Source: Draconibacterium orientale
GTDB taxonomy: Bacteria > Bacteroidota > Bacteroidia > Bacteroidales > Prolixibacteraceae
NCBI RefSeq assembly: GCF_000626635.1
Contig: NZ_CP007451.1
Location: 4,756,501-4,820,500 of the forward strand
Reading direction: 5' to 3'
Length of the DNA stretch: 64,000 bases
Below are positions 1 to 64,000 of this stretch, one piece after another. The notes beneath the pieces are model-generated. The model searched no databases and had not been told where the DNA came from. It saw nothing but the letters and a program-made list of their open reading frames with translations. Position 1 is the first letter of the stretch. Each line of letters starts with the position of its first letter. Both the position numbers and the translations under genes were made by a program.

Positions 1-130
1 CGGGGCTGCGCTCCCTGCGGGTGCTTCCCCCGGGCTATTGATTACGCACCCTTGGTGCTTAAAGCCCCGAAGCGGGCGACAGGCAATAGCCCGGTGCGAG
101 TGGCTGAGTTTACGAAGACACAAAGCGCCG
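1..130. repeat. Structured GC-rich intergenic repeat, left edge cut
   Basis: This stretch is much richer in GC than the DNA around it and folds on itself. An 11-bp perfect inverted repeat (CCGGGCTATTG at 30-40, CAATAGCCCGG at 84-94) encloses two smaller hairpins, GCACC/GGTGC at 46-58 and a GCCC/GGGC pair around 64-77. No coding signal is convincing; the short open frame across it looks like chance. It resembles the dispersed palindromic repeats that are common between genes in Bacteroidota genomes, but a second copy is not present in this window, so that assignment is inference. Confidence 0.5.
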
Positions 131-272
131 GGTAAAAGATCGATAAAAAATCGTTCGGCGTCTAAAATATTAGAATTGGTCAGCTTGTTCCGAACGAAAA
201 ATCGTTGCAGAATCATTTGAAAATGGGAATATTAAAGTTGTGTAAACACCGCTTTCGCATGACAAAGGTCAT

Positions 273-301
273 TTTGACTTTTAATACGACAACTATTTTT
301 G
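273..301 (+). promoter_or_regulatory. Strong Bacteroidota-type promoter with overlapping palindrome
   Basis: TTTG at 273-276 and TATTTTTG at 294-301 match the Bacteroidota primary promoter (TTTG, then TAnnTTTG) with 17 nt between. A palindrome, ATGAC-AAAG-GTCAT at 259-272, abuts the upstream element and could be an operator. The start of transcription would be near 305-308. It faces no protein gene but a 75-80 nt stretch ending in a terminator. Confidence 0.65.
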
Positions 302-305
302 CAGG

Positions 306-382
306 TACAAATCCACCTAAGAAATTAGGACACAACATCAAACAAAAAATAAAAATCCCGGACTGGACGCCGGGATTTTTTT
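306..382 (+). ncRNA. Putative small RNA of about 75 nt
   Basis: The interval runs from the predicted start of the promoter at 273-301 to an intrinsic terminator at 351-382. It contains a 5-bp hairpin closed by a GAAA tetraloop (CCTAA 316-320, GAAA 321-324, TTAGG 325-329), an A-rich linker, and the terminator stem. No start codon is followed by a believable protein. I do not recognise the RNA family. The alternative is a leader or remnant whose gene has been lost. Confidence 0.5.
351..382 (+). terminator. Intrinsic terminator
   Basis: An 11-bp perfect stem (AAAAATCCCGG 351-361, CCGGGATTTTT 370-380) with an 8-nt loop, followed by T residues. It ends the putative small RNA. Confidence 0.8.
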
Positions 383-440
383 ATAGCTTAAATTTCTTCT
401 GATGTCTTTTTAATGAAATTAACGTCCTCCACAAAAGATT

Positions 441-520
441 TCACGCAGATTACGCTAATTATCGCAGATTTTAGATAAAACATCAGTTTCTCATCTGCTT
501 AATTCCGCGTAATCTGCGAG
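441..520. repeat. Palindromic intergenic repeat (REP-like)
   Basis: A 12-bp perfect inverted repeat (CGCAGATTACGC at 444-455, GCGTAATCTGCG at 507-518) with further imperfect complementarity inside (CGCAGATTT near 463, CATCTGC near 492). The same kind of core, cgcgga/tccgcg next to a CATCAG arm, recurs at 32358-32373 and 32839-32854. It sits just past the murB stop. Confidence 0.6.
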
Positions 521-555
521 CAAATAAAATTGAAAGGAATTCGGATAATTGCGTC

Positions 556-1572
556 CTAAATGCAGTTTACTTCACGTTCCAATGTCACGCCAAACTTCTC
601 TTCCACCGATTTACAAACCGCTTCAGAAAGTTCGTAGATAGCTTTGCCGGTGGCTTTGCCGTAATTTACCAGCACCAAAGCCTGTTGTTCGTGCACACCG
701 GCTTCGCCCATTCGTTTGCCTTTCCAGCCGACCTGTTCGATAAGCCAGCCGGCAGCCAGTTTAATTTTGCCTTCCCCTCCAGGATAAACAGGAATTTCAG
801 GGTATTTCGATTTTATTTGCTCAGCCAAAGCGACTTCCACCACCGGGTTTTTAAAAAAACTACCGGCGTTTCCGAACTCTTTTACATCGGGTAATTTTGA
901 GGAGCGGATTTCAATAACCGCCTCACGAACGTTGTGAAGATTTACCTCTCCTTTTTCGTTTACCCGTTCTTCGAGCTGTCCGTAGCCAAGATTAAACTCG
1001 GGGAATTTATCCAAACGAAAAATTACTGAAGTGATGATAAAACGGTTTTTCAGGTAATTTTTAAAAATACTGTTGCGGTATTGAAACAGACATTCGGCGG
1101 CGTTAAATTCTGCGGCACAGCCTTTTTCCAGGTCGAATCCTTTCACTTTTTCAACTAAACGGCAAACTTCCTGTCCGTAAGCTCCGATATTTTGTACCGG
1201 TGCAGCACCCACTTTTCCGGGTATCAACGAAAGGTTTTCGGCTCCCCCAAGGCCTCTGTTTACTGCAAATTCAACAAACTCATCCCAAACTTCGCCGGCT
1301 CCAACTTCAAACCATTCATGATTGCGATCTTCCCAAACCGGGTTTATTCCGGGCACATTCGGATGAATTACCAAACCATCAAAATCATTCATAAACAAAA
1401 TATTGCTGCCCTCTCCCAAAACGATCAACTTCTCCTCTTTCCAGCTTTTGTTGGAATTCAGAAAAACCTGCAGGTCTTCCAGTTCGGTAAATTCGAAATA
1501 ATATTTTGCTTTGGCGTCGATGCCAAATGTATTGTGTGCCTTTAGCGAATGATTTTCAGAAAAGCGGATCAT
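556..1572 (-). CDS. murB: UDP-N-acetylenolpyruvoylglucosamine reductase
   Basis: MurB reduces UDP-GlcNAc-enolpyruvate to UDP-MurNAc with NADPH and FAD, the second committed step of peptidoglycan precursor synthesis in the cytoplasm. The 338-residue protein has the FAD-binding motif GEGSN near residue 53, the core NLSLIPGKVGAAPVQNIGAYG region near 113-133, YRNSIFK, and the active-site serine loop NAGSFFKNP, then the C-terminal EREVNCI that carries the catalytic glutamate position. Length and motifs fit the type I (E. coli-like) form. The frame continues to a TTG at 1590, but that codon overlaps the predicted -7 element at 1588-1595, so I place the start at the ATG at 1572. No other cell-wall gene is adjacent; the gene appears to be transcribed alone. 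Confidence 0.95.
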   Translation of the reverse strand: MIRFSENHSLKAHNTFGIDAKAKYYFEFTELEDLQVFLNSNKSWKEEKLIVLGEGSNILFMNDFDGLVIHPNVPGINPVWEDRNHEWFEVGAGEVWDEFVEFAVNRGLGGAENLSLIPGKVGAAPVQNIGAYGQEVCRLVEKVKGFDLEKGCAAEFNAAECLFQYRNSIFKNYLKNRFIITSVIFRLDKFPEFNLGYGQLEERVNEKGEVNLHNVREAVIEIRSSKLPDVKEFGNAGSFFKNPVVEVALAEQIKSKYPEIPVYPGGEGKIKLAAGWLIEQVGWKGKRMGEAGVHEQQALVLVNYGKATGKAIYELSEAVCKSVEEKFGVTLEREVNCI

Positions 1573-1587
1573 AGAATAAATTTTGCG

Positions 1588-1595
1588 CAAAGATA
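1588..1595 (-). promoter_or_regulatory. -7 element of the murB promoter
   Basis: On the minus strand this reads TATCTTTG, a perfect TAnnTTTG match. The resulting leader would be only about 10 nt before the ATG at 1572, which is why the upstream TTG at 1590 was rejected as the start. A good -33 element is not obvious. Confidence 0.55.
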
Positions 1596-1639
1596 AAAGC
1601 TCCGTTGATTAATGAGGAAGGATTGAGAAACAATATTTA

Positions 1640-1720
1640 AAGATTGAATGGAGATCGATAAAGATTGAATAAGATTGAGTCCACATCAAGAATCTTCCGA
1701 CTTCCATCTTCCCGCTTCCT
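1640..1720. repeat. Degenerate short-period intergenic repeats
   Basis: Loose, near-tandem words recur here: AAGATTGAATggAGATcgATAAAGATTGAATAAGATTGAGT at about 1639-1679 in parts, then CTTCCGACTTCCATCTTCCCGCTTCC. The period is about 7-11 nt and inexact. Similar low-complexity tracts with other words occur at 18826, 28042, 41190 and 54958. They are not coding, although a glycosyltransferase frame runs open through this one. Confidence 0.45.
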
Positions 1721-1728
1721 ACTTTTTC

Positions 1729-1736
1729 TATCTTTA
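1729..1736 (+). promoter_or_regulatory. -7-like element before the glycosyltransferase
   Basis: TATCTTTA differs from TAnnTTTG at the last base. It lies 22 nt before the TTG at 1758, giving a short leader, and supports that codon as the start. Confidence 0.4.
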
Positions 1737-1757
1737 CAACAAATTCATTTCATTCAC

Positions 1758-2861
1758 TTGAAGCGCAAAAAACAAATAATTGTTTCTGTTACCAACGACC
1801 TGGTTGCCGATAACCGGGTGCATAAGGTTTGTACCTCGCTGGAAGAAATGGGATTCGGGGTTTTACTTGTAGGTAGAAAATTAAAAAACAGTCAGCCAAT
1901 TAATCGCAGCTATCTGACTCACCGCATGCGTTTGTGTTTTACAAAAGGTGCCTTTTTTTATACTGAATACAATTTCCGCTTACTCCTGTTTTTACTTTTC
2001 CGAAAAGCCGATGTTTTGCTGGCTAACGATTTGGATACGCTGACGGCCAATTACTTTGCGTCAAAAATCAAACGAGTTCCAGTGGTTTACGATAGCCACG
2101 AGTATTTTACCGAAGTTCCGGAATTAATTGATCGCCCGCGAGTAAAGCAATTTTGGGAGTGGCTGGAAAGTAGAATGCTGCCAAATTTAAAACACTGCTA
2201 CACGGTTTGTGATTCTATTGCTGCAGTTTACCATGAAAAATACGGAGCATCATTTAAAGTAGTTCGAAATATTCCTGTTTCAAAAAACAGGCTTCAGCTT
2301 ATCGAAAATGAAAATCAGCCTAAGATCATTCTTTACCAGGGCGCTGTAAACATTGGCCGCGGACTGGAACAAGCGATAAAAGCCATGCATTTTATTGAAG
2401 GCGCACAACTAGTAATTGCCGGCGATGGCGACATAAAACAACAACTGGAAGAATTGGTGCGCACCGAAAAACTGGAAAACAAAGTACGTTTTACCGGCCG
2501 CCTTTCCATTGATGAACTGGCCGAACTTACACCCACTGCCGATTTGGGATTATCGATTGAAGAAGATTTGGGACTGAATTATCGTTTTGCACTGCCCAAT
2601 AAATTGTTCGATTACATCGGTGCCGGAGTTCCCGTATTGGTTAGCGATTTGCCGGAAATGAAAGCGATTGTTGAAAAATACGATATTGGTGCTATCTGCA
2701 ATTCACACGATCATAAAAATCTGGCAAATGCGGTTAATGAGGCTTTGAATAATTCAGACAAAATAAAAACCTGGAAAACCAACCTGATTCAGACTTCACA
2801 AGAACTTACCTGGGAAAATGAAGCGGAAGTTTTAAAAGGTATTTTTGCTGAGTTTCTGTAA
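1758..2861 (+). CDS. Glycosyltransferase family 4
   Basis: The 367-residue protein has the two Rossmann-like halves of a GT-B retaining glycosyltransferase. The N-terminal half opens with SVTNDLVADNRVHKV and contains DVLLANDLDTL and VVYDSHEYF; the C-terminal half has GAVNIGRGLEQAI, LVIAGDGD and the nucleotide-sugar-binding stretch EEDLGLNYRFALPNKLFDY, with AGVPVLVSD. Donor and acceptor cannot be told from sequence. I chose the TTG at 1758 because the frame upstream translates a low-complexity repeat and a promoter-like TATCTTTA lies at 1729-1736; there is no ATG nearby. It stands alone between murB (opposite strand) and ftsE (opposite strand), so it is not in a visible polysaccharide operon. 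Function in surface glycan or protein glycosylation is inference. Confidence 0.85.
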   Translation: MKRKKQIIVSVTNDLVADNRVHKVCTSLEEMGFGVLLVGRKLKNSQPINRSYLTHRMRLCFTKGAFFYTEYNFRLLLFLLFRKADVLLANDLDTLTANYFASKIKRVPVVYDSHEYFTEVPELIDRPRVKQFWEWLESRMLPNLKHCYTVCDSIAAVYHEKYGASFKVVRNIPVSKNRLQLIENENQPKIILYQGAVNIGRGLEQAIKAMHFIEGAQLVIAGDGDIKQQLEELVRTEKLENKVRFTGRLSIDELAELTPTADLGLSIEEDLGLNYRFALPNKLFDYIGAGVPVLVSDLPEMKAIVEKYDIGAICNSHDHKNLANAVNEALNNSDKIKTWKTNLIQTSQELTWENEAEVLKGIFAEFL

Positions 2862-2908
2862 GATTTAATGTGAATATTTCCTGACTAGTTCATTCTGGTT
2901 TCTTGTAA

Positions 2909-2985
2909 CGTCATGCTGAACTCGTTTCAGCATTTCTTTTTCAGTATCTCCTTTCGAAAGCCCCTGAAACAAGTTCAGGGTGACG
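2909..2985. repeat. Long palindromic intergenic repeat
   Basis: Two 22-bp arms (2909-2930 and 2964-2985) are inverted copies with three mismatches; the shared core is CTGAACTYGTTTCAG. The spacer is 33 nt. It lies between two convergent genes (glycosyltransferase and ftsE), so it could stop transcription from both sides. The words GTCATGCTGAAC and GTTCAGGGTGACG are, as I recall, a very common dispersed intergenic repeat in Bacteroidota. Confidence 0.65.
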
Positions 2986-3016
2986 TTTCATCAACTCTGA
3001 TTAAGTGAAAGACAAA

Positions 3017-3739
3017 TTACACATTTTTCTCCAGCAGATTTTCAAACTCTATTTCCTCTGTGTTTTTTGCCGAATCGTTTAATTTCCCATTAACACAAAC
3101 CCATGTTCGAGCAGGCTTTTTGGCAATTGCAGCATAATCGTGCGTAGCCATCAAAATGGTTTTTCCGTCGTTATTCAACTGGATAAACAAGTCAAGAATA
3201 TCTTCCGAAGTCTCGGGATCCAGGTTGCCGGTAGGCTCGTCGGCCAAAATAATATCAGCATAATTTAAAATGGCACGGGCAATAACCACACGCTGCTGCT
3301 CGCCACCACTTAACTGGTGCGGCATTTTTTCTTTTTTGTGCAACATGCCAACCCGCTCGAGCACTTCATCAACCCGGTTTTCAATTTCCAGCTTGTTCTT
3401 CCATCCGGTGGCTTTTAACACAAAAGCCAGATTGGCATACACATTCCGGTCGGTAAGCAAACGAAAATCCTGAAAAACAACGCCAAGCCGTCTTCTCAAA
3501 TACGGGATATTTCGTTTTTTTAGTCCAACCAAATCAAAATCCAACACACTCCCAAAGCCAAATTCCAAAGGTAATTCCGCATTCAACATTTTTATCAGAC
3601 TGGTTTTTCCGGTTCCAACTTTTCCAACCACATAAATAAATTCGCCTTCCTTCACCTCTACATCAACACCCGACAGCACCAGGTTATCGTATTGGTAAAT
3701 ACTGGCATCCAGCAACTTTATAACTGTTTTTTTGTCCAT
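3017..3739 (-). CDS. ftsE: Cell division ATP-binding protein FtsE
   Basis: FtsE is the ATPase of the FtsEX complex, which links the divisome to activation of peptidoglycan hydrolases at the inner membrane. The 240-residue protein has Walker A GKVGTGKTS near residue 39, the Q-loop VFQDFRLL, the ABC signature LSGGEQQR, Walker B IILADEPTGNLD and the switch histidine in ATHDY. RRLGVVFQDFRLLTDRNVYANLAF is typical of FtsE rather than of LolD or MacB ATPases. In many bacteria ftsX follows directly; here neither neighbour is a permease, so the partner must be encoded elsewhere. Its start codon is the ATG at 3739. The first G of Walker A is kept but the second is shifted (GKVGTGKT rather than GPSGAGKS), as seen in FtsE of this phylum. 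Confidence 0.88.
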   Translation of the reverse strand: MDKKTVIKLLDASIYQYDNLVLSGVDVEVKEGEFIYVVGKVGTGKTSLIKMLNAELPLEFGFGSVLDFDLVGLKKRNIPYLRRRLGVVFQDFRLLTDRNVYANLAFVLKATGWKNKLEIENRVDEVLERVGMLHKKEKMPHQLSGGEQQRVVIARAILNYADIILADEPTGNLDPETSEDILDLFIQLNNDGKTILMATHDYAAIAKKPARTWVCVNGKLNDSAKNTEEIEFENLLEKNV

Positions 3740-3944
3740 AAAAAATGTGTTGCAACTAAAATAGTTCGAAATTTCTTACCCACATATATAATAAAGGAAA
3801 GAAATAAACAGTTTTTTGTTAAGAATTACAAGCATTAACGGCAGTTTAGCAAGTCGGGAATAGCTATTTTAGTTGGTCAATTGTAAAAAGTAAGCCAGCA
3901 AATGGTTTGAAACAATTAATTCATTCAAAACAAAGCGAATAAGC

Positions 3945-6900
3945 ATGAGAACAATACAAATTTTGTTATCTCTTTTTATCATTATTGGTTCTTTTCAGCA
4001 AGCCGGCGCGCAGGAAACGGCTTATTTCGATGATGTGAGAAAGGATATCGACATCGCAAAAGAACTTTACGACAAGGGAAAATACGTTTCAACTTACCGG
4101 CAATTCGAGAAAATTCAGGAACGTGTCGAGCCTAAATCGGAATTGTATTCTGAAGCCGAATATTACAAAGCAGTTTCGGCACTTCACTCCGGGTACCGCT
4201 CGGGCGACGAGCTGATCCGTACTTTTGTTGAAAACTATCCTGACAGTCCGTACATGAACAGCGCACAATTCAACCTGGGGAAAAACCAGTTTGAAAAGCG
4301 ACAATATTCGCTGGCTGTTCGCACTTTTGCAAAAGTAGATAGAAGCGACCTGGCGGAAAACGAGCGCATTGAATTGCAGTATCAGAATGGATTTGCAAAC
4401 CTCGAGGAAGGAAATACCGATGTTGCCTACCGCGAGTTTATGGCCATCCGAAATACCAACAATTTGTACAGCAAACCTGCCACTTATTACTGTGCACATA
4501 TTTTGTATTTAAGAGAAGATTACGACGCCTCGATTGAAGCTTTTAGGGCACTAAACAACGATCCTTCTTATTCGCCGGTAATTCCGCTGTATGTTAGCCA
4601 CATATACTACAAACAAAAGAAATACAACGAGGTGGTAAACTACACCACAACCATTATCGACGATGTGCAGGAAGAACACCAAACCGAACTGGCCAAGATT
4701 GTTGGCGATTCGTATTTTCATTTAGGTCAGTACGAAAATGCCATTCCTTACCTCGAGAGATATTTTGAAACATCGGGGACAAAAACCCGCGAAGAAAATT
4801 ACATCCTCGGTTTTTGCTACTATCACACCAACAAATTCGCCGAAGCCGCCCAATTACTGCAAAAAGCAGCTATCGGCAACGATGAAATGACCCAAAACGC
4901 TTACTATCATCTGGCCGATTGTTTTATCAAACTCAACGACAAAGAGAAAGCAAAAACAGCTTACAATGCAGCTTCGGAATTTGATTTTAATGCAGACATT
5001 AAAGAAGATGCTCTGTTTAGTTACGCCAAATTAACCTACGAGCTTTCGTACTCTCCTTTTAACGAAACCATTAACGCTTTCGACCGCTACATTGCTGAAT
5101 ATCCAAACTCGCCAAAAAACGCTGAAGCCTACGAAATTCTGGTCGAAGTTTATATGGTGACCAAAAACTACAAAGACGCAATTGAATCGATTGAGAAAAT
5201 ACAAAACAAAACGCCCCACATTTTAGAAGCCTACCAGCGCGTAACATTTTATCGCGGTCTGGAGTTGTTCAATAACCTGATGTACAACCAGGCGATCGAG
5301 AATTTCGATCTGTCGCTGGCCAACGGAAACTACAACAAGGAAATAAAAGCGCGGGCACTTTACTGGAAATCGGAGGCCTTGTACCGCGTGGGCGATTACG
5401 ATAATTCAATCACATCGTACAACCAATTCGCACGCAGTTCTTCTTCCGCCAGTGATGCTGAAGTATTAAATGCCCATTACAACATGGGTTACGCTTATTT
5501 GAAAACCGATAATAAAGAAGCGGCGCAACAACATTTCCAACAGTATGTGCAGAAAATGCAGGGCAAACGAACACCAAAAATTGCTGATGCCTACAATCGA
5601 ATTGGCGATTATTATTTCCTGAATACAAATTATGCGCAAGCCATCGATAGTTACGAACGTGCCTACAACATAAAAATGCTGGAAGCCGATTATGCCCTGT
5701 TGCAAATTGCTTTTTGCCAGGGGCTTCAGCGTAATCAACAAGACAAGATTAACAACCTAAACCTGTTATTACGCGAGTTTCCGGAGTCGGATTATTACGA
5801 CGACGCTTTATATGAACTGGGGCGCGCGAACGAACGACTGGGTAACAATTTCGAGGCCGTTCGCCAGTACCGGGAAATTGTTGAAAACCATCCAAACAGC
5901 AACTACTACCGTAATGCGCTGTTGCAACTGGGTTTGGTTAATTACAACAACGGCGACTTTAACAAAGCCCTTAACCAGTACAAAGAAGTAGCCGAAAACT
6001 ACAAAGGAACACCCGAGGCCAATTCTGCACTTCAGGGGATTAAAAACTGTTATGTGGAACTGAACGATGTGGATGCTTATTTTGCGTACGTGAAACAATT
6101 GGGTGGCGATGTCAACATTAGCGCATCGGAACAAGACCAACTTACCTACTCGGCTGCAGAACGTGTTTATATGGCCGGAAACGAGGATGCCAACGTACAA
6201 CTTCAGCAGTACCTGAATCAATATCCAAACGGAGCTTACGCAACCAATGCGCATTTCTATCTGGCAGAAATAAAATACAAAGAAGGCAACTACGGAGAAG
6301 CCAATTCACACTATTCGTTTATAGCCAATCAACCCGATAATATTTTTACCGAACAGGCGCTTGCACGCGCATCGGAGTTGACCTACAACGCCGGCGACTA
6401 CGATACCGCACTCGATCTGTTTAACCGTCTGGAAGAAAAATCAACCGGTAAATGGAATTCGCTTCGTGCAAACACCGGACAAATGCGCTGCCAGTTGATC
6501 AATCAAAATTACCAGGCAGTAATTGTGGCTGCCGAAAAAGTAAATAAATCGGATGTAGCCAACGAAGCACTGAAAAAAGAAACCGATTATGCCATTGGAA
6601 AATCGAATTACGAACTGGGCAATTTAAGTTCAGCAATCAGCCCTTTACGCGACGTGGCAAAAGACACCAAACTGGAACAAGGCGCCGAAGCCAAATACCT
6701 GCTGGCCGAAATTTATTACCGCGACAATAACAGGGCAAAAGCCGAGGACGAAATTGTTGATTTCATCGACAAAGGCACACCATACACCTATTGGCTGGGT
6801 AAATCCTTTTTGTTGCTGGCCAGCATTTACGAAGATGGTGGCGACCAGTTTCAGGCAAAACATACATTGAAAAGCCTGGCTGAAAACTATAACGACGACA

Positions 6901-7016
6901 ACGACGGAATAAAAGCCGAAGCACAGCAACGCCTTGATGTAATTCTGGCAAAAGAGGCGCAGCAACAGCAAAATGCAGTCGATAGTTCGTTCCAAATGGA
7001 AATTAAACAAAACTAA
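3945..7016 (+). CDS. Large exported TPR protein
   Basis: A 1023-residue protein with a signal peptide (MRTIQILLSLFIIIGSFQQAGAQ, cleavage near residue 22) followed almost entirely by tetratricopeptide repeats, visible as recurring units such as ALYELGRANERLGNNFEAV and NALLQLGLVNYNNGDFNKAL. It ends in a short Gln-rich tail. TPR solenoids of this type act as periplasmic scaffolds for protein complexes. The stop (7014-7016) is 2 nt from the next gene, a barrel protein, so the two are translationally coupled and likely work together at the outer membrane. A near-consensus -7 element TATTTTAG is at 3865-3872. The exact role is unknown; a link to outer-membrane protein assembly or secretion is inference. 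Confidence 0.85.
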   Translation: MRTIQILLSLFIIIGSFQQAGAQETAYFDDVRKDIDIAKELYDKGKYVSTYRQFEKIQERVEPKSELYSEAEYYKAVSALHSGYRSGDELIRTFVENYPDSPYMNSAQFNLGKNQFEKRQYSLAVRTFAKVDRSDLAENERIELQYQNGFANLEEGNTDVAYREFMAIRNTNNLYSKPATYYCAHILYLREDYDASIEAFRALNNDPSYSPVIPLYVSHIYYKQKKYNEVVNYTTTIIDDVQEEHQTELAKIVGDSYFHLGQYENAIPYLERYFETSGTKTREENYILGFCYYHTNKFAEAAQLLQKAAIGNDEMTQNAYYHLADCFIKLNDKEKAKTAYNAASEFDFNADIKEDALFSYAKLTYELSYSPFNETINAFDRYIAEYPNSPKNAEAYEILVEVYMVTKNYKDAIESIEKIQNKTPHILEAYQRVTFYRGLELFNNLMYNQAIENFDLSLANGNYNKEIKARALYWKSEALYRVGDYDNSITSYNQFARSSSSASDAEVLNAHYNMGYAYLKTDNKEAAQQHFQQYVQKMQGKRTPKIADAYNRIGDYYFLNTNYAQAIDSYERAYNIKMLEADYALLQIAFCQGLQRNQQDKINNLNLLLREFPESDYYDDALYELGRANERLGNNFEAVRQYREIVENHPNSNYYRNALLQLGLVNYNNGDFNKALNQYKEVAENYKGTPEANSALQGIKNCYVELNDVDAYFAYVKQLGGDVNISASEQDQLTYSAAERVYMAGNEDANVQLQQYLNQYPNGAYATNAHFYLAEIKYKEGNYGEANSHYSFIANQPDNIFTEQALARASELTYNAGDYDTALDLFNRLEEKSTGKWNSLRANTGQMRCQLINQNYQAVIVAAEKVNKSDVANEALKKETDYAIGKSNYELGNLSSAISPLRDVAKDTKLEQGAEAKYLLAEIYYRDNNRAKAEDEIVDFIDKGTPYTYWLGKSFLLLASIYEDGGDQFQAKHTLKSLAENYNDDNDGIKAEAQQRLDVILAKEAQQQQNAVDSSFQMEIKQN

Positions 7017-7018
7017 AA

Positions 7019-8800
7019 ATGCACAACATGTTCAAAACAGCACGATATATTTTTACACTACTTTTACTTGGCACTGCCGTATTTTCACAGGCCCAACAAG
7101 ATACCACGCTTACCAAGGAAGTTGAGGTAACCAAAGCATACAAACCAACCATTTCGGATGCCAACAAACTAAACAGCATGCCGACAATTGATGAAACGGA
7201 GCATCAGAAACCAACCTTTAACTACAACATTAACAGTAAGCCGGTTTTTAGCACCTTTTCGGTGAATCCGTTAAAAGCAGCCATCGTTGAAACTTCGAAG
7301 AAGGAAGACAACGGCTACGGCTTGGTTCGTGCCGGACTGGGAACAACTTTCCGCCCTTACGGCGAGGTTTTCTTTAATAATCAAAACTCCAGGAATTCGT
7401 TGTTTGGAATTCACTCCATGCACCTGTCGTCGTTTGACGATATTAAACTTGAGGGAGGCGACAAAGTGGATGCACCGTTTATGAAGAACGAGGTTGATCT
7501 GTTTGTAAAACACACGTTTCAGGACAATGTGCTTTCAGTGAATCTGGACTTTAAACACGATGCATTTAACTATTACGGCTATCCTTTAATGGCCATTCCT
7601 GATCCACTGCTGGAAGACGGCCAAACCATAAATTATTTCGATACCAAACAGTCGTTTGCAAAAGGCGGTATCAATATTGGTTTGAAAAACCCGACTGCTG
7701 AATACGATGATGCAACTATTGGATTTGATTTTTCCTACCATTATTTTGGTACCAAAACCGATCAGCGCGAGCATTACGCCAACTTTGTGCTGGATGTACA
7801 ACAACCAATGGTTACCGGCGTTGGACTGCTTGAAGGTGGCGTTTTATACACACAGGCCAGCGACATTTTCCTGCAAACCGACTCAACCACCGGCAAACGT
7901 TCGCAAATAATTATACACGCTAAACCGGCCTGGTTTGTTGGCAACGAAACCGCAAACATTACGCTGGGCGTAAATACTTTTTTCGCCATAGTTTCAGATA
8001 AGGATACCGAAGCTAAAATCTCTCCAAACGTACGTGCCAACTGGGCACCGGTTCCGGAGTTAATAAATCTGTACGCCGGAATTGACGGCGACTACATCAG
8101 CAATCATTATTCAAAAATAGCTTACGAAAATCCATTTGTCGATCCGGAGCACGATGTAATGAATTCGTTCCAAAAGTTCCGCTTTTATGGCGGTTTCGAT
8201 GGTAAGTTCTCGAAAAAGACCAACTTTAAAATTTCAGCAGAATATGCCATGATCGATAATCAGCCGTTTTACTATTTAAGCTATGCACCAATTGGAGAAT
8301 CGTTAGCCTATCCGGTGCAACTTGTTATGGACAACACTTTTAAGCCGTTGTACGACAACATGAATCGATTGAAGTTAAATGCCGAAGTATTTCACGCCTC
8401 GTCAGACAAAGTTGATTTAACTGCATCGGTAAATTACTACAGTTACAAACTCGACGAGCAGGAAGAAGCCTGGAACCTTCCGCAATGGGATGCGAACTTA
8501 AATATTGGCTACAAAGTAAACGACCAACTTAGTTTGTCGGCCGATATATTTTTAATGGGAGAAAGAAAAGCGTTATTGATTGAACAACCGGCAACAGACA
8601 TTCCAGAAGACCTTCCTATTAGAAGATCGAATAGCCTTGACACCGCTTTCGATCTAAACGTAAAAGGAAACTACCAGATAACTAATCAATTTTCGGTGTT
8701 TGCACAGCTCAACAATTTTGGTTTTCAAAAATATCAACGCTGGTTCGGGTACCCGGTACAAAGCTTTAATATGCTGGCCGGTATAAGTTATTCGTTCTAA
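7019..8800 (+). CDS. Outer-membrane beta-barrel protein, TonB-receptor-like
   Basis: The 593-residue protein begins with a signal peptide (MFKTARYIFTLLLLGTAVFSQAQ from the second Met) and a short stretch TLTKEVEVTKAYKPTISDANKL, which resembles the start of TonB-dependent receptor-like proteins in this phylum. The remainder alternates polar and aromatic residues as in a beta barrel, and the chain ends GISYSF, with the C-terminal Phe expected of an outer-membrane protein. There is no clear plug domain or TonB box. ATGs at 7019 and 7028 are both possible starts; the first is only 2 nt past the upstream stop. It is cotranscribed with the TPR gene and followed by a terminator at 8825. Substrate unknown. 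Confidence 0.78.
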   Translation: MHNMFKTARYIFTLLLLGTAVFSQAQQDTTLTKEVEVTKAYKPTISDANKLNSMPTIDETEHQKPTFNYNINSKPVFSTFSVNPLKAAIVETSKKEDNGYGLVRAGLGTTFRPYGEVFFNNQNSRNSLFGIHSMHLSSFDDIKLEGGDKVDAPFMKNEVDLFVKHTFQDNVLSVNLDFKHDAFNYYGYPLMAIPDPLLEDGQTINYFDTKQSFAKGGINIGLKNPTAEYDDATIGFDFSYHYFGTKTDQREHYANFVLDVQQPMVTGVGLLEGGVLYTQASDIFLQTDSTTGKRSQIIIHAKPAWFVGNETANITLGVNTFFAIVSDKDTEAKISPNVRANWAPVPELINLYAGIDGDYISNHYSKIAYENPFVDPEHDVMNSFQKFRFYGGFDGKFSKKTNFKISAEYAMIDNQPFYYLSYAPIGESLAYPVQLVMDNTFKPLYDNMNRLKLNAEVFHASSDKVDLTASVNYYSYKLDEQEEAWNLPQWDANLNIGYKVNDQLSLSADIFLMGERKALLIEQPATDIPEDLPIRRSNSLDTAFDLNVKGNYQITNQFSVFAQLNNFGFQKYQRWFGYPVQSFNMLAGISYSF

Positions 8801-8824
8801 TTGGCATTAATCAATCAATTCGGT

Positions 8825-8852
8825 AAAAGGGAGGCGTCAGCTTCCCTTTTTT
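8825..8852 (+). terminator. Intrinsic terminator of the TPR/barrel operon
   Basis: An 11-bp stem with one G-T pair (AAAAGGGAGGC, GCTTCCCTTTT) and a GTCA loop, followed by TTTT. It ends the two-gene operon. Confidence 0.8.
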
Positions 8853-9005
8853 CGTGGAAAAATCAGAGTACAAATTACCGTATTTCCAACATGATTTTCT
8901 CCAAAATAAAAACCGGCTGCTTCATGCTCATTTTGAGGTTAATATCTTGTTAAAAAATAAGGTCTTTTAACACAGTAAAAGCAGCGGTTTTCTGCCCATT
9001 TTTTA

Positions 9006-9013
9006 TATATTTG
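9006..9013 (+). promoter_or_regulatory. -7 element of the gyrB promoter
   Basis: TATATTTG is a perfect TAnnTTTG match. It would give a leader of about 125 nt before the ATG at 9147. Just upstream, AAAACCGGCTGCTT (about 8917) and AAGCAGCGGTTTT (about 8978) are inverted copies around 50 nt apart with one bulge; this arrangement, beside a supercoiling-dependent gene, may be regulatory. The rest of the 8853-9146 gap shows nothing else. Confidence 0.5.
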
Positions 9014-9137
9014 TGACGTGATTATCAGATCACTTTTAGAACGAGATAAAAGCTTGAAAATCAACTAGTTTTCTTCGAAAGGTTTTAAAGAATTTTTTGC
9101 GAGGGAAACTATTTTATTTTAGAGGATTTAATTTTAA

Positions 9138-11117
<1,980 letters not shown>

Positions 11118-11192
11118 ATAAGATTTGAGATTTCAGCAATGAGTAGTACTACACAGCTACTTACACGCTAAAATTTCATTCACGATATTTAG

Positions 11193-11220
11193 AAAACCGG
11201 GCAATGCCCGGTTTTCTTTT
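11193..11220 (+). terminator. Intrinsic terminator after gyrB
   Basis: AAAACCGGGC (11193-11202) pairs with GCCCGGTTTT (11206-11215) with a 3-nt loop and is followed by CTTTT. Words like GAGTAGT and ACTCACTAC flank it (11143 and 11231), part of the degenerate repeat class seen elsewhere. Confidence 0.85.
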
Positions 11221-11258
11221 CTCAGTACTAATTACTCACTACTTATATCTAAAATTAA

Positions 11259-11840
11259 ATGAACATCTGTGTTTTCTGCTCATCGAGCAATGCCATAAAC
11301 GATAAATACTTTGAGGCCGCACAAAACCTGGGCGAGTTAATTGGCAAAGGCGGCCATAACCTTATTAATGGAGGTGCCAATGTTGGACTGATGGAGGCAG
11401 CTACCATTGCTGCCAGCAAAGCAGGTGCAAAAACGGTAGGTATTATTCCCGAACGAATGATTGGCAGGTCGCTGGCCTCCAATAACTCGCACGAAGTAAT
11501 AATTACCACCGATATGATGGAGCGAAAAGCACAAATGCGCGATATGTCGGATGCTTTCATTGCATTGCCGGGCGGCTTCGGTACACTCGAAGAAATACTG
11601 GAAGTTATTACACTTCGGCAACTCTCCTACCACCACAAACCAATTGTTTTTGTAAACACAAATAATTTTTTCGACCACCTTTTTAAACAATTTGAGCTCT
11701 CGTATGTCGAATTATTTGCAAAAGATATTTACCGACAATTATATTTTGTGGCAGAAACGCCTGAAGAAGCGATGAAATACATCGAAAATTACGAGGAAGT
11801 AGAGCTCGATTCGAAATGGTTTAAGGTCCCCGAAAAATAA
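11259..11840 (+). CDS. LOG family nucleotide phosphoribohydrolase
   Basis: The 193-residue protein belongs to the LOG (lonely guy, TIGR00730) family, which removes the base from nucleoside 5'-monophosphates, including cytokinin ribotides. The Rossmann start MNICVFCSSSNA and the family signature PGGFGTLEE (about residues 105-113), with the conserved Arg in MMERKAQMRD, are all present. In non-plant-associated bacteria the natural role is often housekeeping nucleotide metabolism. The gene lies between gyrB and htrA without obvious coupling to either. Length is typical. Confidence 0.9.
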   Translation: MNICVFCSSSNAINDKYFEAAQNLGELIGKGGHNLINGGANVGLMEAATIAASKAGAKTVGIIPERMIGRSLASNNSHEVIITTDMMERKAQMRDMSDAFIALPGGFGTLEEILEVITLRQLSYHHKPIVFVNTNNFFDHLFKQFELSYVELFAKDIYRQLYFVAETPEEAMKYIENYEEVELDSKWFKVPEK

Positions 11841-12016
11841 TTGTCAGTAGCTGTAATTATTAATGCGATAAATTGTCGTATTGTTTGCAAGTTCTGTCAA
11901 GCCATACTGACATAGTTACAGTTGACACCGATTTTATTTTCACTTTTTAACACAAGCGGTAATTGGGTGTTAAATTATGCAAAATAGCGGCAATCACCGG
12001 CAGGCAAGCAAAACAG

Positions 12017-12031
12017 TGGCAATAAATTTGC
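12017..12031 (+). promoter_or_regulatory. htrA promoter: overlapping sigma-54-like and -7 elements
   Basis: TGGCAATAAATTTGC places GG (12018-12019) and GC (12030-12031) exactly 10 nt apart, the sigma-54 -24/-12 spacing. The same bases contain TAAATTTG (12023-12030), a perfect TAnnTTTG for the primary sigma factor. There is no good -33 TTTG upstream. Which one is used cannot be told by eye. A TGTCA/TGACA inverted pair lies at about 11897-11914. Confidence 0.4.
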
Positions 12032-12078
12032 GTTCTTATATCCCATAGAAAACAAGAACGTTTAAAAATTTTTAAGTT

Positions 12079-13518
12079 ATGAAAAGAGTAGGAAGAATTT
12101 CGCTGACATTTTTACTTGTTATAGCAGGTGCATTTGTAGGAGTTTGGGCTTACAGCACTTTTTTCGACAAGCCACAAGTTGTAACCGTAAAAGAAGAACA
12201 AGCAGCACGATTTGTTGATTACCCCGCCGACAGTGAACAACAGTTACCCGATTTAACTTTTGCCGCCGAAAAATCAATTCATTCGGTAGTTCATATTGCC
12301 ACCAAATCAGTTCGTACAGGCCAATGGTCGAGCGGTAATCCGTTTTTAGATGAATTTTTTGGCTTGCAACGACAACAGCCTCAAGTACGTCAAGGATTTG
12401 GATCCGGCGTAATTATGTCGGAAGACGGATACATAATTACCAATAACCACGTTATTGAAGATGCACAGGATATTAAAGTTATTTTGAACGACAAACGCGA
12501 GTTTGAAGCCCGTTTGGTTGGTACCGATCCATCAACCGATATCGCCCTGTTAAAAGTAGATGCTGAAGATTTGCCTTATTTAACTTATGGTAATTCTGAT
12601 AATTTAAAACTTGGCGAATGGGTTTTGGCCGTTGGTAACCCGTTTAACCTTACATCAACAGTAACCGCAGGTATTATTAGCTCGCAGGGACGAAACCTGG
12701 GAATCAACCAGGATCAGTACCGAATCGAGTCGTTTATTCAAACCGATGCGGCAGTAAACCCCGGAAACAGCGGAGGAGCATTGGTTAATCAGCAAGGTAA
12801 TTTGGTTGGAATTAACACTGCAATTGCCTCGCGTACCGGGTCATACACCGGATATTCTTTTGCGGTGCCTGTTTCTATTGTAAAAAAAGTTGTTGAAGAC
12901 TTAAAAGAATTCGGAGAGGTACAACGTGCATTACTCGGTGTAAACATTGGCGATGTTAACGCAGAAATTGCTGAAGAACTGAACCTTGACAAGGTGGAAG
13001 GTGTTTATATAGGTGGAGTCGTTGAGAACGGAGCTGCCAACGAAGCCGGCATAAAAGAGGAAGATGTAATCATCAGCGTTGATGGAGATAAAGTAAAAAC
13101 AGCAGCCGAGCTACAGGAAAAAGTTAGTCAGTACCGTCCGGGCGACAATGTTGATATTGTTGTAATTAGAGACAATGAAAAGAAACAATTTACCGTTACC
13201 TTGCGTAACAAACATGGCGACACCGAAATAGTACGCGACAATATAACCGTACTGGGTGCCGAGTTTGAAACAGTGAGTAACAATGTTAAACAGGATTTGG
13301 GAATCAGAAACGGCATCATGATTACCAATCTTGAGAAAGGAAAACTTAAAGATGCTGGTCTCGAAAAAGGGTTTATTATTACCTCGGTAAACAAAAAACC
13401 TATTTACGAAGTATCAGATTTTAAGAGAGAAGTTGGAAATGCGAGAGGAGGAATTCTGGTTGAAGGTGTTTATCCCAATGGGGAATCAGCATACTATGTT
13501 TTTGGCGTTGAACGTTAA
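12079..13518 (+). CDS. HtrA/DegP-family periplasmic serine protease
   Basis: A 479-residue S1C protease and chaperone of the cell envelope. A hydrophobic N-terminal segment (residues 6-29, LTFLLVIAGAFVGVWAYSTFF) anchors or exports it. The catalytic triad is His124 (NNHVIEDA), Asp154 (STDIALLKVD) and Ser231 (NPGNSGGALV). Two PDZ domains follow, about 280-370 (LLGVNIGDVN onward) and 385-475. It degrades misfolded envelope proteins and is commonly stress-induced. It is monocistronic, upstream of rpoD, and its promoter region contains an unusual sigma-54-like match. DegP, DegQ and DegS-type roles cannot be separated from sequence; two PDZ domains favour DegP/DegQ. Confidence 0.93.
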   Translation: MKRVGRISLTFLLVIAGAFVGVWAYSTFFDKPQVVTVKEEQAARFVDYPADSEQQLPDLTFAAEKSIHSVVHIATKSVRTGQWSSGNPFLDEFFGLQRQQPQVRQGFGSGVIMSEDGYIITNNHVIEDAQDIKVILNDKREFEARLVGTDPSTDIALLKVDAEDLPYLTYGNSDNLKLGEWVLAVGNPFNLTSTVTAGIISSQGRNLGINQDQYRIESFIQTDAAVNPGNSGGALVNQQGNLVGINTAIASRTGSYTGYSFAVPVSIVKKVVEDLKEFGEVQRALLGVNIGDVNAEIAEELNLDKVEGVYIGGVVENGAANEAGIKEEDVIISVDGDKVKTAAELQEKVSQYRPGDNVDIVVIRDNEKKQFTVTLRNKHGDTEIVRDNITVLGAEFETVSNNVKQDLGIRNGIMITNLEKGKLKDAGLEKGFIITSVNKKPIYEVSDFKREVGNARGGILVEGVYPNGESAYYVFGVER

Positions 13519-13600
13519 CATTCAACCAACATAACCTTTAACTTTGTATTAATTACAAGATACGATGAGCTTTCTCCTTTATCATTAGATATTAATGTTC

Positions 13601-13608
13601 TATATTTG
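13601..13608 (+). promoter_or_regulatory. -7 element of the rpoD promoter
   Basis: TATATTTG is a perfect TAnnTTTG, 24 nt before the rpoD ATG. The primary sigma gene would thus be read by its own product. Confidence 0.55.
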
Positions 13609-13631
13609 CACGATTTTTTTAAGGATTATAT

Positions 13632-14492
13632 ATGAGACAACTAAAGATCACCAAGTCAATCACTAACCGTGAAAGTGCCTCTTTAGATAAGTATTTGCAG
13701 GAAATTGGTAAAGAAGAGCTGATTACTGTAGAGGAGGAAGTGGAGTTAGCACAGCGGATTAAAAAAGGCGATCAGGCGGCTTTGGAGAAATTAACAAGAG
13801 CAAACCTTCGATTTGTTGTATCGGTGGCAAAGCAGTACCAAAACCAGGGACTTAGCTTACCCGATTTAATTAACGAAGGAAACCTTGGTTTGATTAAAGC
13901 AGCCGAAAAATTCGACGAAACCCGCGGTTTTAAGTTCATTTCTTACGCAGTATGGTGGATTCGCCAATCAATTCTTCAAGCGCTTGCTGAGCAGTCGCGT
14001 ATCGTTCGTTTGCCTCTGAACCAGGTAGGTTCGCTGAATAAGATCAATAAGGCTTATTCGAAATTTGAGCAAGAACACGAACGTAAACCGTCGCCTGAAG
14101 AGTTAGCCGAAACACTGGAGCTGCCTGCTGATAAGGTTGCTGATACGTTAAGAGTATCGGGAAGACATGTATCGGTTGATGCACCATTTGTTGATGGTGA
14201 AGACAACAGTCTGTTGGATGTACTGGTGAACAACGATTCGCCAAATGCCGACAAAAGCCTTATCAACGAATCTTTGGCTAGAGAAATTTTCCGCGCATTA
14301 GCTACTTTGACTGAGCGAGAAAGTGACATCATTAAACTGTTTTTTGGCATAGGGTGCCAGGAAATGACATTAGAGGAAATCGGTGAACGATTTGGATTAA
14401 CCCGCGAAAGGGTAAGGCAGATAAAAGAAAAGGCTATCAGACGATTAAGACATACATCGCGTAGCAAATTATTAAAATCATATCTGGGCTAA
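13632..14492 (+). CDS. rpoD: Primary RNA polymerase sigma factor (sigma-ABfr type)
   Basis: The 286-residue sigma-70 protein has region 1.2 ([15 protein letters not shown], residues 17-31), region 2 with the core-binding and -10 recognition helices ([22 protein letters not shown], then [19 protein letters not shown]), region 3 and a C-terminal region 4 helix-turn-helix ([22 protein letters not shown]). It lacks a long region 1.1 and the non-conserved insert, the compact form known for the housekeeping sigma of Bacteroidota. This is the factor expected to read the TAnnTTTG promoters in the window. It is followed by a terminator and a convergent antiporter gene. Confidence 0.95.
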
Positions 14493-14503
14493 GAAGAAAA
14501 AAG

Positions 14504-14537
14504 AAAGGTTGTCATTACAAAATGGCAACCTTTTTTA
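14504..14537 (+). terminator. Intrinsic terminator after rpoD
   Basis: AAAGGTTGTCATT pairs with AATGGCAACCTTT with one G-T pair, followed by TTTT. It lies 10 nt from the stop of the convergent antiporter gene and can serve both directions. Confidence 0.8.
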
Positions 14538-14546
14538 TTTTAGAAT

Positions 14547-15803
14547 TTAGTCAATCGACATTTCAATAAAATCAGGCTTATCCCCCTCATCGCTTTTTGT
14601 TACGTCTTCCTCTTCCCCATTCTTACTATTCGTACTTTTGCTTGCAATTAAAGCCCACGCCATAATTAAACTGGTGGCAATAATAACAACAAACAATACT
14701 GCGCCTTCAAATTTTTCGGCCCGTAACGATTCGGGTATGGCAAAGAATAACAGTACTGTAATTAATCCTTTTGGCGCTATAAAGGTTTGCGGCAGCGTAT
14801 CTTTTCGTTCGATTACGTAAAATAAGCCAAAACGAAAAATATAAGTAACTGCCAGAAATATAACACTGATCAGCCAAACTTTCCAGCTAAATAACGATGC
14901 CAGCGGCAAGGTCATCCCAAAAACAACGAAGAAAAAAGTACGCACCAAAAAGGCGGTTTCTGAAGTAATCATTTTAAACTGATCGAAAAGTCCATCTATT
15001 TTTGCGTCGTTCAACCACTCCCGTAGTCTTCCGAAAAGCAAAACTTTATAATTACGCAGCAATAAGCCGAACATTAAAATAATTATCAATGATGATAAGT
15101 GAAACATTTTCCCCACGGCATACAGTAAAACCAGTACCGCCAGAAACAAGAAGAATTTTGCGTCGCCTTTTATATTTTGAATGATATACAGCAAACCATA
15201 ACACAGTGCCACCGAAATTACCAACGTAAGCACAATATTACTTCCGATGGCAAAACTAAGCTGACGCATCCCTTCAACATTCAGGTTTTCCACAATCATG
15301 TAAAATACCATAATGCCCAAAATATCGGAGAAAGTACTTTCGTAAATTAAAAACTCCCGCTTGTATTTTGTAAGGTTGGCAACACTTGGAATAATGATTG
15401 CACTACTCATTATTGACAGCGGCAACGCGTAAACCAATGCCGGCAAAAAATTAATTTCGGGAATAAAAAACTGAATAAGAAATGCGATAGAAACGGCTGT
15501 TAATCCGAGCGATAACGAAGCGATGGTAAACGATTTCCATATAAGTGGCCAGTTCTCTTTCTTCAACTCCAGATCAAGAGCGGCTTCCAGCACAATCATT
15601 ATCAACCCAACAATTCCTAACACTTCGAGTGCCCAGAAATAATCGGGCTCCATTTCAAAGTAGGTCATTAACTGCTGCACTCCAACCCCCAGTAATATTA
15701 AAATTAACACGCTGGGCACGTTGGTTTTCCGCGAAAACATATTTGTGAAAAAGGAAAATATTATGATGACACAAAGGCCAATCAAAAAGAGGTATGCACT
15801 CAT
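14547..15803 (-). CDS. Cation:proton antiporter, CPA1/NhaP-like
   Basis: A 418-residue integral membrane protein with about 11-12 hydrophobic helices, starting MSAYLFLIGLCVIIIFSFF, of the sodium/hydrogen exchanger superfamily. The segments VPSVLILILLGVGVQQLM and LMIVLEAALDLEL match the early transport-core helices of this family, and LVLLYAVGKMFHLSSLIIIL and FLVRTFFFVVFGM the later ones. The acidic tail (NGEEEDVTKSDEGDKPDF) is cytoplasmic. It probably exports Na+ or K+ in exchange for protons. It is alone on its strand between rpoD and a sugar permease. Ion specificity cannot be read. Confidence 0.85.
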   Translation of the reverse strand: MSAYLFLIGLCVIIIFSFFTNMFSRKTNVPSVLILILLGVGVQQLMTYFEMEPDYFWALEVLGIVGLIMIVLEAALDLELKKENWPLIWKSFTIASLSLGLTAVSIAFLIQFFIPEINFLPALVYALPLSIMSSAIIIPSVANLTKYKREFLIYESTFSDILGIMVFYMIVENLNVEGMRQLSFAIGSNIVLTLVISVALCYGLLYIIQNIKGDAKFFLFLAVLVLLYAVGKMFHLSSLIIILMFGLLLRNYKVLLFGRLREWLNDAKIDGLFDQFKMITSETAFLVRTFFFVVFGMTLPLASLFSWKVWLISVIFLAVTYIFRFGLFYVIERKDTLPQTFIAPKGLITVLLFFAIPESLRAEKFEGAVLFVVIIATSLIMAWALIASKSTNSKNGEEEDVTKSDEGDKPDFIEMSID

Positions 15804-16092
15804 AGAGAAAACTTTGTTTTAAGATACACAAACAGTTGGATAATGCAATTGTTTTTATGAAAAACAGAGGCTCTTATCTTTCAGTTAGAAACACTTCATA
15901 CTCAGTAAATACTGATGGTGTAGATTCAAAAATTATATTCCCATGAAAGTAAATTCCTAATCAATACTTCCAATATCGCGCATGCTGTTAAAAACTTCCG
16001 ACCATATAGCATTCGACACATTTACTTTTTTTATACTGCTAAATCGATTCATGGATATTTTTAAATTTTTCAGTAGCGTTTATACTCTATTC

Positions 16093-17394
16093 TTAATGAA
16101 CCGTTTTAAATGCGTTATATGTTCTTTTGCCATAAATTGCAATTACCACAAAGCAGATAAAAGGCAAAATAAACGAAAAGTTAACCGCCGGAAGCGGTCC
16201 GATAGTCCCCTGGTCGATAATTAACCCCTGCAGTGGCGGCATTAAAGCTCCGCCCACAATTGCCATTACCAAACCAGCGGCACCAAGCGTTGCATCATCG
16301 CCAACGTCTTCCAGCGCAATTCCGTATATGGTTGGAAACATTAGCGACATAAAGGCCGACGTAGCCACCAGCAAATACAATCCCATCATTCCCTGAATTA
16401 AAACTACGCCAGCCGTTGTACACATTCCTCCTATGGCAAAAAGCAATAACATATAACGGGCGTTCAGGTACTTCATTAAAAAGGTACTTATAAATCGGCT
16501 TGCTATAAAAATTGCCATGGCAACAATATTGAAATTCTGAGCCTGAGCTTTTGGAATACCCAGATTATCGGCATACTGAATAATGAAAGTCCAGCACATT
16601 ATTTGTGCACCCACGTAGAACACCTGTGCAATTACACCTTCCCTATATATTTTATTCCGGAATAACCGTTTTGCCGAATGCCACGGATGAATTTCATGAT
16701 CTGCACTTTCGCGTTTCGGCATTTTTGAAACAGCTATAATTATTAGCATTACAATTACAAAAAAACCCAGAATTACATACGGATTGCGAATTACAGCAAG
16801 ATCGTTTGTACGAATAGCTGCTTTTTCGGCTGCGTTTAAAGTATCGAAGATCAGGTTTCCGGCAGCATCCCGCTTATCCGATTCTAACGACGACAGAATT
16901 AGTTTTGAAGCCACAAACATTCCCAAAATCGATCCCATTGGATTAAACGATTGTGCCAGGTTTAAACGACGCGTTGCTGTTGCCGGATCACCCATCGATA
17001 GAATATATGGATTGGCTGTGGTTTCCAGAAAAGCCAAACCAAAAGTAAGAATGTAAAGCGACATCAGGAAGAATCCAAAAATTTCGTACTGCGCAGCCGG
17101 AAAGAATAACAAGGCACCAATAGCATACAAAGCAAGGCCAATAATAATTCCGGTTTTATAAGAATATCGTTTTATAATTAACGCCGCCGGAATGGCCATA
17201 GTAGCATATCCGCCATAAAATGCAAACTGCACCATAGCAGCTTTTGCATTGGAAATTTCCATTACCGTTTGAAATGCGGCCACCATCGGGTTGGTCAAAT
17301 CATTGGCAAATCCCCAAAGGGCAAATAAACTGGTTATAAGTATAAACGGAACAAGAATTTTCTTGTCCACAACAATTGCTTTAGTTTTATTCAT
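16093..17394 (-). CDS. Sugar:proton symporter of the FucP family (MFS)
   Basis: A 433-residue major facilitator with 12 predicted helices. LFALWGFANDLTNPMV, the cation-coupling region with Asn-Asp, and FLETTANPYIL and NLAQSFNPMGS are hallmarks of the FHS/FucP branch (fucose, glucose and galactose permeases). The loop between helices 5 and 7 carries a long hydrophilic insert (SSLESDKRDAAGNLIFDTLNAAEKAAIRTND). A promoter candidate lies at 17411-17444 in the 80-nt gap after manC, so it is probably separately transcribed. The sugar is not evident; the neighbour makes GDP-mannose, so a hexose is plausible. Confidence 0.9.
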   Translation of the reverse strand: MNKTKAIVVDKKILVPFILITSLFALWGFANDLTNPMVAAFQTVMEISNAKAAMVQFAFYGGYATMAIPAALIIKRYSYKTGIIIGLALYAIGALLFFPAAQYEIFGFFLMSLYILTFGLAFLETTANPYILSMGDPATATRRLNLAQSFNPMGSILGMFVASKLILSSLESDKRDAAGNLIFDTLNAAEKAAIRTNDLAVIRNPYVILGFFVIVMLIIIAVSKMPKRESADHEIHPWHSAKRLFRNKIYREGVIAQVFYVGAQIMCWTFIIQYADNLGIPKAQAQNFNIVAMAIFIASRFISTFLMKYLNARYMLLLFAIGGMCTTAGVVLIQGMMGLYLLVATSAFMSLMFPTIYGIALEDVGDDATLGAAGLVMAIVGGALMPPLQGLIIDQGTIGPLPAVNFSFILPFICFVVIAIYGKRTYNAFKTVH

Positions 17395-17410
17395 TGGTTT
17401 AATAGTTTTA

Positions 17411-17444
17411 CTAAAATATTGGTAGTTAGTACAGTTTTAGCAAA
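17411..17444 (-). promoter_or_regulatory. Promoter candidate for the FucP-like permease
   Basis: On the minus strand TTTG (17444-17441) and TATTTTAG (17418-17411) are 22 nt apart. The second differs from TAnnTTTG at one base. It lies 17 nt before the permease ATG. Confidence 0.45.
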
Positions 17445-17474
17445 CTGCCCGGTAAGATTACAGAAACCGAGCTT

Positions 17475-18554
17475 TTATAGATACTCTGACTTATTATTAG
17501 CTTTAAGTTGTTCAACAATTTTTTTTATATCCTCGGCATTATCGCGTTTGCATACCAAGGTTGTATTTCCGTCGCGTACAACAATTACATCGTCGAGCCC
17601 AACCACAGCAACCAAACCTTCGTCGGTTGACACATAGGAGTTTTTAGCATCTAAAAATATGGCCTCACCCATTCCGGCATTGCCATTTTCATCCTTTTTA
17701 TCGGTTTGATATACCGATTCCCAGCTTCCCAGATCATTCCAATCGAAATTTCCTTCAACCAGGTAAATATTTTTGGCGTGCTCCATAATGCCGTAATCAA
17801 CCGAAATACTTTCAACTGCGCGGTAAATGGTATCTAGCGTCTCCGGATAGGAAGGATTGCCCAAATCAGCCTGAATTTTACGCAAATCGGCATACAAGTC
17901 CGGGGCAAACTCTTCAACCGCTTTCAGGAAAACCGATACTTTGAAAACAAATAATCCGCTGTTCCAGTAAAAACCGCCTTGTTTCAGGTAACCGGCAGCA
18001 GTGGCTTCATCCGGCTTTTCCACAAAACGTTTCACTTTAAACTGCTTTATTTTTTCGTTGCCGGTAATGTCTTCGGCGGTTTGTACATAACCGTACCCCG
18101 TTGCCGGATAGGTTGGCGTAATTCCAAGCGTAACAATACCATCACGCTCGCTGGCAATTTTAGCGGCAGCCAAAACAGTATCTTTAAACAACGTATTATT
18201 GGTAATTAAATGATCGGAAGGTGAAACAACCATCACGCCATCCGGATTTTCGCGCTCGGCATACATCGCTGCCAAACCAATACAGGGCAAGGTATTTCTG
18301 CCAATCGGCTCGTAAATCAGGTTTTCTTTAGGCAGCATCGGAGTTTGCTCTTCCAGCACTTTTGCCTGCGTTGCACTTGATACAATGTAGATATTTTCTT
18401 TTTTAGTGAAGGTTGCAAATCGTTCAATGGTGTCCTGAAGAAGCGATTTGTCGCCAAAAATATTCAGGTACTGTTTTGGTTTTACCGTTTTACTGCGTGG
18501 CCAGAATCGTGTTCCCGAGCCTCCCGCCATGATTAGGGTGTACAAATCTTTCAT
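17475..18554 (-). CDS. manC: Mannose-1-phosphate guanylyltransferase
   Basis: The 359-residue enzyme joins GTP and mannose-1-phosphate to give GDP-mannose, the donor for mannosylated and fucosylated surface glycans. It opens with the nucleotidyltransferase signature LIMAGGSGTRFWPRS (residues 7-21) followed by KPKQYLNIFGDKSLL, and contains the FVEKPDEATAAGYL motif and WNSGLFVFK. It lacks the C-terminal phosphomannose isomerase domain of the bifunctional enzymes, so it is the short form typical of this phylum. It lies upstream of the FucP-like permease on the same strand, 80 nt apart. Confidence 0.93.
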   Translation of the reverse strand: MKDLYTLIMAGGSGTRFWPRSKTVKPKQYLNIFGDKSLLQDTIERFATFTKKENIYIVSSATQAKVLEEQTPMLPKENLIYEPIGRNTLPCIGLAAMYAERENPDGVMVVSPSDHLITNNTLFKDTVLAAAKIASERDGIVTLGITPTYPATGYGYVQTAEDITGNEKIKQFKVKRFVEKPDEATAAGYLKQGGFYWNSGLFVFKVSVFLKAVEEFAPDLYADLRKIQADLGNPSYPETLDTIYRAVESISVDYGIMEHAKNIYLVEGNFDWNDLGSWESVYQTDKKDENGNAGMGEAIFLDAKNSYVSTDEGLVAVVGLDDVIVVRDGNTTLVCKRDNAEDIKKIVEQLKANNKSEYL

Positions 18555-18970
18555 ATAGTTTTATTTGTAGTTTGCCAAATTACCGGATAAAATAAGCCAA
18601 ATCAGTTTGCGGGTATTGACGCATACTCCGACTCCTTTTATGCTCCGATTTTTTTTGATTTGCAATGTAATAAATTGCCCCGATAAGCCACGGCAAGATG
18701 GAGGTTTTAATTTCAGAAAATTTTCACGGATTTGTGATGACTGTTTATTTTCTAGTTAATGGTTAAAACCCTGCAATTTTATTGTAGCTACTTTAGTTTC
18801 TATAACTTTCTATTATAAAAGGAAGTAGATTTGAGTACAGAGATTTGAGTATTGAGACTGATTTTAGTTTTTCTCTCTACTCATTACTCAATACTCATGT
18901 CTGCTTTGTCAATTATTCTTCTTTGAATTTCATTCAATCTTAAACCTATGTACTTCCAGTGCATAGTGGT
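18555..18970. repeat. 416-bp gap with degenerate inverted repeats
   Basis: The gap between buk (3' end) and manC (5' end) has no gene. At 18826-18900 the words TTTGAGTAnnGAG and CTCAATACTC form a degenerate inverted tract; the clearest arms are GAGTATTGAG (about 18849) and CTCAATACTC (about 18887). The same words recur at 28042-28135. A clear manC promoter was not found. Confidence 0.45.
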
Positions 18971-20053
18971 TTATTTTATCACCGGATTGTATTCTCTTGC
19001 CTCAATTTCGCCATTGGCAACACGGAATGCGTTCATGGCCAAAGCTTCCAGTTCATCTTCACCAGGATAAACAAACACTTCTGAAATAAATGCTGTCCGA
19101 TTTCGGATGTAGGTCTCTAGTTGTTTATCGTAAGCCAAACCTCCGGTTAATAATATTCCGTCAACTTTTCCTTCGAGTACAACAGCCATTTCACCAATCA
19201 TTTTTGCCACCTGATAGAACAAAGCTTCCTGAACCAACTTTGCTTTTTCATCACCTTTTTCCACGCGTTTCTCCACTTCCAGTGCATCGTTTGTGCCCAG
19301 ATACGCTACATAACCACCTTCGCCAACAACCATTCTGCGAATTTGCTCCTGCGATAATTTTCCGTTAAAACAGAGATCGATTAACTGACCAACCGGCAAA
19401 GTTCCCGATCGTTCGGGGCTAAAAGCTCCTTCCCCGTCGAGCCCATTGTTTACATCGACAACACGGCCGTTTTTATGCGCTCCTACAGAAATACCACCGC
19501 CCAGGTGAGCAATTATCAGCCGCATTTCGGTGTAGTTCTTTGCCATTTTTTTAGCATGAAAACGTGCTGTAGCTTTTTGGTTTAACGCATGAAAAATCGA
19601 CTGCCGTTGAAACCTTGGATGGCCTGAAAATCGTGCCACCTCATCCATTTCATCGGTAACAACCGGATCGGCAATAAAAGCTTTGGCATTTGGAATCTGC
19701 AAAGCAATATAATCGGCCAGCATCCCGCCTAAATTACTGGCATGATGCCCCATTATACCTTCGCGCAAATGTTCGAGCATTAAATTATTTACCCGGTAAA
19801 CGCCCGATTCCAAAGGATAAGTCAGCCCGCCCCGGCCGATGATGTATTTTATAGCATCTACTTCAATTCCTTCTTCAACCAAAGCCTCAATAATTAGCCC
19901 CTTTCGGAAAGCAAACTGATCGACAATATTCTTATAGCGGAGCAGTTGCTCAAGCGGATGGCGGATGGTTTTTGAAAAAACACATTCTTTTTCGTTATAA
20001 ACAGCAAATTTTGTGGAGGTAGACCCCGGATTTATGGCAAGAACCTGATGCAT
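18971..20053 (-). CDS. buk: Butyrate kinase
   Basis: Butyrate kinase converts butyryl phosphate and ADP to butyrate and ATP, the last step of substrate-level phosphorylation in ptb-buk fermentation; related enzymes also use branched-chain acids. The 360-residue ASKHA-fold protein begins LAINPGSTSTKFAVY (phosphate-binding loop) and has GRGGLTYPLESGVYRVN, MGHHASNLGG, AHLGGGISVGAHKNGRVVDV and the adenosine motif GILLTGGLAYD. It is 8 nt downstream of ptb in one operon, as is usual. Chain-length specificity is not visible. Confidence 0.94.
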   Translation of the reverse strand: MHQVLAINPGSTSTKFAVYNEKECVFSKTIRHPLEQLLRYKNIVDQFAFRKGLIIEALVEEGIEVDAIKYIIGRGGLTYPLESGVYRVNNLMLEHLREGIMGHHASNLGGMLADYIALQIPNAKAFIADPVVTDEMDEVARFSGHPRFQRQSIFHALNQKATARFHAKKMAKNYTEMRLIIAHLGGGISVGAHKNGRVVDVNNGLDGEGAFSPERSGTLPVGQLIDLCFNGKLSQEQIRRMVVGEGGYVAYLGTNDALEVEKRVEKGDEKAKLVQEALFYQVAKMIGEMAVVLEGKVDGILLTGGLAYDKQLETYIRNRTAFISEVFVYPGEDELEALAMNAFRVANGEIEAREYNPVIK

Positions 20054-20061
20054 AAAATAAT

Positions 20062-20982
20062 TTAGATATTACTTCTCTGGTAACTTACAATTGATGCAAG
20101 TGCTACAGAATTCAACTTTGTTTTTCTACTATCGCCGCGTGATGATACCACTGCAGGCACTTTTGCTCCGGCAATTATTCCCGCCATTTCGGCTTTAGCC
20201 AGTTTCGAATTTGTTTTATAAAAAACGTTGGCCGCATCAATATTCGGGAACAGCAAACAATCGGCATCGCCGGCGACAGGCGAGGTAAAACCTTTTACTT
20301 CGGCCGACTCGGCGTTAATTGCCACATCGAGTGCCATTGGGCCGTCAACCAAACCTCCTTCGATTTGGCCGTGCTCCGACATTTTGGCTATTGTGGCGCC
20401 ATCCATACACGACTGAATAGAGATAATGATTTGCTCGGTAGGTGCAATTACCGCAACTTTTGGTTGTTCTATACCCAGCGATTTTGCCGCACAAATGAGG
20501 TAATTGGTCATTAAAATCTTTTGTTTCAGATCGGGGTAAGGCAACACGGCCGCATCGCCAAAAACAAGCAGTTTATGGTAATTCGGATTGTGCATTACCG
20601 AAACATGGCTTAAAGTACCTTTTGCCGGAATAAGATTGTTCTCCTTTCGTAATAATGCACGCATGAACTTATCGGTGGATATCATTCCTTTCATCAAAAC
20701 ATCGGCTTTGTTTTCATGAATAAGTTCTACGGCTTTGTCGGTAGCCTCGTGGATTGATTTGGCATCATAGATCTGATAATCCGAGCTATCAATCCCCAGC
20801 TTTTTGCACGACTCTTCAATAATTGTTCTGTCGCCGGTTATTATAGGAATTACAAATCCCAGTTGAACAGCATCGTGCATGGCTTCCAGTGTGCTGGTAT
20901 CTACACCGTTAACCGCCACAACACGTTTCGGAGGTTGATTTTTTACAACTTCCAGAAGTTCTGTAAAATTGTTTATACCCAT
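20062..20982 (-). CDS. ptb: Phosphate butyryltransferase
   Basis: Ptb exchanges CoA and phosphate between butyryl-CoA and butyryl phosphate, feeding the adjacent kinase. The 306-residue protein has the PTA/PTB fold: VAVNGVDTSTLEAM near the start, LMKGMISTDKFMRALL, the conserved loop LSHVSVMHNPNYHKLLVFGDAAV and the C-terminal NVFYKTNSKLAKAEMAGI. The ATG at 20982 is the only sensible start. A promoter-like TATTTTCG on the minus strand lies at 21008-21001. Phosphate acetyltransferase is a less likely alternative given the buk partner. Confidence 0.93.
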   Translation of the reverse strand: MGINNFTELLEVVKNQPPKRVVAVNGVDTSTLEAMHDAVQLGFVIPIITGDRTIIEESCKKLGIDSSDYQIYDAKSIHEATDKAVELIHENKADVLMKGMISTDKFMRALLRKENNLIPAKGTLSHVSVMHNPNYHKLLVFGDAAVLPYPDLKQKILMTNYLICAAKSLGIEQPKVAVIAPTEQIIISIQSCMDGATIAKMSEHGQIEGGLVDGPMALDVAINAESAEVKGFTSPVAGDADCLLFPNIDAANVFYKTNSKLAKAEMAGIIAGAKVPAVVSSRGDSRKTKLNSVALASIVSYQRSNI

Positions 20983-21610
20983 TGTTTAGCAATTTTAGCC
21001 CGAAAATACAACGCCTGAAGTTCTCAAGCGATAACTTTTCTCAGCAATTTTTATGTTGTAAACCACCTCTAAAAATTTTAAACTTAGAATTAGTATTCAG
21101 CAATTTACAATTTGATATGAATATGAAATTATTTAGCCCTAAAAACTTGGCATTTTCTTTTTTCACTACTCCCAAAAATCTGTGCTTATTATTTTTTTCA
21201 ATTCTACAGATTATGAACCAGACAAAATATATATGTGTTTAAACAGAGTGTATTCTTTTAAAAGTAGGGAAAATCCCGGTCTTAATCAAATGTAAATCAA
21301 TGTTATTCAAACAATAATATGGTGTTTTACAATATATCAAAATCTTTCTGTCAAAAGAGATTTTATACTATTTTCAAACAATGTAATATTAAGTTGTTTA
21401 TACATGTTCAACTTGATTTCAAATCGTCCATACTTCGCATATCCGATTTTCTTCGACCTATCATCCGAAGCAAATCTTCCTGCAAAAAGCAAAAACACAT
21501 TTTTACCTGGGAAATACCGTGCACAAGGCATTTATTAAGGGCTCCTGCAATTGTTGCAGGGCCAACACAATACTCGATTCATTTTAGTAATTAACCAAAA
21601 TATAGCTGCG
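20983..21610. promoter_or_regulatory. Divergent ptb/acs control region
   Basis: This 628-bp AT-rich gap separates ptb (minus) from acs (plus) and holds no convincing gene. A perfect 7-bp hairpin, CCTGCAA-TTG-TTGCAGG at 21544-21560, lies about 50 nt before the acs ATG and has no T run, so it may be an operator or an RNA structure. No perfect TAnnTTTG was found for acs. A GGGAAAATCCC palindrome is at about 21267-21277. Confidence 0.4.
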
Positions 21611-23533
21611 ATGGAAAATAAAATCACAAGTTTAGCCGAGTACTTTCAGAAGTACAAAGAAAGTGTGGCTGACCCCGATAATTTCTGGGGAAAAATAGCT
21701 GAAAGCCATTATTGGCGAAAAAAATGGGACCAGGTTATTGATTACAAATTTGAGGGGGATGGTGCCCCCGATGTAAATTGGTTTGTAAATGGCAAACTGA
21801 ACATTACCGAGAATATTTTTGAGCGTAACATGTTTATGCGAAAAGACCAGGTTGCAATTATTTGGGAACCCAACGACCCAAAAGAACGGGAGATAAAACT
21901 GACCTATGGCGAGTTGTTTGAAAAAGTAAAACAATTTGCCAACGGATTAAAAAAGATCGGTGTTAAGAAAGGCGACCGCGTAGCACTGTATCTGCCCATG
22001 GTTCCCGAGCTGGCCATTGCCATGCTGGCCTGTGCCCGGATTGGCGCCATTCACTCCATTGTGTTTGCCGGATTTTCGGCAACCGCACTAGCCGACCGTA
22101 TTAACGATGCCGAAGCCAAAGTGGTAATTACTTCCGACGGCGGATTCCGAGGAACAAAATCAATACCGCTAAAAAGTATTGCCGACGAAGCAGTGGAAAA
22201 ATGTCCATCGGTAGAAACTACTGTTGTTTTAAAACGCACCGAAGAAGAAATTCAATGGACAGAAGGAAGAGATATCTGGTGGAACGATTTGATTGCCGAT
22301 GTAGATTGCGAAAACCAGGCAGAAACAATGGATTCCGAAGATGTGCTGTTTATCCTTTATACATCGGGCTCAACCGGAAAACCAAAAGGAGTGGTACACA
22401 CCACCGCCGGCTACATGGTTTATGCCGAATACACCTTTAAAAATGTATTTCAATACAACGATGGCGATATTTACTGGTGTACCGCCGATATTGGCTGGGT
22501 AACCGGGCACTCGTACATTGTTTATGGCCCGCTGTTAACCGGAGCTACTTCCGTTATGTTCGAAGGTGTTCCAACCTGGCCCGATGCAGGACGTTTCTGG
22601 GAAATCGTGGATAAATATAAAATCAACCAATTCTACACCGCTCCCACTGCAATTCGTGCATTGGTGGCACAAGGCGACGAGTGGGTAACTAAACACGATC
22701 TGAGCTCACTAAAAGTGCTGGGTACGGTTGGAGAACCCATCAACGAAGAAGCCTGGCGCTGGTACCACGACCTGATTGGAAAAGGCCGATGCCCCATTGT
22801 TGATACCTGGTGGCAAACCGAAACCGGAGGAATAATGATCACACCGCTGGCAGGCATTACACCAACAAAACCTTCATTGGCAACCTTACCGCTACCCGGA
22901 ATTCAGCCGGTGTTGCTTGATCACGAAGGAAACGAACTGAAAGGCAACAGCGTTGAAGGAATTCTTTGCATTAAACATCCCTGGCCGGGCATGATACGCA
23001 CCACCTGGGGCGATCATCAACGATGCTACCAAACTTACTTTGCATCCTTCCCCGGCTATTATCTGACCGGCGATGGTGCCAAACGCGACGAAGAAGGTTA
23101 CTACCGCATTATTGGCCGTATCGACGATGTTATTAATGTTTCCGGCCACCGTATTGGTACTGCCGAAGTGGAAGATGCCATTAACCAGCACCCCAAAGTA
23201 GTTGAATCGGCTGTGGTTGGTTATCCGCACGAAATTAAAGGAGCCGGTATTTACGCTTACGTTATTTGCGAAGATATGACCGATGCTGAACTGGATAATA
23301 TTGAAGCCGAAATAAAGGCTACTGTAAATAAGTTTATCGGACCGATTGCCAAACCCGATAAAATTCAGATCGTTAGCGGTCTTCCCAAAACAAGGTCGGG
23401 AAAAATTATGCGACGCATTTTGCGGAAAATCGGAGAAGGCGATGCGACCAACCTTGGCGACACCTCTACTTTACTTGATCCGGGCGTTGTTGAAGAAATT
23501 ATCGACGGAGCAAAAGTTGAAGTAAAACGATAA
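21611..23533 (+). CDS. acs: Acetyl-CoA synthetase, AMP-forming
   Basis: Acs activates acetate to acetyl-CoA through acetyl-AMP. The 640-residue adenylate-forming enzyme has the P-loop-like [23 protein letters not shown], the hinge region [20 protein letters not shown] and the C-terminal [11 protein letters not shown], whose catalytic lysine is Lys598. In other bacteria acetylation of this lysine switches the enzyme off and a sirtuin restores it; a GNAT fusion protein and a Sir2 protein lie 2-5 kb downstream. I use the ATG at 21611, because the frame upstream runs through a hairpin and gives residues not typical of Acs. A terminator follows at 23542. Confidence 0.96.
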
Positions 23534-23541
23534 CTCTTAAT

Positions 23542-23580
23542 AAAAACAGGCATCTTCTCACGAGGGTGTCTGTTTTGTTT
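23542..23580 (+). terminator. Intrinsic terminator after acs
   Basis: AAAACAGGCA pairs with TGTCTGTTTT with G-T pairing, followed by GTTT. It separates acs from the transporter gene. Confidence 0.65.
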
Positions 23581-23686
23581 CTCAACCTTCTTTATTTACT
23601 TAACAGGCAGCACTTCAATGCAATGTTCTTTCGCACAGCATTTATGCCTGTTTTCCTGTCCATAAAAACCAAAGAACTAAACAAAA

Positions 23687-24982
23687 ATGAAAGGACTAAA
23701 AATTACTAACCGTTGGGCTGTAGTGGTTGGAGCAATACTTATACAATTAGCTTTGGGCGCTATTTATGCCTGGTCGGTATTTACCGCATTATTAACCGAA
23801 CCCAACGGCGATTATGGCTTTTCGGCCACACAAACCGCCTGGGTATTTTCTGTTGGCCTGGCCACATTTGCCGTGGTAATGGTTTTTGCCGGAAAATGGC
23901 AAGCCAAATCAGGGCCTACAATCGTGGCATTAACCGGCGGCCTTGTTTTAGGTGCCGGATATATTTTAGGTGGATTATTTGGAAGTTCATTTCTGGCCCA
24001 ACTGCTGTTTATTGGAGTACTCGGCGGAGCAGGAATCGGCCTCGCCTATGTGGTTCCCATTGCTGTTGGCGTAAAATGGTTCCCCGATAAAAAAGGACTA
24101 ATAACCGGGTTGGCCGTAGCCGGTTTTGGTTTTGGCGCAACCATTTGGGTGAAGCTTGCAGGCTCGTGGTTTGGAGGCCTGTTAAACACCAGCAGCGCTT
24201 TTGGCTTGCCAGGCGTACAGAGTGTATTTGTTATTTATGGAATTGTATTCGCCATCATGGTTGTTTTGGGCTCGCTTGTAATGGTCAATCCGCCCGCTGG
24301 ATACAAACCCGCAGGTTATGAACCACCGGTAAACCACACTGCCAAAACATCGGGTGGCGTTGAGTTTGACTCCAGCCACATGCTTCGTACTAAACAATTT
24401 TATGCCATTTGGGTGGTATTCATTTTTTCGGCACTTGCTGGTCTGATGGTAATTTACTGCATAAAACTATTTGGCATTGATGCTCTGGAATACAACGGAA
24501 TTAAAAACGCCGGAGTAATAACCGGAACTGCAATGGCCTGGTACGCCATATTTAACGGATTAGGCCGAATTGTTTGGGGAATGATTTCCGATAAACTCGG
24601 ACGAAAACGAGCCATATTTTTTATGACCCTATTTCAGGGGGTGATTATGCTGATGATCTACCACATTTTTATTCGCTTTGGCGTAACTTCCGGGTTTATT
24701 GCCAGTGCCTGTATAATTGGCTTCAACTTTGGCGGAAACTTTGCGCTATTTCCGGCCATTACAGCCGATTTTTTTGGAAATAACACCGTTGGCAAAAACT
24801 ACGGCTGGATGTTTACAGCCTACGGTTTTGCAGGAATTGCAGGCCCTCAACTTGCCGGTCATTTTAAAGATTCGGCAACCGCATCATCCGGGCCAATCGT
24901 TTGGATGGCTCCTTTTATAATTGCCGGAGTTGCCTGTTTAATTGGCAGCGTTATTATTTTGCTTACTAAACCACCTAAATAG
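23687..24982 (+). CDS. OFA-family (oxalate/formate antiporter-like) MFS transporter
   Basis: A 431-residue, 12-helix major facilitator. The start (NRWAVVVGAILIQLALGAIYAWSVF) and GAGIGLAYVVPIAVGVKWFPDKKGL are characteristic of the OFA family, whose members carry oxalate, formate, lactate or other small carboxylates. GRIVWGMISDKLGRKRA is the MFS loop 8-9 motif. Between acs and an acyl-CoA synthetase, a monocarboxylate such as acetate is the most likely substrate (inference). It has its own terminator at 24990, so it is not strictly cotranscribed with the next gene. Confidence 0.88.
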   Translation: MKGLKITNRWAVVVGAILIQLALGAIYAWSVFTALLTEPNGDYGFSATQTAWVFSVGLATFAVVMVFAGKWQAKSGPTIVALTGGLVLGAGYILGGLFGSSFLAQLLFIGVLGGAGIGLAYVVPIAVGVKWFPDKKGLITGLAVAGFGFGATIWVKLAGSWFGGLLNTSSAFGLPGVQSVFVIYGIVFAIMVVLGSLVMVNPPAGYKPAGYEPPVNHTAKTSGGVEFDSSHMLRTKQFYAIWVVFIFSALAGLMVIYCIKLFGIDALEYNGIKNAGVITGTAMAWYAIFNGLGRIVWGMISDKLGRKRAIFFMTLFQGVIMLMIYHIFIRFGVTSGFIASACIIGFNFGGNFALFPAITADFFGNNTVGKNYGWMFTAYGFAGIAGPQLAGHFKDSATASSGPIVWMAPFIIAGVACLIGSVIILLTKPPK

Positions 24983-24989
24983 TGAACCA

Positions 24990-25020
24990 GAAAAAGCGTC
25001 GGCAAAAGACGCTTTTTTTA
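24990..25020 (+). terminator. Intrinsic terminator after the OFA transporter
   Basis: AAAAAGCGTC (24991-25000) pairs perfectly with GACGCTTTTT (25008-25017), with T residues beyond. Confidence 0.85.
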
Positions 25021-25283
25021 TTTGCTATCACTGGTTTTTGCTGATGTATGCTATATAACACCGTATTTTCTTATTGTTTTACAGCATAGTTTATCACGAC
25101 CTTTTATACACAAAAGCTGTAACTAACTAATTCAATTACCATTACATTTTTCGGCCAGGTAAAAGCCCGGTTCCTGAACATTTTCGAACTTGGTATTTTT
25201 TCATGAAATTTATAACGGATTTCAGTCAACTACTAAAATCAACAGAATACTGACACCCGATTTAAACCAAAAAACGAAGAAAC

Positions 25284-27977
25284 ATGGCCATAAAAAAACT
25301 CGATAGTATTTTCCGACCAAAACGAATTGCCCTAGTTGGCGTTTCAAATAATCCCGACAGTGTAGGCGGTATCACCCTTCGAAATTTAGTGGGAGGAGGT
25401 TTTAACGGCGTTGTATATCCGGTAAATCCGCGCCGCGAAGCCGTTTTTGGAATACCTTGCTACCCGGATGTAAAAAGCCTGCCGAAAACTCCGGACCTAG
25501 CCGTTATTATGACTGCAGCCGAGGCCGTACCTCAATTGGTGCAAGATTGTGGCGAGGCCGGAATTCACGGCGTAATCATCATGTCGGCCGGTTTTAAGGA
25601 AGCAGGAGAAGCAGGTAAAAAGCTGGAAGAGCAGGTAAAAGCTCAAAAAGCTAAATTCCCTGATATGCGAATCGTTGGCCCTAACTGTCTGGGCATTTTG
25701 GTGCCGGGACTAAATATGAATGTAAGTTTCGCTCAAACAATGCCCAAGAAAGGACACGTGGCATTTATTTCGCAATCGGGCGCGCTTTGTACTTCTGTTC
25801 TCGACTGGGCTTACGAGTCCAACATAGGATTTTCCAACTTTGTTTCAATTGGTAATTCCATGGACGTAAGTTTTGGCGATCTGATCGATTATTTTGGACA
25901 AGATCCAAACACAAAATCCATTGTGCTTTATGTTGAATCCATCGCAAATGCCCGCACCTTTATGTCGGCAGCAAGGGCTTTTTCGCGCGAAAAACCGATC
26001 ATCGTATATAAATCAGGTCGTTACCCCGAATCAGCTGCAGCAGCCGCATCGCATACCGGGGCTATGGCTTCTGAAGATTCGGTTTACGATGCCGTATTCC
26101 GCAGAGCAGGTTTGGCAAGGGTTTTCGAATTTGGAAACATTTTCGATTTTACCGACCTGGTAGGCCGCAAACGTATTCCGAAAGGGAACCGGCTGGCAAT
26201 TGTTACCAATGCCGGCGGACCTGGTGTAATGGCAACCGACTCGCTGCTATCAATGGGTGGAAGCCTGGTAAAACTGTCGGAAGAAACCATGCAGAAACTA
26301 AACGATTACCTGCCCTCATTTTGGTCGCATGGCAACCCGGTTGATGTACTGGGAGATGCTACACCCGAAAGATTTGCAAGAGCTGCCGAAATAGTTTTGG
26401 AAGATAAAGAGGTGGATTCCGTGTTGGTGCTGCTTACCCCGCAGGCTATGACTGATCCTACAGCCACGGCACAGGCCATTGCCACTATGTCGAAGAACAC
26501 AACAAAATCGATTATGACATCGTGGTTGGGAGGAGCTGCCATGCACGAAGGTATTCACATCCTCAACCAAAATGGCATTTCGAATTACCCTGCTCCGGAA
26601 CAGGCCATCCGTGCATTTATGACACTTTCTGATTATTCCGAAAATCAGCAAATCCTGTATGAAACGCCACGTGAGGTACCGGTTTCATTTCAGTACGACC
26701 GCAACGAACTTCGCCAGAAATACCTGACCCAGGTATTCCCAAAAGCCAAAGTACTGAATGAGGACGATTCGAAAATGCTGGTGAACGACTACGGTATCGA
26801 CACCACGCACCCTACCCCTGCAACAACCGAAGATGAAGCCGTAAAAATTGCCGAAGAAAAAGGTTACCCTGTGGTGCTGAAAATTTATTCGCCTGATATT
26901 ATCCATAAATCGGATGTTGGCGGTGTTGCCCTGAACATTGAAAACGAAGAAATGGTGCGGGCTACTTTCCGCAACATGGTAAAAACAGTCGCTGAAAAAC
27001 GCCCCGAAGCCAGAATTGATGGTATTACCGTACAAAAAATGGTGGACACCAAAGACGGTATCGAACTAATTGTCGGGACAAAAAAAGACCCGGTATTCGG
27101 AACCGTAATGCTGGTTGGCATGGGCGGCACAACTGCTGAACTTTTTAAAGATCAGCGCCTGGAATTTCCGCCATTAAACGAACACCTGGCCCGCCAAATG
27201 CTGCGATCGCTAAAAATTTATCCGCTGCTGAAAGGCTGGCGCGGCGATGCACCTAAAAACATCGATAAACTGATTGAGGTACTCATTCGCATGTCGTACC
27301 TGGCGGCTGATTACCCCGAAATTGAAGAGCTGGACATCAATCCGCTTATTGTTACCCCAGAAGATGTAATTGCGCTTGATGCACGAATAGTCGTTGATGA
27401 AGAATTGCTGACAACTCCGGCAAAAGAATATTCGCACCTGATTATGCGCCCATACCCGGAAAGCCTGATAAAAGAAGCGACTTTACGCGATGGAACGCCA
27501 GTAACTCTGCGTCCCATCCGGCCTGAAGATGAGCCCATGTGGCTCGAACTGCTGGGAAGTTGCTCGAAAGAATCCATCTATCACCGCTTTCGTTACGACT
27601 TTTATTTTGATTCGCACGAGGTGGCTTCACAATTCTGCTTTATCGATTACGACCGCGAAATTGCCATTGTTGCCGAGCACGAAAAGGAAAATGGCAAAAA
27701 TGAGCTTATCGGTGTTGGGCGGTTGATTGCCGACCCCGATGTGGAAATTATGGAATATGCGGTGTTGATTACCGATAAGTGGCAGAAAAAGGAGCTTGGG
27801 TTTACATTGACCAGCTACTGCCTTGAAATTGCCAAATCGCGCGGAATTAAGAAGCTGGCAGCCGAAACCACACGCGATAATAAACCGATGATCTCTGTTT
27901 TCCGGAAACTGAATTTTAAAATCCGTTTTAACGAAGACACCACAGTAACGGTTAACAAAGACCTGGAGCAGGAATAA
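25284..27977 (+). CDS. ADP-forming acyl-CoA synthetase fused to GNAT acetyltransferase
   Basis: An 897-residue fusion. Residues 1-130 form a CoA-binding Rossmann domain (RIALVGVSNNPDSVGG), 150-460 a succinyl-CoA-ligase-like pair, 480-700 an ATP-grasp domain, and about 732-890 a GNAT domain. The phosphohistidine of ADP-forming acetyl-CoA synthetases is present as His257 in SHTGA, and the second one as His541 in IIHKSDVGG. The Pat/PatZ protein acetyltransferases share the layout but are described as having an inactive synthetase half, so here both activities may be live. The GNAT acetyl-CoA loop reads WQKKELGFTL, lacking the first Gly of QxxGxG. Neighbours acs and Sir2 suggest acetate activation and its control by lysine acetylation. 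Confidence 0.9.
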   Translation: MAIKKLDSIFRPKRIALVGVSNNPDSVGGITLRNLVGGGFNGVVYPVNPRREAVFGIPCYPDVKSLPKTPDLAVIMTAAEAVPQLVQDCGEAGIHGVIIMSAGFKEAGEAGKKLEEQVKAQKAKFPDMRIVGPNCLGILVPGLNMNVSFAQTMPKKGHVAFISQSGALCTSVLDWAYESNIGFSNFVSIGNSMDVSFGDLIDYFGQDPNTKSIVLYVESIANARTFMSAARAFSREKPIIVYKSGRYPESAAAAASHTGAMASEDSVYDAVFRRAGLARVFEFGNIFDFTDLVGRKRIPKGNRLAIVTNAGGPGVMATDSLLSMGGSLVKLSEETMQKLNDYLPSFWSHGNPVDVLGDATPERFARAAEIVLEDKEVDSVLVLLTPQAMTDPTATAQAIATMSKNTTKSIMTSWLGGAAMHEGIHILNQNGISNYPAPEQAIRAFMTLSDYSENQQILYETPREVPVSFQYDRNELRQKYLTQVFPKAKVLNEDDSKMLVNDYGIDTTHPTPATTEDEAVKIAEEKGYPVVLKIYSPDIIHKSDVGGVALNIENEEMVRATFRNMVKTVAEKRPEARIDGITVQKMVDTKDGIELIVGTKKDPVFGTVMLVGMGGTTAELFKDQRLEFPPLNEHLARQMLRSLKIYPLLKGWRGDAPKNIDKLIEVLIRMSYLAADYPEIEELDINPLIVTPEDVIALDARIVVDEELLTTPAKEYSHLIMRPYPESLIKEATLRDGTPVTLRPIRPEDEPMWLELLGSCSKESIYHRFRYDFYFDSHEVASQFCFIDYDREIAIVAEHEKENGKNELIGVGRLIADPDVEIMEYAVLITDKWQKKELGFTLTSYCLEIAKSRGIKKLAAETTRDNKPMISVFRKLNFKIRFNEDTTVTVNKDLEQE

Positions 27978-28041
27978 ACCACTAAACACGAAAGTACATA
28001 TATTTAGGTTTGAATATTTTTAAAAATGAACAAAGAATAGG

Positions 28042-28135
28042 ATATGAGTAGAAAGTACTGAGTAGTGAGTAAAGAATGTAAACACGTATAAGTTTCTCAA
28101 TACTCAAATCTCTGTACTCAAAACCAATACAAATG
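28042..28135. repeat. Degenerate AGTA/TACT intergenic tract
   Basis: TATGAGTAGAAAGTACTGAGTAGTGAGTAAAG on one side and TTTCTCAATACTCAAATCTCTGTACTCAAAACC on the other are imperfect inverted copies. The words match the tract at 18826-18900. Nothing in the rest of 27978-28275 looks coding apart from the hairpin at 28235. Confidence 0.45.
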
Positions 28136-28234
28136 TTTATAGAAACTAAAGCAGCAGCAAGAATCCAGAATTTTCGGGAGCGCTGTTTTAATCATTAACA
28201 AGGAATAAAAACCTTTTACATTAAATATTGTTAT

Positions 28235-28264
28235 CTCCCGGTAAACAGCAAGGTTTCCGGGAGT
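28235..28264 (+). promoter_or_regulatory. Hairpin immediately before the Sir2 start codon
   Basis: CTCCCGGTAAAC pairs with GTTTCCGGGAG with one bulged T; the 3' side continues TTTTAAAATT. The ATG follows 11 nt later. It could be a weak terminator of the upstream gene or a structure that limits ribosome access. Confidence 0.5.
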
Positions 28265-28275
28265 TTTAAAATTGT

Positions 28276-29043
28276 ATGAGTTCTACTAAACTAACAAAAT
28301 CACTGATCGATAAACTTTGGCAGGCTTCGTACCTTATCCGAAAGGCGAAATATGCCGTGGCATTTACCGGTGCGGGTATTTCTGTTGAGAGTGGAATTCC
28401 GCCGTTCCGGGGCGAAAATGGTCTGTGGAATGTTACCCACCCCATTTTTTTGGAAATTGAATATTTTCAGAAAAAGCCATTGCAGTCGTGGAAAAAAATA
28501 AAGGAAATATTTTACGACAGCCTGGGTGATGCCGAACCCAATATTGCGCATATTATGCTGGCAAAAATGGAAGAACGCAGTTTTGTTGAAACCGTTATCA
28601 CGCAAAACATCGATCACCTTCACCAAAAAGCCGGCAGTAAGTATGTTTACGAATTGCACGGCACTTACAAGCAGTTAATTTGCACCGAATGCAGCTCGGA
28701 ATACGACATGAGTTTTGCCGACCTGAATTACCTCCCTCCCACTTGTTTTGTTTGTAAAGGCATTTTAAAACCCGACATGGTTTTCTTTAACGAACCCATT
28801 CCTGCATTTGCAAAAAAACGTGCGTTCGAAGAAGCTGCTAAAGCCGATGTGCTGCTGATAATCGGTACCAATGCCGAGGTTTTACCGGCAGCCGAAATAC
28901 CGGTTGTGGCTAAAAACAACGGGGCAAAAATCATCGAAATAAATATCAAACCCTCCCATTTCACCAACACCGTTACCGATATTTTCCTTCAGATGAAAGC
29001 CACCGAAGCCATGAGCGAACTGGGCCGTTTATTGTATCTTTAG
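28276..29043 (+). CDS. NAD-dependent protein deacylase, Sir2 family
   Basis: Sirtuins remove acyl groups from lysine using NAD. The 255-residue protein has TGAGISVESGIPPFRG (residues 31-46), TQNIDHLH with Gln110, Asn111 and Asp113, catalytic His128 in ELHG, and four zinc cysteines, Cys136/139 and Cys157/160. IIGTNAEVLPA is the later nicotinamide-site motif, in which the usual Ser is Asn (GTSxxV to GTNAEV). The Tyr/Arg pair that marks desuccinylases is not evident. It lies downstream of the synthetase-GNAT fusion and in the same region as acs, the set used elsewhere to control Acs by acetylation. Confidence 0.92.
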   Translation: MSSTKLTKSLIDKLWQASYLIRKAKYAVAFTGAGISVESGIPPFRGENGLWNVTHPIFLEIEYFQKKPLQSWKKIKEIFYDSLGDAEPNIAHIMLAKMEERSFVETVITQNIDHLHQKAGSKYVYELHGTYKQLICTECSSEYDMSFADLNYLPPTCFVCKGILKPDMVFFNEPIPAFAKKRAFEEAAKADVLLIIGTNAEVLPAAEIPVVAKNNGAKIIEINIKPSHFTNTVTDIFLQMKATEAMSELGRLLYL

Positions 29044-29104
29044 ATTATTCTTGTGGTTTTGAAAAATTATATCTACAATTAAAATCCATTTCAAATTAAG
29101 TTAT

Positions 29105-32100
29105 ATGAAAAAAATTGTACAACACACACTAACACTTATTTTTCTACTGGTTTTTGCAACCGGTGTTAAAGCAGAAAACGATTCGAGATTGCTGCGCTAT
29201 CCCGACATCAATAACAACCTGGTGGCTTTTGTTTATGCCGGCGATATCTGGACGGTAAGCGCAAACGGCGGCGATGCCAAAAGGTTAACCTCACACGAAG
29301 GGATGGAGTTATTTCCAAAAATTTCTCCCGATGGAAAGCTGATTGCATTTTCGGCCGAATATTCAGGCTCCCGGCAGATTTATGTAATGCCTGCCGAAGG
29401 CGGAACACCCAAACAACTTACCTACTACAACCCGGTGGGAATGATGCCGCCACGAGGTGGTTTCGACAATGTGGTGCTCGACTGGACACCCGACAGTAAA
29501 AATATTCTGATTCGTGGAAACCGTACCATCTGGGGAGAACGAAACGGTAAATATTTCCTGGTAAATATCGACGGTGGACTGGAAAAAGCGCTGCAGATTG
29601 TAAACGGCGGATTTGCCACTTTTTCGCCTGATGCTACAAAATTGTGCTTCACTCCGGTTGACCGCGAATTCCGCTCGTGGAAAAGATACAAAGGTGGCCG
29701 CGCTACCGATCTTTGGATTTACGACCTGGAGAAAGATATTTCGGAGCAAATTACCGATTTTCCCGGCTCCGACCAATGGCCAACATGGTTTGGAAATGAG
29801 ATATTCTTTGCGTCCGATCGCGATTTGAAATTTAACATTTACAGCTACAATACCGACTCCAAAGAAGTAAAACAAATCACCGATTTTGAGGATTTCGATG
29901 TAATGTGGCCATCGGGCGAAAACGGACAGCTGGTTTTCGAAAACGGCGGATACATTTATAAGACCAACCTGGAAAACGGAGAAACCACAAAACTCACCGT
30001 TAACCTGCATTTCGACAATCCCAACCTGCTGCCCTACTTTAAAAATGTAGCCGATAATATTCACAGCTACAGCATTTCGCCAACTGCAAAACGGGCTTTA
30101 TTTGATGCCCGCGGCGATATTTTCTCGGTTCCGGCAGAAAAAGGAATTACCGAGAATTTAACCAACACTCAAGGCGTTCGCGAAATTTATCCGCAGTGGT
30201 CGCCAAACGGGAAATACATTTCGTACTATTCGGACGAAAGCGGCGAATACGAAATTTACCTGCTGGAAAATAAAGAAGGTGCCCAACCCGAGCAGATAAC
30301 CAAAAACTCATCGGCATGGAAATACGACAGCCAGTGGTCGCCAAACAGCAAGTACATGGTTTATTCCGACCGCACGTTAAAACTGAAACTGCTGAACGTT
30401 GAAACAAAAAAAGAAGTTACAATCGACCACGCCGCACAGAGTGAGATTCGTTCGTATAATTTCTCGCCCGACTCGAAATGGGTAACCTACACAAAGGAAG
30501 CGGCGAACGGACAAACGGCAATTTGGGTGTACAACCTTGAAAACGAAAAAACCATCCAGCTCACCGACGATCGTTTTAACGATTACTCACCCGTTTTTTC
30601 AAGCGATGGAGAATACCTGTTCTTCCTGTCGAACCGCGACTTTAACCTCGATTTCTCCAGCTTCGAATTCAGCTATCTCTATAACAATGCCACACGCATT
30701 TATGCGATGATATTGAAAAATGACGGCGAAAATATTTTCAAATTCGAAAACGATGTGGAGCCGGTAAAATCGGATGCAGAAGAAACGAAAAACGGCAACA
30801 AGGAAGAAAAGAACGAAGATGTAGCAATTGATGTTGAAAACATTAATCAGCGCATTATTGCTCTTCCATTAAATTCGGGTAATTATGGAAACTTGCTGGC
30901 TGTTGAAAACGGCGTGATTTACATTAACGGTGGAAAATTACAGCGTTACAACTTAAAAGACAGGAAAGAAGAAACCATTGTGGAAGGAACCCGCCAGGCC
31001 ATTATTTCGGCCGATGGAGAATCGATAATGTATCGTCCGGGAAGGGATTTTGCCATTGCCAAAATTAAACCCGGAATAAAATCGGGAGATGGAAAAATAA
31101 ATCTCGACAATCTGGAAATGAAAATCGACCCGAAACAGGAATGGGAACAGATTTACAAAGACGGCTGGCGCATTTTCCGCGACTATTTCTATGTAAACAA
31201 CCTGCATGGTGTAAAATGGGATGCCATAAAAGAAAACTATCAGCAATTGCTGCCCTATGTGGGGCACCGCGCCGATCTCGATTACCTTTTCCACGAAATT
31301 ATTTCGGAGGCCAATGCCGGTCATGCTTATGCCAACTGGGGCGATTTTAAACAGGTAAAACGTGTTCAAGGTGGTCTTTTGGGAGCCGTTCTTACCGCCG
31401 ACACCAAAGCCGGACGGTACAAAATTTCGCAAATTTACAAAGGCCAGAACTGGAACGAATCGCTGCGTTCGCCATTAACGGAACAGGGAATTGATGTAAA
31501 CATAGGCGACTATATCATCAGCATAAACGGTACGAACATCACAACCAACGACAATCCGTACCTGGCTTTGGAAAACACCGCCGATAAACGAATTGAGATA
31601 AAAGTGAACGCCGAGCCAAAAGCCGAAGGCGCGCGCGCATCAATAGTAAAGCCCATTGCCAGCGAACAAAACCTGCGCTACTACAACTGGGTACTGGAAA
31701 GACGTGCCATGGTGGATAAACTTTCGGGCGGACGAATTGGCTATATCCACGTGCCCAACACGGCCGTAGAAGGAAACCGCGAATTGTTTAAAGGCATGTA
31801 CGCCTACCACAACAAAGAGGCGCTGATTATTGACGACCGTTATAACGGTGGTGGATTTATTCCCGATGTAATGGCCGACCTGCTCGACCGGAAAACACTG
31901 AGTTACTGGCAGCGAAATGGCCTAACACCAATGAAAACGCCCGCCATTGCTCACGACGGACCAAAAGCAATGTTGATTAACGGTTATTCCTCATCGGGTG
32001 GCGATGCTTTCCCGTATTATTTCAAAAAGAAAGGACTGGGAACACTGATCGGCACAAGAACCTGGGGAGGTTTGGTTGGAATTTCGGGAAATGCCGAACT

Positions 32101-32347
32101 GGTTGATGGCGGTTACATCGCCGTTCCGCGCTTTGGTATTTTTAACGACCAAGGCGAATGGATTATCGAAGGCGTTGGTGTTTCGCCCGATATAAAAGTG
32201 GTTGACCGCCCCGAGCAACTGGCCAAAGGCGAAGATCCCGGAATAGAAAAAGCCGTTGAAGTTCTGCTACAGGAACTGCAGAAAAATCCGGTGAAAAAGG
32301 TGGAAGCACCGGCTCCTCCTGATCGCTCAGAGTGGAGAGAAGAATAG
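29105..32347 (+). CDS. Tricorn-like S41 protease, exported
   Basis: A 1080-residue peptidase with a signal peptide (MKKIVQHTLTLIFLLVFATGVKA). Residues about 30-560 contain PD40-type beta-propeller repeats (IYVMPAEGGTPKQLTYY, LWIYDLEKDISEQITDF). A lysine- and glutamate-rich linker follows near 560-590, then a core with His740 (NAGHAYANWG), a PDZ domain (about 755-850) and the serine hydrolase part with Ser964 in YSSSGGDAFP and GVGVSPD. Positions of His and Ser closely match the tricorn protease. Tricorn degrades oligopeptides; the signal peptide here puts the activity in the periplasm. A terminator follows at 32395. Confidence 0.92.
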   Translation: MKKIVQHTLTLIFLLVFATGVKAENDSRLLRYPDINNNLVAFVYAGDIWTVSANGGDAKRLTSHEGMELFPKISPDGKLIAFSAEYSGSRQIYVMPAEGGTPKQLTYYNPVGMMPPRGGFDNVVLDWTPDSKNILIRGNRTIWGERNGKYFLVNIDGGLEKALQIVNGGFATFSPDATKLCFTPVDREFRSWKRYKGGRATDLWIYDLEKDISEQITDFPGSDQWPTWFGNEIFFASDRDLKFNIYSYNTDSKEVKQITDFEDFDVMWPSGENGQLVFENGGYIYKTNLENGETTKLTVNLHFDNPNLLPYFKNVADNIHSYSISPTAKRALFDARGDIFSVPAEKGITENLTNTQGVREIYPQWSPNGKYISYYSDESGEYEIYLLENKEGAQPEQITKNSSAWKYDSQWSPNSKYMVYSDRTLKLKLLNVETKKEVTIDHAAQSEIRSYNFSPDSKWVTYTKEAANGQTAIWVYNLENEKTIQLTDDRFNDYSPVFSSDGEYLFFLSNRDFNLDFSSFEFSYLYNNATRIYAMILKNDGENIFKFENDVEPVKSDAEETKNGNKEEKNEDVAIDVENINQRIIALPLNSGNYGNLLAVENGVIYINGGKLQRYNLKDRKEETIVEGTRQAIISADGESIMYRPGRDFAIAKIKPGIKSGDGKINLDNLEMKIDPKQEWEQIYKDGWRIFRDYFYVNNLHGVKWDAIKENYQQLLPYVGHRADLDYLFHEIISEANAGHAYANWGDFKQVKRVQGGLLGAVLTADTKAGRYKISQIYKGQNWNESLRSPLTEQGIDVNIGDYIISINGTNITTNDNPYLALENTADKRIEIKVNAEPKAEGARASIVKPIASEQNLRYYNWVLERRAMVDKLSGGRIGYIHVPNTAVEGNRELFKGMYAYHNKEALIIDDRYNGGGFIPDVMADLLDRKTLSYWQRNGLTPMKTPAIAHDGPKAMLINGYSSSGGDAFPYYFKKKGLGTLIGTRTWGGLVGISGNAELVDGGYIAVPRFGIFNDQGEWIIEGVGVSPDIKVVDRPEQLAKGEDPGIEKAVEVLLQELQKNPVKKVEAPAPPDRSEWREE

Positions 32348-32357
32348 TAATTGAACA

Positions 32358-32854
32358 CTGATGACGCGGATTTTACAGAAATTCGCCGAACAATAAAAAA
32401 AGCGCAAAACGGATTAAAACTGTATTGCGCTTTTTTGTTGAAAGTCGATCAACGAGAGACAGCTATTTTTCGTCCGAAAGTCCGGGCAATCAGTGATCCG
32501 CGAACGATGTCGGACGATTTCCTTTGGTCATTTCATCCCGATGCAACACAGTGGGTTAATCACATTCGACGCTTTCAGTGCTATCTTAACGTTGTACTTC
32601 TACTCATATCCCGAAGGGATAAAATTGGATTAACCTCGGGTGCAACCCGGGGGAGATATGAAAGGTTATCAAAGGCGCAATCAAAAAGCTATTCAAGGCA
32701 CAATTGCTGTATGCGCCTTCTAATCCGACTATTTTTATGAAATGCTGTTGACGATCCACACTCTCATTCCTGTTTGTTATTCGCGGGAATCAGTTTTGTT
32801 TTTGAACAGCTCGTCTTCCTCTGATGCGGAAATCATTTAAATCCGCGTCATCAG
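32358..32854. repeat. REP-like pair bracketing a 500-bp non-coding block
   Basis: CTGATGACGCGGATTT (32358-32373) and its exact inverse (32839-32854) bracket the block; one more step outward matches with a single mismatch (AACACTG against CAGCGTT). Inside are nested hairpins ATCCC-GAA-GGGAT (about 32608) and CGGGT-GCA-ACCCG (about 32638), flanked by TCATAT and ATATGA, and AAGGCGCA/TGCGCCTT arms (about 32666 and 32713). The long open frame through it is not convincing as a gene. The right arm ends just before a promoter. Confidence 0.65.
32395..32436 (+). terminator. Intrinsic terminator after the tricorn-like gene
   Basis: AAAAAAAGCGCAA (32395-32407) pairs with TTGCGCTTTTTT (32425-32436), loop 17 nt. 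Confidence 0.8.
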
Positions 32855-32875
32855 CGTTCTGTTTTGTTAAAATTA

Positions 32876-32883
32876 TATATTTG
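32876..32883 (+). promoter_or_regulatory. -7 element of the lipoprotein gene
   Basis: TATATTTG is a perfect match, 26 nt before the ATG at 32909. It begins 22 nt past the right arm of the REP-like repeat, so the -33 region lies on the edge of that repeat (GTTCTG). It supports 32909 as start. Confidence 0.55.
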
Positions 32884-32908
32884 CCCTGCAAACTGTTTTT
32901 ATACCAAA

Positions 32909-34036
32909 ATGAAAAGATCTTACCTTTTAGTACTACTGCTCCCTCTGGTTTTATTTTCATGTTCATCGGGCAAAAAAGCGCTGCAACGTGGCGATTACTA
33001 CCAGGCCATTTCAAAAGCTATTGAACGTTTAAAATCGAACCCAACCAACGACAAAGCTTTAAAAGTATTAAAAGAAGGTTACCCCATGGCCGTTGAGTGG
33101 TCGCAGGAAGAAATTGACCAGACCCTAACCACAAACGAGGCCTTTAAATGGGAACGCACCATTTCGGTTATGAAGCGCGTGAATGCCATGAGCGACCAGA
33201 TAAGAAGCACTCCGGCAGCACGCAAACTATTTCCCGCTCCGAAAACATACACTTCGGAATTAACAATGGCCTACGAAAAAGCAGCCGAAGACCGCTACCA
33301 GGCCGGATTGCAGTTTATGGAACAGGAAACCCGCGAAAGTGCACGAACCGCCTACACCCATTTTGAAAGAGCCGACCAGTGGATTCCCGGGTATAAAGAC
33401 AGCCATGAAAGGATGGCCATTGCTAAAGAACTGGCAACAGTTAATGTAGTGGTTGAGGCCGTAACAGTACACACAAAAGCCTACGAGCTTAGTTCCGGGT
33501 TCTTTTACAACCAGGTGTTTGAATATTTGAACAACCAATTCCCGTCGCATGGTTTTGTAAACTTTTTTTCGCCCAAACAGGCCGAAAATTTTGAGCTAAA
33601 CCCCGACTTTGTGGTGCGCATGGAATTTTACGATTTTTCGGTGGGTAACCTGGTACGCAGCGAAAAAGAAGAAAGCCTTACAAAACGCGTAAAAGTACCG
33701 CTTACCGATACCACTTTTGTAAATAAAACCTACCGTGCCAAATTAAAAACGTATACCGACGAAGTAATTTCGGGTGGCCGCCTGAATTACCGCATTGTGG
33801 ATTTTCAAAACGATAAATTGCTGCGCGACAACCTTATTCCAGGATCTTTTAACTGGGTAAACCAATATGCCATTTTTGCCGGCGACCAGGAAGCTTTAAG
33901 TGATAAACAATATGCACTTACCCAACAGAAAGCAGTTCCGCTGCCACCCCATCAGGATTTATTTATCGAGTTTACAAGGCCCATTTACAAACAACTTACA
34001 ACCGAGCTGAATAGCTTTTTCAGGCGATATAGGTAA
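32909..34036 (+). CDS. Lipoprotein with TPR-like region, unknown function
   Basis: A 375-residue protein whose start KRSYLLVLLLPLVLFSCSSGKK carries a lipobox with Cys17, so it should be lipid-anchored in the envelope. Residues 18-60 look like one or two helical TPR-type repeats (ALQRGDYYQAISKAIERLKSNP). The middle contains helices and a C-terminal part rich in beta strands (RVKVPLTDTTFVNKTYRAK). I do not recognise a family with a known role. I chose the ATG at 32909 over the codon 15 positions upstream because of the promoter at 32876 and the lipoprotein signal. Confidence 0.75.
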   Translation: MKRSYLLVLLLPLVLFSCSSGKKALQRGDYYQAISKAIERLKSNPTNDKALKVLKEGYPMAVEWSQEEIDQTLTTNEAFKWERTISVMKRVNAMSDQIRSTPAARKLFPAPKTYTSELTMAYEKAAEDRYQAGLQFMEQETRESARTAYTHFERADQWIPGYKDSHERMAIAKELATVNVVVEAVTVHTKAYELSSGFFYNQVFEYLNNQFPSHGFVNFFSPKQAENFELNPDFVVRMEFYDFSVGNLVRSEKEESLTKRVKVPLTDTTFVNKTYRAKLKTYTDEVISGGRLNYRIVDFQNDKLLRDNLIPGSFNWVNQYAIFAGDQEALSDKQYALTQQKAVPLPPHQDLFIEFTRPIYKQLTTELNSFFRRYR

Positions 34037-34308
34037 ACCTGGGTTTCAACTGGCCGGATAAAATCAGTGCCGGGCACTGCTGGTGCGCGATTCTATCGCG
34101 TTCCGAAATAAACGAAAACCAAACGATGCAATCGTGCGGCAGCGGGGAGAATAAAGGCGACCAGGCAGAGGCAATATTCTTTTGGCTTATAAGGCCACAT
34201 TCTACGCTGCCGGTTTAGTTCAAATATTGGTTGGTAAGTTCTCTTTCTGCAGTCGCGCAATCATTGCCCAAATAAGTATTGGTTCGGGATGAAATTCTGA
34301 AGAGCAAA
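34037..34308. repeat. Structured intergenic repeat
   Basis: In the 272-bp gap between convergent genes, GCGCGAT-TC-TATCGCG-like arms (about 34086-34100) and ACGAT-GCA-ATCGT (about 34122-34134) form hairpins, with GTGCCGGGCACTGCTGG and CGGCAGCGGGG flanking. GC content is above that of the neighbourhood. It looks like another dispersed palindromic repeat; no second copy is in the window. Confidence 0.35.
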
Positions 34309-36252
34309 TCAGACCGGTTCTTTGGGCCAGTATTCTTCGAGACCCAATTTTTTAACCACTTCTGCAAAACGCGGATCGTTGTGCAGAAATTCAAAATCAG
34401 GGTGATTGATAATCAAATTAAAAAAGTGATAGTTCGGTCGCTTATAAGTGAGGTTTTGTTCCAGCCAGTAAACCGTTTGATCGGCATCCCCGAGAATGGC
34501 ATACCACCAGGCCAGGTAAAAATAGTCGCCGTTCAATCCCTCTACCCGTATCGGATGATTTTTATTCAAATCAATCATCCAATTAAATAAACCGGGCATA
34601 CCCTTTGCCATAAAAACAGCGTCTATTTCTAAGGTATCAACGGTATTATTTGAAAAGCGCGTAACAATATTCTTAAGCATGTCGCGAGCCTCCTCGTCCC
34701 GGTTCAGCTTTACGTAATTCAGGAAAAACAACCACAAATTACTGGCAAATGCGGGATTAAAACTGTGGGCCTCTTCCGTTACTACCAGCGATCGGTTATA
34801 ATCCTTTTCGAAATACGCAATCCAGGCATCAAGATTTTTAACTACCCAGAAATACGGCTCCAGCTCCACGGCCCTGTTTACTTGGTGACGTGATTCGCTG
34901 ACAGGCCCGGTAATCATTAAATACTGTGCATACCACTGCCTTGCCGTAGCAAAATTCGGATTTAATTCTATCGATTTCAGCAGAGTTTCACCGCCTTCGA
35001 ATATATCACGTTGTGCCCACACCAAAAATGCTCCGAGAATAGCATAAGCTTCTGCACATTCAGGGTCAAGTTCAATTGCTTTTTTGCTGAACTCATAACT
35101 ACGCATAAAACCATCGCACGACCGGATTATACCCCAGGCCGATAATTGCATACTGGCATTGGCAAGGCCGGCGTAAGCTTCGGCAAACGTTGAATCTTCG
35201 GCAATAGCCTTTTCGTAATAGGGAATGCTGTTTTTTACACCTTCGGCAGTAAAACCTGTTCGCTGTATACTGTTTGCCTGATGCAAAAGAAAACGGGCCT
35301 GCAGATAATAATCGTAGGCCTTTGCATTCCGGGTTTCAATCTTTTCAATATTGATGACTTCGGACTCGGAAAGTACCATTTATAACTTATTGGCCACCAG
35401 AAGAGCTACTTTCCCCTGAACATCGATAACATTATCGATTTGCCGGTCGTAATAATCCGACCACAAATGATCGTCATCTTTGGCATCGATCAACTGAACA
35501 TTTATCCTTACTTTATCGGCGTATTTGCGTACACTACCCTCAAGAATATATCTTACTCCCAGCTGCTTTGCTATTTCCCGTACCGTTAGCTCTGAATTCT
35601 GCACGAGTTCGGAAGATGTGCGCGAAACTACACGCAACGAAGTAATCCAGTAAAGGTTATTCAGTATGTCTTCGGTAATACCGTCGGCGAAATACTGATT
35701 CGCATCATCATCACTCAAATTTTTGAACGGAAGAACCACTATCGACAATTCATTCTGCTCCGGGCCGTTCATCCGACTTACACCAAACCAGCCCCCTAAG
35801 AAGAGTACGATGAACACCAGTGCTGATAAAAATATGGTTCGGTATATTCGTTGCGTTTTTACAGGTTGCGACTCTGTGGTTTCAGCAATATCATTTTCAA
35901 TACCAGCAGCCGGTTTTATTTTTCGCACTTCGCCGGGGGTACTTCCGAAAAGCTCATGAAAACAATGGCTGAAATAAGTCGGGCTTCCAAAACCTACCTC
36001 GTAAGCAACTTCCGAAATGGTTTTATTACTTTTCTGCAGCAGTTCTTTTGCGTTGTGTAAGCGAATATCGCGAATAAAACTACTTACCGATTTTCCGGTG
36101 GCCGCTTTTACCTTAAAATAAAGATTACTTCTGCTGATATTCATTTCGCGGGCCAGGTTACTCACACCAAAATTCTCGTTGTTTAGGTTGGCTTCAACTA
36201 TGGAAGTCAAGCGGTTTAAAAAAAGCTGGTCTTGCTGAGAATTGGCATTCAT
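34309..36252 (-). pseudogene. AraC-type regulator with membrane, FlgO-like and TPR domains, one in-frame stop
   Basis: Read through one stop, this is a 647-codon protein. Residues 10-105 form an AraC helix-turn-helix domain (FGVSNLAREMNISRSNLYFKVKA, then TISEVAYEVGFGSPTYFSHCF). A membrane helix follows at 125-148 (TIFLSALVFIVLFLGGWFGV), then a FlgO-like domain (SIVVLPFKNLSDDDANQYFADG to DAKDDDHLWSDYYDRQI), and a TPR region from about 292. The stop TAA at 35382-35380 falls between VANKL and MVLSESE in the same frame, at a point where relatives usually continue helically; CAA (Gln) would restore it. As read, the 290-residue half keeps DNA-binding and membrane parts but loses the TPR sensor. The 355-residue second half could be restarted at the ATG at 35379. 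The phased array 36344-36524 is upstream. Confidence 0.8.
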
Positions 36253-36343
36253 TTTCTCGGCCTGTTGACTATCATTAATTTATATTGATTTACGAAATAA
36301 TACAGACTTTGTTTGACTTAAAAAAATTGTTATGAATTGGCAG

Positions 36344-36524
36344 TCCGGCACCACTTTAGGTGTTTCCTGCGCCCTTTTTGCTTATTCCTGCGGCCTTTTT
36401 TTCAGTCCTGCGGCACTATTTCGTAATCCTGCGGCGCAGGGAAGCATAAAATTCATGCAGGGAGGGGTAAAATCGAGCAGGACGCCCAATTAGGTTGCAG
36501 GACGCCCAATAACCTAACAGGACG
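36344..36524. promoter_or_regulatory. Phased palindromic array of TCCTGC/GCAGGA boxes
   Basis: Five TCCTGCGGC-like boxes start at 36344 (degenerate TCCGGC), 36365, 36386, 36406 and 36427; five inverted GCAGGA/G boxes start at 36436, 36457, 36477, 36497 and 36517 (last is ACAGGA). Steps are 20-21 bp, two helical turns, so all boxes face the same side of the DNA. The two halves meet at the palindrome TCCTGCGGCGCAGGGA (36427-36442). The array is 92-272 bp upstream of the AraC-type regulator start and past the terminator of the gene on its other side. It looks like a multi-site operator; AraC-family proteins often bind half-sites about 21 bp apart. Non-coding, and period 20-21 excludes CRISPR. 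Confidence 0.75.
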
Positions 36525-36540
36525 TTATTACAAGAAAGCA

Positions 36541-36577
36541 AAATAAAAAGCCCTCCGAAGCGGAAACAACGGAGGGC
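36541..36577 (-). terminator. Intrinsic terminator of the DUF6588-type gene
   Basis: On the minus strand GCCCTCCG (36577-36570) pairs with CGGAGGGC (36557-36550), followed by TTTTTATTT. It ends the gene at 36633-37724 and leaves the array outside that transcript. Confidence 0.85.
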
Positions 36578-36632
36578 AAACTGTTGTGATTTTAGACCTA
36601 TAGATTTTTTGTAACTGTAAAAAATTTCTTCT

Positions 36633-37724
36633 CTAGCGAAATCCGAAACTAATACCGCCATTATAACTTACATAATTGGCTTTACTGATGGAGCCAAACA
36701 GGCTAAAAAATGCCAACTTCAAGCGAAAGCCTGCATCAATTCCCATGTAATTATCTTTATAACTTAACGCTATCGGGTCTTCTTCCTCGGTCATGGCATT
36801 AAGCAATAATTCGTCGATGTTCGTAATATCCGTGCCCAACTTCGTCGGATCAGGCACCGGGTATTTTCCCAAAATATCAAATGAAGTTTTACTGGAATTA
36901 CCGGTAACCGAGGCAAAAAATGTAATTACCGCAATCTTTTTCGAAACGATTAAGCCATACTTCATATTCTTGGTTGTAAATTCTCCTTTTTGATTCGGAT
37001 CCTGTACATATCCTGCAGGATTTGGAACATCATCACCATAAACAGTATAGTCGAAATCAATTCCCGATTCGCCACTAATATTCGAATACGCCCCAAAAAG
37101 AGCCACATCCATAGGCAAATGCCTGATAACCGGCAACGATTCGCGGATATTATGCTTCAGGCCCAGGCCCCAGAGGCCGGCCTCTGCATCTTCGTTATCA
37201 ATCTCAAATTCTACTTTTGGCACGTAACGTAGTATTACATCGGTATTGGGCAACAAACCGAATGTGGCCTGAATAACCGGAACCGGCACCACATCAACAC
37301 CACTACCTCCGGGCGTAGAGAAATATTCCTCCGGCATGGTCTGACCATTTATCTGAGCATCATAATACAAACTTACCCCATCACCACTACCGGCAGCGGT
37401 AGATGCGATGCTCTGGCCCTCCCGTGCATACACATGTTGCAATCCCAGCTCATTTACATCAAAGGTTTTATCCGATCCGGGAACTTTAAACGCACTAACC
37501 GAAAAAGCCAGGTCGAATCCCCACAACTTATGTGTTTCGGCCGTAAAGTACCACGAATTATTCATGCCCACGCCAAGACCTTTCGCATAAGGCTCTACAT
37601 AGGCATTAATCAACAGATTGGCATCATGTGTTCCAAAACGTAACATATCTGCCACATCCGATTGGGCATGAGAAAATTTAAGGCCTGCCAGGGTTATCAG
37701 TGCAACAAGAAAAAATTTTTTCAT
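36633..37724 (-). CDS. Outer-membrane protein, DUF6588-like
   Basis: A 363-residue protein with a signal peptide (MKKFFLVALITLAGLKFSHAQ). After VADMLRFGTHDANLLINAYVEPYAKGLGVGMNNSWY it alternates strands and turns as a beta barrel would, ending NYVSYNGGISFGFR; Arg-terminated, aromatic before it. The family is, as I recall, DUF6588, with no known function. It lies next to the AraC-type regulator and its box array, on the same strand, but a strong terminator sits between. It may be a regulated target, which is inference. Confidence 0.7.
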   Translation of the reverse strand: MKKFFLVALITLAGLKFSHAQSDVADMLRFGTHDANLLINAYVEPYAKGLGVGMNNSWYFTAETHKLWGFDLAFSVSAFKVPGSDKTFDVNELGLQHVYAREGQSIASTAAGSGDGVSLYYDAQINGQTMPEEYFSTPGGSGVDVVPVPVIQATFGLLPNTDVILRYVPKVEFEIDNEDAEAGLWGLGLKHNIRESLPVIRHLPMDVALFGAYSNISGESGIDFDYTVYGDDVPNPAGYVQDPNQKGEFTTKNMKYGLIVSKKIAVITFFASVTGNSSKTSFDILGKYPVPDPTKLGTDITNIDELLLNAMTEEEDPIALSYKDNYMGIDAGFRLKLAFFSLFGSISKANYVSYNGGISFGFR

Positions 37725-38036
37725 AACAATTACGATTTATTAATGAGTTTGTAAATCAAAATTTGATCCGATACATGCAAGTAAAGAAAAATATCGCGAA
37801 ACCTTAATACCAACTTCTACTATAAAACACAGAATTTTACAAAATAGTATCAATGTGTCTTCTTTGGTAAAATAACTTTTTATGTATTTAGTATTCCTAA
37901 AAAATATTTTAAAGCCTGCCTGGCTTTATTTGGTTCATTTTCCTGATTGCAGAATTGGTGTGAAATTGTTGTTTCATCATTTTTGCTGAAATCAGAATCT
38001 TCCATTTCAATTAATAAGCCATTTTTCATTTTCCTT

Positions 38037-38044
38037 TATCTTTG
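38037..38044 (+). promoter_or_regulatory. Intact promoter of a truncated gene
   Basis: TATCTTTG is a perfect -7 match 22 nt before the ATG at 38066. It fires into an alcohol dehydrogenase remnant of only 34 codons and then toward the FAD/Fe-S dehydrogenase gene. Confidence 0.5.
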
Positions 38045-38065
38045 AAAACATAAAAACCGAACGAA

Positions 38066-38170
38066 ATGAAAGCAGCAGTTCTTACAAAATACAAGCAGGT
38101 TGAATGGAACGAGGTTGAAAATCCGGCTGAAAACATAAAAATCCTGCTTGATTTTAACACGACTGAATAA
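38066..38170 (+). pseudogene. Alcohol dehydrogenase N-terminal remnant
   Basis: An ATG opens MKAAVLTKYKQVEWNEVENP, the usual start of zinc-dependent medium-chain alcohol/polyol dehydrogenases (MKAAVL...W.EV..P). After about 21 residues the similarity ends and the frame closes at TAA (38168-38170). The remainder of such an enzyme, over 300 residues, is absent, so an internal deletion is likely. The promoter at 38037 is intact. Identification rests on a short stretch and is tentative. Confidence 0.55.
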
Positions 38171-38209
38171 AAACTGCATCGGAAATTTTAACATACATGA
38201 CGCGTAAAA

Positions 38210-38244
38210 TTTGTATGACATATTATAAACTATTACTAAATTTG
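38210..38244 (+). promoter_or_regulatory. Promoter of the FAD/Fe-S dehydrogenase
   Basis: TTTG (38210-38213) and TAAATTTG (38237-38244) are 23 nt apart. The start codon follows 10 nt after the -7 element, giving a nearly leaderless message. Confidence 0.5.
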
Positions 38245-38254
38245 TGCTTTTCGA

Positions 38255-41182
38255 ATGGCTATGACAACTACAAATAAATTCAACCAACTAAAAGCCCAAC
38301 TACAGGGCGATCTTTTTTTCGATAACGTACAACGGGTGCTTTACTCAACCGATGCATCGCAGTACAAAGAAATGCCCCTGGCTGTTACCAAGCCCAAAAA
38401 TAAGGACGACATTAAAAAGATCATCGCCTTTGCTCGCGAGAACAACACCAACATTATTCCCCGCGGAGCAGGTACTTCGCTGGCAGGGCAGGTTGTTGGA
38501 AACGGAATTGTTGTTGATGTTTCGAAATACATGAATAAAATTCTGGAGTTCAACAAAGACGAAAACTATGTTATTGTTGAACCCGGTGTTGTTTTGGCCG
38601 AGCTGAACCAGTTTTTGGCGCAACACGGTATGCAGTTTGGCCCCGAAACCTCTACTGCCAACCGCTGTGTTATTGGTGGAATGCTGGGAAATAATTCGTG
38701 TGGTTTGCACTCGTTGGTTTATGGCAGCGTGCGCGAACACATTTTGGAAATTGATGCGCTGCTAAGCGACGGTTCTGAAACCACATTCAAAGAATTAAAC
38801 AAAGAAGAATTTCTGAATAAATTAAATGGCAATCCGAATCAACAGGAAAAAGCTATTTATTCGAATATTAACGATCTGCTTTCCGATGAAAAGAACAGGG
38901 AAGAAATTCGGAAAAATTTCCCTGAGCCCGAATTAACCCGCCGGAATATGGGTTATGCCATCGATGAATTAATGTATGCCGATCCGTTTACCGACGGTGG
39001 AGGAAAATTCAATTTCTGTAAATTGTTGGCCGGCTCTGAAGGAACTTTAGCCTTTTCAACCCGAATAAAGTTGAATGTAATTCCGTTGCCTCCAAAATAC
39101 AAAGGATTGGTTTGTGCGCATTTCGAAACGCTGGAAGAATCGTTACACGCCAACCTGGTGGCGCTAAAATATAAACCAACGGCCATTGAATTAATGGACG
39201 ACCCGGTAATGCAGGCAGCCAAACAAAACATTGAGCAGGCCAAAAACCGCTTTTTTGTGAAAGGCGACCCGGGCGCGATGCTGATGATCGAATTTTCGTT
39301 TAAAACTGAAAAAGAATTAACCGACACAGCTGCTGCTCTTGAAAAAGAATTAGAAGAAGCCGGTTTGGGCTATCATTATCCGCTGGTAACCGGCGCCGAT
39401 AAAATAAAACGCGTGTGGTCGTTACGTACGGCCGGACTTGGGTTGCTGGCCAATATTCCGGGCGACAGAAAAGGCGTACCCGGAATTGAAGACACTGCTG
39501 TTCATCCGGAACATTTGCCCGACTACGTGGCTGATATAAAAGTTGTTCTGAAAAAACTGGAATTAGACAGTGTGTTTTACGCCCACATTGCCACCGGCGA
39601 AATTCACTTCCGTCCGCTAATCAACTTTAAAGATCCCAAAGATGTTGAGCTTTTTGACACCTTGATGAACGAAGTGGCTGCGCTGGTAAAAAAATACCGT
39701 GGTTCGATGAGTGGCGAACATGGCGACGGAAGAGCACGTGGAAAATTCATCCCGTTTATGCTGGGCGAACGCTGCTACGAAATGGTAAAATCGGTAAAAA
39801 AAGCCTGGGATCCGGATAACATTTTTAATCCCGGAAAAATTGTTGACACGCCACCAATTACCGAAAATCTGCGTGTAATTCCGGGCAAAGCCATTCCCGA
39901 AACCGATACCTACTTTGATTTCTCGAAAAATAAAGGCTATTTCCGTAGTATTGAAAAATGTAACGGATCGGGCGATTGCCGGAAAAGTGAAGTTATTGGC
40001 GGCACTCTATGCCCTACCTTTATGGCTACCCGCGACGAGGACAAAAGTACCCGCGGACGTGCCAATATCCTGCGCGAATTTCTGTACAACAACGATAAAA
40101 AGAACCTGTTCGACCATCAGGAAATATATGACATTTTAAGTCTGTGCATCTCATGCAAAGCCTGTAAAAGTGAGTGCCCCAGTAATGTAGATATGGCTAA
40201 ATTAAAAGCCGAATTTCTGCAGAATTATTACGATTTACATGGCATTCCGTTGCGCTCGCGATTAATTGGTTACCTGCCACGTTTAAACAAACTGGCTATG
40301 GTTTTCCGCCCTGTTTCAAACTTTCTGATGCGCACATCGCTCTTAAAAAGCGCTATCGGGTTTTCAACGAAACGTACACTTCCGGCACTGTCGAAAATTA
40401 CTTTAAACCGTTGGGTTGAAAACGGAGTTCCCACACCAGAGGCAGCAACAAAAGGCAAAATATATCTTTTTAACGATGAGTTTACCAATTACAACGAAAG
40501 CGATATTGGAATAAAGGCTATTCTATTGTTGACAAAATTGGGTTATGAGGTTAAAATTCCGCAAACCAAAGAAAGCGGACGAACCTTCCTTTCGAAAGGA
40601 ATGGTACGGACTTCGAAAAAGGTGGCCACCCAAAATATAAACCTGTTAAAAGATATTATCACCGACGAAACGCCACTGGTTGGAATTGAACCTTCTGCTA
40701 TTCTTGCTTTTCGCGATGAATACCCTGATTTGGTAGAAAAAGAGCTGCAACCGGCTGCTGAAAAGCTGGCGAAAAACGCCCTTCTTTTTGAAGAATTTAT
40801 GGCTGCCGAAATTGAAAAAGGAAATATTACGGAAGCAGATTTTACTACCGAAGAACAACATATTTTACTGCACGGTCATTGCCAGCAAAAAGCCGTGGCA
40901 TCAACCGAACCATCAAAAATAATGTTGTCGCTGCCTAAAAACTATTTTGTAAAAGAAATCCCTTCCGGTTGTTGTGGTATGGCCGGCTCGTTTGGTTACG
41001 AAAAAGAACATTACGAGCTCTCGATGCAAATTGGAGAGTTGGTGCTTTTTCCGGCGGTCCGAAAGGCTGAAGACGATTATATTATTTCGGCTCCGGGAAC
41101 CTCATGCCGCCATCATATAAAAGACGGGACCAGCAAAAGTGCTTTGCATCCGGTGGAGGTGCTGTATGGGGCACTGCTTTGA
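38255..41182 (+). CDS. FAD-linked D-2-hydroxyacid dehydrogenase with Fe-S C-terminus
   Basis: A 975-residue two-part enzyme. Residues 1-540 are a GlcD/Dld-type FAD domain: PRGAGTSLAGQVVGNG (about 71-86), GPETSTANRCVIGGMLGNNSCG and GEHGDGRARG. The C-terminal part has CNGSGDC near 569 with a later Cys, a [4Fe-4S] motif CISCKACKSECP (Cys631, 634, 637, 641), and a CCG domain with HGHCQQKA and SGCCGMAGSFG, as in heterodisulfide reductase D and YdiJ-like proteins. Substrates of this architecture include D-lactate and D-2-hydroxyglutarate, with electrons passed to quinone or another carrier. ATGs at 38255 and 38261 are both possible. It is monocistronic. Confidence 0.9.
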   Translation: MAMTTTNKFNQLKAQLQGDLFFDNVQRVLYSTDASQYKEMPLAVTKPKNKDDIKKIIAFARENNTNIIPRGAGTSLAGQVVGNGIVVDVSKYMNKILEFNKDENYVIVEPGVVLAELNQFLAQHGMQFGPETSTANRCVIGGMLGNNSCGLHSLVYGSVREHILEIDALLSDGSETTFKELNKEEFLNKLNGNPNQQEKAIYSNINDLLSDEKNREEIRKNFPEPELTRRNMGYAIDELMYADPFTDGGGKFNFCKLLAGSEGTLAFSTRIKLNVIPLPPKYKGLVCAHFETLEESLHANLVALKYKPTAIELMDDPVMQAAKQNIEQAKNRFFVKGDPGAMLMIEFSFKTEKELTDTAAALEKELEEAGLGYHYPLVTGADKIKRVWSLRTAGLGLLANIPGDRKGVPGIEDTAVHPEHLPDYVADIKVVLKKLELDSVFYAHIATGEIHFRPLINFKDPKDVELFDTLMNEVAALVKKYRGSMSGEHGDGRARGKFIPFMLGERCYEMVKSVKKAWDPDNIFNPGKIVDTPPITENLRVIPGKAIPETDTYFDFSKNKGYFRSIEKCNGSGDCRKSEVIGGTLCPTFMATRDEDKSTRGRANILREFLYNNDKKNLFDHQEIYDILSLCISCKACKSECPSNVDMAKLKAEFLQNYYDLHGIPLRSRLIGYLPRLNKLAMVFRPVSNFLMRTSLLKSAIGFSTKRTLPALSKITLNRWVENGVPTPEAATKGKIYLFNDEFTNYNESDIGIKAILLLTKLGYEVKIPQTKESGRTFLSKGMVRTSKKVATQNINLLKDIITDETPLVGIEPSAILAFRDEYPDLVEKELQPAAEKLAKNALLFEEFMAAEIEKGNITEADFTTEEQHILLHGHCQQKAVASTEPSKIMLSLPKNYFVKEIPSGCCGMAGSFGYEKEHYELSMQIGELVLFPAVRKAEDDYIISAPGTSCRHHIKDGTSKSALHPVEVLYGALL

Positions 41183-41709
41183 AAAAGATAATATTCAATA
41201 GCCAATAATTTAGAATCTCCATAGCCATAGAACAGTTGAATATTGAGTATTCGTTATTGGATATTCCCTTGATGAAGAGTTTAAATGAGTATATTAGAGC
41301 TTGCTCCCTCCTCCTGCTTAGTCGTCGCAATAACACATAACTAGGTGGAATCAAGGCAGCGAACATTGTTTAATCAAATATTCGGAAAAATCTCAGTCTT
41401 CCACTGCCCCGTTAAACAGGTAACACATCATAAGGATGAGGAAATGAAGCGTTCAAAGCCTTCTTAACTCTTTCAATTAATCATAGCTTTAAAACTTAGG
41501 GAATTGATACCAAAAAGCGAGTTAAAAAATATGCTCAATAGCATATTTTACAATAATTATGATTAGCCGGAGATTTTAAGTCACAAATTCTCTTCTCGAT
41601 TTTATACAAGTTCAAGGCTATTTCAGCCAGTAAAACCTAACTTTTTCACGATTCCTATCACATTTTTTCAAAATGGGACAGCACTATCTGTCAGCCAATT
41701 ATAATATTT
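41183..41709. other. 527-bp gap with hairpin and degenerate repeats
   Basis: No gene is supported. At about 41190-41290 the words AATATTCAATAGCCAATA and TTGAATATTGAGTATTCGTTATTGGATATTC form a degenerate inverted tract like those elsewhere. A perfect 10-bp hairpin, AAAATATGCT-CAAT-AGCATATTTT at 41526-41549, could terminate transcription in either direction. The IS element begins at 41710. Confidence 0.45.
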
Positions 41710-42704
41710 TTGAATATCCGTATTTAGTCATAGTCCAGTAATTCCAGCAATAACCAGCCTGTCAAAGAGTTTTTCTCCAAAATACCTCCGGTTTAGCTTG
41801 TAGACGAACTCATTCAAATACATTTGAAGGTATTTCCCCTTAATCTTGTGGTAATTACCAAGGAAGTTTCGTTTAGCATTGCTTATTGTAATATGAACCC
41901 AACGCAATGTTTCTTTGGTGAGCTTTTCGCTTGACTTTTCAGAAAAATGAAGTTCCACATAATCCGAAATATCAACATAAGACGTACTGTCGTCGGTAAA
42001 TACAATACTTTTTTCATCAAAAGATTCCCTGACCGTATCATTAATTTCATCTGCATGGTGACTCTCAAGAACCCTGGCTTTGAAGTAACGGCATTGACTT
42101 GTTTTTTCCCCGGTCTCTACATCTTCAAGCTGAGCCGACTCTGCCATTACTGATACCGGCGACTTGCCTGCAGCACCACGTCCTCTTTTCCCTCTCGACT
42201 TTTCCACTTCAGAAGATTCTACTGTAAAATATCCCTCGTCCATTTCAATCATCCCCTCCAAGGTATAACGCGCATCGCGGTTACCCATGGCTTTACGAAG
42301 TTTGTGTACCATTGCCCAAACAGGCTCATAGCGTTTCATTCCAAGTTGCTTTTGGATTTCCTTGCTGGAAAAACCTTTTTTGGTGGCAGTCATTAAGAAC
42401 ATGGTTTTGTACCAGATCATGAACGATAGGTTTGATCCCTGCATTATAGTGCCACTACGCAATGAAGTACGGTGTCTACACTTTTTGCACTCGTAACTCC
42501 AGCGACTTTTTATCCAGTAATGCTCTGTATGTCCACATTCCTTGCAGACTACACCTACCTTGTCCCTTTCCTCTTTAAAATGGTTTCGGCAAGCTTCCTC
42601 GCTATCAAAATGTGCTGTGAAAGTAAATAGGTTCATCTATATCGTTTTAACTACCTTAAAGATAATGAAATAAATCAAATTATGAGTATTTACGGATATT
42701 CAAT
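41710..42704 (-). mobile_element. Complete IS1595-type insertion sequence
   Basis: The ends share TTGAATATCCGTA, at 41710-41722 and inverted at 42691-42703, and remain similar for about 28 bp. Both ends are flanked by TAATATTT (41702-41709 and 42705-42712), an 8-bp direct repeat, the duplication size known for IS1595. The 995-bp length and single transposase fit. The right boundary may be off by one base, since the inverted repeats are offset by one position. Intact repeats and gene suggest recent insertion. Confidence 0.85.
41728..42636 (-). CDS. IS1595-family transposase (ISXO2-like)
   Basis: The 302-residue DDE transposase has an N-terminal zinc ribbon (CKECGH, then CKKCRH, residues 30-60) for DNA binding and an ISXO2-type catalytic domain. 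The acidic residues are in MIEMDEGYF (about 130), VFTDDSTSY (about 210), and near LNEFVYKLNRR at the C-terminus. RWVHITISNAKRNFLGNYHKIKG is the conserved stretch before the last of them. The gene fills the element between the inverted repeats and has no frameshift, so it could be active. Its ATG is at 42636. Confidence 0.92.
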   Translation of the reverse strand: MNLFTFTAHFDSEEACRNHFKEERDKVGVVCKECGHTEHYWIKSRWSYECKKCRHRTSLRSGTIMQGSNLSFMIWYKTMFLMTATKKGFSSKEIQKQLGMKRYEPVWAMVHKLRKAMGNRDARYTLEGMIEMDEGYFTVESSEVEKSRGKRGRGAAGKSPVSVMAESAQLEDVETGEKTSQCRYFKARVLESHHADEINDTVRESFDEKSIVFTDDSTSYVDISDYVELHFSEKSSEKLTKETLRWVHITISNAKRNFLGNYHKIKGKYLQMYLNEFVYKLNRRYFGEKLFDRLVIAGITGL

Positions 42705-43018
42705 TAATATTTCTTAAATTTCATAAAGTGATTCGTGATAAAAAATGATGGTTCTTTATACCAATCACAGCAATTTACTTTAAACTGAACGTATGGAAAA
42801 AATAAAATCTTTCCATAGACAATTCTACTCCCCAATAAGTTAGTTGAGCTAAGCATTGGGCTTGCCGCAAGCAACTGCTGTGGGCCGCAGACTTGCTATC
42901 TAAATACAAACCTCGTGTTCTTATAAATGCGCTGTATGTTTATGCCTTGCCACAAGGCCGGGTACTGCTATGTTTTGCACAAAAAAATCAGATTAATAAA
43001 AACCTAAAAACAAACAAG
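42705..43018. other. 314-bp gap before the surface protein gene
   Basis: No gene is seen. Hairpin-forming words CTTGCCGCAAG (about 42860) and GCCTTGCCACAAGGC (about 42943) and a CTGCTGTGGGCCGCAG stem occur in a GC-richer stretch. A clear promoter for the following gene was not found. Confidence 0.35.
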
Positions 43019-46000
43019 ATGAAAAACTTTACCAAACTTTTCGAACACCCCATATGGTGATTTTTATGCTAATGATGGGGATTTTATTACTGGCAACTAA
43101 TGTCGGTTTTGGACAGACGACAATAAAAACGGATAAATTTGACTACCTGCCAGGAGAAACAGTTGTCATTACCGGGTCAGGTTGGTTGCCCGGGGAAACA
43201 GTAAACATGGTGCTTGACCATACAACTTTCAATCATGATGATGAATATCTTGAAGCTGTTGCCGATGCAAATGGCGATATTTTTAACGACAGTTATATTA
43301 TTGATCCATCTGATCTGGGAGAATCTTTTTTGCTAACCGCAACCGGAGCAACTAGCGGTTTAACAGCCTGGAATAGTTTTACCGATGGTGGTGGGGCTTA
43401 TACCATCAATCTTGCAGCTGCAGATCCTTCAATTTATATTCCTGCTATTCCTTTTCCTGACGATCTTACTGTTCCAGAGGGATCTAGTGATGGTTCAACT
43501 TTAATTCCTCTTTCAGATTTTAATGATGGAACCTCCGATGTTAGAGTTGAAAGTTTAGCTCCCGAGGACATGGCCCTGGGGCAAATCGTTCCTTTCGAGA
43601 TCATGATTACAGTTAATGGCGATATTACCCCTGAGAATGGCACAATAACCTTCGTAGTCGGCTGGAACACATTAACAACCAATGGAGGTGATTTTGGTTA
43701 TGACGCCCGTGGAGATGATGTTGGCTACGGTGTATTAGGTGCATTCATAGATACTGGCGATGGCGCTTATACTGATGGTAGCATTCAAGCTACTGTCGAT
43801 ACTTATACCTGGTCATTAATAAACGACGAAATTATAGGGATCTTCACTGTAAGTGGTCTTGAAGATGGGGACGAAGTTGTTGTAGAAGCATGGTTGGTTT
43901 TAGATGATGATATCCCCGCCGGGATTGGAGGAAATGTTCAATCCCGTCTTATTGTTGCAGCCACCGGGTCTGATCAAACGATCAATGTCTCCAACAGTGG
44001 AACAATTACACTTGTTAATGGTGATGCGATCTCGACTGGTAATCAAACGGTACCGTTACTAAAACCAAGTAATTTCTTCAATGCTGATGTGGATTTGTCC
44101 GTTACCAAAACAGATGATATTGATCCAATTTTAGTTGGAGAAACGCTAACCTACGAAATAACAGCATTCAATGCTGGTCCCTCTGTTGCAAATGGTGTTG
44201 TTGTATATGATGAACTAGACCCAAATGTAACCTTTGTATTTGCTTCTGATGGTGGTTTTATCAACACAGATTCTGAAGATTTAATACCGAATGGAGCTGT
44301 ACAATGGAACGTTGGTGCATTAGCACCTGGCGAATCAGTTTCTTATACAGTCACTGTAACCGTAAATAATGATGCACCGGCAACGGCAACTGGAGGAGTT
44401 AGTTTGTCGGGTTCAGCTGGTTCCAGTTGCACGGGCGATCTGGTGAACAAAGTGCATGTTACCACTATCAGCGATGATACGGACGACACAAACAATTCCT
44501 GGTGCGAGCCAACCGGTGTATTACCGCTTGTCGGTTTAGGCTGTGGAGCAACAGGCAGTCAAGTGTGTTGTCCCGATGACACTGATGGTACAATTGAGGT
44601 TACCTGGGCTGGCGGACTTGCTCCCTACACCCTAAAATTGTATCTAGATGGCGTAATATTAAATGATCAAACAATTACTGATGCTACCTCACCATATACT
44701 TTCACTGGTTTGGCAGTTGGCGATTACACATTTCAAGTAATACCTTCTCAAGGCGGTGATTGCAGTCGTGCAATCAGTATTACCGTGGACGGAACTGCTC
44801 CGGTAATCACATGTCCGGTAGATGTGATCCTTGAATGTGACGAAAGCACTGCCCCTAGTAACACCGGAACAGCTACAGCAGTTGATAACTGCGACCCAAC
44901 ACCAACACCAACAATTACATACACCGACAATCAAATTGCCGGAACATGCTCAGAGACCTACACCATTGAGAGAACCTGGACGGCAACAGACTGCGGTGGA
45001 AATGCATCGAGTTGTGTTCAGACAATAACTGTTCAGGATACCGAAGCCCCAGTATTGTCAGGAGTTCCTGCTGAAGTAACTGTGGAATGCGATGCCGTTC
45101 CGGCAGCAGCTTCACCAACAGCTTCAGATAACTGCGATCCTGACCCGGTAATTACTCTTGACGAAACAAGTACGCAAACCGACGATGGAAGCTGTACAGA
45201 CCAGAGCTACACAATAACTCGTGTTTGGACTGCTACCGACAACTGCGGCAACAGCAGTAGCCAGACTCAGGTGATTACTGTGGAAGATAATACTGCCCCG
45301 GTACTCGCAAATGTTCCTGCTGATGCAAATAACTTGCCCTCCGCTAACGGTTGTCAATTGCGGTGACGTCACAAGTCCAAATGGAACTGGCTTTGCAACA
45401 GCTACAGACAATTGTGATGCTAATGTGGTTATTACTTATGTGGATGCTACAAGTACAACACCTGGTTGCGACACAGAAACGATTACCCGTACTTGGACAG
45501 CTACCGATGATTGTGGCAATACCAGCACTTGTGATCAGGAAATTCTGGTGGCATCCATTAATATCGTAAAAACGTTTGCAGATGACGAGGTGATAGCAGG
45601 TGGTGCAGCCAGCTCTTTTACTCTGGTTGTAACCAATGATGGTTCTGCACCGTTGAGTAATATTGAAATCTATGACGAAGTTGATGACCGCCTTACTGTG
45701 ACAGGTGTTTCCGGTACCGATGGCACAGATGCCGATACCGATGGGGATGCTCAAATGGTTGAATGGCTAATTGAGTCACTGACTCCGGGCACTTCAGCAA
45801 CTATTACTGTTGACTTCGAGGTTGCTTCTGATGTTGAAGAGGCAAATGGAGTTGGTGGATTAAATGGTAAAAGAAACGTTCCTAACGATGCATGGGTAAA
45901 TGCTGAAGCAACCGACGACACCGGTATTAAGGTCGTAGACAGCGATTACGACGATATTGACATTAAGGTGATAATCGACCTATCGATTGAGAAGGAATTC

Positions 46001-47638
46001 GATCCGGCGGTGATACAGGCACCGCAAGGTACATTCCAGAAGTTTACCCTGGTAGTGAGCAATGAAGGCCCATCTGACGCGGTAGATGTTTCGGTGAAAG
46101 ATACCGTACATACTTCACTTGAAATTACCAGTGTTAGTGTGACTCCTGATGACGGTGGTACTGGCACATGGGATGGTCCTCACCTGGATTGTACATTACA
46201 AATTCCGGCTGGTAAGTCAGACACGATCGAGGTTACCTATCTAACAGCACCTTTCTTAGATGACGTTACGCCTTACGGGACAGGTGCCGGTGACGACTTT
46301 TACTTTGTCTTCGTAAACGGTAGCGTTCTCGAAGGATCAACTGATGGTGATGGCGTATTTCTGAATGGTGTAAATATCACGGATCAAGTAACAATAATTA
46401 CCAGTCTTACCCGAAATGACATCATTTTTGACCCACCAGGGGATGATCCGGCATTCGAGATGCATCTCTCCTGCTCCGATCCTTTCACAGGCGGTTGGGG
46501 ACAATCAGCCGGACCGGTTGAAGGTGTCGACGACAACTGGCAGATTGCGTTCTTCACGATCGCCCGCTTCAATGCTAATGGCTACATAAAATCGTGTGGT
46601 AACGTGACCGTTGAATATGAGATACCTAACACAGGATACGCATCCGGTGAGGATTCCGAAGGAACGCAAACAGACTCTGATGATGCAAGAGTAACCGTTG
46701 GTCCTGGTATAACATTAACTGATTTGACAACCCTTGGTAAGCGGCTTACCGCCAGGTTAACTAATATGACAGGCCACAATAAAGTGATTGATGAAGTCAC
46801 GATTAAGTGGCCTGCAAGTAACGGCAACCTGATTAAGGTCTGGCTGGTCACTGGTAATATTACCGAAGTTATCTGGGAAGGAAATGATTATTCACAAGAT
46901 GCCATTCTCAATTCGGATGGTGAGGGGGTTTGGTATGGCAGTACACTTCTAACAGGTGAAGCCATCCTGCGTTTCGACTTCGTTAACAAAGTCGCGTCCT
47001 CCGGTTACGTCATTCGCGTCTGGTTCGAGGACGGCACGTGGTTGGATATACACGATGTGGGTGACCAACCTACTGCTCCGGATCCGGGTGAAGAAGTTCA
47101 GCTTATTTGTCCAACTAAAACACGAGTTGCATGTGCAGACCTTTCTGATGCATGGCCAGCATGGGTGAATTCAGCTTATTACACAGGTGAAGGAGATTAT
47201 ACGATTAAAACAGTTCCAGAAGAAGCGCCGGAATGTGGCACAACAACAACTGTTATATTTAATCTTTATGTTGAAGGTGATGAAGTTGGCGAACCGGTAG
47301 CTTCCTGTACTTCTGATTTCACAGTGAAAGCAGAAAAATCAGCTGAAATTACAACAGAAGTTGAAGAATTCGAGTATACCGACCTTAAGGTTTACCCGAA
47401 TCCATTTAGCGAAGAAGTACGTTTCGAATTTGTTTCGCCAATAGCAACCCAGGCTAAAATTGATATTTACAATATGGCAGGGCAAATGGTGCAAACCGTA
47501 TTCGATGGTTTTGTGGAAAAAAACACCACTTATAATGCTGAGTTTAAACCTGAAGAACAGGTAAGCGGCGTATACTTCTACCGTATGAAGTTAGGTAACG
47601 TAATCCATAATGGTAAACTGGTTTATAAAAAAGATTAA
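43019..47638 (+). pseudogene. T9SS-exported DUF11/HYR-like surface protein, two frame breaks
   Basis: One large protein is split. The ATG at 43019 opens MKNFTKLFEHPIW and stops at 43058. One base added to the C run at 43048-43051 would join it to the frame MVIFMLMMGILLLATNVGFGQ, a good signal peptide, which runs on to 45366. Near 45324-45331 (VPAD then [12 protein letters not shown]) the frame shifts by +1 and continues to 47638. Domains: an Ig-like N-terminal part (YLPGETVVITGSGWLPGETV), DUF11 repeats ([44 protein letters not shown]), two to three Cys-bearing HYR-like repeats (TAVDNCDPTPTPTITYTDN, TASDNCDPDPVITLDE), and a T9SS sorting domain ([17 protein letters not shown] to [13 protein letters not shown]). 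Translation from 43054 alone would yield an unanchored first half. Sequencing error or decay are both possible. Confidence 0.8.
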
Positions 47639-47657
47639 TTTAACCAGAACGTAATAC

Positions 47658-47692
47658 AAAGCGTACTCTGCAAATGTGGAGTACGCTTTTTG
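47658..47692 (+). terminator. Intrinsic terminator after the surface protein
   Basis: AAAGCGTACTC (47658-47668) pairs perfectly with GAGTACGCTTT (47679-47689), followed by TT. Confidence 0.88.
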
Positions 47693-48265
47693 TGTGCTAA
47701 TATGCTACATTTTCAATTATTGGCAGCAAATCATTTCTAAAAACGCATCTACTCTGCTGTGCCTTTTGAAGAACAGATTTTTGACATTACAAATTATCTC
47801 GGCGAAAAAAATCTGCCAATCAATACATTATTGCAGACACCGGTGAAATTATTGGAATAATTGCATATAATGTCGGAACCATACCTTTTTCTTTTTATCA
47901 GGACTGGATGCCTAAAGATTCAGAAGGTAAAATAAAATTACTGGTATCAACTCACTTAACAAACACTCGACGGTTATCAATGATTTTATGGTAAAAAGAG
48001 AACCTGGCGACTTTATTATACACGTAGCAAAATATAATTGCCGGATTCTTTTTTGCCTGAAAATTCTTTCATCTCTGGCCATTAAAATTGTTTGTTTGTA
48101 GTGGTATAGTATGAAAGCCGCACGTATTTTAATATCCTTGAGGATGTAATATTACATGCTCGTTTCAACTAGTTTCCCGCACATATTTATACAAATCAGA
48201 AACTTAATTCAATTTTTTGCACTAATTTTAATTCGATTTCAACAAATAACTAAAACCAATAAACC
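47693..48265. other. 573-bp gap with possible decayed coding fragments
   Basis: Between about 47831 and 47992 one frame reads IADTGEIIGIIAYNVGTIPF and later SFYQDWMPKDSEGKIKLLVS before a stop; a neighbouring frame then reads INDFMVKREPGDFIIHVAKY. The composition is protein-like and the shift between frames suggests a broken gene, but I cannot name a family and no start is visible. The remaining part (48100-48265) is AT-rich and probably holds the promoter of the next gene. Confidence 0.3.
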
Positions 48266-48952
48266 ATGAATAACCGTTTTTTCATACCCATACTATTTGT
48301 AGTTTGTATTTTTATTGCAACTGGCTTGAATGCTCAGGATCGAAGTATTCAGGGCAAAGTAACCACTTTCGAAAACCTACCTTTATCCGGTGTGGAAGTT
48401 CAGGTAAAAAGTACCGGGCAGGTAGTTAAAACAGATACCCTTGGGCGGTTTTCGGTTGCTTGTAATAATAAAGATAAATTAAGTTTTTTCGCCCATGGAT
48501 TTAATAAGCAAAACGTTAAACTAAAAGAAAACACAAAGTTTGTTGCGGTTAATTTACACCTTAAACCGGGCGAAGAAGGAAAATCACTGGCCATTGGTTA
48601 TGGGCATGTACAGGATGAAGATAAACTGAATGCAATTTCAAGTTTACGAGACGACCATGATAATTTCTCGAAATATACAGATATGTATGAACTGATAAGA
48701 GGAAAGTTTTCGGGCGTTCAGGTGATTGGCGATGAAGTAATAATCCGCGGGAATAATACGATGGGTGGCAGCAATGCTGCATTAATTGTAGTGGATGGAA
48801 TTGAGCGGGAAGGAAGTATATTGGGAATGCTCCCTCCACATACGGTAAAAAGTATCGATATTTTAAAAGATGGAGGGTCTGCTATTTATGGAGCAAGGGG
48901 AGCAAACGGAGTCGTTCTCATCGAAACAAAAAGCGGCGAAGAGGATAAATAG
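48266..48952 (+). CDS. Plug-only TonB-receptor-like protein
   Basis: A 228-residue exported protein: signal peptide to about residue 24 (FVVCIFIATGLNAQ), a carboxypeptidase-regulatory-like beta-sandwich (SIQGKVTTFENLPLSGVEVQV, about 27-100), then a TonB-receptor plug domain (about 130-222) with VIGDEVIIRGNNTMGGSNAALIVVDG and GGSAIYGARGANGVVLIETK. These are the N-terminal parts of SusC-like importers, but the 22-strand barrel is missing and the stop is clean. Such barrel-less proteins occur in this phylum; whether this is a truncated receptor or a free adaptor is open. No SusD-like partner is adjacent. Confidence 0.82.
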   Translation: MNNRFFIPILFVVCIFIATGLNAQDRSIQGKVTTFENLPLSGVEVQVKSTGQVVKTDTLGRFSVACNNKDKLSFFAHGFNKQNVKLKENTKFVAVNLHLKPGEEGKSLAIGYGHVQDEDKLNAISSLRDDHDNFSKYTDMYELIRGKFSGVQVIGDEVIIRGNNTMGGSNAALIVVDGIEREGSILGMLPPHTVKSIDILKDGGSAIYGARGANGVVLIETKSGEEDK

Positions 48953-49237
48953 TTGGGGGAAACCAAGATCAATTTTTTTAATTTTTTTCCCTTTAAAATG
49001 CCGCTAACGAAAATTTGAAATAATCATTCCCGTTTAACCGGTTTTGAAAATTAAATTAACCAGAAAATCAGAAACACCTCACAAACCTTACTCACAGACA
49101 ACTAACAACTTGTATTCTTCTAAGAATTGCAGAAATCAGCGGTTGAAAACATGCAGAATTACACCATAATTCTCACGCAATATTCATGAATAAACTTCTT
49201 GTAATCTAATTTGTTTATTCAACTTTAAACAGAAACA

Positions 49238-49831
49238 ATGAACAATTTTTGGAACGACAGATACAGCGCAACAGCATATGCCTACGGTGAAGCGCCAAAC
49301 GATTTTTTGAAAAAGGAATTGCCTCAACTCCCCCCGGGCAAAGTACTGTTCCCGGCAGAAGGCGAAGGAAGAAATGCAGTTTTCGCCGCAACATTAGGAT
49401 GGGAAGTCACAGCTTTTGATCCAAGTATTGAAGGAAAAAGAAAAGCACTGCTCTTAGCTGTTAAACATAATACTTCTATCCATTACCAGGTAACTGATTA
49501 TGAAAATGCCGATTTTGAAAATGAGTATTTTGATTGTATTTGTTTGACATATGCCCATATGCCGGAACATATGCGTAATAAAGTACACCAAAAATTAGCG
49601 TCGTATTTAAAACCCGGAGGCACATTAATTCTTGAAGGTTTTTCGAAAGAACAAATTAACAGAAATACAGGAGGCCCTAAAGATATCAGTTTCTTATTCG
49701 ATGAAAAAGAATTAGAAAATGACTTTAAATATTTCAGTTCAGTATCAACACATAAAGCCGATATCGAATTGGATGAAGGTCTTTACCACCGTGGTCTTGC
49801 GTCAATTATCAGGCTTAAAGGCGTTAAGTAG
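49238..49831 (+). CDS. Class I SAM-dependent methyltransferase
   Basis: A 197-residue protein with the class I fold: a first motif VLFPAEGEGRNAVFAA (about 36-51) that binds S-adenosylmethionine, an acidic AFDPS after strand 2, DYENADF and FDCICLTYAHMP in the middle, and a YLKPGGTLILEGF motif (about 125-137). The sequence resembles TehB/UbiE-type small methyltransferases. The substrate is unknown. It stands alone; the gaps before (48953-49237) and after (49832-50044) hold no other gene. Confidence 0.85.
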   Translation: MNNFWNDRYSATAYAYGEAPNDFLKKELPQLPPGKVLFPAEGEGRNAVFAATLGWEVTAFDPSIEGKRKALLLAVKHNTSIHYQVTDYENADFENEYFDCICLTYAHMPEHMRNKVHQKLASYLKPGGTLILEGFSKEQINRNTGGPKDISFLFDEKELENDFKYFSSVSTHKADIELDEGLYHRGLASIIRLKGVK

Positions 49832-50044
49832 CGGCCTCAATTTTCCACACTATTTATAAACCACCAAATAAAACTCCTGGACAGAAAGTTAAACAATTTG
49901 GTCTGTTTAAACGTATAGTATTTACAATCAGAACTTTCTACTGAGCAAATTGAATCGTTTTTTGGAAATATATTTTTACGAACGAACCAAAAGTTTTAAT
50001 TTTACCTAAAAATAAGAAAGAGGAAGAAAAAAGAGTTTCAATTT

Positions 50045-50076
50045 TTTGTTTACAAGCAGGTATTTATTTATACTTG
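50045..50076 (+). promoter_or_regulatory. rho promoter
   Basis: TTTG (50045-50048) and TATACTTG (50069-50076, one mismatch) are 20 nt apart. The leader is about 90 nt, long enough for the autogenous control known for rho genes elsewhere, though no attenuator hairpin was recognised. The ATG at 50170 is used, not an earlier codon inside the promoter. Confidence 0.5.
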
Positions 50077-50169
50077 CACACGATTTCAAAAGAAAATCAC
50101 CCTCCTCGTCAATTGTTCCAAGAATTTTTTCAACAATTATTAATCGAGAAAAGTTATAACAATAATATA

Positions 50170-52041
50170 ATGTATGATATTTTAGAACTGAACAAGAAAC
50201 TTGTTCCTGAATTAAAAGAGATCGCTAAAGAGCTCAATATTAAACGTGTAGAATCCTACAAGAAACAGGATCTTATTTATAAAATTTTAGATACCCAGGC
50301 TGTTCTTGAAGCTGAAAACAAAGGCAAAAAGAATGCTCCTAAAGACGAAAAAGGAGAAGCCGGTAATCGTAAAAATCAATCCGACAGAAACACTTCTGAT
50401 GACGATGAACCGCGCCGTTCCAAACGTCCTCGCCAAAGAGTGGAGACGGTAAAACGCGAAAAAGTTGGCTCAGGTCCCAGAAAAAAACAAAGCGACAAAA
50501 TTGACGATAAAGTTCAAACGCGTCAGGACCAGATAAAAGCCATAATAAAAGGTTTTACAAAGGAAAAAACAGCTGCGGCGCCAAAGCAACAAGATATTGA
50601 AGCAGCGGCCAAACCTGAAGAAACAAAAACAGCTCCTCAGCAACAACAGCAAAAACCACCAACGCAAGAAATACAGCAAGAGCAACAAGCTCAGGAAAAA
50701 CAGCAAGAACAGCAAAAACCCGAAGTTAAAGTTCAACAAAACAAAGAGCAGCAACATCGTGGAGGCCAGCAAAGGCATCAACAAAGTCAGCAAAATCAGC
50801 AAAGACAAAATACCGGCGGAAAAGACGACCGTCAGAAACAACAAAACAGAAGCCAGCAGCAAGGCCAGCAACAGCAGGGTCAGCAGCAGGGAAATCGCCA
50901 GAAACAGCGTCAATTCGAGTTTGAAGGTATTATTACCAACACCGGCGTACTCGAGATTTTGGCCGATGGTTACGGGTTCTTACGTTCATCGGATTACAAT
51001 TATCTGAACTCGCCCGACGATATTTATGTATCGCAGTCGCAGATTAAACTTTTTGGTTTAAAAACCGGCGATACCGTAAAAGGAACAGTTCGCCCGCCAA
51101 AAGAAGGTGAAAAATATTTCCCATTGATTAAAGTGTTAGAGATTAACGGACGCAGCCCGGAGTTTATTCGCGACCGCGTACCTTTCGATCACCTCACTCC
51201 TTTATTCCCTGATGAGAAATTCAACCTCACCGGAAATGGCCACGATAATATTTCAACACGTGTGGTTGATATGTTTGCGCCAATTGGTAAAGGACAACGT
51301 GGTTTGATTGTTGCCCAGCCAAAAACCGGTAAAACCGTATTGCTGAAAGAAATTGCCAACGCCATTGCAGCCAACCACCCCGAGGTTTACATGATCGTGT
51401 TACTGATCGACGAACGTCCGGAAGAGGTTACCGATATGGCACGCAGCGTACATGCCGAAGTTATTGCATCAACTTTTGATGAGCCGGCTGACAAACACGT
51501 AAAAGTGGCCAACATTGTACTGGAAAAAGCAAAACGTTTAACCGAATGTGGACACGATGTGGTTATCCTGTTAGACTCGATTACACGTTTGGCACGTGCT
51601 TACAACACCGTTCAGCCAGCATCGGGTAAAGTACTTTCGGGTGGTGTTGATGCTAATGCGCTGCATAAACCAAAACGTTTCTTTGGTGCGGCACGAAACA
51701 TTGAAGAAGGTGGTTCATTAACGATTATGGCTACGGCACTTACCGAAACCGGATCGAAAATGGACGAAGTTATTTTTGAAGAGTTTAAAGGTACCGGTAA
51801 CATGGAACTGCAACTCGACCGGAAATTGTCGAACAAACGTATTTTCCCTTCTGTGGATATTCCAACATCGAGTACCCGTCGCGAAGACCTTTTATTCTCG
51901 AAAGAAGTTCTCGACAAACTGTGGATCTTACGCAACTACCTTGGCGATATGAACGCCCTGGAAGCAATGGAGTTTATGAAAACACGCTTGATGCGTGCGG
52001 CAAGTATCGAAGAATTCCTGGCATCGATGAACGATGGATAG
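50170..52041 (+). CDS. rho: Transcription termination factor Rho with Gln-rich insert
   Basis: The 623-residue Rho is a hexameric RNA-dependent ATPase that ends transcription. The N-terminal domain ([20 protein letters not shown], 1-50) is followed by a long disordered insert: a charged segment (about 51-135) and a Gln-rich tract (about 136-248, many QQQ runs). The RNA-binding OB fold starts at [12 protein letters not shown] (about 251-315), and the motor has Walker A PKTGKTVL with Lys388, [10 protein letters not shown], Walker [17 protein letters not shown], the Q-loop region [23 protein letters not shown] and the arginine finger side. Bacteroidota Rho proteins are known to carry such inserts and I recall reports that they phase-separate. 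Length is about 200 residues over E. coli Rho. Confidence 0.95.
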
Positions 52042-52061
52042 TAAATAAATACAACAACATA

Positions 52062-52095
52062 AAAAAAGCAGGTTCGGTTTCGGACCTGCTTTTTT
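52062..52095 (+). terminator. Intrinsic terminator after rho
   Basis: AAAAAAGCAGGTTCG pairs with CGGACCTGCTTTTTT with one G-T pair. Confidence 0.88.
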
Positions 52096-52116
52096 GTTGC
52101 CTGAAAGCCTGGGATA

Positions 52117-52147
52117 AGGATGTCATCTTTTAAAAAGGTGACATCCT
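52117..52147 (-). terminator. Terminator overlapping the stop of the U32 gene
   Basis: AGGATGTCATCTTT (52117-52130) pairs with AAAGGTGACATCCT (52134-52147) with one G-T pair; TTTT precedes. It overlaps the U32 stop codon at 52146-52148 and works with the rho terminator as a convergent pair. Confidence 0.65.
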
Positions 52148-54122
52148 ATTTTAATCCCTTATTAAAATTAAAAGTATTCGATGGTTGAATTTGCTCCGAT
52201 CGCAGAATACGGCTTTTTACGGTTTTAGCCCGGTGTTTTGAAACCGGCTCGTAACTTAAATCAATTAAAAAACGGTGGAAGCCATTATTTTTCAATTTGT
52301 TTTTCGATTGCGAAATGGAAACCGGAACCTGCGGAACAATTGAGGTAATTCCATTTCGGCGGAAGCGCTGCAACTTAATGTTCATATCATCTAACAGCTC
52401 ATCATTTCCATCTTTCATGGCTATTGGCATGCGTGAATGGAACAATTCGGGGTGGAAATAAACCGGCACAATTCCGTCTTTGTGCGACAGTGAAAACAGC
52501 GTTTCAAAATCAATTTCCTGCGGATACGAGAACAGGCTCACTCCTTCGTTTTTGATAAAACAGGCGGCAGCATCATTAAAAACATACACATTTTCGTTGG
52601 CAATAATACGGCACTTTGGCGGAATCAGGTCCAGTTGCGAAATATGACTGACAACAAAGTTTCGTAATCCACATTTTACCATTTTGGCAATCAGCTCGCG
52701 ATAAAACTGCAAAGCATCCTGCTGAATAAACTTCGGCAGTTCGATGTAAATTTTCTCCCTGAATTTTTGAATAAACGGCACCTCCGGATCGAAGCGGCTC
52801 CAGGTAATTTTAGAAAAAGCCAAAAACAAACCTTCCATTTCATTCAGGTTCATCTTTTTTAGCCATTCCATGGAGTTTACGCGAAAATAAAACTCTTCAT
52901 TGCGACCATTTTCCCGGCCTTTTAATGCACTCAGAATCTTTTGTTTGTTTCCGTAATTCAATTGTTTAAAATGAGCAGTTGTGTCTTCCAGTTTCGATGG
53001 GAACTTCACATCGCTAATCCCCGCCAAATAAACCTCGCTGTTGGGTTTTACCTGCTTTCCGCCCGAATGAATTTTAAACAAACCATTCTCTTCGGCTACT
53101 TCGCGCACCTTTACCGTTTCCTGCTTTTCGGTGCCCGGAATATGAAAACGCAAACGGAAGCCCGGCTCAATAGTCATTTGCGAGCTTAACCAAATATTCT
53201 GCCCTTTTATTTGCTCAACTTTGCCGAGAAAAACACCGGCAACCGTTTTTTCTGAAATGGCCTTATTTACATCTTTTCCCATAAAATAGGCCGTTTTCTC
53301 ACGCCCAAAATCAAGCGACAAAAGCTCTTTGGCTTTTTCAATTTGATTGGGTTCGTCGAGTGCAGTTCGGTAGGCTTGTGCCACTCGGTAAGTGTATTCG
53401 CCCGATTTCATACGGCCCTCAACTTTTAAACTGTTTACTCCCATTTTTGCAAAACGGTTAACCAAATCAATTTGCTGGTTATCTTTTAAGTTAAAGAGAT
53501 ACTGATGCGTATTTTGAGCCGTGTAAGTGCGTCGGCAAGGTTGGGTACACAATCCGCGGTTGGCTCCCCTGCCCCCGGCATAACTGCTGTAAAGACACAT
53601 GCCCGAGAAAGAATAACACAGCGCACCATGAATAAAAACTTCGGTTTCCACCTTACTCTTTTTGCAAATTTTGCTGAGTTCGTGCAAAGTGAGTTCGCGG
53701 GCCAGAACCACTCGTTCTATCCCCTTTTTATGTGCATAATTGGCTCCGGTTGAATTATGAATGGCCATTTGTGTGCTGGCGTGCAACACCAAATTGGGGA
53801 AATAGGTTCGAGCAATATAAAAAACGCCCCAATCCTGAATGATCACTCCATTAACACCAACCTGGTTCAAAAAATTCAGGTAATCGAGCAATTCCGGGAT
53901 TTCATTGTTTTTTATTACCGTATTTAAGGTAATGTAAACCAGAATGTTCTTCTTTTTGGCTTCTTTTAATATGGTGCCAAGCTGCCCGTTGGTAAAATTT
54001 TTTGCCCTTCCGCGGGCGTTAAATTGTTTTAATCCCAGGAAAATTGCATCGGCTCCACCACGCAAAGCGGCATAAAACGATTCTGGATTTCCAACTGGTA
54101 AAAGAAGTTCTGGTTTTTGCAT
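52146..54122 (-). CDS. Peptidase U32-like protein, RlhA/YhbU type
   Basis: A 658-residue protein of the U32 family. It begins ELLLPVGNPESFYAALRGGADAIFLGLKQFNARG and has the typical TIM-barrel strands with STQMAIHNSTGANYAHKKGIERVVLAREL. The iron-sulfur Cys motif spans about residues 170-200: LCYSFSGMCLYSS and NRGLCTQPCRR. At this length it resembles RlhA (YdcP), which hydroxylates a 23S rRNA cytidine, rather than the shorter YhbU/UbiU type; a collagenase function is historical and unlikely. The C-terminal 300 residues form the long-form extension. It is monocistronic, convergent with rho. Confidence 0.82.
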   Translation of the reverse strand: MQKPELLLPVGNPESFYAALRGGADAIFLGLKQFNARGRAKNFTNGQLGTILKEAKKKNILVYITLNTVIKNNEIPELLDYLNFLNQVGVNGVIIQDWGVFYIARTYFPNLVLHASTQMAIHNSTGANYAHKKGIERVVLARELTLHELSKICKKSKVETEVFIHGALCYSFSGMCLYSSYAGGRGANRGLCTQPCRRTYTAQNTHQYLFNLKDNQQIDLVNRFAKMGVNSLKVEGRMKSGEYTYRVAQAYRTALDEPNQIEKAKELLSLDFGREKTAYFMGKDVNKAISEKTVAGVFLGKVEQIKGQNIWLSSQMTIEPGFRLRFHIPGTEKQETVKVREVAEENGLFKIHSGGKQVKPNSEVYLAGISDVKFPSKLEDTTAHFKQLNYGNKQKILSALKGRENGRNEEFYFRVNSMEWLKKMNLNEMEGLFLAFSKITWSRFDPEVPFIQKFREKIYIELPKFIQQDALQFYRELIAKMVKCGLRNFVVSHISQLDLIPPKCRIIANENVYVFNDAAACFIKNEGVSLFSYPQEIDFETLFSLSHKDGIVPVYFHPELFHSRMPIAMKDGNDELLDDMNIKLQRFRRNGITSIVPQVPVSISQSKNKLKNNGFHRFLIDLSYEPVSKHRAKTVKSRILRSEQIQPSNTFNFNKGLK

Positions 54123-54260
54123 AATCTATTTTCGTGCAAAATTAGCAATAATAAATTTTAACTATCTCAAATTAATTAACACTTTTGAGTATATAAACTT
54201 CAGAAATGAAAACAATTGGAAATGAATAACATCACTGATAACCCAAAAAAATTATTAGCC

Positions 54261-54956
54261 ATGCAAAAGTACATTTCGTTGTTCGTCATATTACTGTTTT
54301 CTTGTACAGGACTTTTTGCGCAAAATATTTATGATATCCGAAATGCAATCGATTTTTTCGAATCGAACAGAATGCAAAAAGGAGAATATAGGCATATTCT
54401 CACCGAAAGCGATATTGAAGGTTCGCCCTATTTTAACGATGAATTTATAAAAGGAACCATTTTCACCTACCAGAAAATTCAGTATAACGATATTCCGTTA
54501 CGTTACAATATTTATAACGACGAAATGGAATTTCAAACACCCAACAACCAGGTTCTGGCCATAGCAGCACCAGAAATTGTGGATAAAGCAGTGCTCGGAG
54601 AAAATACTTTTTCAAACATCCCTTATGCGCTTGGCAACAAAGTAAAACGTGCGTATTTTATACTTTTAACCGAAGGTAAGCTTAGTTTATACGCACGCCC
54701 TGAAGTGCTCTACAAAAAACCGAAAAAAGCCGCTGCATACAGTGAACCTGAACCTGCAAAATTTGAAAAACGTCCTGATACTTACTACCTGCGATTAAAT
54801 CAGCAAGCTGCAGTAAGAATTGAATCGAAAAAGGATTTACAGAATTTCTTCACCGATCATCAAAATAAAATGGAAAGTTTTATAAAGAAGAATAAAATAA
54901 AACCCGGTAAGGCCGACAAGATGATGGAGCTGGTTGAATATTATAATTCGTTGTAG
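54261..54956 (+). CDS. Hypothetical exported protein
   Basis: About 231 residues from the chosen ATG, with a signal peptide (MQKYISLFVILLFSCTGLFAQ). The mature protein (NIYDIRNAIDFFESNRMQKGEYRHILTESDIEGSPYFNDEF) has a Lys/Pro-rich segment near residues 155-175 (VLYKKPKKAAAYSEPEPAK) and an acidic to basic tail ending in KMESFIKKNKIKPGKADKMM. I do not recognise the family. Upstream in-frame codons at 54222 (ATG) and 54216 (TTG) would add a short non-hydrophobic leader; the start at 54261 is preferred because it yields a clean signal peptide. A degenerate repeat follows it. Confidence 0.65.
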   Translation: MQKYISLFVILLFSCTGLFAQNIYDIRNAIDFFESNRMQKGEYRHILTESDIEGSPYFNDEFIKGTIFTYQKIQYNDIPLRYNIYNDEMEFQTPNNQVLAIAAPEIVDKAVLGENTFSNIPYALGNKVKRAYFILLTEGKLSLYARPEVLYKKPKKAAAYSEPEPAKFEKRPDTYYLRLNQQAAVRIESKKDLQNFFTDHQNKMESFIKKNKIKPGKADKMMELVEYYNSL

Positions 54957-54957
54957 C

Positions 54958-55012
54958 CGGATGATGGATGCCCAGATACTGGATGCTGGATACTGGATAC
55001 CGGATGCTCGTC
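54958..55012. repeat. GGATGCTGGATACTGG-type degenerate tandem repeats
   Basis: GGATGATGGATGCCCAGATACTGGATGCTGGATACTGGATACCGGATGCTCG recurs as words of 7-8 nt (GGATACT, GGATGCT, GGATACC). It is non-coding and lies between the hypothetical gene and the ECF sigma gene. Words of the same type are, as I recall, common between genes in this phylum. Confidence 0.55.
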
Positions 55013-55216
55013 AATCGCGACTATTTCCTTAAACCACTTTCAGCTCCTTATTAAATCATAGCTCCATAATTTTTATCTAAAAAGCTCCTACTAAACACCT
55101 TGATAAAAAAAATCGCAAAAACATTTCGCAAAAACTATCCGAAAAACAAAAAATATTTTCGTAACGTATGCAACATTGATATATTGCCATCGTCATTGAA
55201 TCAGAAAAATAAAAGA

Positions 55217-55771
55217 TTGAATACACTTTATAAAAATATTCATCAGGAGATCATCGATCAGTGCAGGGAAGGAAGCCAGAAGGCGCAATTCCAGCTATAC
55301 AAGCTTTATTACAAAGCCATGTTCAACGTAAGCCTGCGGATCGTAAATGACCAGATGGAAGCCGAAGATGTAATACAGGAGGCCTTTTTAAGTGCATTTA
55401 AAAAGATTGACACCTACAAAGGCGAAGTAAGCTTCGGTGCATGGTTAAAGCGTATTGTTGTAAACCGTTCATTGGATTGTTTAAAGAAACGAAAAGTACA
55501 ATTTGAGGCGATAAACGAACGTACCACAGAAATTGCCGAAAGCCGCATGGATACACGAGAACTGGACGCCCGGGTGTTAAAACAGTCGATACAGGAACTT
55601 TCTGATGGCTACCGGGTGGTATTAAGTCTGTACCTGATTGAAGGTTACGACCACGAAGAGATCAGCCAGATTTTGGGCATTTCGAATTCAGCCTCGAGAA
55701 CCCAGCTGCTGAGAGCGAAAAATAAGTTACGAGAAATATTGAAAGGGAAGGAAATATTTTCATACAATTAA
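55217..55771 (+). CDS. ECF-type RNA polymerase sigma factor
   Basis: A sigma-70 family protein with region 2 (QFQLYKLYYKAMFNVSLRIVNDQMEAEDVIQEAFLSAFKKID) and region 4 (LSDGYRVVLSLYLIEGYDHEEISQILGISNSASRTQLLRAKNKLRE), no region 3: the ECF group. The frame remains open to 55100 and starts with TTG at either position; I use 55217 (about 184 residues), which gives the usual length. A start at 55100 would add 39 residues. It is 4 nt from the next gene, a membrane protein, the normal sigma/anti-sigma layout. The start codon is uncertain. Confidence 0.85.
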   Translation: MNTLYKNIHQEIIDQCREGSQKAQFQLYKLYYKAMFNVSLRIVNDQMEAEDVIQEAFLSAFKKIDTYKGEVSFGAWLKRIVVNRSLDCLKKRKVQFEAINERTTEIAESRMDTRELDARVLKQSIQELSDGYRVVLSLYLIEGYDHEEISQILGISNSASRTQLLRAKNKLREILKGKEIFSYN

Positions 55772-55775
55772 GATT

Positions 55776-56372
55776 ATGGAAAAAAGAGATGACATAGAAA
55801 AACTGATACTGGATAACATTGAAACGTTAAACGATAACGAACCAATGGAAGGCCACTTTGCACGATTTGAGGCAAAACTTAATGCACAACATAAAAAGAA
55901 AAGAACGATAAATCTGAATATTATTCTGAAAGTTGCTGCCGCCGTTGTATTTGTATTTTTGGCAACCAACCAGGCGTTTATCTATTTTTCGCCTGATAAC
56001 CAGAGAATTTTTAATTCGAAAACAGAATCGGCAAGCCTTACTCTTGCATCTGTTTCGCCCGAATACCAGGAAGTTGAATATTATTACACCAGCTCGATTA
56101 ACACCGGTATGGAGCAGTGGAACAAATGGATTGAAGAAGGTTTGATTTCGGAAGACGAACAAACTATGATGAACAATGAGTTGGCCGAGTTTGAAACACT
56201 TTACCAAAACCTGCAGAAGGATTTAGCAGCCAACCCAAACGATGAACGCGTAATAAACGCCATGTTAGAATATTATCAGGCTAAGCTTAGTGTTATATAC
56301 ATAATCATTACCAAATTAGAAGAAGTACAACAGAAAACACAAGAATTTGAACAGGAAACAACGGCCATGTAA
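55776..56372 (+). CDS. Putative membrane anti-sigma factor
   Basis: The 198-residue protein has a soluble N-terminus (MEKRDDIEKLILDNIETLNDNEPMEGHFARFEAKL), one membrane helix near residues 50-72 (ILKVAAAVVFVFLATNQAFIYF) and an extracytoplasmic part with helical segments (NKWIEEGLISEDEQTMMNN). An anti-sigma role follows from position directly after an ECF sigma gene and from topology; no zinc anti-sigma motif is visible. The downstream gene encodes a DUF4097-like exported protein. Confidence 0.7.
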   Translation: MEKRDDIEKLILDNIETLNDNEPMEGHFARFEAKLNAQHKKKRTINLNIILKVAAAVVFVFLATNQAFIYFSPDNQRIFNSKTESASLTLASVSPEYQEVEYYYTSSINTGMEQWNKWIEEGLISEDEQTMMNNELAEFETLYQNLQKDLAANPNDERVINAMLEYYQAKLSVIYIIITKLEEVQQKTQEFEQETTAM

Positions 56373-56426
56373 TGCACAGTAAATTGGATGGAAAGAATTA
56401 GTAGTAAAAATTAAAACCAGAATAAA

Positions 56427-57470
56427 ATGAAGGCATTAAAAAGAATTGCAGCACTGTTAACCATCGGCGTTTTAGTAGCCGGAACAACAGTATTTGCTGA
56501 AGAAAAAACAAAAGAGTACCATGAATCATGGTTAAACAACGAGGTATCATCGCTGGAAATCGACAACCGTTTTGGCGAAGTGAAAATCAATAATTCGGCT
56601 GGCGACTCGGTAGTTATTCATGTAACCATTACTGTTGATGCGCCTAACGAGAACAAAGCCGATGATTTGCTGGATATGCTGGAAGTGTATATCCGAAAAA
56701 CCGGAAGTGCTGTAAAAGCGGTTACCGAAATTGAAAATAACTTTAAAAGTAACCGAAGTTTTAGTATCGATTACGAAGTGAATATTCCGTCGGACAAAGA
56801 CCTGAAAATTAACAACAAGTATGGCAACACCATCGTTGCCCGACTTACCGGAAACGGCGATTTCACGTGTAAATACGGTAACTTTACCGCTTACGAACTA
56901 ACTACACCCGAAAGTGGTTCACTCCGTTTATCACTGGCCTACGGAAATGCAAATATTGGCGAGGTTTCGCACATGGATGTTGACGTAAGTTACTCGCCGC
57001 TTGATATTGAAGAAGCCACTTCGTTAAATATCGAATCGAAATATTCGAATATCAGCGTTGAAGAGTGTAAGTCGGTGATTATTGAATCGAAATACGACAA
57101 ATTTAAATTTGAAGAACTGGAATCGCTCGTTGCAGAAATTAAGTACACCAATATAAAAATTGGAGAATTGGCCAAAAGCTTAAAAGTTGAATCGGGTTAC
57201 GGAGGTATTAAGGTTGATGAAGTTGGAGCAAACTTCGAGTTTATCAACATTACCAACAGCTACGGCCAGATTTCACTGGGACTCGACGATGCCAGTTATT
57301 CTATCGATGCCAGCTGCGATTACTGCGGCATTTCCTATCCTGAAGATGAATTTACAGGAAACCGTATTAAAGATAACCACAAAAACACAGTTGTTGGAAA
57401 AATAGGTTCGGGAGAGGGCGGAAAAGTTACAGTTGTAAGCCGCTACGGCGATATTCAACTGGATGAATAA
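56427..57470 (+). CDS. DUF4097-like exported adhesin-type protein
   Basis: A 347-residue protein with a signal peptide (MKALKRIAALLTIGVLVAGTTVFA) followed by repeated beta strands of the DUF4097 type, seen in recurring units: SLEIDNRFGEVKI, KINNKYGNTIV, NIESKYSNISVEECKSVIIESKYDKFKFEEL and KVESGYGGIKVDEV. It forms a right- or left-handed solenoid in related proteins. It follows the ECF sigma and anti-sigma genes and likely belongs to their operon (54 nt from the anti-sigma stop). The role is unknown; envelope sensing is inference. The end is at 57470 and a terminator follows. Confidence 0.8.
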   Translation: MKALKRIAALLTIGVLVAGTTVFAEEKTKEYHESWLNNEVSSLEIDNRFGEVKINNSAGDSVVIHVTITVDAPNENKADDLLDMLEVYIRKTGSAVKAVTEIENNFKSNRSFSIDYEVNIPSDKDLKINNKYGNTIVARLTGNGDFTCKYGNFTAYELTTPESGSLRLSLAYGNANIGEVSHMDVDVSYSPLDIEEATSLNIESKYSNISVEECKSVIIESKYDKFKFEELESLVAEIKYTNIKIGELAKSLKVESGYGGIKVDEVGANFEFINITNSYGQISLGLDDASYSIDASCDYCGISYPEDEFTGNRIKDNHKNTVVGKIGSGEGGKVTVVSRYGDIQLDE

Positions 57471-57497
57471 CAGTTGAACTATTTTGTATAGATTATC

Positions 57498-57535
57498 AAA
57501 AAAACCGTTGGCAATCCTTTTGTCAGCGGTTTTTT
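57498..57535 (+). terminator. Bidirectional terminator
   Basis: AAAAAACCGTTG pairs with CAGCGGTTTTTT with a G-T pair. The stop codon of the convergent glycosyltransferase (57523-57525) is inside the 3' half. Confidence 0.8.
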
Positions 57536-58425
57536 ATGCCCGCAAAATAGCCCAACTTGTACAAATCGAAAATCAATAACGATGGACGAGGCCCTTTCAA
57601 ATTCGCTTCCATTTTTTCGCGGTACTTTCTGAATAGCCGCCCGATTGTTCGTGATGGAATAATAAATGTTACCCGTTTATATTTCTGCAAAAAGTTTACC
57701 TGGCGGTAAAACATCCTGTCGCCATCAAGCAGCTCCTCTCCTATCTTTTTCAAATTCTCAAGCGCCATACAACTCTTTTTCAAAAATGCCTGTGCACTTT
57801 CAAGGCCGGTATGTTCCAGCGCATTATCGATATGAAAAATCTCTACACCGGCACAAAACAAGTCGTATCCCAGCAAGGTATCTTCGTGTCCGTATTCGCG
57901 CAACTCTTCCCTAAAATGCACCCGGTTAAAAAGTTCCTTCGCAATAAAAAAGTTGTTAGAGGTTATAATAAATCCTTTGCTGCCGTTACGAACTGCTGCC
58001 GTTACCGCCTCACGTTTCGTTCCGTAAGTCCAGCGAAACAGTTTTTCCGCATCAGCCGGCTTTTGTTTCGCATAAGCCGTTCCTCCGCACAACACCCGGT
58101 TTTCGTTCCGGTTTTCCAGATAGTATTTTAAATAGTTCGGGCTGATAATTTTCGAATCGGCATCAATAAACAGCAACCAGTCAAATACCGATTCGGCTCC
58201 CATTTTATTACGAACACCGGCTCTGCCCAGGTTTTTCTCCATCTCGCGATACACAACATTGGGTTTGTTTTTCACAATGCGGTTCAGCGATTTAAAAATC
58301 TCATCCGAGCCATCATCATATACCCTGATCTCAAAATCAATGTTCAACTTTGTTGCCTGTTGGTGAAGCTCGTCAACCAAATTCACCACTTCAATGTTAT
58401 ATACCGGGATATTTACCGAAAGCAT
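57523..58425 (-). CDS. Glycosyltransferase family 2
   Basis: A 300-residue GT-A type transferase. LSVNIPVYNIEVVNLVDELH and IRVYDDGSDE are the nucleotide-sugar motif; DADSKI in WLLFIDADSKI is the DxD metal site. GYDLFCAGVEIFHIDNALEHTGLES contains the catalytic-base region. The tail after about 230 has a basic segment and hydrophobic ends (FIIPSRTIGRLFRKYREK). Donor and acceptor are unknown. It is alone on its strand between the DUF4097-like gene and a divergent thioredoxin-like gene. Confidence 0.85.
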   Translation of the reverse strand: MLSVNIPVYNIEVVNLVDELHQQATKLNIDFEIRVYDDGSDEIFKSLNRIVKNKPNVVYREMEKNLGRAGVRNKMGAESVFDWLLFIDADSKIISPNYLKYYLENRNENRVLCGGTAYAKQKPADAEKLFRWTYGTKREAVTAAVRNGSKGFIITSNNFFIAKELFNRVHFREELREYGHEDTLLGYDLFCAGVEIFHIDNALEHTGLESAQAFLKKSCMALENLKKIGEELLDGDRMFYRQVNFLQKYKRVTFIIPSRTIGRLFRKYREKMEANLKGPRPSLLIFDLYKLGYFAGIKNR

Positions 58426-58532
58426 AGTTTCTGTTTACAGGGTTTGAATTTACAATATTTCAAGATCAAAACAATTTTTCTTTAAACAAGCCATTTCGTG
58501 TAATTATCCTATTTTTAAGTCATTATTTAAAA

Positions 58533-59934
58533 ATGCTTATGCCACGATTCGTATTTCTCTTATTCCTGTTTTTTAGTTCCCAGCTTAGCGCGCAACACTA
58601 TAACATTGAGGTGCAGCTTAATGGCGCTCCGAACAAAACAGTACAGCTGGCCTACCATTACCTCGACAAAATATATGCTGCCAACACCGCAAAACTTGAT
58701 GCGAACGGGCATGGCGCATTTACCGGCGACAGTCTCTTAACGCAAGGATTGTATAAAATTCTGGTGGATAAAGACCACCATTTTGATTTTCTGTTGGGGG
58801 CTGATCAGGATTTTAAATTAAGCAATTCAACATTTGCAGGTAAGGATGCGAAAATAGAAGGCGCAGCCGAATCGGAAGCTTTTGTCGATTACATGAATTT
58901 TCTGGCCGACCTGCAGCAACAAAGTGCCTCGTTAAACAAAGCCTACCAAAATGCCAATGCCACAGAAAAAGCGGAAATAGCCCAACAACGTGAGGCACTG
59001 AACGACGAAATGCACGATTACTGGGCGATGGTGGAGAAAAAGTACCCCAACTCATTTCTCAATAAATTTTTAACTGCTAATTACGTTCCTAAACTCGACC
59101 AGTCAACCTTACCAAAAGAAATCCAGGAGAATGATTCTTTGCTGTTATTGGCTCAATTCAACTATCAGAAAGAACATTATTGGGATTATTTTGATTATAC
59201 CGACGAACGTTACCTGTTCACACCTTTTTTACAAAACCAAACTTGAAACCTGGTTTAATAAAGTTTTATACCCTGCTTATGATTCCGTAAAACCATACGT
59301 TTATCAATTTATTGAAGATGTAAAACCCAATAAACGCTTGTTTCAGTTTGCCACTTCTTTCTTTCTGAATAGCAGCATTAACAGCAACATTATGGGCATG
59401 GACGCCCTGTTTGTAGATATTGCCCGCGATTATTATTTAAGTGGCGAAGCTTTTTGGGCATCAGAAGAATCGATGGAGGCTATTCGCGAAAATGTACTTT
59501 TTATGCAAGATAACCTTATCGGTAAAACTGCTCCCGATCTCACGCTGGAAACTTACGATGGTGAATTTGTCAACCTGCACCAAATTGATTCGAAATTAAC
59601 CGCAGTTCTGATTTACGAGCCCAATTGTTCGCATTGTAAAGTTTTTGTTCCTGAATTTTACAAAGAAGTTTACCTGCCCAACAAAGACAAAGGACTGACA
59701 GTGTATGCCATTTACTCGATGGATGACAAGAGCGAATGGACTGAGTTTTTAGCCAAACACAACATGTTCGACTGGATAAATGTTTGGGATCCGCAACACA
59801 CTTCGCGCTTCAAAATTAAATACGACGCCCGAAAAACGCCTGGCGTTTACCTGCTCGACGAACATAAAAAAATCATCGGTAAAAAACTGACTGTCGAACA
59901 GTTAGAAGAAATTGTTCCCCGGGAATTGAACTAA
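58533..59934 (+). pseudogene. Frameshifted thioredoxin-like DUF5106-type protein
   Basis: Two frames together make one protein of about 465 residues. The first (58533-59246) carries the signal peptide (PRFVFLLFLFFSSQLSAQ) and a DUF4369-like N-terminal domain and stops at FLQNQT; the second continues KLETWFNKVLYPAYDSVKPY and reaches 59934. An extra C at 59237-59238 (CAAAACCAAACTT) explains the +1 shift; without it the joint reads FLQNKLETW. The C-terminal part has a thioredoxin fold with EPNCSHCKVFVP (redox CxxC, Cys-Ser-His-Cys) and KTPGVYLLD. This family acts in envelope redox chemistry. As shown, the redox domain is cut off from its signal peptide. A real mutation or a consensus error are both possible. 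Confidence 0.82.
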
Positions 59935-59976
59935 GCGTAGCTAAACCTGTTATCCTGAATAACAAAATACGGAAAT

Positions 59977-60450
59977 ATGAATGAACAATTCAGCAAAGAA
60001 GATATTTTAAAGCGACAGTACGACTGGGGTAACGGAATTATTCGCATCGGTAAAATTTACACCGCGAAAGGCGATTATGTAAAAGCGGCCAAAGAGCACA
60101 TTGACGACTTGTATGGTTACGGTGAAAGCAAAGTACTTTTTAAGCCTACAAAAGCTACCGATCCGCAGTTCAGGGCAAGTAAAGAAGAAGCTCTTTCGTA
60201 CTTTGTTGGAGGAAACAACGAATTTCCCGAAGACCAGGGATTTGCGCTTCAGCCCTGGGAAAAAGTGCGTTTTGAAGTACACGGTTTTATTGCCAATTTT
60301 AAACAGGCTATAATTATGGGAAACTACTTCTTTATTGATGCCAATGGTGGGGAAACAAAGGTCGAATACACGATGGGATTCTTCAGGGCTGCCGACAACT
60401 CGTTAAAGCTTAATCTTCACCACTCATCATTTCCTTTTAAGCCTGAATAA
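59977..60450 (+). CDS. NTF2/SnoaL-like protein
   Basis: The 157-residue protein lacks a signal peptide. It has an alpha-helical start (EDILKRQYDWGNGIIRIGKIY), then PTKATDPQFRASKEEALSYFVGG, and ends with the strand pattern GNYFFIDANGGETKVEYTMGFFRAADNSLKLNLHHSSFPF, characteristic of the cone-shaped NTF2-like fold. Such proteins, as I recall, are sometimes named phosphoribosyl-AMP cyclohydrolase in databases, which has no support here. No substrate is evident. It follows the thioredoxin-like gene at 42 nt. Confidence 0.6.
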   Translation: MNEQFSKEDILKRQYDWGNGIIRIGKIYTAKGDYVKAAKEHIDDLYGYGESKVLFKPTKATDPQFRASKEEALSYFVGGNNEFPEDQGFALQPWEKVRFEVHGFIANFKQAIIMGNYFFIDANGGETKVEYTMGFFRAADNSLKLNLHHSSFPFKPE

Positions 60451-60574
60451 GATACCTTTTTAAGCATAACGAATGAACAGTTACCCATGACACTGATTGG
60501 AAATGTTATTGTAACTTTTAACAACTAAAATCCAGATCATGCGAAAAGCTGCTGGATTTCTGTTCGGTGCTTAT

Positions 60575-62755
60575 TTACGGTACAAATGAGATTTTGCGGG
60601 TAACATACGAATCACCGTAAGGAAGACGCACAAAATAAACACCGGCAGTGTTTCCTTGCAGATTGAGTTTTATACGGAAATTATCGGTCTTTATTACTGA
60701 AGTTTTTATTTCCTGCCCGATTAGGTTATACACCACAACACTCTCCGGATCAATTTCTTTATCCGATTCCAGGTTTAGTTCGCCTGCCGTAGGATTTGGA
60801 TACACCAAAACGTTTTTGGGTTGCTCCACGGTTGGTGTATCTGTTAACAAGCTGTAATTACAGGCAACCAGCTCCATCACATTAACCATAGCATGGTTTT
60901 GGGCATTCAGCGAAGTGAAACTTTCCCAGCTACCGTTTTGACGTACATAAAGGTGGTTCTCTGCATCTTCATATTCGCGTAACGATTGATAGACCGCAAA
61001 GGTATCGGCAGCATTAACGTCACTCAATTCAAAACCTACGTAAAAATCACCTGAAGGCTCAACCATCTGATCGAAACCTACAAAGTTCATGGCATCTTCA
61101 GCCCAGTTATCAATAATTACCTCTTTACTGTACAGCAGATTATCGGGATAAGTACCGCCATCGTACACTTTAACGGTTATGCGGCTATTGTTTTTATTGG
61201 TTACCAGTTTCCCAACACCAAACGAAACGCCATCCAGAATTTCATCACCGTTTATAGAAAAACGTTCTACGATTTCCGTTATTCCTAACGAATTGGTTCC
61301 GCCCCAATACCCTTCTATTGTGCCTGAAACGGTTAAGGCAATATTTGCATGCTCATCCGTATCGGTTAAATTTGTAAAAGCGTTACACAAATCCTCGTTG
61401 GTATTAAATTGTTTTCCGTTTAATTCTAAAGCACCTGTGCCCTTGGGGTCAAGCCAATGTTTTAGTTGCTTTGTTGAGTCGGAGCTATAATCCCATTGCA
61501 TTGCAAAACGGGCAAAATAATCGTTCACCGGGTTACCGCAAAACGCAGCCCCTCCCGACAACGTGCCAATTACCTGTTCTTCCATATTAAACAAAGCACC
61601 ACCCGATGAACCTACTTCTGTAACACCTCCGTCCCATCGCAATATATTGAACGATCCGTTTTTTGGATTTTTAACCGACGATGAAGTAAATGTTGCGTAT
61701 TCCGGGGCGTCGTTGTCAAACGAGATCTTCTTAATATCTCCCTGTGGATGATGGATACTTACCGAGGAATCGGGTACTCCCGGCGATCGGTCCCACCCCG
61801 CATAATATGGTCTGAAATCAGGTGGTGGCAAATCGTCTAATTCTACCAGTGCAAAATCCAGACTATCGTAATGGGCTTTCATAATCGCTCCTGAGAGCGA
61901 ATGAATCGGGTCGCCATCCAAAGGGGCGCAATACGGGCTTTCGTAATTGAAAGTATAAACCGTGGTTTTGGCATATTCCCATTTATCGTAACAATGCGAT
62001 GCCGACAAAACATAAGGCTTTTTGTTTTCAGCAGTATTATTAAGCAATGTTCCGGTACATACTTCCCTGCCATCAACAATTAAACGAACCACAGCATCTT
62101 TTACCTCACTCCAGCGATCGCCGATTTGGCAGTTCACATCAATATTACAGTCACCGGCTGTTTTCCCCTGAATCGGCCGTCTGTCAAACTTTAAAATTCC
62201 CATAAAATCGTGGTTCACGCGGGTAATCGTAAAATCATCCGGTGTTCCTTCTTCTTCGGGAACTTCGTACTGCACGGTAATTTTATCGCCGGCAACCGGT
62301 GCAACCGCAAATTTTTGCGAAGGTTTATTGTTTCGCGCGGTAAAAGCGCCAAGGTATTGGTTATTCTCTTCGTTGTAAATAAACAAACGCGCTTTGTTAT
62401 TTAACTGAAAATCATCGAAAATAAGGTTGAGCGAATAGGCATTATCCGAGGCAATGGTAATGCGCCAAACATTAAAACCTGCGTTTGTTGAATACCACAC
62501 GCCTGAATTTGACGGGCGAAGATCAACATTAAAAGCATGCGCAAAAGTAAGTGCCTTTAACTGTGCATCAGTTATTTTGTTTGCATCCATCGCGGCCTTA
62601 ACAACACTCTGCTTCAATACCGGCATATTTACAAACGCCCTGTCGGTACTTTTCAAAGTAACAACCTGCAAAGGAAACCCTCCCTCCGACAACTGTGCGC
62701 TTAGCGAGTTACACACAAAAATCAGTACAATCAAAACTGGAATATACAAACGCAT
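60575..62755 (-). CDS. Trypsin-like serine protease with T9SS sorting domain
   Basis: A 726-residue exported protease, lysyl-endopeptidase-like. Signal peptide MRLYIPVLIVLIFVCNSLSAQ; a propeptide-like part to about 200; catalytic His254 (SASHCY), Asp300 (SLDFALVEL) and Ser384 (GSSGGAL); and several Cys (CNIDVNC, VCTG, HCYD, YCAP, FCG) that suggest disulfides as in Achromobacter-type Lys-C enzymes. A beta-rich region (about 450-640) precedes the T9SS domain (VLVYPNPTAGELNLESDKEI, ending SYVTRKISFVP). It should be released or anchored at the cell surface. Substrate specificity is not certain. Confidence 0.9.
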   Translation of the reverse strand: MRLYIPVLIVLIFVCNSLSAQLSEGGFPLQVVTLKSTDRAFVNMPVLKQSVVKAAMDANKITDAQLKALTFAHAFNVDLRPSNSGVWYSTNAGFNVWRITIASDNAYSLNLIFDDFQLNNKARLFIYNEENNQYLGAFTARNNKPSQKFAVAPVAGDKITVQYEVPEEEGTPDDFTITRVNHDFMGILKFDRRPIQGKTAGDCNIDVNCQIGDRWSEVKDAVVRLIVDGREVCTGTLLNNTAENKKPYVLSASHCYDKWEYAKTTVYTFNYESPYCAPLDGDPIHSLSGAIMKAHYDSLDFALVELDDLPPPDFRPYYAGWDRSPGVPDSSVSIHHPQGDIKKISFDNDAPEYATFTSSSVKNPKNGSFNILRWDGGVTEVGSSGGALFNMEEQVIGTLSGGAAFCGNPVNDYFARFAMQWDYSSDSTKQLKHWLDPKGTGALELNGKQFNTNEDLCNAFTNLTDTDEHANIALTVSGTIEGYWGGTNSLGITEIVERFSINGDEILDGVSFGVGKLVTNKNNSRITVKVYDGGTYPDNLLYSKEVIIDNWAEDAMNFVGFDQMVEPSGDFYVGFELSDVNAADTFAVYQSLREYEDAENHLYVRQNGSWESFTSLNAQNHAMVNVMELVACNYSLLTDTPTVEQPKNVLVYPNPTAGELNLESDKEIDPESVVVYNLIGQEIKTSVIKTDNFRIKLNLQGNTAGVYFVRLPYGDSYVTRKISFVP

Positions 62756-62996
62756 TTTTAAATGGTTTTTGCAGGGTAAATAAAATAATTACCGCGAAAA
62801 TTACGTATTTTTTAATCAATTCAAATCAATCACGTAACTTTTCAACAAAAACTCAAGTATTGTGTTTTATATTGCACATAAACGTAACTATTGTAAAATC
62901 TTTGATTAAACGTGAGACGAAATGCATACCAATAGTATGACGAAATCTCATTCGAAAACGCTGTCAACTGACGAATTAACTTAAAAAAATAAACAG

Positions 62997-63377
62997 ATGA
63001 AAAAGTCATTATCAATTTTCGTTGCACTTTTTTTTGTTCTCAGTCTGGTTGCATTAGGCACCAACAAACCAACAAAAACGCCGGCTATGCCCGACGATGT
63101 GAAAGCGGTAATCCAGAATTCGTGTTTCGGATGCCACAATACCGATTCCAAAAATGAAGACGGAAAAAAGAGCTTGACTTCAACAAACTCGACAGCCTTT
63201 CGAAAATTAAAATGATTAGTACTTACAAAGAAATTGGTGAAGTACTTGAGAAAAATGAAATGCCGCCAAAAAAAATTCCTCGAAAGATTTCCGGACAAAG
63301 CTTTAAGCGACGATCATAAACAATTGTTATTGGATTGGTCGAAAAAAGAAGCCGAAGCCCTGGTAAAAGGAATGTAA
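62997..63377 (+). pseudogene. Haem-binding CxxCH protein broken by two A-run shifts
   Basis: Signal-peptide start (KKSLSIFVALFFVLSLVALG), then a haem-binding motif CFGCH near residue 43. The frame is broken at the A run 63164-63169 (six A; seven would read GKKELDFNKLDSLSKIKM) and again at 63268-63275 (eight A; seven would read PPKKFLERFPDKALSDDHKQ). Repairing both gives one continuous protein ending KEAEALVKGM with its stop at 63375-63377, one base before the next gene. The two errors are of opposite sign and cancel. The composite matches the haem-binding domain of small periplasmic proteins in this phylum. The window alone cannot tell mutation from sequencing error. Confidence 0.8.
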
Positions 63378-63378
63378 T

Positions 63379-63852
63379 ATGCGCATAGTTGTTCGATCTT
63401 CACTAATTACATTGCTGCTTGCTTTTATCGTAATCCAGTTTTTTCAACCCGAGAAAAATAGCGAGGAAGTAAGCAGCAATCATATTTTTAAGCAGGTAGA
63501 AGTTCCTGAAAATATTCAAACGCTGCTAACAAATGCCTGTTTGGATTGCCACTCGAACCATACAAACTACTGGTGGTACAACCACATTGCGCCGGTTTCG
63601 TGGATGGTGGACAATCATATAACCGAAGGCAAATCGGAACTTAATTTTTCGGATTGGGGCACCATGGATATTTTTGAGAAGATTACCATACTGGAAGAAA
63701 TTTGCCAGGAAGCGGAACGAAAATCCATGCCCTTAAAATCGTACCGTGCTATTCACCCACAAGCAAAATTAAGCGACCAACAAATTGCCGAACTTTGCGA
63801 TTGGACTACCAAACTGGCCGAAGAATTACTGGCCAAAGCTGCCGGTGAATAA
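63379..63852 (+). CDS. Haem-binding domain protein
   Basis: A 157-residue exported or membrane-anchored protein with an N-terminal hydrophobic segment (SSLITLLLAFIVIQFF) and a CLDCHSNHTNYWWYNHIAPVSW stretch containing CxxCH (Cys-Leu-Asp-Cys-His), typical of the small haem-binding domain family (PF14376 as I recall). The rest is helical (EKITILEEICQEAERKS). It begins 1 nt after the preceding haem protein, so both form an operon. Partner electron carriers are not in the window. Confidence 0.85.
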   Translation: MRIVVRSSLITLLLAFIVIQFFQPEKNSEEVSSNHIFKQVEVPENIQTLLTNACLDCHSNHTNYWWYNHIAPVSWMVDNHITEGKSELNFSDWGTMDIFEKITILEEICQEAERKSMPLKSYRAIHPQAKLSDQQIAELCDWTTKLAEELLAKAAGE

Positions 63853-63877
63853 TTTTTACCAAAACTTACATAAATAT

Positions 63878-63885
63878 TATCTTTA
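63878..63885 (+). promoter_or_regulatory. -7-like element before the right-edge gene
   Basis: TATCTTTA differs at one base from TAnnTTTG and lies 16 nt before the ATG at 63901. Confidence 0.35.
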
Positions 63886-63900
63886 CCAAAAACCGACGAA

Positions 63901-64000
63901 ATGAAGGTATTGGTAATGTATGTTGAAGAGTTTTCGTACCAGCCGGCACAGAAAAACCTTGAGGAAGTTGAAGAAATTACGGCGGGTGCACAATTTTCAG
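63901..64000 (+). CDS. Partial gene, possibly a ThrRS-type editing domain protein
   Basis: The window ends inside this frame. The 33 visible residues start MKVLVMYVEEFSYQ and continue PAQKNLEEVEEITAGAQFS. The pattern of M-K-V-L-x-x-Y-V-E, then a short acidic stretch, resembles the archaeal-type threonyl-tRNA synthetase editing domain found as a free protein in some bacteria, but too little is present to be sure. The start follows a promoter-like element and the haem-protein operon. Confidence 0.35.
   Translation, partial: MKVLVMYVEEFSYQPAQKNLEEVEEITAGAQFS

Follow-up and report, generated by a model that had tools for sequence, protein, structure and literature searches.

A two-armed array of phased boxes in Draconibacterium orientale and its probable partner, a family of all-helical proteins

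The 64,000-nucleotide stretch of the Draconibacterium orientale chromosome analysed here (the window) carries, upstream of an AraC-type open reading frame (ORF), two mirror-image arms of 6-bp boxes set 20–21 bp apart. The array is likely to be a solo (gene-less) member of a family of binding-site arrays, for which the binder would be a ~245-residue all-helical protein encoded at 1.98 Mb of the same chromosome. The computational evidence consists of the arrays themselves, their link to a gene, boxes that are specific to protein clades, a correspondence between one residue of the protein and one base of the box, and the conservation of boxes in solo arrays that are syntenic between species.

The array in the window and its copies elsewhere

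The window array has nine exact boxes, four in the left arm and five in the right, and one degenerate box on the left (Table 1). The CCTG cores of the left arm are found at 36366, 36387, 36407 and 36428, in steps of 21, 20 and 21 bp, and the CAGG cores of the right arm at 36437, 36458, 36478, 36498 and 36518, in steps of 21, 20, 20 and 20 bp, with the arms joined at CCTGCGGCGCAGG. As a chance control, the window was simulated 60 times with a first-order Markov model; the best structure with this centre held 0 boxes in 43 runs and 2 boxes in 17. With at most two boxes in any simulation, the phased, two-sided array with a central palindrome and 20–21 bp steps, described earlier in a sequence-only reading of this DNA, is confirmed. 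That reading counted ten boxes, five per orientation, of which the outermost one on the left is degenerate rather than exact. It also placed all boxes on one face of the DNA. This is true within each arm but not across the whole array, since the dyad centre has a 9-bp core-to-core step and there is no continuous register.

Table 1. Coordinates of the window array, its boxes and related solo arrays (window positions unless a genome is given)
Feature	Position	Strand	Remark
Whole two-sided phased array	36344..36522	.	solo copy, cognate gene not adjoining
Degenerate outermost left box TCCGGC	36344..36349	+	next box 21 bp away
Left-arm box TCCTGC	36365..36370	+	
Left-arm box TCCTGC	36386..36391	+	
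Left-arm box TCCTGC	36406..36411	+	
Innermost left-arm box TCCTGC	36427..36432	+	
Dyad centre CCTGCGGCGCAGG	36428..36440	.	CCTGN5CAGG
Innermost right-arm box GCAGGG	36436..36441	-	
Right-arm box GCAGGG	36457..36462	-	
Right-arm box GCAGGA	36477..36482	-	
Right-arm box GCAGGA	36497..36502	-	
Outermost right-arm box ACAGGA	36517..36522	-	
Stretch similar to the gene-linked array	36365..36528	.	77% identical to G000:C1:1982849-1983012
Solo GCGAGG-type array	G000:C1:2591157-2591379		period 21, A/T-rich spacers
Solo GCGAGG-type array	G024:C3:271466		period 21, A/T-rich spacers
Solo GCGAGG-type array	G030:C1:824627		period 21, A/T-rich spacers

Searched at the DNA level, the window's own genome (G000; 5.13 Mb, one contig) contains a second copy of the array, 77% identical, in which the stop codon of the cognate gene marks the end of the similarity. 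A three-core CAGG pattern occurred at 47 places in this genome, versus 2 for the reversed control. Among these, 36 make up five two-sided arrays, at 42 kb, 222 kb, 1.98 Mb, 4.07 Mb and in the window (4.79 Mb), while 10 fall in an unrelated repeat with 19-bp steps and one is isolated. In the list of three-core places, a sequence, CAGGAACAATGTTTTTCTGCAGG..., is repeated at ten places of G000:C1 (139366 and 499485, for example) and is perhaps an insertion sequence.

Across 61 genomes, the window's own among them, a DNA match to the array was found in 14, all of the same genus. A tighter pattern matched at least once in 31 of the 37 genomes of the genus, many of which do not rise above background; counts per genome were 0 to 60, as against 0 to 9 for the reversed control. 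The gap between the innermost cores was exactly 5 bp in 21 of the 25 arrays measured, and the arm steps often ran 20, 21, 20, 20, 21, 20. In the window array and its clade the box is a non-palindromic 6-bp unit; in a few distant members it is palindromic.

The sequence-only reading had offered two functions for the array, namely a nucleoprotein assembly site and an operator with multiple sites, bound by the AraC-family protein to control its own gene. The former fits the evidence well. The latter is suggested by the position of the array, which lies 92–272 bp ahead of the ORF start, beyond the terminator of the gene upstream. However, the array was present at none of the 29 AraC-homologue loci fetched besides the window (from 35 genus matches), the best homologue being only 57% identical, such that strict orthologues may not exist. 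It was also missing at six loci of DUF6588 orthologues in the genus, where no array lies within 1.5 kb and the 520 bp downstream differ in sequence; the junction seen in the window is therefore particular to this genome among those compared. Furthermore, arrays of the same type adjoin unrelated genes in every orientation (tandem for 17, divergent for 4 and convergent for 4 of 25 arrays, a count that takes in one gene-linked array and several that are syntenic repeats of each other), and they track another protein family, as described below. The AraC-type ORF itself (window 36252–35380, minus strand) ends in an in-frame TAA with an ATG immediately after it in the same frame, and the continuation frame of this AraC-HTH/TPR gene covers 34309–35379 (minus strand). 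Its four best relatives in the genus are single open frames of 647–670 residues, and the interrupted gene is either a pseudogene or a split gene. With the site missing upstream of related regulators and being a copy of a dispersed repeat, we rejected the operator, which we regard as extremely unlikely. The dispersed repeat behind the window array is a constrained, protein-linked element.

An array-linked gene and its protein

The gene that owns the array family lies at 1,983,012–1,983,752 in the D. orientale genome and encodes a 247-residue protein, with the array directly after its stop codon. Two paralogues are present in the same genome, each again followed by an array of 20–21 bp steps with another box, so that the boxes after the three genes are TCCTGC, GCGAGG (with a dyad of its own) and GGTGATAA (one-sided). 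Using a single detector for all members, over 450 bp after the stop codon and 460 bp before the start, we found a chain of at least six boxes downstream of 73 of the 126 scored members and upstream of one; shuffled downstream sequence gave none. The first box was at a median distance of 44 bp from the stop codon, and 31 different best 5-mers were seen among the scored members, some of which represent the same box in another register. The 53 scored members lacking an array of at least six boxes include all 14 of the MSYxDDF clade.

A rival reading is that the array acts as RNA, with the arms, which are complementary by construction, pairing in the 3' untranslated region of the gene to form a long interrupted hairpin. 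The plus strand folds with a z-score of −2.31, equalled by 3 of 200 shuffles, but the minus strand reaches −1.08, with 34 of 200 shuffles as good. In addition, 27 of the 73 downstream arrays are essentially one-sided (12 boxes versus 0 in L087), the orientation of solo arrays relative to genes varies, and Rfam returned only sub-threshold matches elsewhere in the stretch searched. An RNA element was rejected on the grounds of these sub-threshold matches, weak folds and unequal arms, and we hold it to be very unlikely.

Relatives of the protein were found in 32 of 120 related genomes, with up to 10 matches per genome when fragments are counted. A tblastn search of a named species collection passed 130 loci, of which 80 were kept. 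They belong mostly to Prolixibacteraceae (Draconibacterium and its family), Aquimarina, Cytophagia-type genera and other marine Bacteroidota, the rest being metagenome-assembled genomes with other labels, some possibly misbinned. Among 395 evenly drawn genomes of the phylum, a profile of the array-bearing family matched only the window's own, indicating that the family is sparse. No conserved neighbour gene was found, as no family occurred in more than 5 of the 80 gene loci (flanks of up to 3 kb). Genes for a Schlafen-group-3 helicase (L003:141-2120) and an HNH endonuclease (L003:2151-3101), a possible defence pair, are located about 1 kb away from the gene-linked 1.98-Mb array.

The AlphaFold2 model of the protein is all-helical (mean pLDDT 89.5, pTM 0.68), with one helix of 56 residues and another, C-terminal, at residues 229–245; its last two blocks score 83 and 59. 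A Foldseek search of the PDB gave nothing convincing, the best hits being long-helix look-alikes (E of 0.13 at best), and the single match in a PDB sequence search (E 0.8) was unusable. No Pfam family was matched by more than one of 78 members, and the three paralogues had no match among the PADLOC-DB defence models.

Tail residue, box base and solo arrays

Where the cores are CAGG, CTCG or CGGG, the box of most two-sided arrays spans positions +2 to +7 from the dyad. These cores are found with 65 array-bearing proteins, 46 of which were counted, since 18 end before the residue concerned and L145 was omitted. The +2 base goes with a single residue in the C-terminal tail, here called X (residue 235 in L053, five after Tyr230), in 42 of 44 cases: Asn goes with A in 20 of 21, His, Lys or Arg with G in 18 of 19, and Asp with C in 4 of 4. 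Two members with Tyr carry G and stand outside these pairings. The exceptions are L129 (Asn; A 4, G 7) and L136 (Lys; A 5, G 4), and one case counted as Arg with G (L201) has a palindromic box in doubtful register. The rule was spotted first and then tested on the same data set, where X ranks first of 231 alignment columns, with a corrected mutual information of 0.96 (z 14.4). The next column is residue 238, about one helix turn on, at 0.40.

Independent changes were counted on a tree built without the tail. Among 7 independent supported pairs contrasting A with not-A, Asn follows in 6 (5 in some pairings) and opposes in none, the remaining pairs having no difference in Asn (sign test, median p 0.031, range 0.031–0.0625). 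Asp accompanies C in 3 of 3 independent pairs. For G versus His, Lys, Arg or Tyr, 5 pairs follow, 0 oppose and 2 show no difference (p 0.0625).

Because the tail adjoins the array and the two can be exchanged together, part of this covariation could be linkage. The pair L212 and L219 bears on both accounts, as a natural swap in favour of the code and as an instance of tail and array having changed together: the two proteins are identical at 228 of 230 aligned residues and differ in the last 3–4 (FRNR and HSK), their arrays being GCAGG and CCGGG, respectively. These are two contigs of one metagenome bin and thus may reflect a chimeric assembly. Taken to the full, linkage would make the code a by-product, with tail and array swapped as one DNA block and the boxes unbound by the tail. 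We find this improbable: other tail columns are equally close to the array, yet X alone stands out; the pairing of Asn with A recurs in unrelated tails, not only beside CAGG and CTCG cores but also, in one case (L234), beside a CGGG core; and the residue-base pairing is in line with general major-groove chemistry. Another close pair, L082 and L133, with branch lengths of about 0.01 in the tail-free tree, has CAGG and CTCG arrays and is possibly a further natural swap of specificity.

The window array has no cognate gene beside it. Other solo arrays occupy shared positions between species, in five syntenic groups. Box positions in these arrays are identical at 469 of 498 sites versus 915 of 1225 for spacers (naive p 1.7e-23, a position being taken as box if it is box in either sequence). 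Boxes are better conserved than spacers in each of the five groups; in one of them, L286/L295, conservation is as high in the flanks as in the boxes.

The code can also be read on solo arrays. From 7 genomes with an intact clade-A protein, 16 solo CAGG arrays were fetched, and the +2 base is as expected from the genome's own protein in 11, disagrees in 4 (L056, L287, L290 and L298) and is unclear in one (L293). Moreover, genome G004 has 8 arrays, yet only a 47-residue fragment of the gene. The mismatches and the missing intact gene indicate that solo arrays can outlive, or at least lack, a matching protein. GCGAGG arrays had a match in 6 of the 37 genus genomes, 5 of which contain the corresponding protein clade. 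Genome G013 has GCGAGG matches without that protein, and the match in G012 is a box of the C type although the G012 protein has Asn.

A serious rival to the architectural or insulating complex favoured here is a dispersed repeat of a selfish kind, akin to REPINs or MITEs, whereby the helical protein assists in copying the array and the constraint on boxes reflects recognition by the mobiliser rather than a host function. Copies at different places within a genome are what such a repeat would leave, and they exist: L282 and L283 are 95.5% identical over 600 bp, and L280 and L285 are 88.8% identical over 259 bp that span a 217-bp array, with further shared pieces nearby. The patchy distribution and the many gene fragments point the same way. 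On the other hand, solo arrays keep their position across species and the gene is under purifying selection (dN/dS of 0.05–0.32 in 10 pairs). No nuclease, recombinase or transposase domain was recognised in the protein by Pfam, NCBIfam or PHROGs, and a motif resembling that of HUH transposases occurred in just 3 of the 80 gene neighbourhoods (in six frames, 4 times in 476 kb of gene loci, once in 160 kb around solo arrays and 0 times in 143 kb of control). The mobile-element collections agree, in that tblastn with L053 found no match in 72,556 plasmid records, the phage collection, searched with the same single protein, gave none, and neither did the viral collection. With so few HUH-like motifs and no conserved neighbour, a transposase-driven repeat was rejected, and the selfish repeat in its wider sense is in our judgement the less probable account, with perhaps one chance in a few.

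Near-perfect hairpins were noticed just outside two arrays, at about 3884–3916 of L219 (AGACTTTGGAGGTTT...) and about 3927–3961 of L060 (AGACCTTCAAGGTTT...). They look like separate REP elements, and in L219 an ORF with the HUH-like motif overlaps or comes after the hairpin.

Proposed mechanism and known systems

In the mechanism we propose, the ~245-residue protein would bind the boxes physically, with the basic C-terminal helix reading each 6-bp box in the major groove and residue X contacting the +2 base (Asn to A; His, Lys or Arg to G; Asp to C). The spacing of 20–21 bp corresponds to two helical turns, and the helical body may line up or stack protein copies two turns apart, forming a row along each arm. 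At the central dyad the two rows would come together head to head and so form a nucleoprotein complex with two arms, and paralogues with other tails and other boxes would constitute parallel, insulated systems within one cell. The cellular job is more likely to be chromosome structuring, or a roadblock or insulator, than promoter control. The full proposal is of a self-addressed system, wherein a small helical protein polymerises or stacks on two-armed arrays using a naturally evolvable one-helix code, tail and array are re-specified together, and several orthogonal pairs share one bacterial chromosome and act in trans on solo arrays like that of the window. We give it even chances.

Among the top-ranked matches of full-text searches in open-access literature, which takes in few subscription journals, neither the protein nor arrays of this kind are described. 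The claim to novelty rests on this and on the absence of usable Pfam, PADLOC and PDB matches. If true, the proposal adds an undescribed bacterial protein-DNA pairing whose specificity code can be read and of which dozens of variants exist in nature, among them near-identical proteins with swapped tails. It would thus offer a ready system to study how DNA-binding specificity and its sites change jointly, and would point to marine Bacteroidota having either a further, so far unrecognised level of chromosome organisation or a selfish repeat not known before.

The nearest named protein family is NCBIfam NF052641, 'PQLLE family protein', which two of the three D. orientale paralogues resemble weakly in sequence (E values of 4e-8 and 3e-4; the bit scores, 20.5 and 33.1, stay under the curated cut-off of 80 bits), the third having no match. 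Of the 395 genomes sampled evenly from the phylum, the model matches 15 (E ≤ 0.001), 6 of them above the cut-off, the window's own included. The difference is that none of 16 scored PQLLE-type matches, some below the family cut-off, has a downstream array of at least six boxes; two such genes, L092 and L097, have upstream chains at 20-bp steps (AAGGA, 6, and AAGAT, 7).

REP and REPIN sequences with their TnpA-REP (RAYT) offer a closer analogy, since there a chromosomal gene is flanked by its cognate repeat, copies lie between genes and the repeat type is lineage-specific. The present system likewise has one gene with a cognate repeat, scattered intergenic copies and a repeat type varying by lineage. 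It differs in its units, which are 6-bp boxes two helical turns apart rather than short hairpins (single or in inverted pairs), in its all-helical protein with no match to a transposase (HUH/Y1), and in its low copy number, since counts in two genomes gave 5 and 8 CAGG arrays.

Plasmid iterons are direct repeats about two helical turns apart beside the gene of a sequence-specific Rep binder, and the arrays described here share both the spacing and the adjoining gene of a putative binder. Unlike iterons, however, they are chromosomal, usually two-armed with a dyad, and include several gene-less copies; no Rep domain was recognised in the protein, and the plasmid collection had no match. Partition centromeres (parC with ParR, parS with ParB) are phased arrays of direct repeats on which a nucleoprotein complex is built. 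Arrays of phased direct repeats are the common feature, the complex here being a proposal. The differences are that several sites occur per chromosome and that the 80 loci, with flanks of up to 3 kb, contain no conserved neighbour gene and hence no linkage to a motor ATPase. Besides, the AlphaFold2 model has helices only and no strands, so the model shows no ribbon-helix-helix fold, unlike ParR.

Finally, the BrickBuilt MITE of Porphyromonas gingivalis is described, in the excerpts of its report, as a 23-nt head-to-tail repeat with no spacers and with terminal inverted repeats, and those excerpts report no owner gene for it (PMC4596501). Both BrickBuilt (PMC4596501) and the present family, which has a period of 20–21 bp and a dyad, are intergenic short-period repeat arrays dispersed in a Bacteroidota genome.
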